Below are positions 1-64,000 of a DNA stretch of 64,000 bases, in pieces. A program made the position numbers and the translations under genes. The notes under the pieces were generated by a model. That model did not search any database, was not told where the DNA came from, and saw only the letters and a list, made by a program, of their open reading frames with translations. This DNA comes from a virus: the IMG/VR virus record IMGVR_UViG_3300032046_000001, positions 62,001 through 126,000 of that record; one strand, 5' to 3'. Each line of letters starts with the position of its first letter. Position 1 is the stretch's first letter.

Positions 1-2
1 AT

Positions 3-131
3 CAAACAAAATTACAAGGAATGTTGAATAGGGCTAAAACTATAGCGGCCAAACAAGGCAAAGAAAATGATTTACCAACAGTAGTTGGGATAATTCAACA
101 ATTCTTTAAAGAAGAAGAACTGGATTATTAG
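3..131 (+). CDS. C-terminal end of an unknown protein, cut by window edge
   Basis: Only the last 42 codons are inside the window, so the start and true length are unknown. The frame is open from the left edge and stops with TAG. The visible tail is rich in Lys, Gln and Glu and ends FFKEEELDY; I do not recognise a family. A strong hairpin follows 8 bases after the stop, so this is the last gene of an operon entering from the left. Confidence 0.6.
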   Translation, partial: QTKLQGMLNRAKTIAAKQGKENDLPTVVGIIQQFFKEEELDY

Positions 132-139
132 AATGTTGA

Positions 140-172
140 GGGAACTTGTTAAAACGAGTTCCCTATTTTTTA
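140..172 (+). terminator. Rho-independent terminator
   Basis: GGGAACTTG pairs with CGAGTTCCC (one U-G pair) around a small A/T-rich loop and is followed by TATTTTTTA. It closes the operon entering from the left and separates it from the glycosyltransferase gene starting 22 bases later. Confidence 0.85.
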
Positions 173-193
173 TGAAAAAGAGAAGGATGTATA

Positions 194-1438
194 ATGAATA
201 ATAATGGATTGAATATGACTGGAATACAACCACCAACAAAACTTGAAATGAGCGAATTTGGAATTTCACAAAACAATGTGAGTATTGTTGAGACAGTGGA
301 AGAAATAAAGAAGAACCCGCCTAATATCGTTGTAGCAGAATGTATGAACGACGTTGCCTTTATTCAAAATCGCTATAAATTACAGAAGATGTATAAAAAA
401 ATACAATATTGTATGAGTCTTGGTGTATATACTCAATTACGATTTGATACTAAAAGAAATATGAAGATTCTACGACCCGGAAAATATAAATTTAAAAATA
501 TTTATAAACCATATAATGGACAAAATTTAAATAATAAAAAATTGTTAATTTGGAGGACAGGTGGAATCGGTGATCTTTTATTTATAAATCCAATTATACG
601 ATATATAAAAGAAATATATCCAACATGTAAGATTTCATTAGCATGTGGACCTCAATATCAACCGATGGTTGAGACATTTGAAGGCATTGATAATTTGTAT
701 GATTTACCGTTCAACGCCTCAATTCTTTTTGATAATAATTATCATGCCATATTTGAAGGTGTTATTGAACGGACAAAAGAGGCTGAAAAAACCAACGCTT
801 ATGTTTTATTTGCCAAGTCTCTTGGATTGAATATTCCAGTTGAAAAACTGGTTCCTCATCAGAAACCTAAAGAAGATAAAGTTGAGGAATGTAAGAAGAT
901 TTTAGACACTTGGAAAATATCAGATAAACCATTTATATTATTACAACCAAGAGCTAGTTCGCCAATCAGAACACCAAGAACTGATTTTTGGAAACAGATA
1001 ATTAATAAATTAATCAGTCTTGATTATAATGTTATTTTGACCGATTCACCACATCAGAAAGAAAAATTAGATAACTTTATAGCAGAACTTGAAAATAAAA
1101 ACAGAGTTTTTAATTTTTGTGGACATTCAAAATCACTTGATTATACAATTGCATTAGCATCACTTGCTAATCTTATAGTAGCGACCGATTCAGCTCTAAT
1201 TCATATTGGAGCTTCATTGGGTAAGAAAGTTTTTGGAGTGTATGGTCCATTTCCTGGTGATATTCGAATGGCAACATATCCTAATTCTCGATGGGTAGAA
1301 CCACACAATTATAAATGCTGTCCTTGTTTTCGCCACGGCCACCTGAGTTGTGAGTACTCACGAAATTCATATCCTACTTGTTATGACCAAATCGACATGA
1401 ATGAGTGTTATGAAAAAATAGAAGAATTGTTAAGTTAA
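194..1438 (+). CDS. Glycosyltransferase family 9 (heptosyltransferase-like)
   Basis: GT-B fold sugar transferase resembling ADP-heptose:LPS heptosyltransferases. Visible marks are the GT9 glycine-rich N-terminal signature GGIGDLLFINPIIRYIK near residues 121-137 and the nucleotide-sugar-side signature ATDSALIHIGASLGKKVFGV near 332-351. The first ~110 residues precede the GT9 core and match nothing I recognise. The C-terminus carries a Cys cluster (CCPCF...LSC...TC) that could bind a metal. The start is fixed by AGAAGGA seven bases upstream. It heads a + strand run of glycosyltransferases. Family assignment is firm; donor and acceptor sugars are unknown. Confidence 0.88.
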   Translation: MNNNGLNMTGIQPPTKLEMSEFGISQNNVSIVETVEEIKKNPPNIVVAECMNDVAFIQNRYKLQKMYKKIQYCMSLGVYTQLRFDTKRNMKILRPGKYKFKNIYKPYNGQNLNNKKLLIWRTGGIGDLLFINPIIRYIKEIYPTCKISLACGPQYQPMVETFEGIDNLYDLPFNASILFDNNYHAIFEGVIERTKEAEKTNAYVLFAKSLGLNIPVEKLVPHQKPKEDKVEECKKILDTWKISDKPFILLQPRASSPIRTPRTDFWKQIINKLISLDYNVILTDSPHQKEKLDNFIAELENKNRVFNFCGHSKSLDYTIALASLANLIVATDSALIHIGASLGKKVFGVYGPFPGDIRMATYPNSRWVEPHNYKCCPCFRHGHLSCEYSRNSYPTCYDQIDMNECYEKIEELLS

Positions 1439-1448
1439 GGAATTATGA

Positions 1449-2282
1449 ATGATTAAAATATTTATTTCAGTTCGTAATCGTTTAGAAATAACAAAAAAAT
1501 GTATAGAAGCTCTTGAACGTCACTCAGTGATACCTCATGATATTTATATTTATGATAATTCTACAAATTATCGTTTACGTGAACATTGGGAGTATTTTTA
1601 TAATTTATACAAGAATGGATTGATTGTTCAGTGTATTTTTAACACAGATATATCGACATTTAATGCTTTTTCAAAAGCTGTTTCTTGTAATCAGTTTGGT
1701 CAAACTCACATGTTAGATCCAAAATGGAATCAGTGTGATTTTCTAACTATACTGGATAATGATATAATCGTTATGCCTGGATGGGATGAAATTATTAAAA
1801 AAACTTGGAAAGAAGTTAGAAATGATAATAATTTAAAAAATAAAATAAAAATTATTGGTCAAAGTCCTGGAGGAATTAAAGGATCTAAATTTGATAAAAA
1901 AATTGCTGGATATGATATTAGAATCGGAAAATATGGAGGTAGTGGATTTTGGACCGTACAATCAGATTTTTTTAAAACAATTGGCTTTCTTGATTTGACT
2001 AAACTGGTTGGTCATAATAAAAGACACGATTCTCAATATTGGGAATTATTAGAAAAAATTAATAAGGGTGAACCTTATATACTTGGTATTGATAAAAAAC
2101 TCTGTATTCATTGTGGAAAAATATCAGGTTCTATTTGTAATACTCTTACAAGAAATAAATTAAATAAAAACAAACTTGATCTTGTCAAATTTGAAGATGC
2201 CGAGAAAAATATAGAATCAATGAATTTTAACGAATTTATGAAATTTATTGAAAATGATAAATCAATGATAAAGGACTGGTAA
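1449..2282 (+). CDS. GT-A type glycosyltransferase (family 2-like)
   Basis: The N-terminus (IFISVRNRLEITKKCIEAL) is the usual first beta strand and helix of a GT2-like nucleotide-sugar transferase. LTILDNDIIVMPGWDEI near residues 98-114 supplies the DxD-type metal-binding motif (DND). A second conserved patch, GGSGFWTV near 159, could be the acceptor side. Length (277 aa) suits a single catalytic domain without membrane segments. It lies 10 bases after the GT9 gene and 2 bases before an HNH gene. Likely cytoplasmic; acceptor unknown. Confidence 0.8.
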   Translation: MIKIFISVRNRLEITKKCIEALERHSVIPHDIYIYDNSTNYRLREHWEYFYNLYKNGLIVQCIFNTDISTFNAFSKAVSCNQFGQTHMLDPKWNQCDFLTILDNDIIVMPGWDEIIKKTWKEVRNDNNLKNKIKIIGQSPGGIKGSKFDKKIAGYDIRIGKYGGSGFWTVQSDFFKTIGFLDLTKLVGHNKRHDSQYWELLEKINKGEPYILGIDKKLCIHCGKISGSICNTLTRNKLNKNKLDLVKFEDAEKNIESMNFNEFMKFIENDKSMIKDW

Positions 2283-2284
2283 TT

Positions 2285-2875
2285 ATGAAAATAGATGAAA
2301 ATACAAAAATTGAAACTTGGAGAATTATAGATGATTTTCCAGACTACCAAATTAGTAATTTTGGTAGAGTGAAATCACTAAAGTTTAGAAAAGAAAAAAT
2401 TAAAAAATTGTTGATAGATCACAAGGGATACTTATATACTAAGTTATGGACTAATGGTAAAAATAAAAATAAAAAAGTTCATATTCTAATTTATGAGTCT
2501 TTTAATAATTATAAATTAAAATCGAATGAGTGTATTCATCATATTGACTTTAATACAGAAAATAATAGTATTGATAATTTTAAATTAATGACATTATATG
2601 ACCATAAGTGTCTTCACCGTACTGGTATAAATAATCCAATTTTTGGAAAAAATCATACATATAAAGCTAAAATAAAAATGAGTCAAAATAGTAGAACTCA
2701 TAAATTAGAAGAATGGAAAGTTAAAGCGATACATCAAATTTCAAATTCTCCAATTATAAAACAATTAAAAATAACTCAAGAAGAAATTGGTAAAGTATTT
2801 GAAATTAATGAAAGAACTGTTTCTGCAATAAAAAATAAAAAAATTTGGAATCACGTTTTAGAGAATTTATCATGA
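2285..2875 (+). CDS. NUMOD4/HNH free-standing homing endonuclease
   Basis: Residues about 9-60 are a NUMOD4 DNA-binding module (ETWRIIDDFPDYQISNFGRV). The HNH nuclease core follows with HHIDFNTENNSIDNFKLM near 85-102. A helix-turn-helix (ITQEEIGKVFEINERTVSAI) closes the protein. Such enzymes cut DNA lacking the gene so that repair copies the gene across. It has no leader of its own and sits inside the glycosyltransferase operon. Its stop overlaps the next start as ATGA, so it is translationally coupled. Confidence 0.9.
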   Translation: MKIDENTKIETWRIIDDFPDYQISNFGRVKSLKFRKEKIKKLLIDHKGYLYTKLWTNGKNKNKKVHILIYESFNNYKLKSNECIHHIDFNTENNSIDNFKLMTLYDHKCLHRTGINNPIFGKNHTYKAKIKMSQNSRTHKLEEWKVKAIHQISNSPIIKQLKITQEEIGKVFEINERTVSAIKNKKIWNHVLENLS

Positions 2876-3744
2876 AAGAACGAGCTATATTATTTGGACC
2901 ATTTATTGGTGAATTAGGTTGGGAAATACTTCGATTTTCACCACTGGTTCCATATCATAAAAAACATAACCCTGATGCTAAAATTGTTGTTTTGACAAGA
3001 CCTGATAGATTTGATCTTTATGGTGAATATGCTGATATTCTTGTTTCATTAAATATAGACGGAAAATATAAAGCCGATTGTTATAGAGCAATCGGTTTTC
3101 CTATGGAAGAATATAAACAACTTACAGACCGTTTGTATAATCAGTTCTCAAAAAAATTTAATATTATAACACATATATTTCCCAATATTTCTGGAAAAAA
3201 TTTCGCTAATAAAAATCAATATTCGCAAAAACAATTGAAATACAAGTGGAAACCAAGATTGGCTAATGGTGAAGCCATCAAAAATTATATATTAAATGAT
3301 AAACAATCAATAGTACTTGCTCCAAGATTTAGAGATGGTTTACGTCGTAATTGGCCACATTGGAAAGAATTATATGATCTAATCAGTAATCACGATATCT
3401 ATAAGAAGTATAACTTTATTATTTGTGGTAAACCACCAGATTACATTCCAGATGAAAAAAATAGATTTTATGATATAAATAAAATTAAATTAAATAGTGA
3501 AATATCAACAATAGGTCTTACAATCGAGGCAATCAAAAGATCAATATTGACTGTTGGTTCACAATCAGGCATTCCAAATTTATCAATGATGATGGGGATT
3601 CCTGTATTGGAATGGGGTCATCAACGTCATCTACACGAATCTACTTATAATGTTAAAAAAACAAAAATTTATTTTTTAGATGATATGAAATACAATTTAG
3701 ATCCAAAAATAATTTTCAGTAAAATGATAGAAATTTTAAAATAA
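2872..3744 (+). CDS. GT-B-like glycosyltransferase, paralogue of the gene at 13430
   Basis: The 290-residue protein starts at the ATGA overlap with the HNH gene; an in-frame ATG 27 bases upstream lies inside that gene and is less likely. It begins AILFGPFIGELGWEILRFSP and contains VVLTRPDRFDLYGEYA, both repeated in altered form in the protein at 13430-14272. The C-terminal half has TVGSQSGIPNLSMMMGIPVL, like the nucleotide-sugar pocket of GT-B enzymes such as GT9. I infer a cytoplasmic sugar transferase; the substrate is unknown. Confidence 0.65.
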   Translation: MKERAILFGPFIGELGWEILRFSPLVPYHKKHNPDAKIVVLTRPDRFDLYGEYADILVSLNIDGKYKADCYRAIGFPMEEYKQLTDRLYNQFSKKFNIITHIFPNISGKNFANKNQYSQKQLKYKWKPRLANGEAIKNYILNDKQSIVLAPRFRDGLRRNWPHWKELYDLISNHDIYKKYNFIICGKPPDYIPDEKNRFYDINKIKLNSEISTIGLTIEAIKRSILTVGSQSGIPNLSMMMGIPVLEWGHQRHLHESTYNVKKTKIYFLDDMKYNLDPKIIFSKMIEILK

Positions 3745-4583
3745 TGAATAATCATTACTATATTTATATCTATTTAGATCCTCGTAAATCTGGAAAATAT
3801 TGCTATAGTGATATTTGTTTTTTATTTGAACCTTTATATATTGGTAAAGGAAAAGATAAACGATATAAAAGACTTGATAATAGAAATAATTTATTTAAAA
3901 ATAAAATAAATAGAATTAAAAAATGTGGATATGAATTAATTGTTTTTAAATTACACGAAAATTTAAATGAAGAACAATCATTCGAATTAGAGAAAAAATT
4001 AATAAAAGAAATTGGTAGAATTGACTTAAACACTGGTTTACTCGTCAATATGACCGATGGTGGAGAAGGAAGTAGTGGATGTGTTATTTCAGAAGAAACA
4101 AAAAATAATATTAAAAAAAGAATGATTGGTAAAAACAATCCAATGTTTGGAAAATGTGTATACGGTATGTTGGGAAAAAAACATAAAGAGGAATCAAGGA
4201 GATTAATATCTGAAAAAGCAAGCGGTAGAAAATTATCAAGAGAAATTAAGAAAAAATTCTCTAATTCAAAAATTGGTAAGTTCAATCCAATGTACAAAAA
4301 TATTATTTATTTTGATATAAATACTAAATTACCAGTAAAACAGATTGGAGAAAAAAATCCATCATCAAAGTTATCTGAAAAAGATGTTATAAATATATGG
4401 TTTGATATTTTAAATAAAAAATTAACTCAAACTGAAATAGCTAAAAAATTTAATATTGAAAAAACAACAGTGTATAATATAAAAACTGGAAGAAAATGGA
4501 AACATATATACTATAATTTAAAAATAATATTTTTGAATAAATTAATATATATTTTAAAAATAAAACATAGGGAGAGACTTTAA
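3744..4583 (+). CDS. GIY-YIG homing endonuclease with NUMOD3 repeats
   Basis: N-terminal GIY-YIG nuclease variant: YYIYIYLDPRK near residue 5 and PLYIGKGKDKRY near 31 give the two halves of the motif. LLVNMTDGGEGSSG near 98 is the usual end of this domain. NUMOD3 repeats follow (EETKNNIKKRMIGKNNPMFGK and relatives), then a helix-turn-helix LTQTEIAKKFNIEKTTVYNI. That HTH is the same type as in the HNH proteins of this window. The start overlaps the previous stop by one base. The stop codon lies at the centre of a terminator palindrome. Confidence 0.9.
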   Translation: MNNHYYIYIYLDPRKSGKYCYSDICFLFEPLYIGKGKDKRYKRLDNRNNLFKNKINRIKKCGYELIVFKLHENLNEEQSFELEKKLIKEIGRIDLNTGLLVNMTDGGEGSSGCVISEETKNNIKKRMIGKNNPMFGKCVYGMLGKKHKEESRRLISEKASGRKLSREIKKKFSNSKIGKFNPMYKNIIYFDINTKLPVKQIGEKNPSSKLSEKDVINIWFDILNKKLTQTEIAKKFNIEKTTVYNIKTGRKWKHIYYNLKIIFLNKLIYILKIKHRERL

Positions 4584-4594
4584 AGTCTCTCCCT
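4569..4594. terminator. Bidirectional terminator palindrome containing a stop codon
   Basis: AGGGAGAGACTTT and its exact complement AAAGTCTCTCCCT make a perfect 26-base palindrome between convergent genes. The TAA stop of the upstream + gene (4581-4583) lies in the centre. On the - strand the downstream sequence is T-rich, so it probably ends both transcripts. Confidence 0.8.
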
Positions 4595-4625
4595 ATTAGT
4601 CCATCAAGACTACAAATTTCAATAA

Positions 4626-5876
4626 TTAATTATCAAATTTCCATGAAGAATTTGCCAAAAGTTGTTCTTTTTCAGTTTTAACATACTCTAATGCAGCCTT
4701 ACGAGATTCATCAGATGTTAGACCAGAAAATATAACGGTACGGAATCGATACGATCGAGTATACGAACCCCACAACGGCCATAATTTTTCACCCAAAAGA
4801 GATGGTTTTGTGTCTGAAGATCTATTCTGAAGAATTGCTTGCTTCATACAAGGAATCTGAATTGTTCCTTCACTGGTTGTTGGAATGTGGAGAGAAAGTT
4901 CTGTTATCCACTTATCATGTTGATATAGAGTAGTCATGTGATATGTTCCAATTTGGATATTAGCCTGTGGGTTAACACCATGATAATACTTATTCATATC
5001 AGATCGATAGAGAATGAAATCAAATTGCTCCTTTATATGATTTTCATTATTGAATGTATCGATGATCACTTCAATACATTCTTTTTTTCTGTCTTCGATC
5101 CCCGGACGAGTTGGGGTTGTGAGTTGATGTTTTAAATATCTTTTATCATCAGTTGATAGATAAATTTCAATCACGCCTTCCCACTCAGTACCATTAAAAC
5201 AAGTAGTTGTTATAATACATCCTATATGGATATTACCAAGAATAATCGGTGTATGACACGTTGTCTTTGACATATAGGAATTAATTTCCCGACTGATATT
5301 GTTGACTAATTGAAGACATTCAGCCAACGCAGTTTCACGATTCTCTGACTTTGGAATCCATTTAAAGAAGGTTCTAGTAGGACTTGCTTCAGTGAATCGA
5401 AATCCCCACATATCAGAAAATTCTTCACCGAAAGTAATATTACTATCACTGAGTCCTCTAAGAAGAACGTCCGGTAAAACAAGATATAGTCTCAGGAAAT
5501 CTCTGGGTTGATTATAATCTTCCACAACAAAATACCAACCTTGGTATGATGCCATAGGAAGAGTTCCATGAACAAGAGGATTGCGATCTATAATGGCTTC
5601 TTGAACAGATGGAGGAGTTTGATTATCGGAGATTCTCCAAAGTCGGTCGATTGCCATAGGATCATATAAATTACCACCATCACACCTAAAAACTTTTTGT
5701 AGAATTCTTCCATCTTTTATATAAACAGCATCTATACCCATATTAAATTTGGTGGCATCAAAAGATATAAATTCACCAGAATAACATTGACCGTTGATAA
5801 GGGCAATAAATCTTTTTCCGAGAGGAAGTTCAACATTACGACAATCAAGATCGATTTCTTCAAATTTTGGAAACAT
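4626..5876 (-). CDS. Unknown 416-aa protein with internal repeats
   Basis: I do not recognise a family. Start chosen at the ATG preceded by AAAGGAG; a longer TTG start would leave no binding site. It is soluble, with no signal or membrane segment. Two parts look alike: EEFSDMWGFRFTEASPTRTF...SENRETALAECL near 135-180 and EKLWPLWGSYTRSYRFRT...SDESRKAALEYV near 366-403. This suggests an old internal duplication. It is the last gene of a three-gene - strand unit with the NMN adenylyltransferase. Confidence 0.7.
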   Translation of the reverse strand: MFPKFEEIDLDCRNVELPLGKRFIALINGQCYSGEFISFDATKFNMGIDAVYIKDGRILQKVFRCDGGNLYDPMAIDRLWRISDNQTPPSVQEAIIDRNPLVHGTLPMASYQGWYFVVEDYNQPRDFLRLYLVLPDVLLRGLSDSNITFGEEFSDMWGFRFTEASPTRTFFKWIPKSENRETALAECLQLVNNISREINSYMSKTTCHTPIILGNIHIGCIITTTCFNGTEWEGVIEIYLSTDDKRYLKHQLTTPTRPGIEDRKKECIEVIIDTFNNENHIKEQFDFILYRSDMNKYYHGVNPQANIQIGTYHMTTLYQHDKWITELSLHIPTTSEGTIQIPCMKQAILQNRSSDTKPSLLGEKLWPLWGSYTRSYRFRTVIFSGLTSDESRKAALEYVKTEKEQLLANSSWKFDN

Positions 5877-5895
5877 TGTTAGTTCTCCTTTCAAG

Positions 5896-6423
5896 TTAAA
5901 TTCGTTTAAATATTTCCCAGTTTTTCTTAAATTCTTCCTGAACCGATGGAATAATTATTGGAGGTAATTTACCTTCAAGTGACCTTCCATACAAAAGATC
6001 ATCTCTAATTTCAGTTGCTGATACCTTTGGTGTTGTCCCATCAAACCGATTCATAAGTTGTATTTTTCGACCAGATTTTATGAAGAACTCAACATCCTCT
6101 TCACACCCGCCAAAGAAAACGAGATCTCGATGTGGTGCAGTGGATGAATTACCAAATACTGTTAATAAAATATCATCAAGTGCCGATAACCAAAATTCAT
6201 CAGAATTATAATCAGGTATTCCAACAATTGGAAATGGTTCTGGATAAATCATTCTGATAAATTTTTTTCGTTGTTCGTATGAAAAAAAGTGTCTCATTGA
6301 CATTGAATTTGTTGATGAACCTATAACAACAAGACACTTCGCGCACATCTCAAACATCATATTGATGACGGTGGTGTGACCTCTATGTATTGGGTTAAAT
6401 CTACCAATGAAGACTCCTCGCAT
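5896..6423 (-). CDS. Nicotinamide-nucleotide adenylyltransferase-like (NadM type)
   Basis: Nucleotidylyltransferase of the HxGH superfamily: GVFIGRFNPIHRGHT near residues 3-17 supplies the phosphate-binding and HxGH motifs. SATEIRDDLLYG near 137 matches the ISxTxIR-type second ATP motif. At 175 aa it has the size of archaeal/phage NadM enzymes, which join NMN and ATP to make NAD. No phosphoribosyltransferase partner is visible here, so it may rely on host NMN or on genes elsewhere. Its 5' end overlaps the preceding gene by 67 bases. A related cytidylyl- or pantetheine-phosphate transferase is the main alternative. Confidence 0.82.
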   Translation of the reverse strand: MRGVFIGRFNPIHRGHTTVINMMFEMCAKCLVVIGSSTNSMSMRHFFSYEQRKKFIRMIYPEPFPIVGIPDYNSDEFWLSALDDILLTVFGNSSTAPHRDLVFFGGCEEDVEFFIKSGRKIQLMNRFDGTTPKVSATEIRDDLLYGRSLEGKLPPIIIPSVQEEFKKNWEIFKRI

Positions 6424-6764
6424 GGTTTTTCCTCCTCGTCTTTATAAAATATTTTTTCTTCTTCACTAATTCGATTTAAAACATGATTTAAAGTTACATC
6501 CTGAAAATTATAATTGATGATTCTCTTCTTTTCGATACTGTTAGCACCGGATGTCAATGTTCCCCAATTATCATCCAACTCTGAACCGAAAAATTTACCA
6601 TTTCTTTTATAGTCCACTCTGAGTTCACCAACACGATTAACCGGGAGGAAAATGACCAAACTAATGCTATTAATATTTTCAGTTATCTCATATATTCCCC
6701 TTCCGCTAAAAAAAGTTTCTAATGGAAAACCCTTACCAGTTACAGTCATAATCATTCTTAACAT
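6357..6764 (-). CDS. Unknown 135-aa protein
   Basis: A TAGGAGAG site precedes the ATG. The N-terminus (MLRMIMTVTGKGFPLETFF) resembles residues 26-43 of the protein at 8362-8856 (LLRIMILTTNGPYTPKTF), so the two are probably distant paralogues. The acidic C-terminus lies in the 67-base overlap with the NMN adenylyltransferase gene. First gene of the - strand unit, starting just beyond the AT-rich promoter-like motif at 6803. Function unknown. Confidence 0.65.
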   Translation of the reverse strand: MLRMIMTVTGKGFPLETFFSGRGIYEITENINSISLVIFLPVNRVGELRVDYKRNGKFFGSELDDNWGTLTSGANSIEKKRIINYNFQDVTLNHVLNRISEEEKIFYKDEEEKPCEESSLVDLTQYIEVTPPSSI

Positions 6765-6802
6765 GACATCACTCTCCTATTTAAAAAATAGATTATTAAT
6801 CT

Positions 6803-6820
6803 CATATATTAATATATATA
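6803..6820. promoter_or_regulatory. Promoter-like motif, site 1 of 4
   Basis: CATATATTAATATATATA between divergent genes. The same 18 bases recur at 12583, and the core TATTAATATATATA recurs at 53504 and 59740, always between a - strand and a + strand transcription unit. The following TTATTTGTGGGAACAAA is also near-repeated after site 2. Direction is not decided by the sequence because the core is close to palindromic. Confidence 0.55.
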
Positions 6821-6885
6821 GAAGATTGTTTATTTGTGGGAACAAATTTTAAATTATAATAACAAATAAATGAGGAAATAATTGA

Positions 6886-7395
6886 ATGAGTACTTCGAGT
6901 AGTAAATTAAGAGAGATGATCAATAATGCTGATCAACAAGCAGAGGATATTGATAACAGTGTTACTCAAATCGATACTCAACTCACTGAACTACAATCTC
7001 AACATGATGCAATACGTGAAGGACTATTGGATGTTATTACTGGTGATATGACCAGTTATTTAGAGATTACAAAGATAGTTGAAGTTGGTGGTGATTCTGT
7101 TATATATGAAACGGACTTCGGCCAATCAACAGTCGCAACATTTCATATACTTGATTCGACGGGCGTCCCCATATATTCGTATCAATCTGTAGGATGGGAT
7201 GATGACACTAGTATTCAAACATGGGTAATACAATTCGATTTCGGATGGAATTATATTCACCAACCAATCGGTATTGATGGGACGTTTGGTATTCAATCAA
7301 GAATTGATCAATTAGAAAATGCAAAAGGACTTCTAACAGCAAATAAAAACAAAATAGAAAATTCAAAAACAATATTTGAAGATTATGCTATTTAA
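6886..7395 (+). CDS. Unknown coiled-coil protein, possibly structural
   Basis: The first ~50 residues (LREMINNADQQAEDIDNSV, then repeats of Gln/Leu) and the last ~35 (RIDQLENAKGLLTANKNKI) are predicted coiled coil by their heptad pattern. They flank a beta-rich middle with many Asp, Gly and Thr. This layout is common in small phage virion proteins, but nothing identifies it. GAGGAAATAATTG precedes the ATG. It is first in a + strand unit behind the promoter-like motif at 6803. Confidence 0.65.
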   Translation: MSTSSSKLREMINNADQQAEDIDNSVTQIDTQLTELQSQHDAIREGLLDVITGDMTSYLEITKIVEVGGDSVIYETDFGQSTVATFHILDSTGVPIYSYQSVGWDDDTSIQTWVIQFDFGWNYIHQPIGIDGTFGIQSRIDQLENAKGLLTANKNKIENSKTIFEDYAI

Positions 7396-7406
7396 AAAAT
7401 TTTTAT

Positions 7407-7491
7407 AAGAGAGATAGAGATTGCAACTCGAAAAGAAGTAATCCGAAACTTCCTTCTCTCTTTAATATAATTCGGAAATAACAATCGGAGG
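7407..7491 (+). promoter_or_regulatory. Homing-endonuclease leader RNA, copy 1 (pseudoknot)
   Basis: Outer stem AAGAGAGA (7407-7414) with TCTCTCTT (7455-7462). Hairpin 1 is GAG...CTC at 7417-7429 with a bulged A. Hairpin 2 is GAAGT/ACTTC at 7435-7452 with loop AATCCGAA. Loop bases TCCGAA (7442-7447) pair with TTCGGA at 7471-7476. The loop bases CCGA could instead pair with TCGG at 7485-7488, overlapping the Shine-Dalgarno GGAGG. Two more copies stand at 12640 and 63119, each directly before a homing-endonuclease gene. Confidence 0.75.
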
Positions 7492-7500
7492 TTATAAAAA

Positions 7501-8088
7501 ATGAAAATATTTGAAAATTTAGACTTACGAGATTTAGATAAAGAAGTTTGGAAAACTATAGAAGAATATCCAGATTATCAAATTAGTAACTTGGGTAGAG
7601 TTAAAAGTTTTAAAAATAATTGTGGTATAGATGTTAAAATATTAAAACAAATAAAAGATAAAAATGGATATCTAATTATTGATTTATATAAGAACGGAAA
7701 ATCAAAACTTAAAAAAGTTCATCGTCTTGTTTATGAAACTCATACAGGAAAATTAGAAGAAGATTATGATGCTCATCATGTAAATGAAGATAAAGAAAAT
7801 AATTTTGTTGGGAATTTAGAAACTAAAGAACATGGAAAACACTCAAAAGATCATCATAAAGATAAAATAATTTCAAAAGAAATAAGAATAAAAATGAGTA
7901 ATACAAGAAAGGAAAGATATAAAAAAGAAAATCATCCAAATTATAAAATAACAAATCAAAAAATTATTGATATCGTCGTTGATATAGAAAAAGGAGATTT
8001 AACACAAGTAGAAATAGCTAAAAAACATGGAGTTGGTCAAACAACAGTATCGTGTATAAAAACAGGAAAATTAAAATTTTATAATTAG
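7501..8088 (+). CDS. NUMOD4/HNH homing endonuclease
   Basis: NUMOD4 module near residues 10-55 (WKTIEEYPDYQISNLGRVKS), HNH core HHVNEDKENNFVGNLE near 97-112, and a NUMOD3-like stretch. A C-terminal helix-turn-helix follows (LTQVEIAKKHGVGQTTVSCI). The tail is very like that of the GIY-YIG protein at 12735 although the catalytic domains are unrelated. Start follows GGAGG at the end of the structured leader, so the leader probably controls translation. Unlike most HNH genes here it is not coupled to an upstream stop. Confidence 0.9.
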   Translation: MKIFENLDLRDLDKEVWKTIEEYPDYQISNLGRVKSFKNNCGIDVKILKQIKDKNGYLIIDLYKNGKSKLKKVHRLVYETHTGKLEEDYDAHHVNEDKENNFVGNLETKEHGKHSKDHHKDKIISKEIRIKMSNTRKERYKKENHPNYKITNQKIIDIVVDIEKGDLTQVEIAKKHGVGQTTVSCIKTGKLKFYN

Positions 8089-8097
8089 GAGAAAAAA

Positions 8098-8301
8098 ATG
8101 ATTGAGAATGCATGGTTAAAATTAGCAGAGTCAAGAATTGAATATTTAATTCGAAGATGTAAAGAAGAATCCGTCAAAGGAACTTTTGAAGGTTCTATAG
8201 ATCTTAACGAAGTTTCATATTTATTAAATGGAAGTAAAGTTGAAATTCAAAAACTTATGATAAAGAATCATCAACTAAAAGAAGAATTAGAAAAAAAATA
8301 A
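8098..8301 (+). CDS. Unknown 67-aa protein
   Basis: Small, charged, mostly helical protein with a Lys/Glu C-terminus (HQLKEELEKK) that may form a coiled coil. AGGAG lies eight bases before the ATG. It follows the HNH gene by 9 bases and is the last gene before a strong terminator. No family recognised. Confidence 0.6.
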   Translation: MIENAWLKLAESRIEYLIRRCKEESVKGTFEGSIDLNEVSYLLNGSKVEIQKLMIKNHQLKEELEKK

Positions 8302-8308
8302 GACGATT

Positions 8309-8355
8309 CGAGCATGTTCAGATTTCCTCACTTAAGAAGAATCTGAACATGCTCG
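8309..8355. terminator. Bidirectional terminator between convergent genes
   Basis: CGAGCATGTTCAGATT (8309-8324) pairs perfectly with AATCTGAACATGCTCG (8340-8355) around a 15-base loop. It separates the + gene ending at 8301 from the - gene ending at 8362. Confidence 0.85.
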
Positions 8356-8361
8356 TTTCAG

Positions 8362-8856
8362 TCAATCAAACAACTGATTATATATTGAATCATATGGAGT
8401 GTGTTGAGGAAAACAATTTTTACCCCACACACCAGCACAGGCATCACCAAGTCCTGGTGAAGTTCTTGAAAGTTGAATAAGTTCGTCCAATGTATTTTTT
8501 ATCACTGGAAACTTTTCTGGTTGAAAGTGTTTATTACGGTATCCAATGATTAAAACTTGTTTGCCAATACCATCCAGATAATCACAAATACGATCGCTCC
8601 ATATATACTCAAAACTATTTGGATGGAGGTTAATTTGTAATCCATCACCAAACTTGAAAATAGATGCGATGTGTATCTCTGATTCTGGACAATATATAAA
8701 ATATCTTTGACGTGATTCATTGGATAAGAAAGTTTTTGGAGTGTATGGTCCATTCGTTGTGAGAATCATAATTCTTAATAATGAACCATAACCATATCGG
8801 CCTTGATGAATGTCGATAATTAATTTTCCATACAATCGTTCAAGAAATTTCGACAT
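8362..8856 (-). CDS. Unknown 164-aa protein
   Basis: GGAG precedes the ATG. Residues ~26-45 (LLRIMILTTNGPYTPKTFLS) resemble the N-terminus of the gene at 6357-6764, suggesting a shared fold. There is no membrane segment, unlike its upstream - strand neighbours. The C-terminus contains PGLGDACAGVWGKNC, with two Cys. Last gene of the - strand run that starts near 12528. Function unknown. Confidence 0.65.
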   Translation of the reverse strand: MSKFLERLYGKLIIDIHQGRYGYGSLLRIMILTTNGPYTPKTFLSNESRQRYFIYCPESEIHIASIFKFGDGLQINLHPNSFEYIWSDRICDYLDGIGKQVLIIGYRNKHFQPEKFPVIKNTLDELIQLSRTSPGLGDACAGVWGKNCFPQHTPYDSIYNQLFD

Positions 8857-8872
8857 CGTAATCTCCTATTTA

Positions 8873-8998
8873 TTACACAACATCTTTTGGAGCGTTTATG
8901 TGTTGTTTTGGACTTCCAAGGAGTGCCTCAATTATTAAAGTAGGTATACACGCGAATACCAAAAATAATACAAATATTATTACTAGTAAAGTTATCAT
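8873..8998 (-). CDS. Tiny single-pass membrane protein (41 aa)
   Basis: Start at the ATG preceded by AAAGGGA. Residues 2-23 (MITLLVIIFVLFLVFACIPT) are one hydrophobic helix, followed by a short polar tail. The stop is 17 bases before the next gene start. It belongs to the run of small membrane proteins from 8.9 to 12.5 kb. Function unknown; lysis, exclusion or envelope-remodelling peptides often look like this. Confidence 0.6.
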   Translation of the reverse strand: MITLLVIIFVLFLVFACIPTLIIEALLGSPKQHINAPKDVV

Positions 8999-9036
8999 TG
9001 TTTATCCCTTTCAATAAGGTCGAAATGACAGTATTG

Positions 9037-9252
9037 TCACATTTTCGAAAGTAAAGAATCAATACAAGTTGCAAATAACAAAACAAAAATATCTATCATT
9101 AAAATTATATCAACTACATTATTAAAAATGAATGATTTGTCATTGGGCTTAATGATTTTCATTTCGTACATTGCCGAGGTTCCAAGAATCATCATAGCAA
9201 ATATAATAATAATCATCACTGATACTATTTTTATAATCATCAAAATCATCAT
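9037..9252 (-). CDS. Small membrane protein, two helices (71 aa)
   Basis: Start placed at the ATG after GGAGG; a longer frame to 9279 would put the binding site inside the gene. Residues 2-24 and 47-66 are strongly hydrophobic, giving two membrane helices with a short charged loop (KIIKPNDKS). Lies head-to-head with the PAAR gene. Function unknown. Confidence 0.6.
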   Translation of the reverse strand: MMILMIIKIVSVMIIIIFAMMILGTSAMYEMKIIKPNDKSFIFNNVVDIILMIDIFVLLFATCIDSLLSKM

Positions 9253-9279
9253 TTTTTTTTCCTCCAAGAAAGGTAACAT

Positions 9280-9582
9280 ATGCCACTTCCAGTTTGTAGA
9301 TTAAATGATATAGCTATAGGATCTTGTCCATGTCATTTAGGAATCCCAGTTGTTGTGACAATTATTATGGCATCACCAACATGCCTATCAAATGGTTTGG
9401 GCGTTGCTAAGATGAATGATATTGGAATGTCATCATGTGGTCATGTTGCAACCATAATGATGGGTAATCCAACAGTATTAACGAATGGTCTACCTACAGC
9501 CCGCGTAACCGATATGATGCTTGGTCCTGCCGGATGTCCAACGGCTACACTGGTAATCGGATCTCCCAATGTTATCGCTTAA
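9280..9582 (+). CDS. PAAR-domain tail-spike tip protein
   Basis: The 100 residues form one PAAR domain: repeated Gly/Pro/His-rich beta hairpins (CPCHLGIPVV, SCGHVATIMMGNPTVLTNGL, GCPTATLVIGSPNVI) with the Cys/His residues expected to hold a metal. PAAR proteins cap the VgrG/gp5 spike of contractile tails and pierce the outer membrane. It is the only + strand gene inside an ~4 kb - strand block and its last 93 bases are antisense to the gene at 9490-9957. AAAGGTAA precedes the ATG. Confidence 0.9.
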   Translation: MPLPVCRLNDIAIGSCPCHLGIPVVVTIIMASPTCLSNGLGVAKMNDIGMSSCGHVATIMMGNPTVLTNGLPTARVTDMMLGPAGCPTATLVIGSPNVIA

Positions 9583-9957
9583 CAACCATTCACTAGCAAA
9601 ACATTCACCATTTAGTTCTTCAATAAGTTTGTTATCAACGAATATTTTTAAAGATGTTTTAAAATCAAATAAACCTTCAACTGAAATTCTAAACGGCGCA
9701 TCAACATTAGACTCGACTGTGTAGCTGTATTGAGTTTGATCAATAATACGAACAAAGTTTTTAATACCAGTATATCGTCCGATCCAATTAATGTTTGCCC
9801 ATTCAAATCGCCCACTCAATCCATCTTTTGAATATAATATATATTGGATTGTATGGGTTGGTTTTTTCACAGGTGGTTCATACAACACAGCGACAATAAT
9901 GAAAATAGCAGCACAGAAACCAGCAATAATGACAATAATTACTTCTTTGGCTGACAT
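9490..9957 (-). CDS. Membrane-anchored unknown protein, antisense overlap with PAAR gene
   Basis: Residues 5-27 (EVIIVIIAGFCAAIFIIVAV) form an N-terminal anchor, with a ~125-residue beta-rich domain probably outside the inner membrane. The last ~30 codons run antisense through the end of the PAAR gene and are unusually Cys/His/Arg-rich, so the true domain may end near residue 125. Its start overlaps the previous gene by 19 bases. Function unknown. Confidence 0.6.
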   Translation of the reverse strand: MSAKEVIIVIIAGFCAAIFIIVAVLYEPPVKKPTHTIQYILYSKDGLSGRFEWANINWIGRYTGIKNFVRIIDQTQYSYTVESNVDAPFRISVEGLFDFKTSLKIFVDNKLIEELNGECFASEWLLSDNIGRSDYQCSRWTSGRTKHHIGYAGCR

Positions 9958-10322
9958 AGTTTTAACCTCATATAATTATAATAATCAATTGGTCCCATTA
10001 CAATACCAACAACTCCGCGATAACAAGGATACAGAAACATATAAATAACATTACAGTGAGGTGGAAGTTCATCAAGAGCATCACAGAAATATCTCGGAAC
10101 TCCATACAAAATACCAGGAATAACAGAAATAAACATGATGAAAACATCTCGAAGAAACCATTTGGTGAAATAATAGAATACTATAGATAAACCAATCACA
10201 GTACCAATTGCTATCGGTACTGATACTGAAATCGACAATATCGCCAAACCAAGGAAAATTAACGGAATACCAAGCATCATAAAGAATACAGTAGCGATTA
10301 TATCAGAAATTTTTATAAACAT
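9939..10322 (-). CDS. Multi-pass membrane protein (127 aa)
   Basis: Three or four hydrophobic segments are visible: about residues 8-30, 32-54, 58-76 and possibly a short one near 93-110. The C-terminus is polar and basic (RLKLCQPKK). The ATG is preceded by AAAGGATAA. Overlaps both neighbours slightly, as expected for a coupled operon. No family recognised. Confidence 0.6.
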   Translation of the reverse strand: MFIKISDIIATVFFMMLGIPLIFLGLAILSISVSVPIAIGTVIGLSIVFYYFTKWFLRDVFIMFISVIPGILYGVPRYFCDALDELPPHCNVIYMFLYPCYRGVVGIVMGPIDYYNYMRLKLCQPKK

Positions 10323-10458
10323 GGCTTATCCTTTCATAAATATTTTTGAAAATTTTAATCATGAAATTTATAATCGTACAAATAATTCCAATTATTACAC
10401 CAACTACAGTAACAAGTAATATTGTAAATATAAATATTAACATTATAGTACCGATCAT
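10303..10458 (-). CDS. Tiny membrane protein (51 aa)
   Basis: Read directly on the - strand: ATG after GGGAGATAG, one long hydrophobic helix at residues 2-34 (LLVTVVGVIIGIICTII), then a basic tail KIFKNIYERIS. The last 20 bases overlap the start of the next gene, giving coupling. Function unknown. Confidence 0.55.
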   Translation of the reverse strand: MIGTIMLIFIFTILLVTVVGVIIGIICTIINFMIKIFKNIYERISHVYKNF

Positions 10459-10461
10459 TTA

Positions 10462-10884
10462 CTATCTCCCGACTTTGAAGTTCTTTCTCAGATACTCCAA
10501 AGACTCTTGACGGTATTTATCATCAAGCGACTGAGTATGTCCAAGTGTCTTCTGGGTTGTTTCTCTTGCCCTCCTTTTACAATCATCTTTAAACTTTTGA
10601 ACAAACATTCCTGTCTTTGGATCAACTATACCAACCGCGATTAATCTTTCATGATTACGTTGCCGACCTATATCATAATACCATTGTGAGTTACACACAG
10701 GACACTTAAAGAAAGCCATAATTTGATCTTTTCCATATCCCCATTTTTGTATTCCCGTGACAACTACATGTCGATTGTTTTTCTTACAGTGCCTACACAC
10801 ACATGTTTCCTCATCACGTCTTGGATCAATTATAACACCCGTATCAAGATCGGTTAAATATCCATTTTTCATTACAGCGTTCAT
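10462..10884 (-). CDS. Zinc-ribbon protein (140 aa)
   Basis: Start chosen at the ATG after GGAGGGTGAC; the longer frame to 11004 overlaps the upstream membrane gene. It contains CVCRHCKKNN near residues 28-37 and FKCPVCNSQWYYD near 59-71. This four-Cys pattern would bind zinc as a ribbon. The C-terminal third is highly charged. Zinc ribbons of this type bind nucleic acid or other proteins; it is the only clearly soluble protein in this stretch of membrane genes. Confidence 0.65.
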   Translation of the reverse strand: MNAVMKNGYLTDLDTGVIIDPRRDEETCVCRHCKKNNRHVVVTGIQKWGYGKDQIMAFFKCPVCNSQWYYDIGRQRNHERLIAVGIVDPKTGMFVQKFKDDCKRRARETTQKTLGHTQSLDDKYRQESLEYLRKNFKVGR

Positions 10885-10888
10885 GATG

Positions 10889-11092
10889 TCACCCTCCAAA
10901 TAGATGTATACCATAATACACAATAAATACAGCAATACCGAAAAGAATGATATATTTACCAATAGTAAATATGCCATCAAGAATGATAAATCCACCACCA
11001 ACAAAAATGGACACTATTATTGATAATGTCCATGAAATCGCAAAGTAAAACTTCATGAATATGGTGAATCCACACAGAAGTATGAATAACAT
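10889..11092 (-). CDS. Small membrane protein (67 aa)
   Basis: Almost entirely hydrophobic: segments at about 1-14, 18-38 and 43-64 (IILFGIAVFIVYYGIHLF). Ends five bases before the next start. It is part of the tight - strand array. Function unknown. Confidence 0.6.
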   Translation of the reverse strand: MLFILLCGFTIFMKFYFAISWTLSIIVSIFVGGGFIILDGIFTIGKYIILFGIAVFIVYYGIHLFGG

Positions 11093-11094
11093 GA

Positions 11095-11508
11095 TTATTC
11101 TCCTTCTTGTGGATAACGACCAAATCCAATTACTTGTGATGTTATAGTTGTGATACCAAGTTCTGGAATATCCTCATCAAAATAAATACATCCGTCATCT
11201 TCAGCCAATTCATTAAATTCATTAACCTTTTCGGTAATATAATTGGCCAAGCTAGATCCAGTAATAGGAAGTGGTGCATACACAGCATAAGCTATACGAA
11301 TCTCGATAATTAGAATTTCGAGTTGTTTTTGCTTCTCAATATCGGTTTTTATTTCCTCTCGAAGTTTCTGATCAACTATTTCTGACTGTAATTTAAATGC
11401 CATCTCCTGTTCAGGTTCTGCATACACCGAATATTGATTTGCGTCAGGAATTGCTACCGCACAAAGAATACTGAAAACAACAATGATAATATTTTCGATG
11501 ATATTCAT
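11095..11508 (-). CDS. Anchored or exported protein (137 aa)
   Basis: Start placed at the ATG after AAGGAAAA; the longer frame to 11574 overlaps the upstream gene. Residues 4-22 (IENIIIVVFSILCAVAIPDA) look like a signal peptide or anchor. The rest is soluble, acidic and helical in the middle (KLREEIKTDIEKQKQLEILI). Probably periplasmic or membrane-facing; function unknown. Confidence 0.55.
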   Translation of the reverse strand: MNIIENIIIVVFSILCAVAIPDANQYSVYAEPEQEMAFKLQSEIVDQKLREEIKTDIEKQKQLEILIIEIRIAYAVYAPLPITGSSLANYITEKVNEFNELAEDDGCIYFDEDIPELGITTITSQVIGFGRYPQEGE

Positions 11509-11510
11509 GA

Positions 11511-11741
11511 TTATTTTCCTTTTTTGGGAGAAAGAGATTGAAGAGCTACAAGAAGAAGAAAAGGAAGACCCCATATACCTATCAATAATAAACAGAACAT
11601 TTTGAATTGAACAATATGTGGATAGTATTCAGCAATATCAGTCGTCACAAAATAGAACATCATCAATAAACAATACATAGAGACTGCAAAGGTAGCAACA
11701 AAAGCAATGAATTTATACAGAATCGTTAGATTTTTCATCAT
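11511..11741 (-). CDS. Small membrane protein, two helices (76 aa)
   Basis: The best-spaced start after AAGGA is the ATG at 11741; the frame could begin up to 30 bases earlier. Two hydrophobic helices at about residues 7-29 and 45-68 flank a polar loop containing TTDIAEYYPH. The start overlaps the end of the upstream gene. Function unknown. Confidence 0.55.
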   Translation of the reverse strand: MMKNLTILYKFIAFVATFAVSMYCLLMMFYFVTTDIAEYYPHIVQFKMFCLLLIGIWGLPFLLLVALQSLSPKKGK

Positions 11742-12024
11742 CGTCATTTTCCTTATTGTGATATAATACATACATGATAACTGCTAAAACAACAATAAAA
11801 CTACTAAGTTGACAAAGAACTGAAATAAATATCCAATTATCACAACTCTGATCGAGATCCTCAATTTGATTCATAGTCATTTCTGGTGATGTGTCGTAAC
11901 GATAATGACAGAAAATTTTACTTTCTCGATTACTAATTTTTATAACTGATACTGTGGTGATACCCGATAATAGAATAAATATTATACACACGATAATAAT
12001 ATTTTCTTTGATTTCATCGTTCAT
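11713..12024 (-). CDS. Two-helix membrane protein with an external loop (103 aa)
   Basis: Helices near residues 8-27 (IIIVCIIFILLSGITTVSV) and 68-90 enclose a ~40-residue polar loop with two Cys that could form a disulphide. The C-terminus is acidic (ENDDDEKSNDSV). AGGAG precedes the ATG. Function unknown. Confidence 0.6.
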   Translation of the reverse strand: MNDEIKENIIIVCIIFILLSGITTVSVIKISNRESKIFCHYRYDTSPEMTMNQIEDLDQSCDNWIFISVLCQLSSFIVVLAVIMYVLYHNKENDDDEKSNDSV

Positions 12025-12036
12025 TTTTAATGACTC

Positions 12037-12207
12037 CTATATATGAATTTTTTCTGGTAGTATACGTCTCACTGGTTGTAATTCATTAAGAAGTTTCTGG
12101 AATTCAATGCGTTGAATAAGACGATCGGTTTTCCTGTCCATATGATTTTTGACAACCAAGAATAATATACATGAAATCAAAAGAATAATGATTATATTTT
12201 TTATCAT
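12037..12207 (-). CDS. Single-pass membrane protein (56 aa)
   Basis: Start at the ATG after TGGAGATTG. Residues 3-20 (KNIIIILLISCILFLVV) form one helix, followed by a basic, helical cytoplasmic or periplasmic tail of 35 residues. Next in the array after the hairpin at 12243. Function unknown. Confidence 0.55.
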   Translation of the reverse strand: MIKNIIIILLISCILFLVVKNHMDRKTDRLIQRIEFQKLLNELQPVRRILPEKIHI

Positions 12208-12242
12208 AACAATCTCCATAAAAACAAAATTTAAAATTATAT

Positions 12243-12291
12243 TAAACGAGTGTTGAAAATAGAACTAAATTCTATCATCAACACTCGTTTA
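12243..12291 (-). terminator. Hairpin after the 12295-12528 gene
   Basis: TAAACGAGTGTTGA pairs perfectly with TCAACACTCGTTTA, with a second inner stem (ATAGAA/TTCTAT). It lies between two - strand genes, so it could stop or attenuate transcription from the promoter-like motif at 12583 or protect the upstream message. No long U tract follows on the - strand. Confidence 0.6.
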
Positions 12292-12294
12292 GTA

Positions 12295-12528
12295 TTATTG
12301 ATAAATACTATCCCAAAATCTGGTTTTGATATCATGAAGATCTTCCCTCAAATTCAGAATTATCTCTTCGCGTTTTTTGATCTCTTTTTCAAGAGTCTGA
12401 CAATACTCGCTATTGTAAATAAGATAATTAAAAAACTTCCTACATCGTTCCCAACAAAATCTAAATCCCCAAAGTGACATGATGATAAAAATTATTATAG
12501 CTCCTAAAGCTATCCAGATATTTTCCAT
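12295..12528 (-). CDS. Membrane anchor plus coiled coil (77 aa)
   Basis: Start at the ATG after AGGAG; the longer frame to 12564 would include the binding site. Residues 4-24 (IWIALGAIIIFIIMSLWGF) are a membrane helix and residues 40-70 form a coiled coil (LEKEIKKREEIILNLREDL). This layout resembles inner-membrane spanins or small phage membrane regulators, but no outer partner is visible. First gene of the - array. Confidence 0.55.
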   Translation of the reverse strand: MENIWIALGAIIIFIIMSLWGFRFCWERCRKFFNYLIYNSEYCQTLEKEIKKREEIILNLREDLHDIKTRFWDSIYQ

Positions 12529-12582
12529 AATTTTATCTCCTGTGAATAGATAGAAATTAGACAAAGAAACCTATTTAAATAT

Positions 12583-12600
12583 CATATATTAATATATATA
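12583..12600. promoter_or_regulatory. Promoter-like motif, site 2 of 4
   Basis: CATATATTAATATATATA, identical over 18 bases to site 1 at 6803. It lies between the - strand membrane-protein array and the leader of the GIY-YIG gene. TTATTTGGGAACAAA downstream also matches the flank of site 1, so a longer control region is shared. Confidence 0.55.
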
Positions 12601-12639
12601 ATTCGGAAACATTATAACCATTATTTGGGAACAAAATTA

Positions 12640-12725
12640 AGAGAGATAGAGACTTAAGCTCGAAAAGGATAACCAGTAATCCCTGCTCTCTATAATTTTA
12701 TTTACTGGTAAATTCAAAACTGGAG
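12640..12725 (+). promoter_or_regulatory. Homing-endonuclease leader RNA, copy 2 (pseudoknot)
   Basis: Outer stem AGAGAG (12640-12645) with CTCTCT (12686-12691). Hairpin 1 is GAG...CTC at 12649-12661. Hairpin 2 is GGAT/ATCC at 12667-12682 with loop AACCAGTA. The loop pairs with TACTGGT at 12703-12709, whereas copies 1 and 3 use TCCGAA/TTCGGA, so both strands changed together. CCAGT can also pair with ACTGG (12719-12723), which runs into the Shine-Dalgarno GGAG. Confidence 0.78.
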
Positions 12726-12734
12726 AATTTTAAA

Positions 12735-13433
12735 ATGAATAGATATTATATTTATATTTATCTTGATCCAAGAAAACATGGAAAATATTGTTATAAAAAT
12801 ATGTGTTTTACTTTTGAACCTTTTTATGTTGGTAAAGGAAGTAATGGAAGATATAAAAATATTAGTAGAAGAAGTGATTATTTTATAAGAAAAATAAATA
12901 AAATTAAAAAATCTGGATTAGAACCAATTGTTATAAAATTATTTGAAAATTTATTTGAAAAACAATCATTAGATAAAGAAATTGAATTAATAGAAGAAAT
13001 TAGAAAAATAAATCCAGGATTTCTTGTTAATGAGACAGATGGTGGCGATGGTACAAGCGGATATATTCATACTGAAGAATCGAAAAATAAAATGAGTGAA
13101 AATCATAAGGGAAAAATAGTTTCTGAAGAAACAAGAAAGAAAATGAGTGAAAACAACAAAGGAGAAAATCATCCAAATTTTGGAAAACATCCATCAGAAG
13201 AAACAAGAAAGAAAATGAGCGAATCACAAAATGGTAAAAAACTTTCTGAAGAAACAAGGATGAAAATGAGTGAAAATCATTATAATAAAATACCGGATCA
13301 AAAAATTATCGATATTCAATCAGATATAGAAAAAGGAGATTTTACTCAAACTGAAATATCTAAAAAACATGGAGTTTGTAGAATGACGATTTGGAAAATA
13401 AAAACTGAAAAAATTATAGTGGTGAATAAATGA
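12735..13433 (+). CDS. GIY-YIG homing endonuclease with four NUMOD3 repeats
   Basis: YYIYIYLDPRKHG near residue 4 and PFYVGKGSNGRY near 31 form the GIY-YIG motif; LVNETDGGDGTSGY near 97 ends the domain. Four NUMOD3 units follow, each with SEETRKKMSE-type sequence. The tail is the helix-turn-helix FTQTEISKKHGVCRMTIWKI shared with HNH genes. The gene stands directly behind leader copy 2. Its stop overlaps the next start as ATGA. Confidence 0.9.
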   Translation: MNRYYIYIYLDPRKHGKYCYKNMCFTFEPFYVGKGSNGRYKNISRRSDYFIRKINKIKKSGLEPIVIKLFENLFEKQSLDKEIELIEEIRKINPGFLVNETDGGDGTSGYIHTEESKNKMSENHKGKIVSEETRKKMSENNKGENHPNFGKHPSEETRKKMSESQNGKKLSEETRMKMSENHYNKIPDQKIIDIQSDIEKGDFTQTEISKKHGVCRMTIWKIKTEKIIVVNK

Positions 13434-14272
13434 AGGAATTATTACTGGCAGGACCATTTATTGGATCATTAAAATACGAGTACTGTTATTTTGTGCCTTA
13501 TATACTTTTTTTGAAAAAAAATCGACCAGATTTAGAATTGGCGGTATTTACTCGTCCAGAAAGATTTGATCTTTATGGACAGTATGCCAACTATCTAGTA
13601 CCACTAAGATTAGAAAATGACATAGAAAAAGATCAAATTTTTTATAAAAGTAAAAATTTTGATAATATTGATTATGAATTACTAGTAAAAAAAATATATT
13701 ATATGTATTCCCAAAGATTTGATAAAATAGCTCATATTTATCCAAATATAAAAGATTTTTATTATCAAGTGAAGTGCCAGTTTCCAAGAAATAGAATGCT
13801 ATATGATTTTCAACCAAGAGAAGAAAATAGGTTAGAAATAAATAATTTATTAAAAAATAAATCTCCGATCCTAATAATCCTTTCTAAAAATAGTTCAGAA
13901 TTATTTTTTAAGTTAGATGAAGTAATCAAAAAAAATAATGAACTAAAAAATAATTATTTATTTATAACTGATAGTGATCAGACTGAAAATTTTTATAATA
14001 TAAATAATTTAAATATAATTCAAAATTCGACATCGATTGGATATATAACCGAAATAATAAAGAAATCACAATTGGTAGTTTCTAAAAAAAATGATATTAC
14101 AAATTTAGCAATCTTAATGGGAATTCCGACAGTTATAATCGGAAAAAAATCAAGAATTTTTAATCCGTCTAATACAGAAGTCACTTTTTGTAGTGAAGAT
14201 AATATTATAAATTTACTTTCAACAGAACTATCTTTAACAAAGAAGAGAAATAATAATTTTGATTGTATATAG
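13430..14272 (+). CDS. GT-B-like glycosyltransferase, paralogue of 2872-3744
   Basis: 280 residues beginning LLLAGPFIGSLKYEYCYFVP, with AVFTRPERFDLYGQYANYLV near 42-61, clearly related to the protein at 2872-3744. The C-terminal half keeps ISKKSQLVVSKKNDITNL-type sequence and LAILMGIPTVIIG but has lost the GSQSG signature seen in the paralogue. It is therefore the more diverged copy and may have changed substrate or lost activity. Coupled to the GIY-YIG gene by ATGA. Confidence 0.6.
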   Translation: MKELLLAGPFIGSLKYEYCYFVPYILFLKKNRPDLELAVFTRPERFDLYGQYANYLVPLRLENDIEKDQIFYKSKNFDNIDYELLVKKIYYMYSQRFDKIAHIYPNIKDFYYQVKCQFPRNRMLYDFQPREENRLEINNLLKNKSPILIILSKNSSELFFKLDEVIKKNNELKNNYLFITDSDQTENFYNINNLNIIQNSTSIGYITEIIKKSQLVVSKKNDITNLAILMGIPTVIIGKKSRIFNPSNTEVTFCSEDNIINLLSTELSLTKKRNNNFDCI

Positions 14273-14280
14273 GTGAATAT

Positions 14281-15276
14281 ATGAAAATATTGTTTGATTT
14301 AAGAAATACTGGTTTAGGAAATGGTGGTGGATCAATGACATTGATCAAATCAGCAAATACATTATCTGACTTGGGATATCGTGTTATTATGATTGATTCT
14401 GGAAAAAATCAACACACATGGACTCAATTAAAAGTAGATCATAGAATTGTTAAAAATAAATGTGATATTCCAAATGCAGATATTATTATATCGACTGGAT
14501 TTAAATCAGTATTATCAACATTAGAATTATATGATAGATGTGGTAAAAAATTAATCTGGATGAGAGGTTGGGAATTATGGGTATTTAATGAAAATAAGAT
14601 TGTTGAATCAATAATAAAACAACCTATTACAAAAGTTGTAAATTCAATTGGACTCCAAAATAAATTAAAAGAATATGATGTTTACTCTCAGATCATTCAT
14701 CCTGGAAATGACTTGGATGACTTTACTGTGTTGAATATTAGAAGAAATGATAAAATTGTAATTGGTGGTTTATATCATGACAAACATCGAAAAACTAAAA
14801 GGGTAGATTTGATTCTTGAAACTTATAGAAAATTAAAAGAAAAATATAGTAATTTAGAATTATGGATGATGGGTAGTTGTAGTCCATCATTATATGATTC
14901 TAAATTAATTACACAGTATTTTAAACAACCAACGATTGAAGAAAAAAATGAATTTTATAATAATATTCATATTTGGTTGGCGACATCGGAACTAGAAGGT
15001 CTCCATATTCCTCCTCAAGAGTCTTTAATGACTGAATGTGTTGTTGTTGGCACAAAAGCACCACTATCTGGAACTCAAGATTATTTGATAAATAAAGAGA
15101 CTGGGATGGTTTCGGAAAATAATTTAAAAGATTTTATAAAATGTGTGGAAAAATTGATAACTGATAAAAAATTAAGAGAAACTTTAGGAAAAGCTGGTAG
15201 AGAAAAGATTATTTCGTTGGGAGATAGAAAACAAAATATGAAAAAATTTATCGAATTAATGGAAAAACTGAAATGA
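14281..15276 (+). CDS. Glycosyltransferase family 4-like (GT-B)
   Basis: 331 residues from the ATG after AGGTGAAT. The N-terminal domain has GNGGGSMTLIKSANTLSDLG, a typical donor/acceptor groove start. The C-terminal domain has KTKRVDLILETYRKL and the EX7E motif in SELEGLHIPPQESLM near 237-251. GT4 enzymes retain the donor configuration and often build polysaccharides. The stop overlaps the next start by four bases. Substrate unknown. Confidence 0.85.
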   Translation: MKILFDLRNTGLGNGGGSMTLIKSANTLSDLGYRVIMIDSGKNQHTWTQLKVDHRIVKNKCDIPNADIIISTGFKSVLSTLELYDRCGKKLIWMRGWELWVFNENKIVESIIKQPITKVVNSIGLQNKLKEYDVYSQIIHPGNDLDDFTVLNIRRNDKIVIGGLYHDKHRKTKRVDLILETYRKLKEKYSNLELWMMGSCSPSLYDSKLITQYFKQPTIEEKNEFYNNIHIWLATSELEGLHIPPQESLMTECVVVGTKAPLSGTQDYLINKETGMVSENNLKDFIKCVEKLITDKKLRETLGKAGREKIISLGDRKQNMKKFIELMEKLK

Positions 15277-16106
15277 ATTCTGACAAAATAAGAATACATA
15301 CTGTTAAAGAAATTCTAACCGAACTTAAAGACTGTATTGATCATAAAAAACCATTCAGTCTTATACGTTTTGGAGATGGTGGAATTAAAGTTTTAGAATC
15401 AATACTTTATAATAATAACAAAGCAAGATTTTTAGAAATATTAGAAAAAGAAGGTATTCCATATAATAAAGTTTATCCAATTTTTTATTTATGGGGAAAA
15501 TTTGCCAGCGAAGCTAACTTTATAGACTCACCAGAAATATATTTTACTGACAAGTTTTGGTCTAGATTCACAGAACAAAAAAGAAATAGAGTTTTACCAG
15601 TTATTAAAAATTGGAGAAAAATTTATTATAATGCCGAATTTAATAATGAAAGATATTGTAATCCAGAAGTAAATTTTCTCATGTTGATACAACGCCAAGA
15701 CTGTCCAAATTTAATAAACATTATTAAAAATAAAAAAATACGATCAATAACAGATCATAAAGAAGTAAATAATTATTTATCACAAGTTTGTAATTCGAGT
15801 ATTCTTGAAATATCAGGATGGTATCAAAATCAATTTATTAACAATTATAGAAATATCACAAAAGAAATTAAAAAAGATGCTAAAAAGTATGATTTATGGT
15901 TAGTTGGTGCTGGCGAATTAGGTAGAGTTTATACAGGTTTAATAAAAAAACATGGTGGACGAGCAATAGATATTGGATCGGTATTTGATACTTGGATTAC
16001 TAATAAAATTCCAGTACGTTTACAAGGATATATTTCAAGATTGTCACCAACAAGTTTAAAATTTCAATTTACGAATATAAGTAAACAATATGTGAAATAT
16101 ATATGA
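15273..16106 (+). CDS. GT-D fold glycosyltransferase (DUF1792-like), altered metal motif
   Basis: FSLIRFGDGGIKVL near residues 28-41 matches the diagnostic RFGDGE region of GT-D enzymes, and YDLWLVGAGELGRVYTGLI near 208-226 with GGRAIDIGSVFD near 230-241 matches the C-terminal part. These enzymes transfer hexoses in bacterial O-glycosylation. The Glu of the DxE metal motif is Gly here, so activity or metal use may differ. It sits in a coupled row of glycosyltransferases. Confidence 0.72.
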   Translation: MNSDKIRIHTVKEILTELKDCIDHKKPFSLIRFGDGGIKVLESILYNNNKARFLEILEKEGIPYNKVYPIFYLWGKFASEANFIDSPEIYFTDKFWSRFTEQKRNRVLPVIKNWRKIYYNAEFNNERYCNPEVNFLMLIQRQDCPNLINIIKNKKIRSITDHKEVNNYLSQVCNSSILEISGWYQNQFINNYRNITKEIKKDAKKYDLWLVGAGELGRVYTGLIKKHGGRAIDIGSVFDTWITNKIPVRLQGYISRLSPTSLKFQFTNISKQYVKYI

Positions 16107-16118
16107 AAGGAGATGAGC

Positions 16119-16811
16119 ATGAATAATGAATTAATCGATATAACCACGACGGCAACTCTACGACCTAAAATATTAGATTATACACTAAATTCATTTTGTA
16201 AAAATATGTTGATTGATAGAGACAGATATCGTTTAATTATTAATATAGATCCTATTGGTGATAAAGTACTTCCAAAAGAAGTTTTAAAAGTTGCTAAAAA
16301 ATATTTTGATAATATATTATATAATTATGCTGATACTCCAGGATTTGCAAAAGCTGTTATTTGGTGTTGGTCACAAGTTCAAGCTGATTATGTCGTACAT
16401 CTTGAAGATGATTGGGAACTACTAATACCAATTAATATAGACAACATGATATCTATATTAGATAGTTATCCAACTATGGCTAGTTTAAGACTCAATAAAT
16501 TTAAAACCAGAAAAAATAAATGTAGTATTAAACGTGGATATTATCCGTTTCCACAATTATCGTTGAATCCAACATTATTTAGTGGAAAATTTATTAAAGG
16601 CGTATTTCCACTGATGAGAACTTCTAGTAATCCAGAAAAACAACTAAGACCAGTTGACAATAGTGAACTGAGTATATATCTCAGAAAGTGGAACCATGCT
16701 ATTTACACTAAAAGTTCTCATGGAAAAATAATAAAAGATATCGGAAGGATATGGATGAATAGTACACCATTTAAAAAGAAAACTGGATTTTTAAATTGGG
16801 AGAAAAAATAA
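16119..16811 (+). CDS. GT-A glycosyltransferase (family 2-like), paralogue of 30568
   Basis: Start at the second ATG, six bases after AAAGGAG; the first ATG touches the binding site. ITTTATLRPKILDYTLNSF opens the fold. VVHLEDDWELLIP near 89-101 is the DxD motif. NIDPIG and PGFAKAVIWCWSQVQADYV are shared almost word for word with the protein at 30568-31251. Cytoplasmic transferase; substrate unknown. Confidence 0.78.
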   Translation: MNNELIDITTTATLRPKILDYTLNSFCKNMLIDRDRYRLIINIDPIGDKVLPKEVLKVAKKYFDNILYNYADTPGFAKAVIWCWSQVQADYVVHLEDDWELLIPINIDNMISILDSYPTMASLRLNKFKTRKNKCSIKRGYYPFPQLSLNPTLFSGKFIKGVFPLMRTSSNPEKQLRPVDNSELSIYLRKWNHAIYTKSSHGKIIKDIGRIWMNSTPFKKKTGFLNWEKK

Positions 16812-17735
16812 TTGAAAATATTATTACTCAGTAGAAATCAATTATATAAAAGAAATTGGGGAAGAGAACTATTTAAACGAGATGTGTCTAAATATCATGA
16901 TGTCAGATATTATGGAAGATCTTATCCAAATTCTCCATCTAAAAATATACAACAAATTTTAAATGAAGTTTCAAAACCAGATATTATTTTTACGCATGTA
17001 ATGTTTTATGCATCTTATTTTAATGGATATGAATCAACAAATATTCCTAAAGTTCATTTGGAAGTAGACTATGTCTTACCAAAAGATACGTATCCAGGAA
17101 CCATCTATGCCCAAAATCCATTTTATAAAAAAAGTAAATATAATTTAATATTTGGCGTCACAAAAAGAATGGTTATGGATATGAAAAATCAAAATATCGC
17201 ACCAAAAATTTTTTGGTTGCCATTTTCAGTTTCTACCGATAAATACAAAAATTTAAATTTAGAAAAAACAATTGATGTTATGTCTGTTTTTTTAGTAAAA
17301 GATTATCTATATCCAAACAGAAGATATTTACAAGAAGTAGTTCATTCACTAAAAAATAATTTAAAAATAAATGTTTTTACAAATTATGTTGTTCATGAAG
17401 AATATATTAAAAAAATAAATCAGTCAAAAATATTTATAACAAGTAATAACCTTTATAATTCATTAAATATGAAATATACAGAAGTACTAGCGTGTGGAAC
17501 ATTATTATTCGCAAATGAACCAGAAGACTTAACAGATATTAAACTTAAAGATGGAGAACATTTAATTATTTATAAAAATTGGAAAGATTTGAAATCTAAG
17601 GTTCGATATTATTTATCTCATGATAAAGAACGTGAAGAAATCGCGCAAAATGGAATGAATTTTGTGAGAGAACATCATAGTAATGAAATCAGAATAAAAG
17701 AAATGACAGAAATAATTCAAAAAGAGGTTTTATGA
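16812..17735 (+). CDS. CgeB-like glycosyltransferase (GT-B), copy 1
   Basis: TTG start; no ATG is available. The C-terminal domain carries LNMKYTEVLACGTLLFANEP near 220-239, then DGEHLIIYKNWKDLKSKVRY, the pattern of CgeB/GT4-like proteins. YLSHDKEREEIAQNGMNFVR ends the domain. A close paralogue lies at 18338-19261 with an HNH gene between, so a duplication and a homing insertion met here. Likely transfers a sugar in the same pathway as its neighbours. Confidence 0.72.
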   Translation: MKILLLSRNQLYKRNWGRELFKRDVSKYHDVRYYGRSYPNSPSKNIQQILNEVSKPDIIFTHVMFYASYFNGYESTNIPKVHLEVDYVLPKDTYPGTIYAQNPFYKKSKYNLIFGVTKRMVMDMKNQNIAPKIFWLPFSVSTDKYKNLNLEKTIDVMSVFLVKDYLYPNRRYLQEVVHSLKNNLKINVFTNYVVHEEYIKKINQSKIFITSNNLYNSLNMKYTEVLACGTLLFANEPEDLTDIKLKDGEHLIIYKNWKDLKSKVRYYLSHDKEREEIAQNGMNFVREHHSNEIRIKEMTEIIQKEVL

Positions 17736-18328
17736 AAATATATGAAAATTTAGATATCAATGATTTAGAAAATGAGATTTGGAAGACTATAGATGGTTAT
17801 CCAGATTATTCGGTAAGTAATCTTGGTAGAGTTAAATCATTAAAATTTGGAAAAGAAAAAATACTAAAACAAATTAAAGATGGTGAATATTTTATAATTA
17901 ATTTATCAGTTAAAAATAAGAAATATAAAAGAACAATTCATCGTTTAGTTTTTGAAACTTTTAATGATTATAAATTAGAATCATATGAATGTGTACATCA
18001 CAAAAATGAAAGTAAGAAAAATAATTATTATAAAAATTTAGAAAAAATGACAATAAAAAATCATAATTCAATTAATAATCTAGGAAAAGTAGCATCGATA
18101 GAAACAAAAATTAAAATGAGTAAAAATCAACCTGTTAAAAAAGGAGAAAAAAATTCAAACCATAAATTAAAAAATGGAGAAGTTTGGTTAATTAAAAAAA
18201 TATTAAATTCGGATTATTATAAATCTGGAAAAATAAATCAAACTTTTATTGGAAAGATGTTTAAAGTTAATAGACAAACAATTTCAGATATAAAGTGTGG
18301 AAAAACTTGGTCTCATATAAAAATATAA
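17732..18328 (+). CDS. NUMOD4/HNH homing endonuclease
   Basis: NUMOD4 module near residues 10-55 (WKTIDGYPDYSVSNLGRVKS), HNH core with HHKNESKKNNYYKNLEKM near 89-106, and a C-terminal helix-turn-helix INQTFIGKMFKVNRQTISDI. The tail is close to that of the HNH protein at 29938. It is inserted between two paralogous CgeB-like genes and coupled upstream by ATGA; no structured leader is present. Confidence 0.9.
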   Translation: MKIYENLDINDLENEIWKTIDGYPDYSVSNLGRVKSLKFGKEKILKQIKDGEYFIINLSVKNKKYKRTIHRLVFETFNDYKLESYECVHHKNESKKNNYYKNLEKMTIKNHNSINNLGKVASIETKIKMSKNQPVKKGEKNSNHKLKNGEVWLIKKILNSDYYKSGKINQTFIGKMFKVNRQTISDIKCGKTWSHIKI

Positions 18329-18337
18329 AGGAAAAAC

Positions 18338-19261
18338 ATGCGAATACTTTTACTAAGTCCAAATCAAATTTCTCGATATAACAGAACGCACCAGATTTTT
18401 CGCAATGAGATTGGAAGACAAAATCAAGTAACATATTACGGTTCAGGATATCCAAATTATATTCCTAATAAACCAATTCCTCAAGTTGTTAAAGAACTTG
18501 GTGACTTTGATATCATTATGACTTACGGATTACGGTATACTGAACCCTTTATTGGAATTGGAGAAATAAAAGTACCTCGCGTCCACATTGCTGTAGACTA
18601 TTTCCCAGTAGGTGGTGGTAGTGGAACATATGAAAGAAATCACAGATTATTCAGAAGAGACAAATATAATTTATACTTCGGAGTTGTTGGAGATATCGTA
18701 AAAAATTTAGTAAAAAATGGAGTATGTAAAAAAGCATTCTTATTACCATTTTCAATAGATACAAATATTTATAATAATTTAAATTTGAAAAAAGATATAG
18801 ATGTATTTGCTGTATTTAGTACAGGAAATAATATATATCCAAATAGAGAAAGAATTCAAAGGTTTATAAAATCAATGAACGGAGTTTCAACTTTTACTAA
18901 AAAAGTAGTTCATAGAAGATATATAAATATGATAAATAGATCTAAACTTTGTATAACTAGTAATAATAAATTTAGATCATTGAGTATAAAATATTATGAA
19001 ATTATGGCGTGTGGAAGTTTATTATTAGCTGACGAACCGGAAGATTTGAATACATTGGGATTTGTTAATGGGGAACACTTGATATTATATACAAATAATT
19101 TAAAAGATCTAAAAAATAAAATTAAATATTGTTTATCTCATGATAAAGAACGAGAAGAAATAGCAAATAATGGAATGAAATTTATCAGAGAAAAACACAG
19201 CAATGAAATACGAGTAAAACAAATGACAGAAATCATACGAGAAGAATTAGGTATAAAATAA
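18338..19261 (+). CDS. CgeB-like glycosyltransferase (GT-B), copy 2
   Basis: 307 residues, same length as copy 1 at 16812, from an ATG after AAAGGAAAA. Shares LLLSPNQISRYNRTHQIF at the N-terminus, KYYEIMACGSLLLADEPEDL near 222-241 and LSHDKEREEIANNGMKFIRE near the end. The paralogues differ most in residues 40-110, where acceptor contacts would lie. Substrate unknown. Confidence 0.72.
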   Translation: MRILLLSPNQISRYNRTHQIFRNEIGRQNQVTYYGSGYPNYIPNKPIPQVVKELGDFDIIMTYGLRYTEPFIGIGEIKVPRVHIAVDYFPVGGGSGTYERNHRLFRRDKYNLYFGVVGDIVKNLVKNGVCKKAFLLPFSIDTNIYNNLNLKKDIDVFAVFSTGNNIYPNRERIQRFIKSMNGVSTFTKKVVHRRYINMINRSKLCITSNNKFRSLSIKYYEIMACGSLLLADEPEDLNTLGFVNGEHLILYTNNLKDLKNKIKYCLSHDKEREEIANNGMKFIREKHSNEIRVKQMTEIIREELGIK

Positions 19262-19262
19262 A

Positions 19263-20012
19263 ATGAAAATAAGACAATGCTGGATATCTCCAAACGTAAT
19301 ATCTTTTAAAAATAGATGGTTTTCATTATTTAATTTCGTTGAGTATACCAACCCTAATGAACCAGTAGTATTTTTTTATAATAAATTTAAAGACTTAAAT
19401 ATAATTTTAAATCATAAAACTAAATGTGTAGTTGTTATAACATCATCACATACTGTTAGACTAGAAGAAGCAGCCAAATTATTAAATAAAGAAAATATTA
19501 AAATATTAGCAACAGCAAAAATTTCAGAATTTTTAACTAATATTGGAGTAGTTCATACTTGGCCAAAAAACGGAATATTCGTTGAAAAAGTTGAACCAGT
19601 AAAATTAGGAAATATGATTTATACTTATATTCCAAAACAAATGGATTCTTATGGTTGGAGTACAATAAAAAAAATAAAAACTAAATATAAAATATTAATT
19701 GGTGATGGAAAGATTCCTATGAATAAATGGTATGATGGAAAATGTGAAAATTATTATAATAAAGTTTTTGTAGGGATGAATTTGTCTGATTATTCAGGAG
19801 GACAAACTTCAATAGTAGATTTGGGTTTAAGAGGTATTCCATGTATTACAAATGTGATTAAAATGCCACACACAATTTCATGGAAAACAATTCAAGACAT
19901 AGAACAAACTATTGAAAGTGAATCAAAAAATATAGGAAAAATAAATTATGAACTTTCTAAAGAAGTATATGAATCAATGGATTTTGAGCAAAAGTGGTTG
20001 GAGATCGATTAA
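19263..20012 (+). CDS. Probable GT-B-like glycosyltransferase
   Basis: 249 residues. YSGGQTSIVDLGLRGIPCIT near 177-196 is the type of donor-side loop seen in GT-B enzymes (Gly-rich turn, then an invariant small-residue helix). The N-terminal half holds a Rossmann-like strand CVVVITSSHTVRLEEAAKLL. Weaker evidence than its neighbours, and mostly inferred from operon position. The stop overlaps the methyltransferase start. Confidence 0.5.
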   Translation: MKIRQCWISPNVISFKNRWFSLFNFVEYTNPNEPVVFFYNKFKDLNIILNHKTKCVVVITSSHTVRLEEAAKLLNKENIKILATAKISEFLTNIGVVHTWPKNGIFVEKVEPVKLGNMIYTYIPKQMDSYGWSTIKKIKTKYKILIGDGKIPMNKWYDGKCENYYNKVFVGMNLSDYSGGQTSIVDLGLRGIPCITNVIKMPHTISWKTIQDIEQTIESESKNIGKINYELSKEVYESMDFEQKWLEID

Positions 20013-20626
20013 TGAAAAAAATTCCTTTTAGAAGAAAAGTTATAATTGAAATTATTAATTATTTTAAATTTAATTCATATTTAGAAATTGGTTTAAGAAA
20101 TGGAGATAGCGTATTTAATCATGTTCCTTGTAAAATAAAATATTCAGTTGATATTAATCCAGACTCAAAACCATCGTATTGTGGAACAAGTGATTCATTT
20201 TTTTCACAATCTAAAATAACCGATATAAAATGGGATTGTATTTTCATTGACGGATGGCACGTAATAGATTTTGTATATAGAGATCTAATTAATTCTGTCA
20301 GACACTTAACAGAAAACGGAGTTATATTTTTACATGATATATTACCAACAAAATATGAATACACGTTAGAAAGTGGTGATATCAACTGTCAAACAGCATG
20401 GAAAATTATTCCTTATATATTAAAACATCATCCAGAATTAAGAGTATGTTCTATAGCCGATGGAAATGCTGGTATTGGTGTTGTTGTAAAAGGAAATAGA
20501 ATTAAAACATTAGATGTAAATTTTAATCAATTCTATGATTATAATTTGATGGACAAAAATAGAAAATTATCTCAAAACGTTATAGATTACAATGATTTAA
20601 TAGGATGGATAAACAATGGGAATTAA
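20012..20626 (+). CDS. SAM-dependent methyltransferase (Methyltransf_24-like)
   Basis: 204 residues from the ATG overlapping the previous TAA. SYLEIGLRNGDSVF near 21-34 is the SAM-binding loop. WDCIFIDGWHVIDFVYRDLI near 73-92 and GVIFLHDILP near 103-112 follow the Methyltransf_24 pattern, a family common in polysaccharide and O-antigen loci. Probably methylates a sugar or sugar-linked group made by this island. Confidence 0.78.
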   Translation: MKKIPFRRKVIIEIINYFKFNSYLEIGLRNGDSVFNHVPCKIKYSVDINPDSKPSYCGTSDSFFSQSKITDIKWDCIFIDGWHVIDFVYRDLINSVRHLTENGVIFLHDILPTKYEYTLESGDINCQTAWKIIPYILKHHPELRVCSIADGNAGIGVVVKGNRIKTLDVNFNQFYDYNLMDKNRKLSQNVIDYNDLIGWINNGN

Positions 20627-21227
20627 CAATGATTTTTTAAAATATGAAGAAGACAATCTAAATTTATTGAATATTGACTATGATGGTCTTAATTGGTGCG
20701 AACTTGGAGATCAAGATTATAACGGAGAACCAGCAAAAAAGATGTATGAATTAAAAGGAGTAAATCACACATCTATAGATATAAGTGGTAATGGTGAATC
20801 AATAGCCATAGACTTAGATTTACCAGTTCCTAATAATTTAAAAAATAAATTTGATGTTGTCACTAATTATGGAACAAGTGAACATGTTAATAATCAATAT
20901 GAACTTTTTAAAAATATTCATATAATGTGTAAACGAAATGGAATAATAATTCATGGTGTTCCTTTAATTGGAAATTGGCCAAAACATTGTAGATACTATT
21001 ATTCAAAATTATTTTTTGAAGAATTATCAAAATTGTGTGATTATAAAATTTCTGATTTGATAATTTTGAATTCTGGTTTGTATGGATATCCAAGAAATTT
21101 AGTAGCATGTGTTCTAATTAAAAAGACAGGAAAATTTTTTATAAGTAAAGATAAATTTGATAATATAAATGATTTAATAGATTCTAAAAATATGACTAAG
21201 ACTGGTAATTATACAAAGAAGAATTAA
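20616..21227 (+). CDS. SAM-dependent methyltransferase-like protein
   Basis: 203 residues. LNWCELGDQDYNGEPAKKMY near 26-45 replaces the canonical E/DxGxGxG loop. FDVVTNYGTSEHVNNQYELF near 79-98 and NGIIIHGVPLIGNWPKHCRY near 109-128 follow class I methyltransferase order. The divergent glycine loop leaves the cofactor uncertain. It overlaps the preceding methyltransferase gene by 11 bases. Confidence 0.6.
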   Translation: MGINNDFLKYEEDNLNLLNIDYDGLNWCELGDQDYNGEPAKKMYELKGVNHTSIDISGNGESIAIDLDLPVPNNLKNKFDVVTNYGTSEHVNNQYELFKNIHIMCKRNGIIIHGVPLIGNWPKHCRYYYSKLFFEELSKLCDYKISDLIILNSGLYGYPRNLVACVLIKKTGKFFISKDKFDNINDLIDSKNMTKTGNYTKKN

Positions 21228-21229
21228 TA

Positions 21230-22003
21230 ATGAAAAATTATATAAAAGATTTTTGGGATAACAATGCTGAAAAATTTAAATGTGATAGTAAAGTATCATG
21301 GGGAGATAATTTTTTATTAAATCTTGAATATGATATTATTTCTAAATATTTAAAAGATGATATGAAAATTTTAGATGTTGGTTGTGCAAATGGTTTTGCA
21401 ACTATAAAACATGCACAAGATAATAAAAATTCTGATTTTATTGGAATTGATTTTTCTACAAATATGATTCATTACGCCGATATTAATAAACTTAATATCG
21501 GCGTAAACAATATAGAATTCAAAGTTGGTGATATTACAGATATACAATATGAAGATAATAGTTTTGATGTTGTATATACAACAAGGGTTCTTATTAACCT
21601 TCCAACGTGGGAAGAACAGATGAAAGGACTATCAGAGTGTCTTAGAGTTGTTAAAAAAAATAAAGGACTATTGGTCATATTAGAGGGGTTTTATGAACCA
21701 TTTATTAAATTGAATTCTCTAAGACAAGTAGTCGGATTACCAGCATTGGAAGAACATGATTTTAATAGATATATAAAAAAATATAAACTTGAAAAATTTA
21801 TCAATAATCGCAATTATAAATTTGAAAATATAGATTTTTCATCTGTATACTATATTGGTAGTAGATTCTTGAGAGAGTTAATAACAGATTATAATTCTTT
21901 TAATGGTTTCACAAATCCTATTTTAGAAGATTTTTATAATTTAGAATTAAAATATTCTGGCGGTGGATTTGGAATACAACAGGCATATATTATTAAGGGA
22001 TAG
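21230..22003 (+). CDS. SAM-dependent methyltransferase (UbiE/Methyltransf_25-like)
   Basis: 257 residues. MKILDVGCANGFATIKHAQD near 45-64 is a textbook SAM loop. NIEFKVGDITDIQYEDNSFD near 94-113 and DVVYTTRVLINLPTWEEQMK near 113-132 are the next motifs. The C-terminal 100 residues form a lid specific to small-molecule methyltransferases. Third methyltransferase in a row; the substrate is probably a sugar or lipid-linked intermediate. Confidence 0.82.
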   Translation: MKNYIKDFWDNNAEKFKCDSKVSWGDNFLLNLEYDIISKYLKDDMKILDVGCANGFATIKHAQDNKNSDFIGIDFSTNMIHYADINKLNIGVNNIEFKVGDITDIQYEDNSFDVVYTTRVLINLPTWEEQMKGLSECLRVVKKNKGLLVILEGFYEPFIKLNSLRQVVGLPALEEHDFNRYIKKYKLEKFINNRNYKFENIDFSSVYYIGSRFLRELITDYNSFNGFTNPILEDFYNLELKYSGGGFGIQQAYIIKG

Positions 22004-22006
22004 AGG

Positions 22007-23083
22007 ATGATAGAAAAAATTAAAAATGAAGGTAGAAAATTTTATAATAAATTAACAGGAAAAGAATCTTTTATTATAGATAATCTTATTGAAGATAAGA
22101 TAACTATAAACAAAAATTTTATTTCAACATTCAAGAATGAAAATACAACAGCATTTGAAGAGATTTTACCAATTCCACCATCAAAAATATATGATTTTAA
22201 AAGACTAAAGGAATCATTTAAACCAAGGGATAATTCTAAAAAATTAAATTTTGAAGAACTGATAAATTCTTTATATAATATTATTTATGAAAATTGGAAT
22301 ATAGAAAAAACAAATTTAATTTTTCATTCTTCTGGAACGGACACTAGATTGATATCTACTTTAATAAGAAAAGTTTATCTAGAAAAAGGAGGAAAAGTAA
22401 AATTTATTTGTTTAGCTCCAGAAATAAAATATTGTCCAGATATTTTTAAATATATTGGTTGGGATTTAGATGAAAATCAAATCATAAATTTTGATATTTT
22501 AACTGATAAAAATATTTTTAATTTTTATACTTTATGGAAATCTGTGAATGGTGTTTCCGGGTTTCCTTATAATTTTATTGATTACATTATAAAAAATTTT
22601 GTTGATGATATAAATAATACTACAATATGGGGTGGTGTATTTTTTAATGAAGCTTTTGAATGTAATGGAACAATTCAAGATTTTTTAACAAGGATGTATT
22701 ATCAAAGACATTTTACATATCTTTCATCGATTCAGAATAAACCTGAAATAATAATGCCAATATTTAATATTGATTCTTTAAAATTAATTTTTGAATCTAA
22801 ATTTTCTGACGATAATAGAATGAATTTATTAAAATTTATTGATCCTAATTTATGTAATATTCCAATAATTCCAATTACAGAATTACATTCGTATTATAAA
22901 ATACCAAAAAATTATTTTAATTCAATTATTAATGAGTTTAAAAAATCATTTTATTATAAAAATATCAGTAGTAATATAACTTTTGAATCAACTTTTAGAA
23001 AAAATGAAACTATGTGGACTAAAATAACACTAGCTTCATTTATAGAACATCTAATAGAAAAAAATACTTCTATAAATTATTAG
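22007..23083 (+). CDS. Asparagine-synthase-like PP-loop protein without glutaminase domain
   Basis: LIFHSSGTDTRLISTLI near residues 103-119 corresponds to the SGGxDS PP-loop that binds ATP pyrophosphate, with Ser-Gly-Thr-Asp in place of Gly-Gly-x-Asp. TTIWGGVFFNEAFECNGTI near 205-223 resembles the GGxGADE acidic patch. No N-terminal Cys-2 amidotransferase domain is present, so ammonia or another amine would be used. The role is probably amidation or adenylation of a sugar acid or peptide; substrate unknown. Confidence 0.55.
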   Translation: MIEKIKNEGRKFYNKLTGKESFIIDNLIEDKITINKNFISTFKNENTTAFEEILPIPPSKIYDFKRLKESFKPRDNSKKLNFEELINSLYNIIYENWNIEKTNLIFHSSGTDTRLISTLIRKVYLEKGGKVKFICLAPEIKYCPDIFKYIGWDLDENQIINFDILTDKNIFNFYTLWKSVNGVSGFPYNFIDYIIKNFVDDINNTTIWGGVFFNEAFECNGTIQDFLTRMYYQRHFTYLSSIQNKPEIIMPIFNIDSLKLIFESKFSDDNRMNLLKFIDPNLCNIPIIPITELHSYYKIPKNYFNSIINEFKKSFYYKNISSNITFESTFRKNETMWTKITLASFIEHLIEKNTSINY

Positions 23084-23092
23084 GAAAAATAT

Positions 23093-23701
23093 ATGAGACA
23101 CAACCCTTACAAAATTGTACAGATGTTTGAAGAAGAAATAGCCGAATACGCCGGAGCACCATATGCTGTATCACTAGATTCCTGTACTAATGCCATATTT
23201 TTATGTCTTAAATATTTAAATATAGCAGAAGGTATGAAAATTGAAATTCCAAAAAAAACATATCTCTCAGTTCCAATGTCGGTTATTCATGCAGGAGGTA
23301 TTCCACGTTTTATTGATGTAGAATGGTCTGGAATATATCAATTAAAACCACTTCCAGTATACGATTCAGCAAAAAGATTGACAAGTGATATGTATATCAA
23401 AGATAGTTATATGTGTTTATCATTCCATATTAAAAAATTATTGAGTATTGGAAAGGGAGGAATGATATTAACTGATAATAAAGATGCTGTGGATTGGTTT
23501 AAAAAGGCGAGATATGAAGGAAGAAGTGAAAAGTTTTATAAAGACGATGATATTAATATAATAGGTTGGAATATGTATATGACACCTCAACAAGCGGCGC
23601 ATGGTTTGGCATTAATGCAGAACTATCCGAAACATGTACCTGATATGGGAGAAGCTGGTGGTTATAAAGATTTAACTACAATGACAGTTTTTAAACAATA
23701 A
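23093..23701 (+). CDS. Short DegT/DnrJ/EryC1-type aminotransferase
   Basis: 202 residues against the usual 360-400. It retains the PLP half: YAVSLDSCTNAIFLCLKYL near 22-40, PVYDSAKRLTS near 88-98 with the PLP-contacting Asp, and MCLSFHIKKLLSIGKGGMIL near 107-126 with the presumed Schiff-base Lys. The small C-terminal domain is missing, and the ATG and stop are clean with no sign of a frameshift. Would aminate a nucleotide-linked keto-sugar if active. Confidence 0.7.
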   Translation: MRHNPYKIVQMFEEEIAEYAGAPYAVSLDSCTNAIFLCLKYLNIAEGMKIEIPKKTYLSVPMSVIHAGGIPRFIDVEWSGIYQLKPLPVYDSAKRLTSDMYIKDSYMCLSFHIKKLLSIGKGGMILTDNKDAVDWFKKARYEGRSEKFYKDDDINIIGWNMYMTPQQAAHGLALMQNYPKHVPDMGEAGGYKDLTTMTVFKQ

Positions 23702-23713
23702 AGGTTTTCAAAT

Positions 23714-24358
23714 ATGAGTAAAAAAAATATTGAAGTTAAATTTTATATTCCAATTTCAGAAGGAAGATATTTTAATATAATATCAAACTTATCTAAAACA
23801 CTTTTAGGAAATGGAAATACTTCTGTAATTCAAGCAAGAACGGACAAACTAGTTTTTAAAGTAAAATATAATGAAAAATTATTTAGATTTGATTTTGGAC
23901 AAAAATATCTAGTTAATATTAATGAGCAAAAGATAGCATCAGAAACCATAAATATTCCTAAAATATTATTTGTTGATAATATTAAAAAATATAAAATAAG
24001 TGAATGGATTGATGGTGTTGATATTAATAAAGTATGGAATCTACCAGAAGTTTTTATTCAATCTGGAGAATTAATGGGAAAATTAAATTTAATTAAAAAT
24101 ACAAATTCTGGAATGTATTTATCTAACTGTGAATTTTCATCATCTAATGCTATTTGGAGTAATGATAAAAAAGTTTATTTAATTGACTTGGGAAAATTAC
24201 GTTGGAGTTCTTGTACTGATATAACTATCGTTCAAGTATTATTAAAAAGAATTAGAAATAAAGAAAAAATAGATCTGTTTTTAGAAGGATACTCAAAATT
24301 TAAATCGACAGAAAAAATTATAAAAATATGTAATCAAAAAAATTGGAGTTGGAAATAA
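23714..24358 (+). CDS. Kinase-like protein (APH/choline-kinase fold)
   Basis: 214 residues. KLVFKVKYNEKLFRFDFG near 45-62 resembles the ATP-lobe strand, YKISEWIDGVDINKVW near 95-110 the hinge, SSSNAIWSNDKKVYLIDLGK near 143-162 the catalytic-loop Asn and the metal-binding Asp. The catalytic Asp of HxD is not obvious (NCEF here), so activity is uncertain. In this setting it could phosphorylate a sugar or lipid intermediate. Confidence 0.5.
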   Translation: MSKKNIEVKFYIPISEGRYFNIISNLSKTLLGNGNTSVIQARTDKLVFKVKYNEKLFRFDFGQKYLVNINEQKIASETINIPKILFVDNIKKYKISEWIDGVDINKVWNLPEVFIQSGELMGKLNLIKNTNSGMYLSNCEFSSSNAIWSNDKKVYLIDLGKLRWSSCTDITIVQVLLKRIRNKEKIDLFLEGYSKFKSTEKIIKICNQKNWSWK

Positions 24359-24383
24359 TATAGAATAGTTTTGGAGATATTAA

Positions 24384-25034
24384 ATGATAGATAAATCTAA
24401 AATAACGAAAACAATAAAACGTTTAGGTCCGTGGTATCAAAACGTAAATATATATGGTATTCAGACAGTTGGAAAAAAAGAACCTTATAGTAGTGTTGTT
24501 TCAGTACAAACTGTTTTCAATAATATTAAATCTTTTATTCCAACATCATTAAATGGATTAAGAGTTCTTGATCTTGGTTGTAATGCTGGTTTTCATTCTC
24601 TTAATATGGCATTATTAGGTGCAGAAGTTATTGGTATAGAATCTAATGAAACTTTTTATAATCAAGCTCTATTTTTAAAACAATATTATGATGAATTATA
24701 TAAACAAAATTTAAATGTGACTTATATCAAAAAAAATATATCTGATATTAATTTTAAAGAACTAGGTAAATTTGACTATGTACTAGCCTTAGCTATAATA
24801 TATCACATTGGTAAAACTCAATACGGTAAATGTACTGAGAAAGCTTTTGAAGAACAATTTCGTATATTAAAAATGATTGACTCGAATTATTTTATTGTTG
24901 GAACTAGAAATGCCTCTACAAATAACATCGATCATTATAATACAGTTTTTAACAAACTTAATTTTAGTTATATGAAAGTTATTAACGGTGGAAAAAGAAA
25001 TTGGATTTTATATGGAGGAAATAATATTAAATAA
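24384..25034 (+). CDS. SAM-dependent methyltransferase, CmoB/DUF1698-like
   Basis: 216 residues. GPWYQNVNIYGIQTVGK near 14-30 is the N-terminal signature of the CmoB/DUF1698 group. GLRVLDLGCNAGFHSLNMAL near 53-72 is the SAM loop. YVLALAIIYHIGKTQYGK near 130-147 is also characteristic. CmoB acts on tRNA wobble uridine with carboxy-SAM, but phage and polysaccharide-locus relatives have other substrates. Last gene before the 524-base gene-free region. Confidence 0.72.
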   Translation: MIDKSKITKTIKRLGPWYQNVNIYGIQTVGKKEPYSSVVSVQTVFNNIKSFIPTSLNGLRVLDLGCNAGFHSLNMALLGAEVIGIESNETFYNQALFLKQYYDELYKQNLNVTYIKKNISDINFKELGKFDYVLALAIIYHIGKTQYGKCTEKAFEEQFRILKMIDSNYFIVGTRNASTNNIDHYNTVFNKLNFSYMKVINGGKRNWILYGGNNIK

Positions 25035-25389
25035 AAGAAAAACTTTATACTTTAATAGTTTATCTTCCAACCCCCCTTCCCCTTAAGAAACCCCATCCCC
25101 TCTTCTATTATAATTTTTAATTACTTTGATTATAATAGATATTTGGGGATGGTATAATAACTGATTTTACTACTTTTCTTATTAATAATCTTTAATGCTC
25201 GTCTGAAGACTCGCTACAATATAATCTGGATATTGAGGGATTTTTCCACTGGCAATTCGACCAGCCAAAATACTCATATTATATAAAGGCACTTCGAATT
25301 GGCATTTAATGCGAATAAAGGTTAGATAGTTTTTATTAGGAAGATGAGGTCATAAACGTTCTCCACCGTTTCTAAAAACTATCTAATTT

Positions 25390-25468
25390 CTATTATTATG
25401 TTATAGATAATAAATTTTTAATTTGATATCAAATTAGATTTTTAAATTATCTACTATTATTATGTTAT
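25390..25468. repeat. Direct repeat flanking a palindrome
   Basis: CTATTATTATGTTAT occurs at 25390-25404 and again at 25454-25468, on either side of the perfect palindrome TAATTTGATATCAAATTA (25419-25436). Could be a protein-binding or origin-like arrangement. Confidence 0.5.
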
Positions 25469-25506
25469 TGTCACTTTTCAAATCATTTATAAAAATGAAT
25501 TTATAG

Positions 25507-25521
25507 TCAAATTCAAAATTA
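25507..25521 (+). promoter_or_regulatory. GTCAAATTMAAAAT motif, site 1 of 4
   Basis: GTCAAATTCAAAATT lies 37 bases before the start at 25559. Matching sites occur at 32266 and 58316 (+) and 53082 (-), each just upstream of a gene that opens a transcription unit. Candidate promoter or activator box; strand follows the gene. Confidence 0.4.
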
Positions 25522-25558
25522 TAATTATATAACATATTTAAAAAGGAGATTAAATTGG

Positions 25559-26200
25559 ATGAAAATATTAACTATATGTCAAGGTGGTAATAGTCGAAGT
25601 GTGGGAATGGCGTTTCTTCTTAAATATAAATATAATATAGACGCGATTGCTTGTAGTTGGGAAAAGAATAGCTCTGAAACTTTGAAGATGTTATTTGAAT
25701 GGGCTGATAACATTCTCATTATGGAAAGTAATTTTGAAAAATATATTCCAAATGAGTATAAACATAAGATTAGAGTGACCGATGTTGGAGAAGATGTTTG
25801 GTTCTCTATTAGAAAAGACTTGGTTGATTTATGTGATCAATTATTAGAACCTTTTAAAATGGGGGTAAATATGATTAATGAGTCCGAATACAGAAATGAA
25901 ATAAAAAATATAGTATTTGAAATTAAAGAATCTCCTATTAATGGATTGGGAGTTTTTTCATTAAAAAATTTTAAAAAAGATGATTATATTTCTATACACG
26001 GAATTATGTTGGAAAATGATTTTGAAATCACCAAATTTGGTAGATATTTAAATCATTCATACACACCAAATGCTGTGACAAAAGTTAATCTTGGTGTTTA
26101 TAAAACCTATGCTATAAAACCAATTAAATCAGGAGATGAAATAACTCTTGATTATAGAAAAAGAAAAGAACTGGAGCAACCACAAAAAGGATGGAAATAA
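25559..26200 (+). CDS. Fusion: low-MW phosphatase-like domain plus SET domain
   Basis: Residues 1-~100 look like a low-molecular-weight phosphatase or arsenate reductase: ILTICQGGNSRSVGMAFLL contains a CX5R P-loop (Cys-7 to Arg-13). Residues ~118-205 are a SET domain: INGLGVFSLKNFKKDDYI, the NHS signature in RYLNHSYTPNAVTKVN, and YAIKPIKSGDEITLDYR. SET enzymes methylate protein lysines. An internal ATG near residue 104 behind GGGGG could give a SET-only product. I know of no standard family with this pairing. Confidence 0.7.
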   Translation: MKILTICQGGNSRSVGMAFLLKYKYNIDAIACSWEKNSSETLKMLFEWADNILIMESNFEKYIPNEYKHKIRVTDVGEDVWFSIRKDLVDLCDQLLEPFKMGVNMINESEYRNEIKNIVFEIKESPINGLGVFSLKNFKKDDYISIHGIMLENDFEITKFGRYLNHSYTPNAVTKVNLGVYKTYAIKPIKSGDEITLDYRKRKELEQPQKGWK

Positions 26201-26203
26201 AAT

Positions 26204-26428
26204 ATGATTGGTGAATTGTTTAATAAATTATTTGGTAAAAATCAGATTGAAGAAGAGTTAAAAAAAGAAGCTGCCGCTGATAGAAAAACAATAGAAGGTG
26301 TTAAAAAAACAATCCATATTATAGAAGAATATAAAAAACTTGGTTTTGATATGTCTGGATGTTGGTATACATGTCCAGTAAAATTATATGATAAAGTAAT
26401 GGAGGAAATAAATAGTGAAACTGTTTGA
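26204..26428 (+). CDS. Unknown 74-aa protein
   Basis: Helical and charged, with a long Lys/Glu segment (IEEELKKEAAADRKTIEGVK) and a C-terminal part with two Cys (GCWYTC). Starts 3 bases after the fusion gene and overlaps the next gene by 14. Shares the LFxxLFxxKxxxEELKKEA opening pattern with the next protein. Function unknown. Confidence 0.6.
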   Translation: MIGELFNKLFGKNQIEEELKKEAAADRKTIEGVKKTIHIIEEYKKLGFDMSGCWYTCPVKLYDKVMEEINSETV

Positions 26429-26822
26429 TGATTTATGTGATATATTCACAAATAAGAAAAAAATAGACGAGTTAAAAAAAGAAGCTGAAGAAATTATCAA
26501 ATCAAAAAACGAGTTATTTCAACAAAGTTTTAAAGATGAATATATATCAATGGGAACTTGGAATACCTACTCACATCATGATTCTGATAAATTTAAAAAT
26601 AGAGTTGATGAGAGTGAAAATAATACGAATTTAGAGTGTAAAATGTTTGATGTAAAGGGTGATAAAATAAATACCCTGAAAGAATTATGTGGAATAGTCG
26701 AAGACACTATCGCTTATGCAATGAGTTCTGTTAGCCCTCAAATTAACGCGAATGTAGAAATTGCAAAAAGACAACACAAGATGTTGGCTTTAATAGAAAG
26801 TATAAAGGAACAATTAAAATGA
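26415..26822 (+). CDS. Unknown 135-aa protein, member of a local small-protein family
   Basis: GTG start nine bases after GGAGG. Residues 1-40 form a charged helix. Residues ~80-135 (DKINTLKELCGIVEDTIAYA...KMLALIESIKEQLK) resemble the proteins at 27410, 27613 and 27819: a Leu-rich helix with Cys, a Ser/Thr-rich turn, and a second helix. The four genes look like a tandem family. Function unknown. Confidence 0.6.
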   Translation: MKLFDDLCDIFTNKKKIDELKKEAEEIIKSKNELFQQSFKDEYISMGTWNTYSHHDSDKFKNRVDESENNTNLECKMFDVKGDKINTLKELCGIVEDTIAYAMSSVSPQINANVEIAKRQHKMLALIESIKEQLK

Positions 26823-26991
26823 AAAAATTTGAATATATGACACATATAGTAATATGATGTTAAATTATAACTTAACTGAATTAGGTAGAGATGGATGGGA
26901 ATTAGTCAATACAATAGTACCAAAGAATGTAGACTTTACTGATTCGTGTAATCTTATTTATTTTATATTTAAACGAGAAATTGAGGGATAA
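26819..26991 (+). pseudogene. DUF4177-like small protein split by a frame change
   Basis: MKKFEYMTHIVI ends at a TGA at 26855, while a second frame begins at ATGATG (26854) and reads LTELGRDGWELVNTIVPKN then IYFIFKREIEG. The two parts together give the DUF4177 pattern (EY...LNxLGxxGWELV...YxFKR) of about 57 residues. Either a one-base indel has broken the gene, or the second part is reinitiated at the overlap, or there is a programmed slip. Confidence 0.55.
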
Positions 26992-26994
26992 ATA

Positions 26995-27192
26995 ATGGAA
27001 GAATTTAGTAATTCTGTGAAAGAAGTACTTCAATCTTGGAAAAATTTAATTGAGAAAACCAAAGTTGAAGATTATTTAAGAACACAGGGAATTGAACCGA
27101 TCACATTTATACAAATAGAATTATTAGACGGAGAAGAAGTAGATCCATCAAATATAAATATAACCATAAAGTATAATAATAATGACAAATGA
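26995..27192 (+). CDS. Unknown 65-aa protein
   Basis: Starts 3 bases after the DUF4177-like frame and overlaps the next gene by 11. An N-terminal helix (VKEVLQSWKNLIEKTKVEDY) is followed by a beta-rich half. No family recognised. Confidence 0.55.
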   Translation: MEEFSNSVKEVLQSWKNLIEKTKVEDYLRTQGIEPITFIQIELLDGEEVDPSNINITIKYNNNDK

Positions 27193-27310
27193 AATAACAC
27201 CTGCTCCAAAAAATATTAAAAAGTCAACTTCACTACCACCTCCACCTCCACCTAAAAAGAGAGATTTAAATATAAATATAAATGTGAGGGTTTATGAAAA
27301 AAGAATCTAA
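27182..27310 (+). CDS. Proline-rich micro-protein, copy 1 (42 aa)
   Basis: Read directly: ATG at 27182, overlapping the previous gene. It contains APKNIKKSTSLPPPPPPKK and then DLNININVRV. The next gene has the same order of PP-KNxKK, a proline run, KK and NIxIxI, so this is a tandem duplication. Overlap of both ends with neighbours supports translation. Could be a ligand for SH3- or WW-like surfaces or a structural spacer; unknown. Confidence 0.5.
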   Translation: MTNEITPAPKNIKKSTSLPPPPPPKKRDLNININVRVYEKRI

Positions 27311-27413
27311 TCCATTACCACCAAAGAATGTAAAGAAACCAACACCACCTCCAGCACCACCAGTGAAAAAGAATCCTGGTATAAATATAAAGATAACATC
27401 GAGTATAAAATGA
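27294..27413 (+). CDS. Proline-rich micro-protein, copy 2 (39 aa)
   Basis: ATG at 27294 inside the end of copy 1; stop overlaps the next ATG. It reads LPPKNVKKPTPPPAPPVKK followed by GINIKITSS, parallel to copy 1. The proline run and flanking Lys pairs are kept although the rest differs, which suggests selection on that element. Confidence 0.5.
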   Translation: MKKESNPLPPKNVKKPTPPPAPPVKKNPGINIKITSSIK

Positions 27414-27613
27414 AAACCGATAAAGTTATTAGAGTTGAATTAGAGGGCAATGATCTTAAAACTTTTGAAGATGTTTACACTATTGTACATAATTATTTTT
27501 CTAGTTGGACGTCAACCAATACAACACCAGAAAAATTAATTGAACAAAATAGAATCAAAAATAATGAAATTAAAATACTATCTTTATTAAGTGATATCAA
27601 GAGGATGATATAA
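27410..27613 (+). CDS. Unknown 67-aa protein of the local tandem family
   Basis: VIRVELEGNDLKTFEDVYTI and then SSWTSTNTT and EIKILSLLSDIKRMI follow the same strand-helix-Ser/Thr turn-helix order as the genes at 26415, 27613 and 27819. ATGA overlap with the previous gene and one-base overlap with the next show coupling. Function unknown. Confidence 0.6.
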   Translation: MKTDKVIRVELEGNDLKTFEDVYTIVHNYFSSWTSTNTTPEKLIEQNRIKNNEIKILSLLSDIKRMI

Positions 27614-27822
27614 TGAAAACTGAAACAGTGATCGGATTTAAAAATGACGAAGTAAGAACTTTAAATAAAGTGTGTGATTTTGTAACAGAATCTTTAGGAA
27701 GATGTTTTTGTACTGGTTCTAGTAGTATGGACAAAGATCCAGTTCTTTCACTAGATAAAGAATCTGTAGATGAATTATACAAGTTTGTACAAGCTCTAAA
27801 GAAAGAAGTAAATAAAGAATGA
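27613..27822 (+). CDS. Unknown 69-aa protein of the local tandem family
   Basis: VIGFKNDEVRTLNKVCDFVT, then LGRCFCTGSSSMDKDPVLSL and ELYKFVQALKKEV. The Leu-x2-Val-Cys helix and the Cys/Ser turn are shared with 26415 and 27819. Coupled on both sides. Function unknown. Confidence 0.6.
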   Translation: MKTETVIGFKNDEVRTLNKVCDFVTESLGRCFCTGSSSMDKDPVLSLDKESVDELYKFVQALKKEVNKE

Positions 27823-28223
27823 GTACTACATTAAAATTATCAAATAAAGAAATTATAGATTTAAATTTGATGTGTAAAATGATGTCATTTACAATAGGAA
27901 GTTGTTACTCAACATCGAATAACTGTGTGCCATCTCTTTATACATCATTTAATTCAAATGATATAAATAATATAAAAGATTTTAATAATAAATTAATGAA
28001 TAAAATAATAGAAGAAGAATCTGATAATTTAGAAGTTCCAAAAATAGAAAAAACTTTTATAGAAGAATTAAGATATTTGATCAATCAATACAGTAAAGAA
28101 AACGGTTCAGATACTCCAGATTTTATATTATCTGAATATTTAAATGAATGTCTTGAATTATTCAATAAAATAATAAATAAAAGAGAAGATTGGTATGGAC
28201 AGAAATTAAATGAAAATTTATGA
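27819..28223 (+). CDS. Unknown 134-aa phage protein, two parts
   Basis: The N-terminal ~65 residues (LKLSNKEIIDLNLMCKMMSF, SCYSTSNNC) belong to the local tandem family. The C-terminal half (FIEELRYLINQYSKENGSDT, then PDFILSEYLNECLELFNKII and REDWYG) matches a short conserved phage protein type whose members usually stand alone. So this gene looks like a fusion of two small modules. Role unknown. Confidence 0.65.
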   Translation: MSTTLKLSNKEIIDLNLMCKMMSFTIGSCYSTSNNCVPSLYTSFNSNDINNIKDFNNKLMNKIIEEESDNLEVPKIEKTFIEELRYLINQYSKENGSDTPDFILSEYLNECLELFNKIINKREDWYGQKLNENL

Positions 28224-28839
28224 AAATTTAGATATTAATGATTTAGATGGAGAAGTTTGGAAAACAATAGAAGGATATCCTGATTACCAAGTTAGTAATC
28301 TTGGTAGAGTTAAAAGAATTATTGTAGATAGATGGAATCATAAATTAAAAATATTAAAACAAAATAAAAATAATAATAAATATTTTAAAGTTAGTTTATC
28401 TAAAAATGGAATATCAAAAACTAAATTGGTTCATCGTCTTGTTTTTGAAACCTTTAAAGAAAGATTAAAAGATGGGCATGATGCTCATCACATAAATGAA
28501 GATAAAGAATATAATTTTATTAATAATTTAGAATCTAAACCACACGGAAAACATATAGAAGACCATAGAAAAGGAAAGAAACTTTCAGAAGAAACTAAAA
28601 ATAGAATTAGTGAAAGTAGTGAAGGAAAAATATTATCTGAAGAAACAAAAAAGAAAATGAGTGAAAGTAAAAAAGGAGAAAATCATCCAAATTTTAAAAT
28701 AACAAATCCAAAAATCATTGGTATTCAAATAGATATAGAAAATAGAAATTTGACACAAAAAGAAATTGGTAGAAAAAACAGAATTTCCCAGTCAATGATA
28801 TCTAAAATAAAAACAGGAAAAATTAGGTATCATATATGA
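28210..28839 (+). CDS. NUMOD4/HNH homing endonuclease
   Basis: NUMOD4 near residues 10-60 (WKTIEGYPDYQVSNLGRVKR), HNH core HHINEDKEYNFINNLESK near 95-112, two NUMOD3 units (SEETKNRISESSEGK type), C-terminal HTH LTQKEIGRKNRISQSMISKI. It overlaps the preceding gene by 14 bases and the WecB gene by ATGA. No leader. Confidence 0.9.
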   Translation: MKIYENLDINDLDGEVWKTIEGYPDYQVSNLGRVKRIIVDRWNHKLKILKQNKNNNKYFKVSLSKNGISKTKLVHRLVFETFKERLKDGHDAHHINEDKEYNFINNLESKPHGKHIEDHRKGKKLSEETKNRISESSEGKILSEETKKKMSESKKGENHPNFKITNPKIIGIQIDIENRNLTQKEIGRKNRISQSMISKIKTGKIRYHI

Positions 28840-29933
28840 AGATTGCAACAGTAATTGGAAATCGTCCACAAATAATAAAAACTTGTTTATTTTCAAATAA
28901 AGTAAGACAATTAGGAATTAAAGAAATATTGATAAATACAAATCAGCACTATGATTTTAATTTATCAGATATATTTTTCAAAGAATTAAATGTGCCACTT
29001 CCCGATTATAATTTAAATATTGGTGGTACTTCTCCATGTCAGCAAATAGGAAATGGAATAATTAAACTTGAAAAAATACTACTAAAAGAAATGCCAAGTA
29101 TACTAGTTGTATTTGGTGACACAAATTCTACATTAATCGGAGCATTAACAGCCAAAAAATTAAGTATTCCTATTGCACATATCGAGTCTGGTATGCGTTG
29201 CTTCGACAAAAATATGCCAGAAGAAACAAACAGAGTACTGACAGATCACATGTCTGATTACTTATTTTGTCCGTCTCAAGTTTCATATCAAAATTTGGCA
29301 AAAGAACATCTTATTAAACCAGATAAGACAATTATTTCTGGTGATGTTATGATCGATGTTCTCATAGAAGTTATGAAAAAGATTGATGAAGATGAAATAT
29401 TTAATAAAATTAAAAATAAATATAAAGTAGAAAAAGATAGTTATATTTTAACAACTGTTCATAGGGCAGAAAATACTGATAATATAGACAGACTAAAAAA
29501 TATAATTGAAGCTCTAATTGAAATATCAAATGATATTCCTGTTGTATTTCCAATTCACCCCAGAACAGAGAAAATTTTGAAGAATCTAAAATTAGATCTT
29601 CCTAAAAATTTAATTATTATTGATCCAGTTGGTTATAAAGACATGTTAATATTGGAGAAGAATTCCAAGTTAATTATTACAGACTCAGGCGGGATACAGA
29701 GGGAGGTGTATTTCTTTAGGAAGCCTAGTGTAATCACTAGAAATTCTACAGAGTGGGTAGAACTTATACTGTGTGGATATTCAAAATTAGTTGATACGAT
29801 TAACAAAAATGAAATTACAAGTTCTATTAAAGAATTATTAAATGATAATTATTTAAATAATAAAAATTGGGATGCTTTTTATGGAATAGGGAATAGTACA
29901 AATATTATAATAAAATATTTAATTGGAGATTAA
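28836..29933 (+). CDS. wecB: UDP-N-acetylglucosamine 2-epimerase
   Basis: Full-length (365 aa) GT-B-fold epimerase. GNRPQIIKTCLFSNKV near residues 8-23, VFGDTNSTLIGALTAKKLSI near 91-110, AHIESGMRCFDKNMPEETNR near 113-132, TTVHRAENTD near 207-216, and TDSGGIQREVYFFRKPSV near 286-303 are the family motifs, including the His and Glu catalytic residues. It interconverts UDP-GlcNAc and UDP-ManNAc. Phage copies suggest synthesis of a ManNAc-type sugar for a glycan. Could equally act on a GlcNAc uronate, as WlbD does. Confidence 0.93.
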   Translation: MKIATVIGNRPQIIKTCLFSNKVRQLGIKEILINTNQHYDFNLSDIFFKELNVPLPDYNLNIGGTSPCQQIGNGIIKLEKILLKEMPSILVVFGDTNSTLIGALTAKKLSIPIAHIESGMRCFDKNMPEETNRVLTDHMSDYLFCPSQVSYQNLAKEHLIKPDKTIISGDVMIDVLIEVMKKIDEDEIFNKIKNKYKVEKDSYILTTVHRAENTDNIDRLKNIIEALIEISNDIPVVFPIHPRTEKILKNLKLDLPKNLIIIDPVGYKDMLILEKNSKLIITDSGGIQREVYFFRKPSVITRNSTEWVELILCGYSKLVDTINKNEITSSIKELLNDNYLNNKNWDAFYGIGNSTNIIIKYLIGD

Positions 29934-29937
29934 TATT

Positions 29938-30564
29938 GTGGAAGTATATAAAAATTTAAATTTAAAAAATCTGGAAAATGAAATCTGGAAAGTTATAATA
30001 GACTTTCCAGATTATCAAGTTAGTAATTTAGGCAGAATTAAAAGTTTTAAACAAAATAAAATAAATGGAAAAATACGAAAACAAAAGAAAAATAAAGATG
30101 GATATTTAGAAATTGATTTATGTAAAAATGGAATATCAAAAACTAAATTAGTTCATCGTTTAGTTTATGAAAACTTCAAAGAAAAGTTAGAAGAAAAGTA
30201 TGATGCTCATCATATAAATGGGGATAGAGAATATAATTTTATTAATAATTTAGAACCTGTATTACACAGTGAACATTCAATTGGTAAAATAGTTTCAGAA
30301 GAAACCAAAAGAAAAATAAGTAAAAATCATGCTGATTTTAAAGGAAGATCTGGTATTAAAAGACCAGGAGAAGACAACCAAAATTCAAAGTTAAAAGATG
30401 GAGAAGTCTGGTTAATTAAAAAAATATTAAATTCGGATTATTATAAATCTGGAAAAATAACTCAGAAATTTATAGGAAATATGTTTGGTGTTGTTCAAAC
30501 TGTAATTTCAAAAATAAAACTTGGAAAATCATGGTCGCATATAAAATATTTAATCGGAGAATAA
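29938..30564 (+). CDS. NUMOD4/HNH homing endonuclease
   Basis: GTG start chosen because GGAG stands nine bases before it; a TTG 15 bases earlier would overlap the WecB stop. NUMOD4 (WKVIIDFPDYQVSNLGRIKS), HNH core HHINGDREYNFINNLEPV, and C-terminal HTH ITQKFIGNMFGVVQTVISKI. The tail from DGEVWLIKKILNSDYYKSGK is nearly identical to that of the HNH gene at 17732, evidence of recent exchange. Confidence 0.9.
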   Translation: MEVYKNLNLKNLENEIWKVIIDFPDYQVSNLGRIKSFKQNKINGKIRKQKKNKDGYLEIDLCKNGISKTKLVHRLVYENFKEKLEEKYDAHHINGDREYNFINNLEPVLHSEHSIGKIVSEETKRKISKNHADFKGRSGIKRPGEDNQNSKLKDGEVWLIKKILNSDYYKSGKITQKFIGNMFGVVQTVISKIKLGKSWSHIKYLIGE

Positions 30565-30567
30565 TGA

Positions 30568-31251
30568 ATGATTGACATTACCATGACATCTACAATTAGA
30601 CCTGAGATTTTAAAAAGAACATTAGAATCATTTTGTCAAAATATGTTCATTGATAAAAATAAATATCGTTTAATTATTAATATAGATCCAATTGGTGAAG
30701 ACATAAAACCAAAATTCATTTTAAAAACAGCACAAGAATATTTTGATAATATAGTTTATAGATATCCATCAGAACCAGGATTCACTAAAGCTATTATCTG
30801 GACATGGAGTCAAGTTAAATCTGATTATGTTTTTAATCTACAAGACGATTTTAAATTATTACGACCAATTAATATTGATTATATGATTGAAGTATTAGAA
30901 AATAATCCAAAATTGGCCAGTCTTCGTTTAAATAAGAATGAAACACCAATTAATAATGGAGATACTGAATTTACAATATGTCCGAGAATATCTCTAAATC
31001 CTATTTTATTCAAATATGAATTTATTAAAGGAGTAACTCCATTAATGACACCAGACGAAAACCCAGAGAAACAATTAAGACATTCTTTAAAAAGTGAAAG
31101 AGGAAGATTCATAAGAAAATGGGAACATGGAATTTATATAAAAGAATCAAGAGATCGAATTGTTGAAGATATTGGAAGAAAATGGATTAATAAAAGTATA
31201 TATCATAAAAAAATAGGATTTACAAAATGGGAAATAAAAGATGAAAACTAA
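30568..31251 (+). CDS. GT-A glycosyltransferase (family 2-like), paralogue of 16119
   Basis: 227 residues beginning ITMTSTIRPEILKRTLESF. LQDDFKLLRP near 91-100 holds the DxD-type motif (QDDF here, EDDW in the paralogue). YRLIINIDPIGED, PGFTKAIIWTWSQVKSDYV and LASLRLNK repeat the paralogue's sequence. The pair is separated by 14 kb, so duplication was followed by relocation. Overlaps the next gene by 11 bases. Confidence 0.78.
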   Translation: MIDITMTSTIRPEILKRTLESFCQNMFIDKNKYRLIINIDPIGEDIKPKFILKTAQEYFDNIVYRYPSEPGFTKAIIWTWSQVKSDYVFNLQDDFKLLRPINIDYMIEVLENNPKLASLRLNKNETPINNGDTEFTICPRISLNPILFKYEFIKGVTPLMTPDENPEKQLRHSLKSERGRFIRKWEHGIYIKESRDRIVEDIGRKWINKSIYHKKIGFTKWEIKDEN

Positions 31252-31654
31252 TGAACAAATAAATTTTTTAAATAATATAGTTGATAAATCATTTTCAGAA
31301 ATAACTGAGCGGTATTCTCCACTAATATTTACATCAGAAATTGATTGTTTATATTTTAAAAAAAATAGAGATTATATGATATGTAAAAAAAATGGTGATT
31401 TTATTATGTGGAATGATGACGCTGAACATGAGAAGATTTTAAATGAACATTCAGATTTAATAGAAAATAAAGATGAAAATATTAATCTAAAAGATGGTCA
31501 AAAATCAAAATGTTGTATAAATGGAAATAAATATATTACATATTTTAAATCATCCACTGGATGGTTAAAGAATGGATGGATGTTTGATATAAATGGATTA
31601 TGTGTTGATATCAACTACTGTCCCTTTTGCGGAAAAAAATTATATAACAAATAA
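31241..31654 (+). CDS. Unknown protein with C-terminal zinc knuckle (137 aa)
   Basis: The C-terminus has CVDINYCPFCGKKL, a CxxCG knuckle, and KSKCCING lies ~40 residues earlier, so the four Cys could share a zinc. The N-terminal half is acidic and has no recognised motif. Small zinc proteins of this sort are common in phage early regions. Confidence 0.6.
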   Translation: MKTNEQINFLNNIVDKSFSEITERYSPLIFTSEIDCLYFKKNRDYMICKKNGDFIMWNDDAEHEKILNEHSDLIENKDENINLKDGQKSKCCINGNKYITYFKSSTGWLKNGWMFDINGLCVDINYCPFCGKKLYNK

Positions 31655-31662
31655 GGAGAAAA

Positions 31663-31956
31663 ATGTTTACAGAAGAAGAATCTGAAAGTGACTTGTATAA
31701 GTATAAGTATAAGCGCACAGAACCAGACAGTATTATAAAGTGGTATAAGAATAATATTTTAGTAGAGGTTCATCCAATTTCAACACTACAAAGCGATTTG
31801 GGACACAAAGCTCAAATTATTCATGATGGTGATAACTATGTCATTCTTCTAGAAGTAATAAATGAAAGCTACTATCTTGAATGTGCTGTTATTTTTCCAG
31901 ATGTATTTGATGTATTGATTATGTTACCAAATCCAAAAGAGGTTAGAATTGAATGA
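31663..31956 (+). CDS. Unknown 97-aa protein, tandem copy 1
   Basis: GHKAQIIHDGDNYVILLEVI, then ECAVIFPDVFDVLIMLPNP, are repeated in altered form in the next gene. AAGGAG precedes the ATG. Compact beta-alpha protein; function unknown. Confidence 0.6.
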   Translation: MFTEEESESDLYKYKYKRTEPDSIIKWYKNNILVEVHPISTLQSDLGHKAQIIHDGDNYVILLEVINESYYLECAVIFPDVFDVLIMLPNPKEVRIE

Positions 31957-31980
31957 TTACTCCACACCAATGGAGGAACT

Positions 31981-32238
31981 ATGTATAAAATAATTGAGAC
32001 AGACAAAGAAGCTAAATGGGGAAGTGGTCATCTTACTACAACTGTAGTTCCAGTAGCCACTATGGAAAATCAATATGGGCATAAAGTACAGATAGTCCAT
32101 CACGATAACGCATACTTGATTTTGTTAGAACAGAAAGATGGAACATATAAACATACAGCGTGGATATTCCCAGAAGTATTTGATATTTTAAAAACATTAC
32201 CTAACCCTTTAACACACAAGCCAGAGATGATGATTTAG
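31981..32238 (+). CDS. Unknown 85-aa protein, tandem copy 2
   Basis: GHKVQIVHHDNAYLILLEQK and TAWIFPEVFDILKTLPNPL show it is a duplicate of the preceding gene. GGAGGAACT precedes the ATG. Its TAG stop lies in the loop of the terminator at 32221. Confidence 0.6.
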   Translation: MYKIIETDKEAKWGSGHLTTTVVPVATMENQYGHKVQIVHHDNAYLILLEQKDGTYKHTAWIFPEVFDILKTLPNPLTHKPEMMI

Positions 32239-32248
32239 TCATCTCTGG
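32221..32248 (+). terminator. Terminator with the stop codon in its loop
   Basis: CCAGAGATGA pairs perfectly with TCATCTCTGG around TGATTTAG, whose TAG is the stop of the gene above. TTTATTCTCATTTT follows. It closes the + strand unit. Confidence 0.8.
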
Positions 32249-32265
32249 TTTATTCTCATTTTAAG

Positions 32266-32280
32266 GTCAAATTAAAAATA
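32266..32280 (+). promoter_or_regulatory. GTCAAATTMAAAAT motif, site 2 of 4
   Basis: GTCAAATTAAAAATA, 18 bases after the terminator and 55 bases before the next ATG; the same 15 bases occur at 58316. Position between a terminator and an operon start fits a promoter element. Confidence 0.45.
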
Positions 32281-32334
32281 TTATGATATTAACATATAAA
32301 TGAATTTTTAAATTAAATTTTTTTGGAGGATATA

Positions 32335-32454
32335 ATGAAACCAGAAATATATGGAAAAGGTGAATGGGCAAGTATATCATACTGTCCACCAGTAACGACA
32401 ATTTATTTATTTAAAACAGAAGAAGCTAAAAAACTTGATCAGAGTGATAAATAG
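32335..32454 (+). CDS. 39-aa protein, shortened paralogue of 34268
   Basis: ATG after TTGGAGGATATA. KGEWASISYCPPVTTIYLFK matches the first part of the 88-aa protein at 34268 (GRWACIDACPSYTMIYLFN), then it stops after EEAKKLDQSDK. Either a degraded copy or a minimal version; the strong binding site argues that it is translated. Confidence 0.5.
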   Translation: MKPEIYGKGEWASISYCPPVTTIYLFKTEEAKKLDQSDK

Positions 32455-32470
32455 GAGAAATAAAAGGTAA

Positions 32471-32881
32471 ATGAAAATATACACTCTATATAGTGGAGTT
32501 TGTGAAGACAGACGAGTTGTTGGATTATTTACTTCTATAAAAAAATTAAATGAATTTAAAAATAGATATCACTCTCAGGAAAGTTATGATGAAGATCCTG
32601 AAGTCTTTGAAGTTGATTATTTTCCTGATGTAACTGAAGACAAAAAAATATATTTTGTAAATAGAAAATTAATATTTTCTGAAGAAGAATATACAACTTT
32701 CACATCCGACATCGCAGAAATGGGAAATGTAAATAAGATGTTTGATGATGTTTTTGGAAATTATGTCACAACTTATGTATGGGCATCATCTGAAGGTGAA
32801 GCTATCAATATAGCTAAGAAGTTATTTGAAGAAGCGGATAAAAATAAGAAAAGAAAAAAGGAAACATCACTCTTTCTATAG
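32471..32881 (+). CDS. Unknown 136-aa protein
   Basis: The N-terminus (IYTLYSGVCEDRRVVGLFTS) and WASSEGEAINIAKKLFEEAD near the end suggest a small alpha/beta protein. The very end is basic (KNKKRKKETS). AGGAGAAATAAAAGG precedes the start. No family recognised. Confidence 0.6.
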   Translation: MKIYTLYSGVCEDRRVVGLFTSIKKLNEFKNRYHSQESYDEDPEVFEVDYFPDVTEDKKIYFVNRKLIFSEEEYTTFTSDIAEMGNVNKMFDDVFGNYVTTYVWASSEGEAINIAKKLFEEADKNKKRKKETSLFL

Positions 32882-32890
32882 GAGAAAATA

Positions 32891-33391
32891 ATGAATGAAT
32901 ATATGCCAATCATAAAGTTCTATATAATTGCCTATCCAATAGGAAGATGGAAGAACTATCAAGAATGTTATGACTATTATTATGATCAACATAGAAGATT
33001 CTACGAAGAACATAAAGAACTACTATCGGAGAATATAATTGAAATGAATGCTAAAAGAGATGCTGATAAAGAGTGGAATAATAATATAATCGGTGAAATA
33101 AAGATGGTTCAAATTGATATAACTCGTATCGATGATCATATTAAAGAAATAGAAAATATCCCTTATTTTTATAAATGGATCAATGCCTGGGAAATTCCAG
33201 TTAAAAAGAAGATTGAAGTTAAAAAAGAAGAAAAAGAAGAATATAACACAGATGATAAAGACAATGAATCTTTACATTCACATCACAGTAATCACTTACA
33301 CCCACATAGTTCTATGAATACAACCCACCTATTACAAACACAAACAATCTGTTCGTTAGCCACATCTATGTCGAGTTTATTTCATGGATGA
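32891..33391 (+). CDS. Unknown 166-aa protein with His-rich tail
   Basis: Helical and aromatic-rich N-terminal two thirds (YQECYDYYYDQHRRFYEEH). After a Lys/Glu linker (KKKIEVKKEEKEEY) the tail is dense in His and Ser (HSHHSNHLHPHSS), a possible metal-binding stretch. Starts after AGGAG. Function unknown. Confidence 0.6.
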   Translation: MNEYMPIIKFYIIAYPIGRWKNYQECYDYYYDQHRRFYEEHKELLSENIIEMNAKRDADKEWNNNIIGEIKMVQIDITRIDDHIKEIENIPYFYKWINAWEIPVKKKIEVKKEEKEEYNTDDKDNESLHSHHSNHLHPHSSMNTTHLLQTQTICSLATSMSSLFHG

Positions 33392-33409
33392 AATTTAAGG
33401 AGAATAATA

Positions 33410-33748
33410 ATGAGTAAATTTGAAGACGCAGAGTATGCATTAAATGGTGGACCATATCAGTCAGGAATGAAAAAAGAAAGATGTATTGAAATTAATCCAG
33501 TTGATTTTGTATATGGCATCAGTCAACGAATTCAAGAACAGAAACCAAAACCATCACACAAGTTTACTTTATCTAAAGGAACAGTAATCAAGGGAATTGA
33601 TTCTAATTATCCAGACATTGTTGTTTCGAATGATGTTGATATAGAATTCAATGTTAGTATTGAATTATATATGGATAATAGTAAAAATCATGTTGATTGT
33701 TATTTGATAGATAAATATATACCAGTTTATATGGATGGAGTATTTTAA
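33410..33748 (+). CDS. Unknown 112-aa protein
   Basis: Begins SKFEDAEYALNGGPYQSGMK, ends in a beta-rich domain (IELYMDNSKNHVDCYLIDKY). AAGGAG precedes the ATG and the stop overlaps the next start. No family recognised. Confidence 0.6.
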   Translation: MSKFEDAEYALNGGPYQSGMKKERCIEINPVDFVYGISQRIQEQKPKPSHKFTLSKGTVIKGIDSNYPDIVVSNDVDIEFNVSIELYMDNSKNHVDCYLIDKYIPVYMDGVF

Positions 33749-33906
33749 TGATTTCTAAATTAAATAAAACAGATTTTCCAAAAAAAGAATTTAATAATGG
33801 TAGATTAAATATTACTTTAGCTGATATGAGTAATGTTGAAGTTCTTATGAAAAAAATAAATGAGATGATTGAACAAATAAATATAAAGGAAGAAGAAAAT
33901 ATATGA
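33748..33906 (+). CDS. Small helical protein (52 aa)
   Basis: Read directly, overlapping both neighbours (TAATG and ATGA). The C-terminal half (VEVLMKKINEMIEQINIKEE) is an amphipathic helix. The motif KINEMxE also appears in the 58-aa protein at 38016, suggesting a related short coiled coil. Function unknown. Confidence 0.5.
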   Translation: MISKLNKTDFPKKEFNNGRLNITLADMSNVEVLMKKINEMIEQINIKEEENI

Positions 33907-34268
33907 AAATAAAAATTGATTTCGTGACAAATAGTAGTTCGGCGAGTTTTATTATATATTTTAATTATGATAATAAAAACTGGACATTTGATTTATTTAA
34001 AAGAGAATTTTTAGAATATATTCAAAAAGGTTATATTGGAGGAGAGTTCGGTGCTGGTAATCAATCTAATTATCCACCAGACAATATTGAATTATTATCT
34101 GATGGCAGAGTAAAAGTAGAATCATGGACATCTATGTATAATGGTTATGAAAATGTTCCGAAATATATTATAGATTTGGTTATTAGATCACATCAAACAA
34201 AAGATTCAAATGATGATGAACCATATTTTGGTATAAAAGATGTAGAATTTGAGGTTAAGTGTGATTAA
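33903..34268 (+). CDS. Unknown protein with TNSSS N-terminal signature (121 aa)
   Basis: Starts MKIKIDFVTNSSSASFIIYF. An opening of the DFVTNSSSSSF kind is seen at the extreme N-terminus of many uncharacterised bacterial and phage proteins with otherwise different bodies. Its meaning is not known to me. The rest is a Gly/Asp-rich alpha/beta domain. Coupled to both neighbours. Confidence 0.6.
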   Translation: MKIKIDFVTNSSSASFIIYFNYDNKNWTFDLFKREFLEYIQKGYIGGEFGAGNQSNYPPDNIELLSDGRVKVESWTSMYNGYENVPKYIIDLVIRSHQTKDSNDDEPYFGIKDVEFEVKCD

Positions 34269-34534
34269 TGAAAACACAAATTAATGGAATGGGAAGATGG
34301 GCATGTATTGATGCGTGTCCATCTTATACCATGATATATTTATTTAATACTAAAGATGAAGCCGAACATGTTATGAAAAGATGGAATCATAGAATGCCAT
34401 GTTATGAAGATAAATCATTTTGTTTATGGTGTTCACATCAGACAAAATTAAAAGAAATAGATTCCATTGATGATATCAAAGTCAATATCACCATTCCAAA
34501 TGATGGAATGAAACCTATAGTTGAAATATTATGA
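34268..34534 (+). CDS. Unknown 88-aa protein, full-length relative of 32335
   Basis: GRWACIDACPSYTMIYLFNT near residues 9-28 and a Cys/His group (CYEDKSFCLWCSHQTK) near 45-60 could bind metal. The first part is shared with the 39-aa gene at 32335. Overlaps both neighbours. Function unknown. Confidence 0.6.
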   Translation: MKTQINGMGRWACIDACPSYTMIYLFNTKDEAEHVMKRWNHRMPCYEDKSFCLWCSHQTKLKEIDSIDDIKVNITIPNDGMKPIVEIL

Positions 34535-34773
34535 ATGATAAAATACACCAAAGAAGATTGGTTCAGTATATAGCTGATATTATAGAAAAGAAAGATTTTG
34601 GTAATGATCTTGGAGAAGCTGAAATTAAGGTCATTAATATAATATCACAAATTTATGATAATGATGGTCTTGATTATATTCCAGATATTATAACCGATAC
34701 TGAATTTGAAACTTTTATATTGAAACGATTAGAAAAAGAAAATAAAATCTGTTGGATTAAGATGGGATATTAA
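34531..34773 (+). CDS. Unknown 80-aa protein, paralogue of 46869
   Basis: RRLVQYIADIIEKKDFGNDL then GEAEIKVINIISQIYD parallels RRMIEYISTVISNNVFNCTL and PEAELKIINFISNVMN in the gene at 46869. Helical N-terminus, short acidic C-terminus. ATGA-type coupling. Function unknown. Confidence 0.6.
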   Translation: MNDKIHQRRLVQYIADIIEKKDFGNDLGEAEIKVINIISQIYDNDGLDYIPDIITDTEFETFILKRLEKENKICWIKMGY

Positions 34774-34775
34774 AT

Positions 34776-35120
34776 ATGATTGATGCTGAATTTCTAAATG
34801 AAGCCAAAGAGAAATATTTAAATAATAAGACAATTAATCAAATTTTAGATAGAGCAATTGAATTATGGGGTGATAAATCTCAATCAATGATGTTGATTGA
34901 AGAGATGGCTGAATTAATAAAAGCTCTATGTAAAGCTCTTAATAGAAATAAAAAAGATATTGAGAATCTTCATGAAGAACTCGTTGATGTTGAGATTTGT
35001 TTATATCAAGCAAAAAGAATATTTAAATTAAGTGAAGAAAAACAGAATAAAATAATGATTGAAAAATTAAATAGATTAGAAAATAAGATCAAGAAATATG
35101 AAGAGGAAGAGTATATATGA
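34776..35120 (+). CDS. MazG-like nucleotide pyrophosphohydrolase
   Basis: 114-residue all-helical protein. LIEEMAELIKALCKAL near 47-62 and LHEELVDVEICLYQAK near 72-87 give the ExxE...ExxD metal pattern of MazG/all-alpha NTP pyrophosphohydrolases. These enzymes hydrolyse (d)NTPs to monophosphates; in phages they can lower ppGpp effects or clear non-canonical nucleotides. Ends in a charged coiled coil. Coupled to the next gene. Confidence 0.75.
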   Translation: MIDAEFLNEAKEKYLNNKTINQILDRAIELWGDKSQSMMLIEEMAELIKALCKALNRNKKDIENLHEELVDVEICLYQAKRIFKLSEEKQNKIMIEKLNRLENKIKKYEEEEYI

Positions 35121-35440
35121 CAAACAAGAAAATTACAGAAGTGCTAAATAAGTATGAAGAATTTATAAATGATTATATGAAAACTCACATGCTGACAATT
35201 AAATTTAGTGAATCATGTAATCACATCTTGGAAATGATACCCAAAATGAGAATTTTTTTACAACAAAATAAACAAGAAAAAATTAACAGATGGTTAGGAT
35301 TCATTCAAGGTTTTATGTGGTCAAGTGGATTCTTCACAATCGATGAAATGAGAAGTCATAACAAAGAAGAAGAATTAGAACCAATCACTGTCAATGAAAA
35401 AACCTTATATGATACTGACATAAGGGATATTATATATTAA
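35117..35440 (+). CDS. Conserved phage protein of unknown function (107 aa)
   Basis: HILEMIPKMRIFLQQNKQEK then NRWLGFIQGFMWSSGFFTID and EMRSHN is a pattern I recognise from short uncharacterised proteins in many phages and prophages. All-helical. Overlaps both neighbours. Confidence 0.65.
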   Translation: MTNKKITEVLNKYEEFINDYMKTHMLTIKFSESCNHILEMIPKMRIFLQQNKQEKINRWLGFIQGFMWSSGFFTIDEMRSHNKEEELEPITVNEKTLYDTDIRDIIY

Positions 35441-35805
35441 TGAGTAAAATAAATAGAATAATTAAAGAACCACCAATTCCAGGATCATTTAAAAAAGAAG
35501 ATTATGAAAAGGCTGTGAAAGCAGCAATCGATTCAGAAAACTGGTACAGTGAAAATATAGAAGACCAATTAAAAGATATTATCAAATATTTAAGAAACAA
35601 TGGAGTTAATACTGAGTGTTCTTGTGGACACGAATTATATATTCAATGTCAATATATTCCAGAAGGTTGGATACAGATGGTTCATAATCTATTATATAAT
35701 TATTTATATAAACATGATAAAAAAATAAATTTTGAAATTCATGTTCATCATAAGGTTGATGATGGACATCCTTATAGTACAATGGAGATAAAATTAAATG
35801 AATGA
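35440..35805 (+). CDS. Unknown 121-aa protein
   Basis: Alpha/beta protein with a Cys/His patch TECSCGHELYIQCQYIP near 64-80 and HVHHKVDDGHPY near 106-117. Starts at a TAATG overlap. No family recognised; metal binding is possible. Confidence 0.6.
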   Translation: MSKINRIIKEPPIPGSFKKEDYEKAVKAAIDSENWYSENIEDQLKDIIKYLRNNGVNTECSCGHELYIQCQYIPEGWIQMVHNLLYNYLYKHDKKINFEIHVHHKVDDGHPYSTMEIKLNE

Positions 35806-35932
35806 TTTTATTAAACAGAGGTTTAATCGTTGTATTTGGGCTGGAAAAATACTAAGAGAATACAGAAAAAAATTAATAGAGAATCGAGAAAGAAATTTAA
35901 AATTCATTAGGGAGATAAAACTAAATGAATAG
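35798..35932 (+). CDS. Small basic protein (44 aa)
   Basis: Read directly: ATG at 35798 overlapping the previous gene, stop overlapping the PyrD-like start. Very basic and helical (GKILREYRKKLIENRERNLK), so it may touch nucleic acid or act as a coupling peptide. Function unknown. Confidence 0.45.
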   Translation: MNDFIKQRFNRCIWAGKILREYRKKLIENRERNLKFIREIKLNE

Positions 35933-36860
35933 AGACTTTATAAGTACATTTGGAAAAGTATTTATGACATCTGGTGTAAAAGGCTTAGATGGTAGCGGAT
36001 ATTGGTACGACAAGTTCCTTAATTTTATACCAGGACACTCATCAGAAGGTGCAACTTTAATTTTAAAGACTGTAACTCTAAATAAACGCGATGGTAATAT
36101 TCCTCTTAATGATAAATTACAACCAATAAAATATTTCCCATCTTGTGTTAGATTATATCCATTTAGTGGTGCTATAATAAATTCAGTTGGCGTATCTAAT
36201 CCTGGTATAGAATCAATGTTGGTTAGTGGAATATGGCAGAAATTAGATCTACCAATATTAATATCAATCATTCCTGTTGAAAAAGACCGGAAAGCAAGAA
36301 TAGAGGAGATACAGAAAATAAAAAATATTATTTATAAATACAAATATTCATTTGATTGTCCACGAAAAGTTGGCATCCAGTTAAATGTTAGTTGTCCTAA
36401 TGTCAACATTTCTATTAATAATTATATTCAAGATCTTCTTTGTTATCTTGCAGTACTCAGTGAATTAAAAATGTCAATTGATGTTAAGATAAATGTTTTA
36501 GTACCACCAGAGAAATTAGAAAATTGTGCGTTTATGTGTGATATTATCACATGTTCTAATACAATTCCATATGGTTCATTTCCAGATAAGATCAATTGGA
36601 AGAAATACAGATTACCTGAATATCCCAATCAAGGTGGTTTATCCGGTAATCCTATTAAACCATTCGTACTTGATTGGATTAAGCGTTTTAAAGATTGTTA
36701 TCCAGATTATCCAATCAAGGGTTGTGGTGGAATAATGTCTAAAAATGATGTTGATTTATATAAAGAGGCTGGAGCATCAGCAATCGAGATTGGTTCAGTA
36801 AAAGCTCTCAGACCTTGGAGAGTAAAAAGTATTGTAGAAAGGGCAAATAAAATATTATGA
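35925..36860 (+). CDS. pyrD: Dihydroorotate dehydrogenase-like flavoprotein
   Basis: TIM-barrel FMN enzyme of pyrimidine synthesis. Visible are LILKTVTLNKRDGN near 46-59, NSVGVSNPGIESML near 86-99, QLNVSCPNVNIS near 150-161, NQGGLSGNPIKPFVLDWIKR near 230-249, and KGCGGIMSKNDVDLYKEAGA near 258-277 with AIEIGS, the phosphate-binding loop for FMN. Class 1-like by length (311 aa) and no membrane helix. Together with PyrF it covers steps on either side of PyrE. GGGAGATAAA precedes the ATG. Confidence 0.88.
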   Translation: MNRDFISTFGKVFMTSGVKGLDGSGYWYDKFLNFIPGHSSEGATLILKTVTLNKRDGNIPLNDKLQPIKYFPSCVRLYPFSGAIINSVGVSNPGIESMLVSGIWQKLDLPILISIIPVEKDRKARIEEIQKIKNIIYKYKYSFDCPRKVGIQLNVSCPNVNISINNYIQDLLCYLAVLSELKMSIDVKINVLVPPEKLENCAFMCDIITCSNTIPYGSFPDKINWKKYRLPEYPNQGGLSGNPIKPFVLDWIKRFKDCYPDYPIKGCGGIMSKNDVDLYKEAGASAIEIGSVKALRPWRVKSIVERANKIL

Positions 36861-37066
36861 AAATAACTTTTGATGTCGAACCCAATAATGAGGAAAAATC
36901 GAAAAAAACAATTCAAGATTTAAAAGAACGATTTAAAAAAAGAAATATATTCAAAGAGTTAACTGAAGAGATTGAAAAAAATTTCAAATTTAAAGAAGAA
37001 TTAAATAATGAAATGAAAGGAAGTTTAAATGAATTGGAAATTAAAGGAGAATGTGAGATTGAATAA
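36857..37066 (+). CDS. Small charged helical protein (69 aa)
   Basis: Nearly all Lys, Glu, Asn and Phe in a helical pattern (IQDLKERFKKRNIFKELTEE). ATGA overlap with PyrD. Likely a small coiled coil; function unknown. Confidence 0.55.
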   Translation: MKITFDVEPNNEEKSKKTIQDLKERFKKRNIFKELTEEIEKNFKFKEELNNEMKGSLNELEIKGECEIE

Positions 37067-37226
37067 AGTTTGTTCTACTTGTATTCATGGATCTCATCTA
37101 ATGTCCAATGAATCTGTTGAACTATGTCTAAAAGATATGGACACTGATAATGATGATACAATGATGCCAGCACTATCTCCAAGAATTAAAACTTGTTTAA
37201 ATTATGAATCAGAAGAAAGTGATTAA
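37059..37226 (+). CDS. Small Cys-rich protein (55 aa)
   Basis: TTG start chosen because AAAGGAG lies nine bases before it; the frame is open further upstream inside the previous gene. It has CSTCIHG, then CLKD and CLNYE, giving four Cys that could bind zinc or iron. Function unknown. Confidence 0.5.
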   Translation: MNKVCSTCIHGSHLMSNESVELCLKDMDTDNDDTMMPALSPRIKTCLNYESEESD

Positions 37227-37236
37227 AATTTAATTT

Positions 37237-37551
37237 ATGATCAAATTAAAAATTGAAGAATATAACAAATTAGTAGATTTGATTGCTGAACATTTATATG
37301 TTATATCTCAAACATTCATGTGTGGTATTGATTCTCGTGTCTCTAAAGAAGAAATATTAAATGCATTTAAAACCAAAGAATTTGAAAAAGAATGGAAAGA
37401 TATAAAACAAGAACTTGAAACAAATGAACTCTGGAAAGATGGAAAACACTTTGGAGACTGTACAGAATTTCCAAGTCCATGTCTGAGGTGTGAGTATGAA
37501 AGTTATATTGAAGAATCGAGGGAAAAATTAAAAAATATTGGTATTGTTTAA
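37237..37551 (+). CDS. Unknown 104-aa protein with Cys C-terminus
   Basis: Helical N-terminal half (EEYNKLVDLIAEHLYVISQT) somewhat like that of the gene at 40915. C-terminal FGDCTEFPSPCLRCEYESY has three Cys in a knuckle-like order. Function unknown. Confidence 0.6.
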   Translation: MIKLKIEEYNKLVDLIAEHLYVISQTFMCGIDSRVSKEEILNAFKTKEFEKEWKDIKQELETNELWKDGKHFGDCTEFPSPCLRCEYESYIEESREKLKNIGIV

Positions 37552-37576
37552 CTTAATAAATAACAGGAGATTCCCT

Positions 37577-38023
37577 ATGATTAAAGATGTTGATAAACCA
37601 TTAACACTTGGAGAAAAAATCTCAGATAAAATAGCTGAGTTTGGTGGTAGTTGGTATTTTATTATTTCTTTTTTTATTTTTTTGATGATATGGATCATTT
37701 TAAATTTGATTTTTTTTATACACCCATTTGATCCATTTCCATTCATTCTTCTTAATTTATGTCTATCTTGTTTAGCATCAGTTCAAGCTCCAATCATACT
37801 TATGACAGCAAATAGACAAGAATCCAGAGATCGAATCAGAGATGAAAAAGAATATATAATAAATCAGAAAGCTGAAATGGAAATAATGCAACTACACAGA
37901 AAGATAGACGATATTTATTTTAAAATAGATAGAGTAAATGAAAATTTAGGAAAAATGGAGAAGGAGATGTTTTCTTTATTGAAGGGGCAAATTGTAAAGG
38001 AGAGGAATAAAGTAAATGATTGA
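37577..38023 (+). CDS. DUF1003 membrane protein
   Basis: 148 residues from the ATG after AGGAG. It shows the family signature: KIAEFGGSWYFIISFFIFL near 19-37, then HPFDPFPFILLNLCLSCLAS near 55-74 and QAPIILMTANRQESRDRIRD near 76-95, with two membrane helices and a cytoplasmic coiled coil. DUF1003 proteins are widespread in bacteria with no settled role; phage copies are uncommon. Ends coupled to the next small gene. Confidence 0.82.
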   Translation: MIKDVDKPLTLGEKISDKIAEFGGSWYFIISFFIFLMIWIILNLIFFIHPFDPFPFILLNLCLSCLASVQAPIILMTANRQESRDRIRDEKEYIINQKAEMEIMQLHRKIDDIYFKIDRVNENLGKMEKEMFSLLKGQIVKERNKVND

Positions 38024-38192
38024 TAAAATAAAAATGAATGAACTATCAATAGATTATTATTCAAATAGTCAACAAGTTGTAATTAATAAAATAAATGAGA
38101 TGGTTGAAGCTATGAATCAAATGAGAAATGATATAGACGAACTTATGTCAGTATGGAAAGTAACGAATGATGAATATTTTAGTAATTGGTAA
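38016..38192 (+). CDS. Small helical protein (58 aa)
   Basis: Read directly: ATG at 38016 overlapping the DUF1003 stop; its end overlaps the PurD start by 26 bases. VVINKINEMVEAMNQMRNDI is a helix resembling the tail of the gene at 33748. AAAGGAGAGG stands before it. Function unknown. Confidence 0.5.
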   Translation: MIDKIKMNELSIDYYSNSQQVVINKINEMVEAMNQMRNDIDELMSVWKVTNDEYFSNW

Positions 38193-39444
38193 TGCTGGTA
38201 GAGAACACGCCATTTGTAAAAAATTATATGATGATAAGAAAGTTTCTCAGATATATTGTATTCCAGGCAATGCTGGTATACGAGATATAGCCACATGTAT
38301 TGATATTGATATATTGGATTTTGATAGTTTAATCAAATTCGCAAAAGAACATACTATTGATTATACCATTGTAGGTCCAGAACTTCCGTTATCACTTGGT
38401 ATAGTCGATAAGTTTCAAGAAAATAATCTCAAAATATTCGGTCCTACCCAAAAAGCCTCTCAAATGGAATCCAGCAAAGTTTTTGCTAAAAATTTAATGA
38501 AAGAAAATAATATCCCAACGGCAGATTATAATGTCTTTGACAATCCTATGGATGCCAAAGAGTACATTATGAGGTCAGGAAAGCCACTTGTAATCAAAGC
38601 AGACGGCTTATCTTCAGGTAAGGGTGTGTTTGTATGTAATGATAAAATCGACGCTACAATGGCCATTCAGACGATTATGGAAGATAAGAAATTTGGAGAA
38701 TCTGGTAATAAGATTATCATAGAAGAAAAATTAGAAGGTTATGAATTATCTCTATTACTATTCGTTAATGGAATGTCTTTTGAATCAATGATTCTTGCTA
38801 AAGATCACAAACGAATATTTGATGGAGACAAAGGTGAAAATACTGGTGGAATGGGTTGTATAGCACCAATGAAAATTAGTTATACTTTAGAACAAAAGAT
38901 CTTGTATAAGATTATATATTCAACTCTTAATGGAATGTATAATGCAGGATTGAATTACTGTGGTGTTTTATTTATTGGTCTTATGATTGTAAGTTCAAAA
39001 GAAGGAACCAAGTCTTTTAATGATCCATTTGTTCTTGAATATAATGTTAGATTTGGTGATCCAGAGACACAAGTGATTCTTCCACTAATGAGAAATAATT
39101 TGATTGATATTATAAAAAATACTATTGATAATAAATTAGAAAGAAGTTGGTTAACTTGGTATAATAAATTCGCAACTTGTGTTATTTTGTCATCTGGTGG
39201 TTATCCTGATAAATATGAAGTTGGAAAAGAAATCACTGGTTTCGAGAATATTAAAGATTCTTATGTTTTTCATTCTGGTACAATATTAAAAGATGATAAA
39301 TATTATACCAATGGTGGAAGAGTATTGGGTATTACTTCTCTTGGAAAAGATAGAGAAGAGAGTATAAAGAATGTTTATAATGAAGTTAAAAAAATAAACT
39401 TTGAAGGAATGTATTATAGGAGAGATATAGGAAAATGTGTTTAG
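38167..39444 (+). CDS. purD: Phosphoribosylamine-glycine ligase (GAR synthetase)
   Basis: Full-length ATP-grasp enzyme (425 aa; ATGs at 38167 and 38170 both possible). NILVIGNAGREHAICKKLYD at the N-terminus, DYTIVGPELPLSLGIVDKF near 63-81, VIKADGLSSGKGVFVCND near 143-160, FDGDKGENTGGMGCIAPM near 219-236 and YNVRFGDPETQVILPLM near 294-310 are the family motifs. Second step of purine synthesis, cytoplasmic. No other pur gene is seen here, so it likely relieves a host bottleneck. Confidence 0.95.
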   Translation: MMNILVIGNAGREHAICKKLYDDKKVSQIYCIPGNAGIRDIATCIDIDILDFDSLIKFAKEHTIDYTIVGPELPLSLGIVDKFQENNLKIFGPTQKASQMESSKVFAKNLMKENNIPTADYNVFDNPMDAKEYIMRSGKPLVIKADGLSSGKGVFVCNDKIDATMAIQTIMEDKKFGESGNKIIIEEKLEGYELSLLLFVNGMSFESMILAKDHKRIFDGDKGENTGGMGCIAPMKISYTLEQKILYKIIYSTLNGMYNAGLNYCGVLFIGLMIVSSKEGTKSFNDPFVLEYNVRFGDPETQVILPLMRNNLIDIIKNTIDNKLERSWLTWYNKFATCVILSSGGYPDKYEVGKEITGFENIKDSYVFHSGTILKDDKYYTNGGRVLGITSLGKDREESIKNVYNEVKKINFEGMYYRRDIGKCV

Positions 39445-39956
39445 AACAGGAATTTTTATTTAAAAAAGAAATAACTAACTATCAAAGTTTCATGGAAGTG
39501 ATGACATCATTTTATATGGCTGAATTACCATATGAATTCAGAATAAAAACCTATATAAATTATTTACTATTATTTTCACATAATATTGATATTGGTTATA
39601 TTGTTAGAGATTTAGATGAGGCAAAATATATTATAAATAAGTTATATGAACTTTTTGATAATTTACCAAAAATACTACGACCTCAATTTTATAAGAAAAA
39701 TGAATTTAGTTGTATCACAATGAATAGTAGAAATTCGTTTCAAATGATTTATAAAAAATCCGACATTCTTGGAAGACGTTATGATTATATAATTGTTGAT
39801 GATTATGAAACTTACAAATGTTTTGCTAATGAATTAGTTCCAAGTTTAGTACCAGATGGAAAAATTATCACAAGAATGAATTTTGATGATGTTATCAGCG
39901 ATAGAGAACCAATATGTAATAATAGTTGTGACTGTCCATATAAGAAGGTTTGGTGA
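39435..39956 (+). CDS. Possible terminase-ATPase-like fragment (173 aa)
   Basis: Residues ~55-145 read IGYIVRDLDEAKYIINKLYE, then a strand pair (FSCITMNSRNSFQMIY), GRRYDYIIVDDYE (Walker-B-like) and SLVPDGKIITRMNF. That order follows the second half of terminase large-subunit ATPase domains. No Walker A is visible and the acidic pair is DD not DE. It could be a decayed ATPase or an unrelated regulator. The end has a Cys group (CNNSCDCPYK). Confidence 0.4.
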   Translation: MCLEQEFLFKKEITNYQSFMEVMTSFYMAELPYEFRIKTYINYLLLFSHNIDIGYIVRDLDEAKYIINKLYELFDNLPKILRPQFYKKNEFSCITMNSRNSFQMIYKKSDILGRRYDYIIVDDYETYKCFANELVPSLVPDGKIITRMNFDDVISDREPICNNSCDCPYKKVW

Positions 39957-39957
39957 A

Positions 39958-40413
39958 ATGATTAAACTAATTGAAGAAGAAGAAAAATTATTACCATGTA
40001 ATCCAATTATGGCTATTAAGTCAATTCGTGATAGAGCTGATTGTTCTTTAAGAGAAGCTAAAGAAGCAGTAGATTCACATCCAAAATATAAAACAAGAAT
40101 AGAACTCTATGATAGATTATGTCCAGTTTGTGAAGAACCAGTTTGTATTCAATGTAATGGTTGTCGATGTATATGTGGTAACTTAATTATTGAAGCTTAT
40201 CCGAAATCAGTTCAAGAAAAATTAGAACAACTCATAGCAGAAGTTGATGACACTTGTATTGATAATGAACGAATAGCAAGGAAAAGTAATATCAACGAAG
40301 TAGAAAAATATAAAGATTATCAATGGGATGGTTGTTGTGGATTTGTTGATGAAGAATTTACAGCACCAGAAGATGGTAAGATGTACTTAATCGGATTTAA
40401 TTATGGACATTGA
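39958..40413 (+). CDS. L7/L12-C-terminal-like domain with Cys cluster (151 aa)
   Basis: Start placed at the ATG after GAAGG; the longer frame lies in the previous gene. [20 protein letters not shown] then KEAVDS near 16-41 resembles the C-terminal fold of ribosomal L7/L12 (KIxVIKxIRExTGLGLKEAK). [20 protein letters not shown] near 56-75 is a Cys-rich metal site. The combination is unusual; I infer a protein-binding module, not a ribosomal protein. Confidence 0.55.
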
Positions 40414-40618
40414 AAATAAAAAAGTGATATTTTATCATAAAAGACCTGATGGTTATAATGATGAAATGGATTTTTTTGAAAGTACTATAGCTGATCTTAT
40501 TGAAAGAGATTGGATATATAAAAAAGATGGTGCTTATTGGATGAGAACCACCCTTGTTGGTGATGATAAAGATCGTATTATTATAAGGTCGTATAAAGGA
40601 GATAAAAATGAAATATGA
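40403..40618 (+). CDS. Unknown 71-aa protein
   Basis: Beta-rich small protein ([20 protein letters not shown]). Overlaps both neighbours by 11 bases, so it is translated as part of a chain. No family recognised. Confidence 0.55.
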
Positions 40619-40913
40619 ATGTTCTGAATGTGGTTGGATAGGGACAGAAGAAAAAATGAAAATTGATTATTATAATGATAATAAAAATAATTGTAAAATT
40701 GTAATTTATAGATGTCCTAAATGTGATTGTTCATTACTTGAAGGTATACAAAAAATGAAATATAAATGTTCTGAATGTGGTTGGATTGGATATCGTGATG
40801 CTATGGATTGTGATGAGTGGTATAGTGATGATTATTCTGATTCTGATTATTGTCTGACAGAATGTCATAAATGGCAAGATTTAGAAGATTATGAAAAAGT
40901 AGAAAGGAACTAA
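40608..40913 (+). CDS. Double zinc-ribbon-like protein (101 aa)
   Basis: Two copies of [12 protein letters not shown] stand at residues 1-12 and 50-61, each followed by a second Cys pair or Cys/His ([18 protein letters not shown]). This shows an internal duplication of a small zinc ribbon. The rest is acidic. Probably binds protein or nucleic acid. Confidence 0.65.
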
Positions 40914-40914
40914 A

Positions 40915-41232
40915 ATGAAAAATCCATTAACCAAAGAAGAACATGTCGAGTTATCAAAAAAATTATCAATCATTGCTCATAATTTAAATGAAATTACTCA
41001 AACATTGTATTCTCATTATAATACAACAAGTAAATTATATAAAACAATAAATAAATTAGATCCCAGAAATCCAAATGGATTATTTGGTGATTTGAGATGT
41101 TATCTGGATGATGAATGGTGTAAAATAATAAGTAATGGTGAAAATGATAAATATGGTTTTATTTATTATGCACTCGACAAAATATATGAGGAGTTAAATA
41201 AAGATGACACTACAAGAACGAATCAAGAATGA
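40915..41232 (+). CDS. Unknown 105-aa protein
   Basis: Helical N-terminal half (EEHVELSKKLSIIAHNLNEI, then TQTLYSHYNTTSK) with an aromatic, acidic second half. AAAGGAAC precedes the ATG; overlaps the YqeY-like gene by 29 bases. Function unknown. Confidence 0.55.
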   Translation: MKNPLTKEEHVELSKKLSIIAHNLNEITQTLYSHYNTTSKLYKTINKLDPRNPNGLFGDLRCYLDDEWCKIISNGENDKYGFIYYALDKIYEELNKDDTTRTNQE

Positions 41233-41611
41233 TTTAAATGAATCTATTAAAGCGAGAAATAAAGAAAAAACAAATATTTTAAAAGTTATATATGGCGAAC
41301 TTCAAAGACATGAAAAAAATTTAAATGATGAACAAGTTGAGGATGTTTTAAGAAAACTTATAAACGATGAAAAAGAGAATGTTGAAAGATTGAAAAAATC
41401 TGATATATATCATCAATATTTTTCACCATATTTACTCATATTAGAAAACTATGTACCACAACAAATATCTGAAGATGAAGTACGAAAGTGGATAATCGAT
41501 AATATCGATTTTTCTCAATATAAAAATAAAAATGAATCAATTAAAGTTGTCAAAACTAAATTTAAAAATTATGATGGAAAGATAATCAAGAAGATTATAG
41601 AACAATTATGA
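41204..41611 (+). CDS. YqeY/GatB-tail-like protein
   Basis: 135 residues of the GatB/YqeY domain: LQERIKNDLNESIKARNKEK then TNILKVIYGELQRHEKN near 2-38, DVLRKLINDEKENVERLKKS near 47-66, and LILENYVPQQISEDEVRKWI near 78-97. In GatB this domain contacts tRNA; stand-alone YqeY has no settled role. Found in some phages, possibly with tRNA-linked functions. Confidence 0.8.
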   Translation: MTLQERIKNDLNESIKARNKEKTNILKVIYGELQRHEKNLNDEQVEDVLRKLINDEKENVERLKKSDIYHQYFSPYLLILENYVPQQISEDEVRKWIIDNIDFSQYKNKNESIKVVKTKFKNYDGKIIKKIIEQL

Positions 41612-42243
41612 TTGAACTATCTAGAGAAGAAATTCTTTCTAAATATGTAGATCATTATAACTTAACACTTGAAATGAGAGAAGATTCAGATAAAATATAT
41701 GAAAATATTATCGATTTTGAATATAAAGATGATTATAAGTGGTGGAAAAAAATTATATTTCCTCTTAATACGATAGAGGATTTAGAATTCTGGCAGTACT
41801 GTAATATATTTGGAAAACCAACTCAAAATAGATTAACATATCATCCACAAATGTTTAAAATCAACTTTATACCGAAATATGAATATTTTATTATACCAAA
41901 AGTAAGATTTTGTACTTGGCCAACAAGCGATACACCACATGATTGTATGCCTCTTTATGAAAAAATTAGATTGGAATCACTAACTGCTATATTTAGAGAA
42001 ACCAATAATATAACTTTTATGAGAATACAACCAAAAACAATTATAAAAAAAATTGGTAATGTTTCTATTAAAAGAACTGAGCATGAACATATTATAGATT
42101 GTAATAAATTATTTGAAATTATGAATTATGAATTTAGATTTTTTAAATTTGAATTAACTGTTGATGGATTTGAGAAATTATACTCAGATAAAAGAATTGA
42201 TTTATCAAATAAAGAGTATATAATCAGAATGGAGAATGTATGA
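41608..42243 (+). CDS. Unknown 211-aa protein
   Basis: Alpha/beta protein with many aromatic residues (DDYKWWKKIIFPL, EFWQYCNIFGK, RFCTWPTSDTPHDCM). ATGA coupling on both sides. The position between YqeY-like and nuclease genes gives no clear hint. No family recognised. Confidence 0.6.
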   Translation: MIELSREEILSKYVDHYNLTLEMREDSDKIYENIIDFEYKDDYKWWKKIIFPLNTIEDLEFWQYCNIFGKPTQNRLTYHPQMFKINFIPKYEYFIIPKVRFCTWPTSDTPHDCMPLYEKIRLESLTAIFRETNNITFMRIQPKTIIKKIGNVSIKRTEHEHIIDCNKLFEIMNYEFRFFKFELTVDGFEKLYSDKRIDLSNKEYIIRMENV

Positions 42244-42728
42244 AACTCGTATTAAATGAATCTGATCAAGAATTGGCTAAGAAATTAGGTGAAGCTCGTA
42301 GATTAGAAAATAGAAAAAATGGAATTAAAGATCAAAAACGAACAACTAAATTAACATCAGAAGAAATAGATTTATATGGTATTGCCACTGAAATAGCTGT
42401 TGGTAGATACTTGGGATTACAACCCGATTTATCAATTCACTCAAGACATGGTGGACATGATTTAATTTCTGAGAATGGTGTTAAGATAGATGTTAAATAT
42501 ACATCAAGTCCAAAAGGTGATTTATTATTAATGCCAAGTAAGACACTGAAGGATGCTGATATTTATATTGTCTGTACTGGAAAGTTTCCAGTGTTTGAAG
42601 TTGCTGGATGGGCGAATGCAAAAGATGTAATTAAAAAAGAAAATATAACTGATCTTGGACATGGACCTGCCTATAAATATCCGAGATATAAACTATCTAA
42701 ATTGGAAACTTTAAGGAGTGAATTATAA
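42240..42728 (+). CDS. PD-(D/E)XK superfamily nuclease
   Basis: 162 residues. YGIATEIAVGRYLGLQ near 46-61 holds the first-helix Glu. GGHDLISENGVKIDVKYTSS near 77-96 is the core hairpin, with Asp and DVK as the metal and catalytic residues. IYIVCTGKFPVFEVAGWANA near 112-131 follows, as in restriction-type or Holliday-junction-type members. It probably cuts DNA; target unknown. Ends in one-base overlap with the next gene. Confidence 0.75.
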   Translation: MKLVLNESDQELAKKLGEARRLENRKNGIKDQKRTTKLTSEEIDLYGIATEIAVGRYLGLQPDLSIHSRHGGHDLISENGVKIDVKYTSSPKGDLLLMPSKTLKDADIYIVCTGKFPVFEVAGWANAKDVIKKENITDLGHGPAYKYPRYKLSKLETLRSEL

Positions 42729-43024
42729 TGTTTGATTGGTTTAGAGAACGCAGAGAAAAAAACAATATTAAAACAAAATTCTTGAAAGAACATGATCTTC
42801 CAAAATACTCTCCTGAAAGTGGAATACCATTAAGATGGAATATTGAAGTTATTCAAAATGGTCCATATGACACAAAAACAGGAGAACCACTTGGAGATTT
42901 TGAAGTGATTGTTAATCAAGTTTCACCAAGATTTAGTGAAATAATTATAGATAGAAGAGTATATGTTTATAATATAAAATCAAAGAAATTAGAAGTTGAT
43001 GATTCATATATTTGGACAGTATAA
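42728..43024 (+). CDS. Unknown 98-aa protein, tandem copy 1
   Basis: FRERREKNNIKTKFLKEHDL, YSPESGIPLRWNIEV and GPYDTKTGEPLGDFEV are repeated in the next gene. N-terminal helix then beta sandwich-like pattern. Function unknown. Confidence 0.6.
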   Translation: MFDWFRERREKNNIKTKFLKEHDLPKYSPESGIPLRWNIEVIQNGPYDTKTGEPLGDFEVIVNQVSPRFSEIIIDRRVYVYNIKSKKLEVDDSYIWTV

Positions 43025-43413
43025 TGTTTAAAAAAATTTTAGATTTCTTCAGAGATAAAAGAGAAGAAGAAGACATAAAAAAGAATTTTTTAAAAAATAA
43101 AGATACTCGTTTACCAAGATACTCCCCAATAACTGGTATAGAACTTAGATGGAATATTATATCTGATCAAAAAGGTCCATATGATATATATACTGGTAGA
43201 CCTATTGGAGAAATTACAGTTTGGGTACTACAAGAACCTCCAACACATGGAGAATTATTAAGAGATAATAGACACTATAAATATTCAGTATTAACAGGCA
43301 ATCTAACAACTGATGAAATATTCGAATGGAAATTTATTTTGAATGAAACATGGGATGAACTATGTTCAGAAGAAGGAAAAATACAACTTAGATATAAAGA
43401 GGATAATAAATGA
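43024..43413 (+). CDS. Unknown 129-aa protein, tandem copy 2
   Basis: Start at the TAATG overlap; an in-frame ATG 12 bases earlier lies in copy 1. FRDKREEEDIKKNFLKN, YSPITGIELRWNII and GPYDIYTGRPIGEITV show duplication of copy 1, with about 25 extra residues at the C-terminus. Function unknown. Confidence 0.6.
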   Translation: MFKKILDFFRDKREEEDIKKNFLKNKDTRLPRYSPITGIELRWNIISDQKGPYDIYTGRPIGEITVWVLQEPPTHGELLRDNRHYKYSVLTGNLTTDEIFEWKFILNETWDELCSEEGKIQLRYKEDNK

Positions 43414-44246
43414 ATACTGATCCATTAAATAAACGAATTATTTTAGCTCTTGATGTTAGTACCATTGATGAAGCTAAAAATATTGTAAATAAACTAAAAG
43501 ACAAAATTAAATTTTATAAAGTTGGACTTCAATTATTTTTAGTTGGTGGTACTGACTTTTTAAAGTGGTTAAAAGATAAAGATATAGATATTATGTTAGA
43601 TCTAAAATTCTTTGATATTCCCAGAACTATAGATTCTGCTATCAATCAAGTTCAAGAATACGCAAGATATTTAACTGTCCATTCTCAATGTAATATTTTA
43701 GACAAGATTGATGAAAAATACAGAAAGAAAATTTTAGGTGTTAGTGTATTAACATGTTTTAATGATATTGATATACAAGATGATTGTGGAATACACGACT
43801 ATCATTATAATATATCAGTAGATACGTTTGTTCGAAGAAGAGTTGTACAGGCATATAAAACAGGATGTGCAGGTGCTGTACTATCAGGATTGGAATTGGA
43901 AACTATCAGAGAGACATTGACATTTCAACGAAGAGTTTGGGACATACATAATCCTGATTTTGTTTTAATCACCCCAGGAATTCAATTAACCGAACAAAGA
44001 AATGATGATCAAAAAAGAGTTGTAACCATTGAAGAGGCTTTTAATAGTGGTGCTGATTATGTTGTTATTGGAAGACCGATATTAAAATCAGATGATATGA
44101 TTAAGACTATAGAATTGGCACAGGAACAAATATCAAAATGTGGTATTAAATTTGGTGTTGCTCAAGTTCCTGCTGTTGTTCATCATTTAGATGGAACAAT
44201 AATATTGGTTGATGATAACTATAATAAAGGTGAAAAAGTAAAATGA
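43410..44246 (+). CDS. pyrF: Orotidine 5'-phosphate decarboxylase
   Basis: 278-residue TIM barrel. IILALDVSTIDEAKNIV near 9-25, then FYKVGLQLFLVGG near 36-48, the catalytic DLKFFDIPRT near 63-72 (D-K-x-x-D), LTVHSQ, GVSVLTCF, and FVLITPGIQL then ADYVVIGRPILKSDDM near 210-225 follow type 1 ODCase order. Makes UMP from OMP. The C-terminus runs ~35 residues longer than usual (HHLDGTIILVDDNYNKG). With the PyrD-like protein it brackets PyrE, which is absent here. Confidence 0.92.
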   Translation: MNTDPLNKRIILALDVSTIDEAKNIVNKLKDKIKFYKVGLQLFLVGGTDFLKWLKDKDIDIMLDLKFFDIPRTIDSAINQVQEYARYLTVHSQCNILDKIDEKYRKKILGVSVLTCFNDIDIQDDCGIHDYHYNISVDTFVRRRVVQAYKTGCAGAVLSGLELETIRETLTFQRRVWDIHNPDFVLITPGIQLTEQRNDDQKRVVTIEEAFNSGADYVVIGRPILKSDDMIKTIELAQEQISKCGIKFGVAQVPAVVHHLDGTIILVDDNYNKGEKVK

Positions 44247-44509
44247 CAGATGAATTAAAAGAGTGTTTTGAAAATATTAAAGAATTTTTAGCTGAACAAG
44301 TTGGTGAAGTTGTTGATGACAAAACTTTCAATCATATGAAAGAATCAATGAAAAATATATTAACAGAACATGGAAAGTTAAATGAGAGTGTTGTGAATAT
44401 TGACTTAGATTATGATACTAAAGATAGATCTTTAAAGATACATATTCAGATACCAGATTTTGAAGCAACATATACTCTTAGAAATTTCACATTAGAGGAT
44501 GAAAATTGA
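44243..44509 (+). CDS. Unknown acidic 88-aa protein
   Basis: LKECFENIKEFLAEQVGEVV then a beta-rich end (SLKIHIQIPDFEATYTLRNF). ATGA coupling with pyrF and overlap with the next TTG start. No family recognised. Confidence 0.55.
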   Translation: MTDELKECFENIKEFLAEQVGEVVDDKTFNHMKESMKNILTEHGKLNESVVNIDLDYDTKDRSLKIHIQIPDFEATYTLRNFTLEDEN

Positions 44510-45492
44510 AAAATATAGCAGTATGTGGAGCGGGTTGGTGGGGAAAAAATCTAATTCGTAATTTTTATGAGTTGGGTTCTTTAGGTTTAATATGCGACTC
44601 AGATCCATTACGAAAAGAATATTATAAAAATTTATATCCAGATATTCCATTCACAAATGATTATAATTCAGTTCTAAATAATAAAAATATAAAAGCTGTT
44701 GTTATAGCAACTCCTGCTGAGACACATTATAATCTGGCAAAAGCAGCCCTAACAAATGATAAAGATGTTTTTGTAGAAAAACCTATATGTCTCGATACAA
44801 CAGAGGCTGAGAAATTAGTTGAACAAGCAGAGTGTATGAAGAAAATTTTAATGGTTGGACATGTACTTCAGTATCACCCTGCAATAACAAAATTAAAAGA
44901 GTTGATTGATACTAATTATTTAGGGAAAATAAATTATATTTATTCTAATAGATTGAATATTGGAAAAATAAGAACGAGTGAAAATGTGACACTATCATTT
45001 GCTCCTCATGATATATCGGTAATATTAATGTTATTAAATGATTATCCAATAAGTATTTATTCAACTGGCGGGACATATTTACAGAATAATATTGCTGATG
45101 TAACAATGACAACAATGAAATTTAGTTCAAATATTAATGCTCATATATTCGTTAGCTGGTTAAATCCGTTTAAAGAGCAAAAATTAGTTGTTATTGGTAG
45201 TGAAAGAATGATTGTATTTGATGACACAATAGAGAATAAATTAATTTCATACAATCACGAAATAAAATGGGAGAATCAAGTACCTATTATTAATAAAGCA
45301 AAAGGTGAAGTTATTGAAATTGAGAAATCAGAACCATTAAAGGAAGAGTGTAGACATTTTATAGAGTGTATTGAAAATAGACAACAACCTAAAACAAATA
45401 GTATGGAGGGATTACGTGTATTAAATATACTTCTATTATGTGATCACTCATTAAAAACTGGTTGTCAATTAAACGACTTAATGAAAATTTAA
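44506..45492 (+). CDS. Gfo/Idh/MocA-type NAD(P)-dependent sugar dehydrogenase
   Basis: TTG start overlapping the previous stop. KNIAVCGAGWWGKNLIRNFY is the Rossmann loop, AVVIATPAETHYNLAKAAL near 64-82 and DVFVEKPICLDTTEAE near 87-102 hold the catalytic EKP. GHVLQYHPAITKLKELID near 119-136 and FAPHDISVILMLL near 165-177 continue the family pattern. Closest in layout to WlbA/WbpB enzymes that oxidise UDP-GlcNAc uronate at C3. Could join WecB and the DegT protein in making an amino-sugar acid. Confidence 0.85.
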   Translation: MKNIAVCGAGWWGKNLIRNFYELGSLGLICDSDPLRKEYYKNLYPDIPFTNDYNSVLNNKNIKAVVIATPAETHYNLAKAALTNDKDVFVEKPICLDTTEAEKLVEQAECMKKILMVGHVLQYHPAITKLKELIDTNYLGKINYIYSNRLNIGKIRTSENVTLSFAPHDISVILMLLNDYPISIYSTGGTYLQNNIADVTMTTMKFSSNINAHIFVSWLNPFKEQKLVVIGSERMIVFDDTIENKLISYNHEIKWENQVPIINKAKGEVIEIEKSEPLKEECRHFIECIENRQQPKTNSMEGLRVLNILLLCDHSLKTGCQLNDLMKI

Positions 45493-45502
45493 GGAAAACT
45501 TT

Positions 45503-46810
45503 ATGCCAAATCCAAAAAAATATTATGTTCTAGACACTAATATTCTATTACAAGATCCAAATTCAATTTTTTCGTTTCAGGATAATTATATCATACTTCC
45601 ATTTGCGGTTATTGAAGAACTTGACCACATTAAAAAAGAACAAAGTGAAGTTGGTAGAAATGCTAGATGTGTCTCGAAGAAATTAGATGAGTTAAGAAAA
45701 ACAGGTAATTTAGCTGAAGGGGTTAAATTATCTACTGGTGGTATATTAAAGATTGAAACAAATAATACTTATATGCCTCCAATCGCAGTTCTTGATCCTG
45801 ATAAATTTGATAATAAAATATTAGCTGTCGCATATAATTTAAATAAAAATATTAAAAGTGTTGTTTTAGTCACTAATGATTTAAATTTAAGAATAAAAGC
45901 TGATACTCTGAAAGTAGAAGCTCAAGCATATGAAAAAGATGTTGTTGATCATACTCAGTTGTATGAAGAAAGTAGAACGCTACTTTTAGAGAGTTCCGAA
46001 ATCGATAAATTTTATAAGAATAAAAGATTGGAAACTTCAATTCAATCTTATCCAAATGAATTTTTTGTTTTGAAAAGTATTGATGAAACCAATCATTCTG
46101 GTTTAGCCAGATATATTAATGGAGCGTTGTATCCATTGAAATATGAAAATGAAAATGTATTTGATCTTAAAGCTAAAAATAAAGAGCAAAAATTTGCATT
46201 TGAATTACTATTAAATCCTGATATTAAAATAATCACATTAATTGGTTGTGCTGGAACAGGAAAAACGCTTGTTAGTCTTGCCACAGGACTTGAATTAGTT
46301 GTTAATCAAAATTTATATTCTAAATTATTGGTAACTAGACCCGTGGTTCCAATGGGCAACGATTTAGGATATCTCAAAGGAAGTAAAGAAGAGAAATTAA
46401 GACCTTGGATGCAACCTATTTATGATAATATGGAATTTTTATTTTCTAAAAATAATTCGAAAAAAAGAGCAAGTCAATTAGTAGATGAATTAATTGATTT
46501 TGGTCAGATAGAGTTAGAATGTCTAACTTATATACGAGGGCGTAGTATTCCACAACAATTTATAATTTGTGATGAAGCTCAAAATATTTCACTTCATATG
46601 ATTAAGACTCTTCTAACACGAATAGGAGAAGGAACCAAGATAGTTCTAACTGGTGATCCATCCCAGATTGATAATCCATATTTAGATTCTACAAATAATG
46701 GTTTATCTGTAGTTGTTAATAAACTTAGAAATGTAGATTTTGCTGGTCATGTAACACTGTTGAAATCTGAGAGAAGTAAAGTTGCTGAGATGTGTGCGAA
46801 GATGTTATAA
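45503..46810 (+). CDS. phoH: PIN-PhoH fusion ATPase (PhoH2 type)
   Basis: 435 residues. PIN RNase-like domain at 1-~150: YYVLDTNILLQDPNSIF with its metal Asp, PFAVIEELDHIK, and LVTNDLNLRIKA. PhoH ATPase at ~225-435: LIGCAGTGKTLVSLATG near 246-262 (Walker A) and QFIICDEAQNISLHMIKTLL near 353-372 (Walker B). LTGDPSQIDNPYLD is sensor-like. Such fusions act as RNA helicase plus nuclease. Start after AAGGAAAAC. Confidence 0.92.
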   Translation: MPNPKKYYVLDTNILLQDPNSIFSFQDNYIILPFAVIEELDHIKKEQSEVGRNARCVSKKLDELRKTGNLAEGVKLSTGGILKIETNNTYMPPIAVLDPDKFDNKILAVAYNLNKNIKSVVLVTNDLNLRIKADTLKVEAQAYEKDVVDHTQLYEESRTLLLESSEIDKFYKNKRLETSIQSYPNEFFVLKSIDETNHSGLARYINGALYPLKYENENVFDLKAKNKEQKFAFELLLNPDIKIITLIGCAGTGKTLVSLATGLELVVNQNLYSKLLVTRPVVPMGNDLGYLKGSKEEKLRPWMQPIYDNMEFLFSKNNSKKRASQLVDELIDFGQIELECLTYIRGRSIPQQFIICDEAQNISLHMIKTLLTRIGEGTKIVLTGDPSQIDNPYLDSTNNGLSVVVNKLRNVDFAGHVTLLKSERSKVAEMCAKML

Positions 46811-46868
46811 TATTAGATGAAGAAGATATAAATAAGAAAGAAAAATATTAAAGGAGTATTATATATAT

Positions 46869-47150
46869 ATGACTATTGAATTTAAAGAAAATAAAAATAC
46901 ATTAAAACTCTTAAATGAGAGACGAATGATTGAGTATATTTCAACTGTTATATCTAATAATGTTTTTAACTGTACTTTACCAGAAGCTGAATTAAAAATT
47001 ATTAATTTTATTTCAAACGTAATGAATAGGATGTATAGAAATAAAAATTTAATACCACTGGTTGAAACAGAGATTGATTATAATAGTGGTAAAATTTCAA
47101 TATGTTTTGATTTCTCAGATTATACGATGAGTTTTGATAAATATATATGA
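46869..47150 (+). CDS. Unknown 93-aa protein, paralogue of 34531
   Basis: ATG after AAAGGAGTATTATATATAT. RRMIEYISTVISNNVFNCTL and PEAELKIINFISNVMNRMY match the gene at 34531. C-terminal strand pair (KISICFDFSDYTMSF). The HNH gene that follows is coupled by ATGA. Function unknown. Confidence 0.6.
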   Translation: MTIEFKENKNTLKLLNERRMIEYISTVISNNVFNCTLPEAELKIINFISNVMNRMYRNKNLIPLVETEIDYNSGKISICFDFSDYTMSFDKYI

Positions 47151-47797
47151 AAATATTTAAAAATTTAGACTTACAAGATTTAGATGGTGAGATCTGGAAA
47201 GTTATAAAAGACTTTCCAGACTATTCTGTGAGTAATTTAGGTAGAGTTAAAAGTTTTAAATATGATAAAATAAATGGAAAAATAAGAAAACAACAAAAAA
47301 GTGATAAACATTTATTTCTTAGATTATGTAAAAATGGAAAACAAAAAAATAAAAAAATTCATATTTTAGAATTTGAATTTTTTAATAATTATAAATTAAA
47401 AGAAGATGAATGTGTTCATCATATTGATTTTAATCCAGAAAATAATATTTTAAATAATTTAATAATAATGCCAAAATCAGAGCATATTAAATTACATATG
47501 ACTGGAAAAGTATTTTCGGAAAAACATAAAAATAAAATGAGTGAAAATCATATTGGAATGAAAGGAAAATATCATTCTAAAGAAACAAAAAAATTAATGA
47601 GTATTAGTAGAATAATTAGTGGAAAACAAAAAGGTGAAAATAATCCAAGTCACAAATTAACAGAAGAACAAGTAATTCAAATTAAATTATTATTAAAAGA
47701 AGGTATATTAACTCAACAAGAAATAGCTGATATATTTGGAGTTGACAGAAAAACTATTTCGAATATAAAAACTGGAAGAACTTGGTATTATATATGA
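47147..47797 (+). CDS. NUMOD4/HNH homing endonuclease
   Basis: NUMOD4 near 10-55 (WKVIKDFPDYSVSNLGRVKS), HNH core HHIDFNPENNILNNLIIM near 91-108, NUMOD3 units near 125-165, and HTH LTQQEIADIFGVDRKTISNI. The tail from EEQVIQIKLLLKEGILTQ is nearly identical to that of the HNH gene at 63211, pointing to recent exchange. Coupled on both sides; no leader. Confidence 0.9.
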   Translation: MKIFKNLDLQDLDGEIWKVIKDFPDYSVSNLGRVKSFKYDKINGKIRKQQKSDKHLFLRLCKNGKQKNKKIHILEFEFFNNYKLKEDECVHHIDFNPENNILNNLIIMPKSEHIKLHMTGKVFSEKHKNKMSENHIGMKGKYHSKETKKLMSISRIISGKQKGENNPSHKLTEEQVIQIKLLLKEGILTQQEIADIFGVDRKTISNIKTGRTWYYI

Positions 47798-48807
47798 AAA
47801 CATTCTGGTTATTTAGAACAGACTTAAAAATATTAGAAGATTACCATCAATATAATAATTTAGAGGATTTTGAAAATCACTGTTGGGATTTTTATTTAAC
47901 ACAGTGTTTGTGGTTATTAAGAAATACAGAGATTGAAAAAGTTATTATTTGGAGATTAATAAAATATCAAAAAGATGATATAATATTTGAACTTCCAAAT
48001 AAAAAATTATTTATTCAAAAATTTGTTTCAAATTTTGATAAATGTTTTAAATACAAATCTCCAGTGATCTCTTTTTGGCGTGGTGGATTTCCAGAATATG
48101 ATAATACCATTCAAAAGAAACCAAATCATTTTGGAACTAAATTATATCTTGGAGCATCAAAACGAAAATATCCAAGTTCAAAAGGACTCTATAACAAAAT
48201 ATTAGTTGAAGCTGATGAAGATTTAAAAAAGAACTGTATTACATTTTATAAGATTGGACCGCCTAAAATATTTTTCCCAATAGAAAATTCAGAAAAAAAA
48301 CACGATATTTGTTGGCCTAATAACTTTACACAGTTAAAATTTAAAGGACAAGAATATTTTATTTCTCAGATATCAAAATCAAAGTTCTTGAAAACTCTAA
48401 AGATTGTTCATGTGGGTAATGAACAAGATGTTGGAAAAAGATTGTGTCGAAAATATAAAGTGGATAATATCGAATTTATCGGTAGAAAAAATAGACACGA
48501 ATTAAATGAATATTTAAATCATTCTAAATTCGGATTAGTTACATCTAACCTGAACGATGGCTGTCCAAGAATCAGCACTGAAATATTAGCGACTGGATGT
48601 CCGTTGTTAATAAGAGATAAGACCAGATTATTAAATTATTATAAATTAAAGAGTGTCCGAATTTTTGATGATAGTAATTTAGAAACAGTGTTTATGAAAT
48701 CATTTCAAAAGTATGATGATTTAAGACAAAAAAATTTAGAATATTTAAAAAATGAATTTAGTTTTGATGTGATCTGTCAAAAAAATTTAAATTTATGGTC
48801 AATATAA
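47794..48807 (+). CDS. GT-B glycosyltransferase (GT4-like)
   Basis: 337 residues starting at the ATGA overlap with the HNH gene. LKIVHVGNEQDVGKRLCRKY opens the C-terminal Rossmann domain; NRHELNEYLNHSKFGLVTSN then GCPRISTEILATGCPLLIRD near 254-273 gives the donor-site helix and loop. The N-terminal domain has WRGGFPEYDN. Donor and acceptor unknown. It stands apart from the main sugar island. Confidence 0.72.
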   Translation: MKTFWLFRTDLKILEDYHQYNNLEDFENHCWDFYLTQCLWLLRNTEIEKVIIWRLIKYQKDDIIFELPNKKLFIQKFVSNFDKCFKYKSPVISFWRGGFPEYDNTIQKKPNHFGTKLYLGASKRKYPSSKGLYNKILVEADEDLKKNCITFYKIGPPKIFFPIENSEKKHDICWPNNFTQLKFKGQEYFISQISKSKFLKTLKIVHVGNEQDVGKRLCRKYKVDNIEFIGRKNRHELNEYLNHSKFGLVTSNLNDGCPRISTEILATGCPLLIRDKTRLLNYYKLKSVRIFDDSNLETVFMKSFQKYDDLRQKNLEYLKNEFSFDVICQKNLNLWSI

Positions 48808-48819
48808 AGAAAGGGTTTT

Positions 48820-48969
48820 ATGAAAAAAAATAAGAAAATTATCATCAAAAAAATTAATCAAATGGATTTGAGTGATATTGAAAAACGTCTTGGGAAGCTA
48901 TCAGGGAGTGAAGAATCACTATACTATCAACATCTTCAAGATAGAAAATTTGAATTAGAAAAAAGTTAA
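48820..48969 (+). CDS. Small basic helical protein (49 aa)
   Basis: Read directly: ATG after AAAGGGTTTT. KKNKKIIIKKINQMDLSDIE and HLQDRKFELEKS are strongly charged. Last gene of the long + strand run before a terminator. Function unknown. Confidence 0.5.
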   Translation: MKKNKKIIIKKINQMDLSDIEKRLGKLSGSEESLYYQHLQDRKFELEKS

Positions 48970-49004
48970 AAAAATATAATAGCTGGATGTGGGACTACAA
49001 CATA

Positions 49005-49047
49005 TTTCACAGGAACTGATAAATTTTAAATATCAGTTCCTGTGAAA
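49005..49047. terminator. Bidirectional terminator
   Basis: TTTCACAGGAACTGATA (49005-49021) pairs perfectly with TATCAGTTCCTGTGAAA (49031-49047) around AATTTTAAA, between convergent genes ending at 48969 and 49063. Confidence 0.85.
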
Positions 49048-49062
49048 TCCCAGAAATTAATA

Positions 49063-49389
49063 TTATTCTGGGTCGTTATCGTTGATGGGTTTGAAAGTAA
49101 TATAATTATAAAGATCCAGACCTAATGGTATAATGATAATATCGTCACTATCACAGGTTCTTGTTTTTGATGGTACTGGAATGGATTCAAAAGATAGTGT
49201 TTGATGTTTCTTTAATATATCAAGTTCGTCTACTGTTAGAGCGGTCGTGTTCCACATCCACATGATATTATCACAATGGTTGGTAATACTAATATATTTA
49301 ATATAACCAACTTCGTGTTTTAGTACAACGTTTATCGCATGATCTTTTGGTGGGATAAAGGAACTATTTTGATTTAATATATAAATCAT
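49063..49389 (-). CDS. Unknown 108-aa protein
   Basis: ATG seven bases after AGGAG (a TTG two codons earlier is too close). Beta-rich soluble protein with CDNIMWMWNTTALTVDELDI in the middle. Last gene of the second - strand membrane-protein array. No family recognised. Confidence 0.6.
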   Translation of the reverse strand: MIYILNQNSSFIPPKDHAINVVLKHEVGYIKYISITNHCDNIMWMWNTTALTVDELDILKKHQTLSFESIPVPSKTRTCDSDDIIIIPLGLDLYNYITFKPINDNDPE

Positions 49390-49391
49390 TT

Positions 49392-49472
49392 TCAATCTCC
49401 TGTTAATTTAATATATGTAACAATCAAACCGACGAACCATATCAATAGTGCCAACATCTCAAAATATTTCAA
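49392..49472 (-). CDS. Micro membrane protein (26 aa)
   Basis: TTG start nine bases after AGGAG. KYFEMLALLIWFVGLIVTYI is a single membrane helix and the frame stops at the binding site of the next gene. Such short hydrophobic peptides are easy to overcall, but spacing and coupling support it. Confidence 0.4.
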   Translation of the reverse strand: MKYFEMLALLIWFVGLIVTYIKLTGD

Positions 49473-49485
49473 TGATTAATTACTC

Positions 49486-49563
49486 CTACTGTTTTTTTAT
49501 TGGACGAAATGTACAGTAACTAAGAATAAGAATCACAATTAACCAACCAATAATTCGTATCAC
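49486..49563 (-). CDS. Micro membrane protein (25 aa)
   Basis: GTG start after AAAGGATAAG. RIIGWLIVILILSYCTFRPI is one hydrophobic helix with a possible lipobox-like Cys. The stop is 13 bases before the next start. A further unassigned hydrophobic frame without an obvious start lies just upstream (49567-49650). Confidence 0.4.
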   Translation of the reverse strand: MIRIIGWLIVILILSYCTFRPIKKQ

Positions 49564-49649
49564 ACCTTATCCTTTCTGTGGATGAATAAACATGAAGATC
49601 ATACATCCTACCAAAATTATAAATACAATATATTTTAATATAGAGATGT

Positions 49650-49820
49650 TTATTTTACAATGAATATATTTCGAAGAGAGTGTGGATACTTATCTGCGGA
49701 ATCATCAATAAAGTAACTACCGATGTTGAAAATTAATATACAGACGAAAAATATGAATACTGGAGAGATCCCACCAGTAGTCATATATAGATATATTAAT
49801 AGTGTAACCATTCCATTCAT
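49650..49820 (-). CDS. Small membrane protein (56 aa)
   Basis: ATG overlaps the previous stop as ATGA. Hydrophobic segments near residues 3-14 and 17-36 (VFIFFVCILIFNIGSYF) precede a polar tail. Part of the tight array; function unknown. Confidence 0.55.
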   Translation of the reverse strand: MNGMVTLLIYLYMTTGGISPVFIFFVCILIFNIGSYFIDDSADKYPHSLRNIFIVK

Positions 49821-49933
49821 GAGCATAATTTCAACAAATCCTTCACGAATGTCTGTATTCCAACCACTAAAATAATCATGACGAGTTGATACAAAAGAAC
49901 AGCAAAAGGTAGAAAGCCGAGAAGTATAGACAT
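49817..49933 (-). CDS. Tiny membrane protein (38 aa)
   Basis: ATG after GGAGGAATAATC. SILLGFLPFAVLLYQLVMII is one helix; the tail KDLLKLCS is short. Coupled to the next gene by ATGA. Function unknown. Confidence 0.55.
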   Translation of the reverse strand: MSILLGFLPFAVLLYQLVMIILVVGIQTFVKDLLKLCS

Positions 49934-49973
49934 GATTATTCCTCCAAGTTGAAAGTTATATTAGAATATCTGA

Positions 49974-50264
49974 TTAATTATGAAACGTAAATGTGTTTCG
50001 ATTTCTCCAGATACTTAATAATGAATCAGGATGATTATCAAAAGCGACGGCTATTAACATTACAGTTGTATATACGGAAATAACAACACACAGCTCTTTC
50101 ATAGTTCCTAAAGCAAATATGGAGATTATCCATACAAGAGAAATATTAAAAAGTCTGATGGTCGTCCACGATTCCATGTTATCAATATTACTCGTAAAAG
50201 AATGAAGTAAGATAAGTTGCCACATAATAATTACTGAAATGTATCCAATTAATGATGCGTTCAT
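49974..50264 (-). CDS. Membrane protein, three helices (96 aa)
   Basis: Hydrophobic segments at about 4-22, 36-55 and 59-76, C-terminus polar. GAGGAG precedes the ATG. Function unknown. Confidence 0.6.
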   Translation of the reverse strand: MNASLIGYISVIIMWQLILLHSFTSNIDNMESWTTIRLFNISLVWIISIFALGTMKELCVVISVYTTVMLIAVAFDNHPDSLLSIWRNRNTFTFHN

Positions 50265-50350
50265 GATAATCTCCTCATATAGTTATAGTGATTTTGTGTT
50301 TTGATTTAGTTTCTTTTTCAGACTCTTCTATTTCATTTGTACTTCAACCA

Positions 50351-50629
50351 TTAATCGCTCTGTTTGTGTGATATATGACGTCTCCTTTTCTTTTCGACAG
50401 GACGGGGTTTCATAAAACTAAAAACATAACGAAACCATTGAATTGTAATAAATGGAATAGCGACAGGAGTGATGACCAGGATTAAGAGTTCGATCCAGAA
50501 TCCCCAATAAGTCCATTGGATGAATCTGACAGTAATTATTGCTGTCAGAACAAATGAGACTATAATGACAAAATGTTTCAAGGTGTCAGTGACTGGATAA
50601 TAGATTGAATTATAAATTTTTAAAAACAT
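50351..50629 (-). CDS. Membrane protein, two helices with basic tail (92 aa)
   Basis: Segments near 18-36 and 44-68 (WIELLILVITPVAIPFITIQ), then a strongly basic C-terminus (VEKKRRRHISHKQ) that should stay in the cytoplasm. AAAGGAAATC precedes the ATG. Function unknown. Confidence 0.6.
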   Translation of the reverse strand: MFLKIYNSIYYPVTDTLKHFVIIVSFVLTAIITVRFIQWTYWGFWIELLILVITPVAIPFITIQWFRYVFSFMKPRPVEKKRRRHISHKQSD

Positions 50630-50650
50630 TGATTTCCTTTTTGGGAGTAG

Positions 50651-50684
50651 GGAAGAGACAAATTTTAATTAATTTGTCTCTTCC
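50651..50684 (-). terminator. Hairpin between two - strand genes
   Basis: GGAAGAGACAAATT pairs perfectly with AATTTGTCTCTTCC around TTAATT. No clear U tract follows on the - strand, so it may be an RNA-processing or partial terminator. Confidence 0.5.
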
Positions 50685-50701
50685 TATAGTCCTGTTAGGG
50701 T

Positions 50702-51079
50702 TTACTGCAATCGAATTGCCTCTGGTGTATAAATCTTTAACCAAGATCTAACGACATGGTAGTGACTTGGACGGAACATCATCTCAGCGATTGTTAGTTC
50801 ACGAAGGATGTCCACTGATTGTCTACCAAGACCACTCATACCAAGTTCATGACAGAGAATCAGTAGGTCATCCCACTCCATTGCATTGATTCGATTGAAT
50901 ACCATTGATCGAACATGATCTTCAGCTCGTTTACGTTTTGTGTATGTAGCAACAATGATGTCGGTATTAGAAGTCCAACATCGCCGCCGTACAACATAAA
51001 CATATCGAGGCCATTCACACCATGCGAGAAGAACAAGCCAAAAGAGAAATATTACAGCACAAATTAAAGCTATTGTCAT
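50702..51079 (-). CDS. Membrane-anchored protein (125 aa)
   Basis: N-terminal helix at 3-20 (IALICAVIFLFWLVLLAW) followed by a ~100-residue soluble helical domain with many Arg and His. It is visibly richer in G and C than its surroundings, like the next gene, hinting at a shared origin. AAGGAGACTG precedes the ATG. Function unknown. Confidence 0.6.
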   Translation of the reverse strand: MTIALICAVIFLFWLVLLAWCEWPRYVYVVRRRCWTSNTDIIVATYTKRKRAEDHVRSMVFNRINAMEWDDLLILCHELGMSGLGRQSVDILRELTIAEMMFRPSHYHVVRSWLKIYTPEAIRLQ

Positions 51080-51090
51080 GATCAGTCTCC

Positions 51091-52080
51091 TTATAGTTTC
51101 TCAGAAACGGTTATAAGTGAATTTTTAACATACTCACGAATAGTCTCGACCGTTTTCTTTTCATTGACGGCTATAAGTTTCGGTTCATTACTCGAACCAG
51201 GACAGACTAAGACTGTAAAATCAACTTCTCCGTTTGTGATCATTGCTTGAAAGTTATCTGCCTGAAATACTGTTCTGAACTTGTTGGTATTCCAAATATC
51301 ACATCCCCATACGCGATATTTGTATATCGGCATGGTTCTGGTTATGAACTGTCCTTGGATTGACTTGGTAACAGGTTCGGGAAGCACTCTGGTTTGATCA
51401 AGACCCATGATGAAAGCCAATGTGTTGTGGCAATCATGTTTCTTGACCATTTCCAACAAGTACTCAAGATCGGTATCATAGTCCCGATTGATGCCATCTG
51501 TCCATAAAGAGGCACCACCAGCGGTAACATATGATCTACCGAAAATAATCGAATCATATTTTTCTTTGATAGCCCAGTCCACAATCTTCGACATAACAAA
51601 CTCATTATAGTCAGCATCACCGCCGAAGCCTAACCGACTTGAATCCACCGGAGAAATAACTGTAAAGACTTTGTTTGATTCTTTGATAGGAACAGTCTTC
51701 ACAGCGATTCCTTCCAGTTTTGGATTTCTGACCCGATTCATCTGGGTAATGATGGTGTTGGCCACATTCTTTTCCATTTCCTGGAGTTGCCTACTTAGGT
51801 CGTTGAGTTGATTCTTCGGTGCAGCCATCCGTTCAATAATCGCATTGGCCATACTACGAAAAGTTGGCGTTGCGATAATAAACAGGCCAACAGTAAGAAG
51901 AAGAATCATTACAGAGCAACCAAAGGTCTTTGTCATGTACCGGATTGGATGATCCTGAATCTCAGAGGTTTTCTTTGATGCCCGATTCAAATACCAGACA
52001 GAGATCTTATTAACAACACCATTTACTTTTTCCATGATTCTGTCTTTGATACTTGTATTGGTAATAGGTGTATCGGCCAT
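51091..52080 (-). CDS. Membrane-anchored protein with large C-terminal domain (329 aa)
   Basis: A cytoplasmic ~52-residue start, one membrane helix near 53-72 (CSVMILLLTVGLFIIATPTF), a coiled coil near 90-120 (LNDLSRQLQEMEKNVANTII), then a ~200-residue alpha/beta domain. That domain begins VFTVISPVDSSRLGFGGDAD and includes AFIMGLDQTRVLPEPV. GC is higher than in neighbours. Topology suggests a periplasm-facing domain; no family recognised. GGAGTATTATC precedes the ATG. Confidence 0.65.
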   Translation of the reverse strand: MADTPITNTSIKDRIMEKVNGVVNKISVWYLNRASKKTSEIQDHPIRYMTKTFGCSVMILLLTVGLFIIATPTFRSMANAIIERMAAPKNQLNDLSRQLQEMEKNVANTIITQMNRVRNPKLEGIAVKTVPIKESNKVFTVISPVDSSRLGFGGDADYNEFVMSKIVDWAIKEKYDSIIFGRSYVTAGGASLWTDGINRDYDTDLEYLLEMVKKHDCHNTLAFIMGLDQTRVLPEPVTKSIQGQFITRTMPIYKYRVWGCDIWNTNKFRTVFQADNFQAMITNGEVDFTVLVCPGSSNEPKLIAVNEKKTVETIREYVKNSLITVSEKL

Positions 52081-52121
52081 GATAATACTCCTCTCTGAAA
52101 AGTTAAAAATTAAATTGAAAG

Positions 52122-52289
52122 TTAAAGGTTATCAAAGGTCTCTCCAGAACCATTATCATTACCGGATATGAACGGTGTGATTTTTTGTACCGCCCAATAT
52201 CCCATATATACTGATCCTCCTATGAATCCACCCACCGCCCCTAATATTATAGAGATGATGAGAACAATAACAAATAATATTATTTTCAA
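52122..52289 (-). CDS. Small membrane protein (55 aa)
   Basis: TTG is the best in-frame start. The N-terminal 30 residues (ILFVIVLIISIILGAVGGFI) make a helix with a Gly-rich end, then a polar tail (PFISGNDNGSGETF). The only strong GGAGG upstream is ~35 bases away, so the exact start is uncertain. Confidence 0.45.
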   Translation of the reverse strand: MKIILFVIVLIISIILGAVGGFIGGSVYMGYWAVQKITPFISGNDNGSGETFDNL

Positions 52290-52306
52290 TATGAGTGTTA
52301 CTACAT

Positions 52307-52681
52307 TTAGGATATACTACACCTCCTTTGTTGTAAATAAATTTCAATTAATTCAATATCAAACTTATCTTTTTTTCTATTTAATAATCTTTTGTACTCT
52401 ATCAGATTCTCTAATGTGATAAAGTTAATACCACCAGATACAATACCTTCTTTTGTCATATAATTAAATTCAGGTGGACCAATACAATCTAAAAATTCTA
52501 TACTCCAAGGATTAGGAAAAGCTCGACCAAGACGAACAGCTTTTCCATACAAGACATCAATCACTTTGTATGTTCTAGCGAACTCTTCCCATATCTTAGA
52601 TTTTAATAATACAATATCAACATCATCAATATCTCCAGTGAGTATGCCAAGTTCATACAGAACCGCACTCCCAATAACCAC
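52307..52681 (-). CDS. Minimal nucleotidyltransferase-like protein
   Basis: VIGSAVLYELGILTGDIDDV then DIVLLK corresponds to the G(G/S)xAxxxxG...TxDiD core of the NTase fold. The frame stays open upstream of the GTG (ISKILKTFGIRPFDCV), which looks like the natural first helix, but no ATG/GTG/TTG is found before a stop. The start is therefore uncertain. A run of eight C (52753-52760) stands just upstream. Could be MNT-antitoxin-like or a tRNA/protein nucleotidyltransferase. Confidence 0.55.
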   Translation of the reverse strand: MVIGSAVLYELGILTGDIDDVDIVLLKSKIWEEFARTYKVIDVLYGKAVRLGRAFPNPWSIEFLDCIGPPEFNYMTKEGIVSGGINFITLENLIEYKRLLNRKKDKFDIELIEIYLQQRRCSIS

Positions 52682-52765
52682 ACAATCAAATGGTCTAATA
52701 CCAAACGTTTTTAAAATTTTGCTGATTGTGTTAGATATTTTTATTTATATCACCCCCCCCTCAAA

Positions 52766-53056
52766 TTAAATATTTAAATACACAAAGCTATCACTTGTTT
52801 TGAGTATCAACAGATCACCATGTTTTAATTTCGGAAGACTTCCAGTTATTTCAACATCAACTACAGTTGTAAATACATCAGTATTGATTAATTCTTTAGA
52901 AACAGGTTGATCTTTTACTATAACTATTATTTCCTGTTCTTTCCTGGCCTGTACAAGAGGATTGATGTTATATGTACTCATACCACGTATATCTTTTATA
53001 TTTCCATGATTTATCATGTGATCATAAATCTCTCCATTATCTGTCAAATATATCAT
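52766..53056 (-). CDS. Unknown 96-aa protein
   Basis: Beta-rich, starting MIYLTDNGEIYDHMINHG, with SLPKLKHGDLLILKTSDSFV near the end. GAGGT precedes the ATG and the GTCAAATT motif lies just before that. No family recognised. Confidence 0.6.
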   Translation of the reverse strand: MIYLTDNGEIYDHMINHGNIKDIRGMSTYNINPLVQARKEQEIIVIVKDQPVSKELINTDVFTTVVDVEITGSLPKLKHGDLLILKTSDSFVYLNI

Positions 53057-53067
53057 TATTGCACCTC

Positions 53068-53082
53068 TATTTTGAATTTGAC
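53068..53082 (-). promoter_or_regulatory. GTCAAATTMAAAAT motif, site 3 of 4
   Basis: On the - strand GTCAAATTCAAAATA ends 11 bases before the start at 53056 and is followed at once by GAGGT. The + strand neighbour sequence makes the region partly palindromic. Confidence 0.4.
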
Positions 53083-53116
53083 ATCAAATTAAAATTTATT
53101 TATCTCTAACATAATA

Positions 53117-53446
53117 TTAGAAATTTTCGATGAGTGTTATAAGTATGTGAGCAATGTTACCTAATATAATAATTTGATCATGCTTCTCAAATTTTGGAAA
53201 TCCCAATCTTCCAATATCACACACTTCGAATGTTGTTTGGTAATGCTCAACAGTATCGGTCTCGGTACACGCGTGTGATATGAATACAACGGGAAATTCA
53301 CCAGACTCAAGATTGACTGTTTTTAGTACTTCCTGAATTTCTTTTTCAGAGATTTCTTGAACATGGAAAATTTCAAAATGTGATAATATGGCGAATATAA
53401 TCGTTGTTACATCCCAACTCATTTGTGGTGGACAAAAATATACCAT
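53117..53446 (-). CDS. Unknown 109-aa protein
   Basis: Alpha/beta protein (VTTIIFAILSHFEIFHVQEI, FPVVFISHACTETDTVEHYQ). AGGAG precedes the ATG. First - strand gene of this block, facing the promoter-like motif at 53504. No family recognised. Confidence 0.6.
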   Translation of the reverse strand: MVYFCPPQMSWDVTTIIFAILSHFEIFHVQEISEKEIQEVLKTVNLESGEFPVVFISHACTETDTVEHYQTTFEVCDIGRLGFPKFEKHDQIIILGNIAHILITLIENF

Positions 53447-53503
53447 GATTTATTCTCCTATATTATTTATCAAATTTTTAAACGAAAAACCTTTTCTAAA
53501 TAT

Positions 53504-53521
53504 CACATATTAATATATATA
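53504..53521. promoter_or_regulatory. Promoter-like motif, site 3 of 4
   Basis: CACATATTAATATATATA between divergent genes, matching sites 1 and 2 at 17 of 18 positions. As with site 2 it is preceded by CTAAATATC-like sequence. Confidence 0.55.
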
Positions 53522-53558
53522 ATTCAATATACTGATACCACATAAAATAGGAGAAAAG

Positions 53559-54365
53559 ATGAAAGAAATCATCGATATAATTAATTGTCCATTTTGTAAA
53601 CAACAACAAGCTATACATCTTGATTTAGATCTTAAAGTTCAAAAAGTAATATGTGAAAATCCCGAATGTCAAAAAGAATTTAAAATACCCATAAAGTTTA
53701 AAAGAGTATACCTATCAAGAACTTTTGCTGTATCAGATTGTAAATATAAATTTCCATTATATGTGAGAAAAAATTTTGATGGTGTTATTGAAACAGTAGA
53801 CCCTTGGGAATTATATAAAGAATTTAGACCATCTGATGAAGATGTTCCTTTTATTAATAAACAGTGGTTAGACAGTTGTGATATTTATGTTGGTTATATT
53901 TATAATCCTTCATTTGGAACGTTAGGTGAATTAAATTATGCCATGTCTAAACCAGTACCAAGATATATTATTAATCCAAATCGTGTTTGGACAAATGATA
54001 TATGGTTAAAGTATCAGGCAACAAAAATATTCGAAGACACTGATGATTGTTTTCGATATATAATCAATGATATAATTCATGATTATAATATAATGATTCA
54101 AGGAGAAATGAAAATTGAAAACGATAGTCAATACAGGAAAGTACTGAAAAGATTAAGATCAATTACAGAATCTTTAAAATCAACAGAGTCTTATATATCG
54201 GACAAATTATATCCTCTTACTGGAAGTATTCAAGGAACAAATATTACTAGTGAAGTACCACAAGAAGTTTTTGTTCCATTGGTTAGTGAACTAAATGATA
54301 TATATAAAGACTTAGTAGATATAAACGATAATATTAATTTCATATTAAATCGTGTCGAATTATGA
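53559..54365 (+). CDS. Nucleoside 2-deoxyribosyltransferase-like protein with zinc ribbon
   Basis: N-terminal zinc ribbon: INCPFCKQQQ near 8-17 and CENPECQKEF near 32-41. Next a deoxyribosyltransferase-like domain: RVYLSRTFAVSD near 49-60, WLDSCDIYVGYIYNPSFGTL then GELNYAM near 103-129, with the family's GTxxEL Glu. The last ~90 residues form a helical extension. Would move deoxyribose between bases or cleave N-glycosidic bonds, so it may act in base salvage or modification. AGGAGAAAAG precedes the ATG. Confidence 0.7.
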   Translation: MKEIIDIINCPFCKQQQAIHLDLDLKVQKVICENPECQKEFKIPIKFKRVYLSRTFAVSDCKYKFPLYVRKNFDGVIETVDPWELYKEFRPSDEDVPFINKQWLDSCDIYVGYIYNPSFGTLGELNYAMSKPVPRYIINPNRVWTNDIWLKYQATKIFEDTDDCFRYIINDIIHDYNIMIQGEMKIENDSQYRKVLKRLRSITESLKSTESYISDKLYPLTGSIQGTNITSEVPQEVFVPLVSELNDIYKDLVDINDNINFILNRVEL

Positions 54366-54862
54366 AAAAAATAAATACAAGAGAAGTGAACAAATTAGTA
54401 GATGATCTTTTATTATCAGCGAACATTGAAGGTATATTTAAAGAATGTATAATAAATGAAGAAGAGGAAGATGAAATGAAAAAGAACGAAACAAATACAA
54501 GATTATTAAATAAACACTTCAGTCCAGCGATTATTAGAAAATATAACACATTAGGATTCCCGTTGTATATTCATATTATCTGCGATCAAGACTTGAGTGA
54601 TTTAGATCAATTGGTAAATGAATTTATTGATCAGGTTAAGCTCGATGATAGTAATATACAAGATTTTAGAGATTTTGCTGGTTCGTTGTCACAGAGTATT
54701 ATTCAACATTATAATGAAAAGAAAGCTGGTTGTGTTGAATCTGTCGGTGTAATATTTTATGCCGATAAGATGATGGTTAGTTCTTTGTTTGGTGACGTAA
54801 TGAATCATGCTCAATGTCGAAGTGAATTATATCAATCTCTAATGATAATGACTCAAATTTAA
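54362..54862 (+). CDS. Unknown 166-aa protein
   Basis: Mostly helical, acidic in the first 40 residues. FPLYIHIICDQDLSDLDQLV near 62-81 is a mixed strand/helix core. ATGA coupling with the preceding gene. No family recognised. Confidence 0.6.
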   Translation: MKKINTREVNKLVDDLLLSANIEGIFKECIINEEEEDEMKKNETNTRLLNKHFSPAIIRKYNTLGFPLYIHIICDQDLSDLDQLVNEFIDQVKLDDSNIQDFRDFAGSLSQSIIQHYNEKKAGCVESVGVIFYADKMMVSSLFGDVMNHAQCRSELYQSLMIMTQI

Positions 54863-54872
54863 AGGTGAATAA

Positions 54873-55355
54873 ATGTCAGAAAATAAAGTTGTAATTTGTG
54901 TCTGTCATCCAGACGATGAAATAATCGGGTGTTACCATCATATAATAAATGAAGAAAATCCACCAATAATTTTATATATGGGAAATATATCGGAAGAAAG
55001 AAGACAAGACGCTCTGAAGTTAAAAGAGTTTACAAAAGTTTCAATGCAAATGTTTTGTAATTCAATTCCTCCAGTATTTCTTAATTTATCAACAAAATTT
55101 TATTTCCCTGATCCAATATATGAAATTCATCCAGATCATAGACGATTAGGAGCTGTGGGTGAGGCATATTTAAGAAATAAATTTGATGTGACTTTTTATT
55201 CAATAAACATGAATACCCCATATATATATGAAATAAAAAATTCACAAAAAAAAGAAGAACTTTTAAATAAAGTTTATTCATCACAGAAGTCTCTGTGGGA
55301 ATATGAAAAAAAATATATTCTTTTCGAAGGATACAATAAGTGGATAATAGAGTAA
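54873..55355 (+). CDS. PIG-L/LmbE-type deacetylase
   Basis: 160 residues, short for the family. VVICVCHPDDEIIGCYHHII near 6-25 contains the AHPDDE-like zinc motif, and PIYEIHPDHRRLGAVGEAYL near 85-104 gives the HxDH-type third ligand. Members remove acetyl groups from GlcNAc-linked substrates. It may act with WecB and the glycosyltransferases on an amino sugar. The TAA stop lies in the loop of the following terminator. Confidence 0.85.
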   Translation: MSENKVVICVCHPDDEIIGCYHHIINEENPPIILYMGNISEERRQDALKLKEFTKVSMQMFCNSIPPVFLNLSTKFYFPDPIYEIHPDHRRLGAVGEAYLRNKFDVTFYSINMNTPYIYEIKNSQKKEELLNKVYSSQKSLWEYEKKYILFEGYNKWIIE

Positions 55356-55369
55356 TCTACTATCCACTT
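55338..55369. terminator. Terminator with the stop codon in its loop
   Basis: AAGTGGATA and TATCCACTT pair, with an inner TAGA/TCTA stem; the loop GTAA holds the stop of the PIG-L gene. Lies between convergent genes. Confidence 0.75.
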
Positions 55370-55374
55370 GAATA

Positions 55375-55638
55375 TTACATATCAATAATAACTTCTTTTT
55401 GGAGAACCAATTGGAACAATCCATCTTTATATAATTTATTCAAATGATCTCTTGATCTATCTGTTGTGGTATTACTACTAATTTCATTCATCATATTATG
55501 TAATTCGGTAATTTCTACAGATAAGTATACAAGTTGATCTAAAACAAAACAAATTTCCCAATTGTCAATAATATAATTTATTACTCTTTTTGCAAACTTT
55601 TTAGTGATTATGTTTTTGAGCACATTACTCCTCCACAC
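55375..55638 (-). CDS. Unknown 87-aa protein of a local tandem family
   Basis: KKFAKRVINYIIDN near 13-26 and HLNKLYKDGLFQLVLQKEVI at the end follow the layout of the - strand genes to 58309: an N-terminal KxVIxxI helix, a variable middle, and a final helix with KxGL. Overlaps the upstream gene by 14 bases. Function unknown. Confidence 0.55.
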   Translation of the reverse strand: MWRSNVLKNIITKKFAKRVINYIIDNWEICFVLDQLVYLSVEITELHNMMNEISSNTTTDRSRDHLNKLYKDGLFQLVLQKEVIIDM

Positions 55639-55876
55639 TATCGATTACTAAACCACTCTTATATAAAATAATAATGAGTCGTCTAATTTGTTCTTGTTTA
55701 ATAATGAACAAAGATGAGTTTCGAAAATCGATAATAACCTCATCGGCTACATTATCATAATCATCTTCACTAAGTTCGAGATCAGATAACAAGTTCTCAA
55801 ATTCATCCCAATAATGTATTTCTTCCATTTCGAGAATTGATTCTAAGGTTCTTCTGGCATATTTTATGGTGTACAT
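55625..55876 (-). CDS. Unknown 83-aa protein of the local tandem family
   Basis: MYTIKYARRTLESILEMEEI opens like the next gene's MIYTIKKIKYILNKA. The end (IRRLIIILYKSGLVIDSVEE) matches the KSGL helix of the family. Overlaps both neighbours. Function unknown. Confidence 0.55.
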   Translation of the reverse strand: MYTIKYARRTLESILEMEEIHYWDEFENLLSDLELSEDDYDNVADEVIIDFRNSSLFIIKQEQIRRLIIILYKSGLVIDSVEE

Positions 55877-56136
55877 GTTTTTCCATCCATAATTTTTCCT
55901 CGTTTGTTAAGAGCTTGAATATATCTTTCTTCAAAACACTCCTCAAAAAGAAATATATTTATTTTGTTGTTTCGCATATATATACGAGTTTCACGTCTAA
56001 TATCATACCATTCACTTGATGATAAACCATTATCTATAATAAATTGTTCAAGTACTGCCAATGATCTTAGTTCATAATAATAATAATACTTTGCCTTATT
56101 AAGTATATACTTAATTTTTTTAATGGTGTATATCAT
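55864..56136 (-). CDS. Unknown 90-aa protein of the local tandem family
   Basis: Tyr-rich start (MIYTIKKIKYILNKAKYYYY) and a final helix ERYIQALNKRGKIMDGK similar to its neighbours. Only a weak binding site (GGGTGAATAATG) is seen. Function unknown. Confidence 0.5.
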   Translation of the reverse strand: MIYTIKKIKYILNKAKYYYYYELRSLAVLEQFIIDNGLSSSEWYDIRRETRIYMRNNKINIFLFEECFEERYIQALNKRGKIMDGKTCTP

Positions 56137-56199
56137 TATTCACCCAATATAATTTTTAAGTTAATTATTTATAAACAATAATAAAGGAGAAATAGTGAA

Positions 56200-57135
56200 A
56201 TGAAAAGATTGATATTTGTACCTCAATTACCGATAAAATTACGTTATCAAAGTTGGTGGTATACAGATTTCAAAAAAGAATTCGAAAAATATTTTGAAGT
56301 TATTGTACTCGGAGAAAAATATATTAATTCATCTAATTTAATTTATAATTCGAAAAATTTCTCAATTTTTGATAAGGCAATTGAATTTGAACAATATCAA
56401 ATTAGTGAATTTTTGAATATGAAGATATACAATGATGATATTTTATTCTTAGCTGATTTAAGCTTTCCTGGATTTTTTACGAATGTTTTATATCACAAAC
56501 CCATAAAGAATTGTTATGTCTTTTGTCATGGTACTTCAAAAAATAATTATGACTATTTTCAGAAAAATCGACAATCAAAATGGTTAATTGAAAAAGGACA
56601 CTCTAAATTATTTAAAAAAGTATTTGTCGCAACTAATTATCACAAAAACAAATTAGGCTGGAATAACATTGATGTTATTGGTGTACCAAAACCAAGTTTT
56701 AAAATTCAAGTTGATTATAATAAAATAAATAATATTATTTCGGTATCAAGAGATGATATTCAAAAACGAAATAAAACGATCGAATATCAAATTAATAAAT
56801 TTGAAACTATTAAAAGATCTTCAGAATATGATAATTGGGGAGACTATTATCAGTTCATTGCCAATTCTAAAATTCTATTAATAACTTCAAAAGAAGACAC
56901 ATTTGGTTATTCAGTAATGGATGCGATTGAAAATAAATGTATTCCAATCGCACCCAACAAACTTTCTTTTCCTGAATTATTACCACAAAAATATTTATAT
57001 AATAACATTGATGAATTATCAAATATCATTCATAAATATTTAAATTTTAATATGAGTGATGTTCCGGTTCTTTTAAACCAGAACTTAATTTATAATTTCT
57101 ATGATAATCTAATCCATAGAATGATAAGTGGGTAA
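56200..57135 (+). CDS. GT-B glycosyltransferase (GT4-like)
   Basis: 311 residues. NCYVFCHGTSKNNYDYFQKN near 106-125 is the acceptor-side loop; KILLITSKEDTFGYSVMDAI then ENKCIPIAPNKLSFPELLP near 225-263 holds the EX7E-type donor region (E-D-T-F-G...E). It is the only + gene inside the - strand tandem family and its end overlaps the gene at 57109 by 27 bases. AAGGAG precedes it. Substrate unknown. Confidence 0.75.
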   Translation: MKRLIFVPQLPIKLRYQSWWYTDFKKEFEKYFEVIVLGEKYINSSNLIYNSKNFSIFDKAIEFEQYQISEFLNMKIYNDDILFLADLSFPGFFTNVLYHKPIKNCYVFCHGTSKNNYDYFQKNRQSKWLIEKGHSKLFKKVFVATNYHKNKLGWNNIDVIGVPKPSFKIQVDYNKINNIISVSRDDIQKRNKTIEYQINKFETIKRSSEYDNWGDYYQFIANSKILLITSKEDTFGYSVMDAIENKCIPIAPNKLSFPELLPQKYLYNNIDELSNIIHKYLNFNMSDVPVLLNQNLIYNFYDNLIHRMISG

Positions 57136-57396
57136 TGATCCGGTTTTAAGAGAATTTTTAAGATATTTTAAAAGTACAGTATCTACTACATCACATAGTG
57201 GAGATGTGAGACGAACTCCTGTACGATCATATCGTTCTCTTTCGATTGTTGTAATGTTACGCCACAACATGTAAATTCCTGCCTCATCGATAAGTGTAAT
57301 CAGACTTGGATGTTCATCGCTACCAGACAACTCAATAATATTAATGAGTCTTTTAATAACTCTTGGTGTTATGAGAATATCATTATATTGTATCAT
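57109..57396 (-). CDS. Unknown 95-aa protein of the local tandem family
   Basis: VIKRLINIIELSGSDEHPSL at the N-terminus and VDTVLLKYLKNSLKTGSLPT near the end define the family: a KxVIxxII helix, a variable middle, and an LxKxSLxTGxL helix. Overlaps a + gene by 27 bases and the upstream - gene by 4. Function unknown. Confidence 0.6.
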   Translation of the reverse strand: MIQYNDILITPRVIKRLINIIELSGSDEHPSLITLIDEAGIYMLWRNITTIERERYDRTGVRLTSPLCDVVDTVLLKYLKNSLKTGSLPTYHSMD

Positions 57397-57683
57397 CTTT
57401 CATACCTTATCAGACTTGAATGTATTGAATTTTTGAGTAACTCAAATATAATTTTTTCGACGATGTTGTTTAACATATCGAATTGTCCAAAATTATACCA
57501 TTGGGGATAATCAATTTTGGCATTATTAATTAGTTGATTGAAAAGATTATTCAAACCCCACTCGTCAAATAAAACACGAATGTAATCATTAATACCATCT
57601 AATTCAATAGTTTGTATGACTCTCTGTATATTTTTTTTACTAACTATTGATAGTAATATTTGGTTTTCATATATTAGAATCAT
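57393..57683 (-). CDS. Unknown 96-aa protein of the local tandem family
   Basis: KKNIQRVIQTIELDGINDYI near 16-35 and NIVEKIIFELLKNSIHSSLI near the end match the gene at 57109, with an aromatic middle (WGLNNLFNQ, YPQWYNFGQF). ATGA coupling on both sides. Function unknown. Confidence 0.6.
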   Translation of the reverse strand: MILIYENQILLSIVSKKNIQRVIQTIELDGINDYIRVLFDEWGLNNLFNQLINNAKIDYPQWYNFGQFDMLNNIVEKIIFELLKNSIHSSLIRYER

Positions 57684-57991
57684 ATAATTTCTACCCTATT
57701 ATTGATTGATGTGTATTTAATATCAACATCGGAATTAATAATACCAGTTATTAATGATCGTTTTAATATCTCAGTGAAAACTTTGACTGTTAAATTAGAA
57801 ACGATTATTGATTTTGCAGCAATCACATCAGATTGAGGAATATATACACTAAGTTTGGATTTTAAATAATTATAAATCACTGAAAATCCAAAATCTACAA
57901 AATCTTCATACAATGAACTTGATAAATTACCAGTAGTTTCAAATGAGTAAATAATTCTATTTATTACTTTTTTTACTGATAAGATATTCAT
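57680..57991 (-). CDS. Unknown 103-aa protein of the local tandem family
   Basis: VKKVINRIIYSFETTGNLSS near 6-25 and VKVFTEILKRSLITGIINSD near 68-87 give the family ends. No strong ribosome binding site; probably coupled to the gene upstream. Function unknown. Confidence 0.6.
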   Translation of the reverse strand: MNILSVKKVINRIIYSFETTGNLSSSLYEDFVDFGFSVIYNYLKSKLSVYIPQSDVIAAKSIIVSNLTVKVFTEILKRSLITGIINSDVDIKYTSINNRVEII

Positions 57992-58000
57992 TATAATATA

Positions 58001-58309
58001 TCATTTTGGTTTTCCCCATATTAATTGACCAGTTCTTAAACTATCTTTAAGCAATTCAGTGACCATCGCATTAACAAATCGATCAAGTTTGTTACGTTCA
58101 GTAGCATCATGCTCACAATTAGGGAATAAATACATTTGACTTTCATAATAATAAATATAAAAATTATCAAGTCTAAGTCTACCGATGGCTTGATAAATAC
58201 TAATTTCCCCATCAAATAGAGGTCGTAACATCCTTGTCAAATATTTTTTTGAAAAATATTGAAATGTATATCCATCACATAAAAGAATCATAAATTTCTC
58301 CAAAATCAA
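58001..58309 (-). CDS. Unknown 102-aa protein of the local tandem family
   Basis: SKKYLTRMLRPLFDGEISIY near 20-39 and VNAMVTELLKDSLRTGQLIW near 80-99 match the family signature. First gene of its - strand run, with GGAG before the ATG. Function unknown. Confidence 0.6.
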   Translation of the reverse strand: MILEKFMILLCDGYTFQYFSKKYLTRMLRPLFDGEISIYQAIGRLRLDNFYIYYYESQMYLFPNCEHDATERNKLDRFVNAMVTELLKDSLRTGQLIWGKPK

Positions 58310-58315
58310 TATTAA

Positions 58316-58330
58316 GTCAAATTAAAAATA
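58316..58330 (+). promoter_or_regulatory. GTCAAATTMAAAAT motif, site 4 of 4
   Basis: GTCAAATTAAAAATA, identical to the site at 32266, in a 56-base divergent gap and 35 bases before the GTG start at 58366. Confidence 0.45.
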
Positions 58331-58365
58331 GTCTCAAATCAACAAATTACAAAAAGGAGATATGT

Positions 58366-58872
58366 GTGCCATTTAAAACATTTTCTAATTGGTTATTTGA
58401 TAATAATATAAATTCACCAATACCAACAGAACCAGATATATTGAAATATGATTCACCAATCACGGCGACATATATGATTTCAATTTTCATGAAGTGTCCC
58501 AAGTTAAATTATCAGTTAAATACATATCTGAATAATATTAATTTGAGATATATAGATAAAAGAGAATTACTTCTCTTTATTAAAATGTGTGTTCAAAAGT
58601 ATGATATAAAGCGATATCAACTTTGTTATAGATCATTTTCAGACAGAAAAACAAAATTGTTTAATATTTTTCAAAATAAATTTCCAAACTTAAAAAAATA
58701 TGAAATTCAGTATTTGTGCGATAAGATTGATAATTCAAAAGAGAAAGATGATATATATCAGTCTCTTGGATTAGAAAAACCCAAAAGAACAAAAATTAAA
58801 ATGGTTAAAAATAAAATTTCGTTGAGTGATTTTTTAAATAACTTTACGATTGTGGAAGTGGAGAGATGTTAG
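58366..58872 (+). CDS. Unknown 168-aa protein
   Basis: GTG start after AAGGAGATAT. The N-terminus FSNWLFDNNINSPIPTEPDI and then ATYMISIFMKCPKLNYQLNT suggest a compact helical protein; the C-terminal third is basic (KPKRTKIKMVKNK). A single-gene transcript between a divergent gap and a terminator. No family recognised. Confidence 0.6.
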   Translation: MPFKTFSNWLFDNNINSPIPTEPDILKYDSPITATYMISIFMKCPKLNYQLNTYLNNINLRYIDKRELLLFIKMCVQKYDIKRYQLCYRSFSDRKTKLFNIFQNKFPNLKKYEIQYLCDKIDNSKEKDDIYQSLGLEKPKRTKIKMVKNKISLSDFLNNFTIVEVERC

Positions 58873-58887
58873 TCTCTCCACTTCCAC
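58852..58887. terminator. Terminator with the stop codon in its loop
   Basis: GTGGAAGTGGAGAGA pairs perfectly with TCTCTCCACTTCCAC around TGTTAG, whose TAG is the stop of the gene above. Lies between convergent genes. Confidence 0.85.
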
Positions 58888-58907
58888 TCGTACTAACCAA
58901 TCAAACC

Positions 58908-59591
58908 TTAAAGCTTGGCGGCTACTTCAGATGAAATAACAGGATTACTTAGAATCCGTCCATCGCCACGACAATCCGAACAAATGACATGTGTTTTGAT
59001 TTTCCCTGTGGGGGATAATCGTTTCTTCACACAAGTACATGGAACAGTTCGTTTTTCATTTTGATACGAGAACCGTCCTGTACCACCACATGCCTTACAT
59101 GGTTTTTTGGGAATATATGAATACTTCTTCCCGTCAACCTCATCAGCTTCGAGAAGTCGGAAAGTTTCATTGCCATGTTGGGCAATGAAAGCATCGGATG
59201 GAACTACTTCCAGTTTATCTCTGTTTTGCTCGATAACTTCTCTAAGTGTCAGTCCATGACATCGTTCACACACTTTTGTGAGAATGTGTGTACCATTGCA
59301 GGGTAAAATACCCTTTTCGGGATCTCCATGACATTTATCGAGGTAATATACTTCCTGAACAAGTTCAGGAATGATCTTAAAACCTCTACCAGCACACGAA
59401 GGACACCTATCCTGAACGAAGCCAACGTTCAAGATTCGTTGTGATTTAATCATGTCTTGTGCGATAACGGCTATAAGGACATCATTCTTCTCTTCAACCG
59501 TGATCGACTTATTGGCATACGCATTCAACACTTCTTTAACCAAAACCATATTTTGTTTTACACTTTCCGTAACTCTATCTACACGACTCAT
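58908..59591 (-). CDS. DnaJ-type zinc-finger protein without J domain
   Basis: 227 residues. Four CxxCxG motifs are visible: DRCPSCAGRGF near 62, KVCERCHGLTL near 107, KPCKACGGTGRF near 168, and ICSDCRGDGRI near 206, as in the Cys-rich domain of DnaJ. There is no J domain, so no Hsp70 stimulation is expected. The N-terminal ~60 residues are helical. GC is higher than its surroundings. Possibly a phage chaperone-like or DNA-binding zinc protein. AGGAAAG precedes the ATG. Confidence 0.75.
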   Translation of the reverse strand: MSRVDRVTESVKQNMVLVKEVLNAYANKSITVEEKNDVLIAVIAQDMIKSQRILNVGFVQDRCPSCAGRGFKIIPELVQEVYYLDKCHGDPEKGILPCNGTHILTKVCERCHGLTLREVIEQNRDKLEVVPSDAFIAQHGNETFRLLEADEVDGKKYSYIPKKPCKACGGTGRFSYQNEKRTVPCTCVKKRLSPTGKIKTHVICSDCRGDGRILSNPVISSEVAAKL

Positions 59592-59674
59592 ACTTTTACT
59601 TTCCTCTTTTGTGTACTCTTTACTTTACTTTTGACAAATTCGTGGATTGAGAAATAAAAATTTTGTTTTTCCAT
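59588..59674 (-). CDS. Possible 28-aa leader peptide
   Basis: ATG at 59674, 13 bases after AAAGGAG, stop overlapping the next ATG as ATGA. Basic (HEFVKSKVKSTQKRKVKV). The AAAGGAG may instead mark an ATG-TAA minimal frame at 59681. Could couple translation of the zinc-finger gene; weakly supported. Confidence 0.35.
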   Translation of the reverse strand: MEKQNFYFSIHEFVKSKVKSTQKRKVKV

Positions 59675-59739
59675 TTTACATAAAATTCTCCTTTACGGAC
59701 TAAAGTTGATTGTTAATAAAAATTAAGATCTATCATCTC

Positions 59740-59759
59740 GACTATTAATATATATAGTC
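59740..59759. promoter_or_regulatory. Promoter-like motif, site 4 of 4
   Basis: GACTATTAATATATATAGTC, an imperfect palindrome with the same 14-base core TATTAATATATATA, between the zinc-finger gene (-) and the polymerase gene (+). Confidence 0.5.
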
Positions 59760-59841
59760 TTAATGGGGTTAAATTAAATTTGAATAAAATTATTTTTTTT
59801 GTCGAATTTAACAAATTATAAAAAGATATAAGGAGTCGATA

Positions 59842-62800
59842 TTGTTCAGTATTAAAAATTCAAAATTCAGTGATTGTTTTTCTTGTAAATTATTAGGTGC
59901 GCCTTCTTGTATTCTTGAGACGAACTGTAAAGATGATTTATCAAAAATTGACATAATCATAGTTGCTGAAAATCCAGGAAAAAATGAAGTTGAAGCTGGT
60001 ATACCATTAATTGGAAGATCTGGTAAAACTTTCAGAAAATATTTTGACAAGTATTTGAGAAATCTAAATTATTTAATTACGAATGTTGTGTTGTGTCAAA
60101 CTATTGATGCTGAAGGAAATACGAGTAATCCCGATGATGAGACAATTGAAAGATGTAAAAATAATCTTGTAGCACTAATAGATATCTGTAAACCTAAATT
60201 AATTTTTTGTATGGGGGCATCACCAGCAGCAGCATTCGATATTAAGAAAGTGAAAATGACTGATGTACGTGGTGAAATTATAAAATGGAATGGTTATGAT
60301 GTATTATTAACAATACATCCTTCATATGTGAATAGAAATAAAAAAACCAATCCAGAATTTGAAATGAATTTTGAAAGTGATTTTGTGAAAGCCGCGAATT
60401 TATTAGGTATTAGTGTCAAACAGAACAATGTTGAAGAAAGTTTTGTGTCAACATCAAAGGGCATACAATCATATATGATTCCTGAAAAATATTATACTGA
60501 TGAATACAGATTAATTGATATTCATTATTCATCTTTAAAAAATCAAGTGATTTATATTTTCAGAGATAAGAATGAAGTGAAATCATACTATATTGTTGAT
60601 GATCAATATTATTGTTATCAAACACCAACAAAAATTGATAATAGACCAGTTGTTGAATATGATAATTTAAATCGATTATCAATAAAATATGCCGACAGAA
60701 AAAGATTAGATTCTAAAATCACATATGAGGGTGATATTAAAATTTATGATAAACACATCATTGATTATTTTATTCACAATAAGGGTGAAGCGATTGACAC
60801 AAATTTAAATATTTACTATGTTGATATCGAAGTCGATCCTGGTGAATCAAAAGGTGTATCAAATGCCGATGAAGCTGAGTTTCCAATTAATTTAATTACT
60901 GTCAGATATAACGGACAAACTATAACGTATGTTTTGGATAATGGAACAAAAATTAACAAAATAAAAGATGTTGAACTTAAAATATTCAAAACTGAGAAAT
61001 CACTAATGATAACATTCTTGGATGATTTAGATAAATTCAATCCCGATATAATCACTGGATGGAATGTTATTAGTTTTGATATGTGTTATATTTTCAATAG
61101 ATTGCCAAAACTAAATATTAATAAAATGAGAATATCACCTTTCAAAGATGCGTATATCGATAAAGAAAGAGGATATGCGAATGTTCCTGGTTATGTTCTG
61201 ATAGATATGTGTTCATTGTACAAAGAGTTCCAATTGAAAGCCAGAGAAAATTATAAACTTGGTACAATCGCACAGGTCGAAGTTGGTGAAACAAAAATTC
61301 AACTCGAAGGTTCATTTTCAGATATGTATCGAAATAATATTAATAAATTTATCGAATATAATATTCGAGATACAATGCTCCTAGAGAAACTTGAAAATAA
61401 ATTAAAGTTCATTAAGTTATTGAATGAATTAAGAAGAATTTGTTCTGGATCTTTCAAAACATGTGAAAATACATCAGGACGTTTGGACTGTTTAGTAACA
61501 AGACATTTGAAATGTAAAAATTTCGCTTCCAGAAATTCACAAGGTCTTTCTAAAGAAAAATTTCCAGGAGCGTATGTCCAAGAACCAATGATGGGAATTC
61601 ATAATTATGTAGTTGATTTTGATTATAAATCTCTATATCCGAGTTTAGTATTGACCTACAATATTGGTATTAATACATTCTTGATGAAGTTTGAGAATTT
61701 AAGATTCGGTTATGACTTGGCGTATGACATTGATAATTTACCCGAAAAGTTCATTATTGTTAAAGATCCATTATTTAAGAATGAACGAATTGAATATACA
61801 AAAGAACAACTTTTAAATGAAATAAAAGATCAAAATCTTATTTGTACAATTAATGGTTGTTTTTATAAAAATCATAAGACCGAGCTATCATATTATAGTG
61901 AAATTCTTGAACATCTTCTGAGTTCACGAGATGTCTCCAAGAGAAAGATGTTAGAACTAAAAGAGGCGAAAGAATTTGATATGGTTGAGTTATATGATAT
62001 TCGACAGAAAACATATAAAGTTTTAGCCAATGCTCTTTATGGTATTTTAGGAACTAATATTTATAGATTCTTTAATCTTGATATGGCATCTTCGATTACA
62101 CTATCAGGACAAGAAGTTATTAAAAATTCAATTTTACATGTTGATAAGTATATGGATAATTTAAAGAGAGGAATTAAAGAAGATGTTGATATCACAATAT
62201 CAAAAGAAAATGTCTACACTGATTGGATGGATGTGAAATTGAAATATATCATTACAAGCGATACCGATTCGATATTAGCGACATTATCAAAATTTATAAA
62301 AAGTAAAGATTATGAAACATCAATTCAAGAAATGACAGATATCTGTTCGAGTATTCAAAATTTTATAAACAATCAAGTTGTTTCAAGAATAATAAATAGA
62401 CATAATGTTCCAATTGATAAAAATCGATTAAAAATTAAAAATGAATTGATGTGTTCGAGAGGTTTATTTGTTAGCAAGAAACACTACGCACTCTATGTAA
62501 TATTTCAAGAGAATAAACGTGTTGATGAAATGACAATTACTGGATTAGAAATAAAACGTCGTGATTTTTCATCATATACAAAAGATTGTATGAAAGAACT
62601 TCTTGATATTATTTTAAAATCTGAAAAAATATCATTTAATCAAATTATGTCATATGTCAAGGAGAAAGAATATGAATTCATTAAAAGAATTCGATGTGGT
62701 GATAAAACTGTTGCAAGACCAAGTGGTTGGAAGAAAAAATTAGATGAATATAAAGTTATTCCTCAAGGAATTTACGCAATGATGAACTGGAACGATTTAT

Positions 62801-63075
62801 TATATAATTCATTCGAATGTGGTGTTCGTGGATATTTATTTAAAATTAATGGCATAGATATTTCAAAGACACCAAAGAATGTTATTGAGAATTATAATAA
62901 AATATTTGTATCTGGTGGTAAAACTTTAGAAACCATATGTGTACCGGATGAAGAATCCAGACTTCCTGAATATTTTATCCCAGATATGAAAGAGATGTTA
63001 AAGTTTCACTGGATTGATCGTTACAGTCAGTTATTAGCACCAATTATTAAACCAGTTGAATTAGTAAAAATTTAA
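59842..63075 (+). CDS. Uracil-DNA glycosylase/family B DNA polymerase fusion
   Basis: 1077 residues; TTG start after AAGGAG. Residues 1-~200 are a UDG-superfamily domain, family 4-like: CFSCKL, VAENPGKNEVEAGIPLIGRS near 40-59, and LTIHPSYVNRN near 157-167. The polymerase follows: exo I DIEVD near 329, exo II NVISFD near 409, exo III YNIRD near 507. Palm motif A is DFDYKSLYPS near 592, motif B KVLANALYG near 726 and motif C SDTDS near 806-810. Most exonuclease and polymerase carboxylates look intact. This is the phage replicase; the N-terminal domain may let it sense or remove uracil. Confidence 0.92.
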   Translation: MFSIKNSKFSDCFSCKLLGAPSCILETNCKDDLSKIDIIIVAENPGKNEVEAGIPLIGRSGKTFRKYFDKYLRNLNYLITNVVLCQTIDAEGNTSNPDDETIERCKNNLVALIDICKPKLIFCMGASPAAAFDIKKVKMTDVRGEIIKWNGYDVLLTIHPSYVNRNKKTNPEFEMNFESDFVKAANLLGISVKQNNVEESFVSTSKGIQSYMIPEKYYTDEYRLIDIHYSSLKNQVIYIFRDKNEVKSYYIVDDQYYCYQTPTKIDNRPVVEYDNLNRLSIKYADRKRLDSKITYEGDIKIYDKHIIDYFIHNKGEAIDTNLNIYYVDIEVDPGESKGVSNADEAEFPINLITVRYNGQTITYVLDNGTKINKIKDVELKIFKTEKSLMITFLDDLDKFNPDIITGWNVISFDMCYIFNRLPKLNINKMRISPFKDAYIDKERGYANVPGYVLIDMCSLYKEFQLKARENYKLGTIAQVEVGETKIQLEGSFSDMYRNNINKFIEYNIRDTMLLEKLENKLKFIKLLNELRRICSGSFKTCENTSGRLDCLVTRHLKCKNFASRNSQGLSKEKFPGAYVQEPMMGIHNYVVDFDYKSLYPSLVLTYNIGINTFLMKFENLRFGYDLAYDIDNLPEKFIIVKDPLFKNERIEYTKEQLLNEIKDQNLICTINGCFYKNHKTELSYYSEILEHLLSSRDVSKRKMLELKEAKEFDMVELYDIRQKTYKVLANALYGILGTNIYRFFNLDMASSITLSGQEVIKNSILHVDKYMDNLKRGIKEDVDITISKENVYTDWMDVKLKYIITSDTDSILATLSKFIKSKDYETSIQEMTDICSSIQNFINNQVVSRIINRHNVPIDKNRLKIKNELMCSRGLFVSKKHYALYVIFQENKRVDEMTITGLEIKRRDFSSYTKDCMKELLDIILKSEKISFNQIMSYVKEKEYEFIKRIRCGDKTVARPSGWKKKLDEYKVIPQGIYAMMNWNDLLYNSFECGVRGYLFKINGIDISKTPKNVIENYNKIFVSGGKTLETICVPDEESRLPEYFIPDMKEMLKFHWIDRYSQLLAPIIKPVELVKI

Positions 63076-63118
63076 TTTGATATGGAATTATTTTATCATG
63101 GATGATAACAAAATATAA

Positions 63119-63202
63119 AAGAGAGATAGAGACTTAAGCTCGAAAAGAAGTATTCCGAAACTTCCTTCTCTCTTTATTATTCATTCGGAATGATTATCGG
63201 AG
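63119..63202 (+). promoter_or_regulatory. Homing-endonuclease leader RNA, copy 3 (pseudoknot)
   Basis: Outer stem AAGAGAGA (63119-63126) with TCTCTCTT (63167-63174). Hairpin 1 is GAG...CTC at 63129-63141. Hairpin 2 is GAAGT/ACTTC at 63147-63164 with loop ATTCCGAA. The whole 8-base loop pairs with TTCGGAAT at 63184-63191. CCGA of the loop could instead pair with TCGG at 63197-63200, touching the Shine-Dalgarno CGGAG. Confidence 0.78.
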
Positions 63203-63210
63203 ATTATAAA

Positions 63211-63816
63211 ATGAAAATTTATGAAAATTTAGATTTACAAGATTTAGATGTAGAAGTTTGGAGAACTATAAAAGAATACCCAGATTATTCTATTAGTAAT
63301 TTAGGAAGGGTTAAATCATTAAAATTTGGAAAAGAAAGAGTATTAAAACAAGGTAAAAATAGTAGAAAATATTTTTGTGTTGTTTTATCTAAAAATAAAA
63401 ATAAAAAAACAAAATTAGTTCATATACTTGTTTTTGAAATTTATAATAATTACAAATTAAAATCAAATGAGTGTATTCATCACAAAGATGGGAATAAAGA
63501 AAATAATTATTATAAAAATTTAGAAAGAATGACTAAATTAGATCACTTAAGTTTACACAACAAAGGAGAAAACAATCCTATGTTTGGAAAATATTTATCT
63601 ACAAAAACAAAAATGATGATAAGTAAAAATCATTTCGATAATAAAGGTGAAAATAATCCACATCATAAACTAACAGAAGAACAAGTTATCCAGATAAAAT
63701 TATTATTAAAAGAGGGAATATTAACTCAAGAAGAAATAGCTGATATATTTGGAGTTGGTAAAATGACAATTTCAAAAATAAAGAGAGGAAAATTATGGAA
63801 ACATGTGAAAATATGA
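63211..63816 (+). CDS. NUMOD4/HNH homing endonuclease
   Basis: Start at the ATG after CGGAG at the end of leader copy 3; an ATG 21 bases earlier lies inside the pseudoknot region. NUMOD4 (WRTIKEYPDYSISNLGRVKS), HNH core HHKDGNKENNYYKNLERM, NUMOD3 units, HTH LTQEEIADIFGVGKMTISKI. Located between the DNA polymerase and QueE genes, a common place for homing genes. Stop overlaps the QueE start as ATGA. Confidence 0.9.
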   Translation: MKIYENLDLQDLDVEVWRTIKEYPDYSISNLGRVKSLKFGKERVLKQGKNSRKYFCVVLSKNKNKKTKLVHILVFEIYNNYKLKSNECIHHKDGNKENNYYKNLERMTKLDHLSLHNKGENNPMFGKYLSTKTKMMISKNHFDNKGENNPHHKLTEEQVIQIKLLLKEGILTQEEIADIFGVGKMTISKIKRGKLWKHVKI

Positions 63817-64000
63817 AAAGTGATATGTCAATAAAAGCAATTGAGTGTTTTTCAACCTATCAAGGAGAAGGGTTATTTTCAGGAAAAAGAGTTGTATTAA
63901 TAAGATTCAAAGAATGTAATCGTGATTGTTGGTATTGTGATACAAAAAATAAAATGAAATATTATGAGGAAGGTGAATATAAATTAGAAGATATTCAAAA
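63813..64000 (+). CDS. queE: 7-carboxy-7-deazaguanine synthase, N-terminal part
   Basis: Partial at the right edge (first ~62 residues). CFSTYQGEGLFSGKRVVLIR carries the QueE signature QGEG, and ECNRDCWYCDT gives the radical-SAM iron-sulphur motif CX3CX2C. The enzyme makes the 7-deazaguanine core from 6-carboxytetrahydropterin. In phages it usually feeds a DNA-modification pathway, with partners expected to the right. Start placed at the ATGA overlap; an in-frame ATG lies 18 bases upstream. Confidence 0.88.
   Translation, partial: MKSDMSIKAIECFSTYQGEGLFSGKRVVLIRFKECNRDCWYCDTKNKMKYYEEGEYKLEDIQ

Follow-up and report, generated by a model that had tools for sequence, protein, structure and literature searches.

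A leader RNA before phage homing endonuclease genes, a divergent branch of int-alpA, is a probable translational switch

Described relatives and the family of the leader

The int-alpA RNA (RF02996) occurs in Proteobacteria near integrase and alpA genes; it was reportedly named in a 2017 survey of 224 candidate structured RNAs. Rfam assigns it the type 'Gene; sRNA', and the literature that we searched holds one passing mention of it and no published function. Structures of another kind belong to the T4-type homing endonuclease genes (I-TevI, segB, mobE), whose ribosome binding sites are hidden in RNA hairpins (PMC2988022). The leader RNA described here would likewise be an RNA structure that hides the ribosome binding site and thereby controls how a phage homing endonuclease is translated; the T4-type hairpins, however, are simple and gene-specific, with control by promoter choice (PMC2988022), whereas the leaders form a single conserved junction-pseudoknot family and have a decoy strand. 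As in translational riboswitches, near-equal alternative anti-SD pairings lie beside a conserved folded core, and this junction core is coupled to an expression platform, but the anti-SD of the leader is a hairpin loop and no Rfam riboswitch matches it. Rfam returned no match to the HEARO / IscB omega RNA either, and the adjoining genes are NUMOD4-HNH or GIY-YIG-like, not IscB-like.

The window, that is, the whole stretch of 64,000 nucleotides analysed here, is part of a 312,420-base IMG/VR virus record. The initial annotation described three copies of the leader in it, each ending at the ribosome binding site of an ORF, and this was borne out: the GAGAGATAGAG-N-CTCGAAAAG motif occurs exactly three times in the 64-kb window, at 7409, 12641 and 63121, and in none of 100 shuffles, and the 3' end of every copy is the SD of an ORF. 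All parts of the three copies and all ORFs located below by window coordinates lie on the + strand. The three-way junction of copy 1 spans 7407..7462 (models R1 and R2, 78.8 bits, E 5e-15, and covariation) and is made up of P1 (7407-7413/7456-7462), J1/2 AUA (7414-7416), P2 GAG/CUC (7417-7419/7427-7429), J2/3 GAAAA (7430-7434), P3 (7435-7439/7448-7452) and J3/1 CUU (7453-7455). That of copy 2 lies at 12640..12691 (59.8 bits, E 1e-10), with P1 AGAGAG/CUCUCU, P2 GAG/CUC and P3 GGAU/AUCC, and that of copy 3 at 63118..63175 (75.9 bits, E 2e-14), with P1 AAAGAGAG/CUCUCUUU, P2 GAG/CUC and P3 GAAGU/ACUUC. Plain MFE folding gives the junction for two of these three copies, with modest z-scores.

Seven copies in the phage's own genome, and one in another contig, came from a pattern search. 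The covariance search that the initial annotation had proposed, whose first model was built from 6 copies, yielded 14 in the same 312-kb genome, with E values from 1e-17 to 2e-5, and some 25 in other phage contigs. When viral contigs were scanned by pattern, a GATAA-core variant came to light, as did copies in unrelated, higher-GC contigs, where the P1 letters are quite unlike those of the window (GGGGTTAG/CTAACCCC, GTTGCAG/CTGCAAC, CGCTCAG/CTGAGCG). Neither the leader nor the int-alpA consensus has DNA similarity to known phages. In bacterial genomes the first pattern gave 18 chance matches, with neither structure nor nuclease, and a scan of 391 Clostridia genomes gave three chance matches only, all inside coding sequence. 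Two contig loci, L106 (G003:33004) and L130 (G010:5357), carry a reduced copy with P1 and P2, without P3, and a short non-nuclease ORF behind it; another weak copy (L129) lies in a head-gene region.

For the covariation analysis, 33 distinct copies were aligned by fitting them to the covariance model, which favours pairing counts, and 98.8% of their pair cells hold standard pairs. Twelve of the 14 stem pairs have changed on both sides, a signal that 0 of 500 shuffles come near and that slid registers destroy; because the copies share ancestry, the counts do not represent independent events. The changes can nevertheless be followed by eye: P2 appears as GAG/CTC, GAA/TTC, GAT/ATC, GGG/CCC or GAC/GTC, and P3 as GAAGT/ACTTC, GGAT/ATCC, GTAG/CTAC, GATG/CATC, GAGAA/TTCTC, GTTG/CAAC and others. 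P1, constant among the three window copies, co-varies in other copies. The single-strand core of AUA, GA(A/U)AA (GAWAA) and CU(K) is nearly fixed. What the initial annotation described as stems, variable helices (three) and pseudoknot strands holds, and the comparison strongly supports the earlier proposal of a real, selected and folded RNA, a modular leader with a pseudoknot. Extra small hairpins occur between the pseudoknot strand and the SD in L104, and between P1 and the pseudoknot strand in L123, with the other pairings kept.

The initial annotation knew of no described element with this form, and in this respect it has to be revised. At the RF02996 gathering cut-off of 35.8 bits, the Rfam search that it had suggested found two of the 14 own-genome copies, at 172.5 kb and 37.6 kb (36.6 bits each), and two contigs, L143 (43.8 bits) and L141 (35.9 bits). 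The window copies are below this cut-off: the whole window had no Rfam match at gathering cut-offs, and the three copies stayed under the reporting limit for RF02996, not reaching E 10, which places them in a divergent phage branch. L143 forms a bridge, as it reaches 47 bits with model R2 as well, a model that recovers canonical members poorly (best 20.6 bits). When the Rfam consensus is aligned to L161 and L164, the P1-P2-P3 three-way junction and the UAG ... GAAAAG ... CCUG core are present, and the 3' tail of RF02996 (model end AgGG) is complementary to loop 3 in both branches. RF02996 was found in 39 of the 369 gammaproteobacterial genomes sampled and also in E. coli prophages, where one copy stands in front of a gene annotated as an HNH endonuclease; no alpA gene turned up.

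On account of these matches, the reading as a new RNA family is rejected. Since canonical and E. coli prophage copies also have the arrangement of loop 3, decoy and SD set out below, the leader is filed as a divergent phage branch of int-alpA, a known orphan family. Both branches share the P1-UA-P2-GAAAA-P3-CUK-P1' layout and core, an AAGG-type 3' tail strand complementary to loop 3, and a copy of that strand at the SD with a further hairpin, P4, downstream. The phage branch differs in being AU-rich, with a P1 often of the GAGAG type and a J2/3 that may be GAUAA; in having a varying palindrome as loop 2, where int-alpA has GACG or UAGCU; and in standing mostly before homing endonuclease genes in phage contigs.

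Pairing partners of loop 3 and the palindromes of loop 2

Three features had escaped the first reading: the SD region is a second copy of the pseudoknot strand, so that loop 3 is complementary to both; the SD lies in a fourth hairpin; and loop 2 is nearly always a varying 6-nt palindrome. In copy 1, loop 3 (AATCCGAA, the putative anti-SD, 7440..7447) is predicted to pair through TCCGAA at 7442-7447 with the pseudoknot strand TTCGGA (the putative anti-anti-SD, 7471..7476) or, alternatively, with TCGGA at 7485-7489 in the SD region (ATCGGAGG); the P4 hairpin AUAAC-AAUCGGAG-GUUAU (7478..7495) holds the SD, CGGAGG (7486-7491), inside its loop. The corresponding parts of copy 2 are loop 3 AACCAGTA (12671..12678, pairing letters ACCAGTA), the pseudoknot strand TACTGGT (12703..12709), ACTGG at 12719-12723 within the SD letters ACTGGAG, and P4 AAAUUC-AAAACUGGA-GAAUUU (12710..12730). 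Copy 3 has loop 3 ATTCCGAA (63152..63159), the pseudoknot strand TTCGGAAT (63184..63191), TCGGA at 63197-63201 in the SD region and P4 AUGAUU-AUCGGA-GAUUAU (63190..63207). Other copies carry triads such as CCTTG, CAAGG, CAAGGAG and TCCTGA, TCAGGA, CAGGAG.

We parsed 41 phage-branch and 27 canonical int-alpA elements and measured how well each loop 3 pairs with its own partners and with swapped ones. Pairing with the pseudoknot strand averages 6.05 nt for own partners against 3.49 +/- 0.16 for swapped ones in the phage branch, and 5.22 against 4.10 +/- 0.15 in the canonical branch. Pairing with the SD averages 4.76 against 3.59 +/- 0.12 in the phage branch, where the maximum in 500 swaps was 3.90, and 4.85 against 3.98 +/- 0.15 in the canonical one; part of this match is unavoidable, since all SDs are rich in G, an effect that the swap control removes for the most part, not entirely. 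Both matches are therefore specific to the individual copy in both branches, even though L153 and L141 pair poorly with their own SD. The P4 stem around the SD measures 5.92 bp against 4.57 +/- 0.18 after swapping in the phage branch and 4.00 against 3.31 +/- 0.18 in the canonical branch, and it is also longer than in shuffled controls; it is weak (2-3 bp) in the glycosyltransferase-type copies.

The two helices that compete for loop 3 have computed mean energies of -7.6 and -6.7 kcal/mol in the phage branch and -8.0 and -7.7 kcal/mol in the canonical branch, and the decoy helix is the more stable of the two in 30 of the 41 phage copies. Independently found, two copies in E. coli prophages follow every pairing rule with unrelated letters: one has loop 3 CGTAGA, pseudoknot strand TCTACG and SD TTCTACGAGG within AAACC-...-GGTTT, and the other loop 3 TCGTCA, pseudoknot strand TGACGA and SD GACGAGG. 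Copy-specific dual pairing together with similar helix energies fits the scheme of an anti-SD with its anti-anti-SD, and the comparison of sequences establishes that loop 3 can pair either with the decoy strand or with the SD.

Loop 2 has a different property. What the initial annotation took for a C-G or T-A inner pair of hairpin 1 is really one edge of a 6-nt palindrome, TTGCAA in copy 1 (7421..7426) and CTTAAG in copies 2 (12653..12658) and 3 (63133..63138). Among 20 distinct loop-2 hexamers, 12 are perfect palindromes (CTTAAG, TTGCAA, TGATCA, CGATCG, TCTAGA, TCATGA, TGCGCA, TCGCGA, TTCGAA, ATGCAT, CGTACG and GCATGC) and 18 have palindromic inner four letters. Against an expectation of 1/64 the former count has p about 2e-17 if independence is assumed, shared ancestry lowering the number of independent cases; counted over loops, 15 of 24 are palindromic where letter shuffles predict 1.6. 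The palindrome is not kept in canonical int-alpA, where the loop is mostly GACG. An ordinary hairpin was considered for loop 2 and rejected: its 2-nt inner loop would be unable to pair, which leaves the palindromic inner four letters of 18 of the 20 hexamers unexplained. As the hairpin itself could not produce this inner palindromy, kissing homodimers are the simplest reading, and we regard dimerization through these candidate kissing sites as likely. A 6-nt self-complementary loop on a stem is what DIS-type kissing dimers have, and the HIV-1 DIS and other palindromic kissing loops likewise have a 5' spacer before the 6-nt palindrome of their hairpin loop (PMC7357161); the leader differs in its very short stem (3 bp) and its many different palindromes, and its dimer is predicted from sequence.

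Genes and genome context of the leader

Copies 1 and 3 precede genes for homing endonucleases with NUMOD4 and HNH_3 domain matches, at 7501..8088 and 63211..63816; the position of the SD suggests 63211 as the start of the latter, in place of an in-frame ATG at 63190. Upstream of copy 3, the ORF at 59842-63075 is unusual in fusing a uracil-DNA glycosylase superfamily domain (N-terminal, 8e-21) to a family B DNA polymerase. Behind copy 2 lies a GIY-YIG-like + NUMOD3 endonuclease gene (12735..13433), whose protein matches NUMOD3 at 1e-21 and the LEM-3 GIY-YIG domain with 25.1 bits, below the cut-off of 27. The two unrelated nuclease families proposed at the outset are thus supported, the second of them weakly; PF01541 had no match in the phage's own genome.

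The 14 own-genome leaders precede ten NUMOD4-HNH genes, two GIY-YIG-like genes, a 50-aa zinc-finger ORF and, at C1:40120, a 17-codon GIY-YIG-like remnant before another ORF. At this last locus (L003 / G000:C1:40120, - strand) about 17 GIY-YIG-like codons run into a 386-aa ORF that by eye resembles a 5'-3' exonuclease, and the leader was perhaps kept after the nuclease was lost. In other contigs the RNA stands before HNH genes (L153 and the E. coli copy L208), a lipoprotein gene (L113), diverse unknown genes and, in L150, a gene that looks by eye like a glycosyltransferase (weak LpxB match, E 0.006). Compared with the intact L150 gene (MRIDNTKVKVDKAEGGT..., other frame), the ORFs behind the leaders of L137 and L149 have a different beginning, and the start of the downstream gene seems to be altered. 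The link to homing endonucleases holds within this phage lineage, where nuclease genes dominate, but the RNA also stands before lipoprotein, glycosyltransferase-like and assorted integrated-element genes, and a strictly nuclease-linked RNA is rejected; the variety of genes points to a general expression module of mobile elements.

The phage's own genome has 24 NUMOD4 homing endonuclease genes, of which 14 lack the leader. Eleven of these 14 abut or overlap an upstream ORF, starting within -12 to +20 nt of its stop codon, which suggests translational coupling, whereas the ten with a leader either start at least 91 nt away from an upstream stop codon or lack an upstream ORF altogether. In several cases no more than about 20 nt separate an upstream stop codon from the beginning of the leader, close enough for a terminating ribosome to make contact with P1, which would be one possible trigger. 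One NUMOD4 gene (L021 / G000:C1:246310, - strand) lies directly behind an apparent tRNA gene, read by eye. An exact 18-mer, CATATATTAATATATATA, occurs twice in the window and once more with one mismatch (6803-6846, 12583-12635, 53504); GGGAACAAA follows both exact sites by about 20-30 nt and is also found upstream of other leaders, for example L086, L088, L098, L105 and L124. The two motifs may be a phage promoter and transcript start.

A proposed translational switch and its alternatives

We propose, with a probability of roughly 0.7, that the leader acts in cis as an RNA switch of translation and belongs to a divergent phage branch of the int-alpA family. Since loop 3 can pair with the decoy or with the SD, translation is probably switched on and off; control at this level is suggested by the SD pairing, and the assignment of the ON state by the logic of the switch. 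With junction and pseudoknot formed, the pseudoknot strand would tie up loop 3 and leave the SD usable; with neither formed, loop 3 would kiss the SD loop and block initiation. The balance could be shifted by a signal such as a ligand, upstream translation, RNA level or a protein, and the palindromic loop 2 may, less certainly than the SD switch, let two transcripts form a kissing dimer. In this phage the leader would allow a nuclease gene to insert just after the stop codon of another gene as a self-contained, tightly controlled unit.

The same letters could arise if the structure were a constitutive insulator that, without switching, shields the ribosome binding site from the sequence upstream and fixes translation at a low level, the match between loop 3 and SD being a by-product of G-rich SDs. 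That leaders stand at free-standing nuclease genes and are absent where the gene is coupled to an upstream ORF would suit such an insulator, as would a decoy helix that, being the more stable one in those 30 phage copies, may simply stay formed; but the letters 5' of the SD core track loop 3 in each copy, above all 500 swaps, little energy separates the two helices in either branch, and the core is conserved far beyond what an insulator needs, so we hold this reading to be improbable. We think it decidedly unlikely that the RNA is a trans-acting sRNA, its transcript ended by P1 and a U-rich stretch and its loop 3 silencing other mRNAs. The Rfam label and the GC-rich P1 and pyrimidine-rich linker of canonical copies agree with that proposal, yet almost all parsed copies are followed, about 25-60 nt downstream, by a start codon of their own, with an SD that co-varies with loop 3, a hairpin keeps this SD in register, and the phage-branch linkers consist of mixed A and U and are no terminators.

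Two further readings concern single features. If the palindrome acted in DNA, for example as a site for a dimeric protein or for the nuclease itself, and were unrelated to RNA dimers, its form would be typical of protein sites, and three identical CTTAAG loops do stand before different nuclease types; still, a co-varying RNA stem always closes the loop in which it sits, with the palindrome flush with the 3' strand of that stem, and no single protein site fits because its sequence varies widely, which leaves this reading with very little probability. Slightly less credible again is a ribozyme or an RNase-blocking ring of the xrRNA kind, for which the topology alone speaks: flavivirus xrRNAs have the same topology, with a pairing of the loop 3 type behind P1, but among the Rfam families no ribozyme or xrRNA matches up to E 10, and the pairing of loop 3 is tied to the SD. 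The switch is our preferred reading. A broader version of it, in which all int-alpA RNAs would be versions of one translational switch, widespread in phages and integrated elements and built from a signal-sensing junction-pseudoknot core, an anti-SD loop, a decoy strand and an SD hairpin, and the phage branch would also form homodimers through private palindromes, so that expression would track the amount of its own mRNA, we put forward as speculative and more doubtful than the switch itself.

The phage copies vary enough to expose the triangle of loop 3, decoy and SD together with the SD hairpin, and these give a concrete, testable mechanism for the whole int-alpA family, suggesting that the int-alpA label should be cis-regulatory and not sRNA. 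Selfish nuclease genes would carry their own translation control module and, if the dimer is true, this would be a rare RNA of bacterial type that senses its own concentration.
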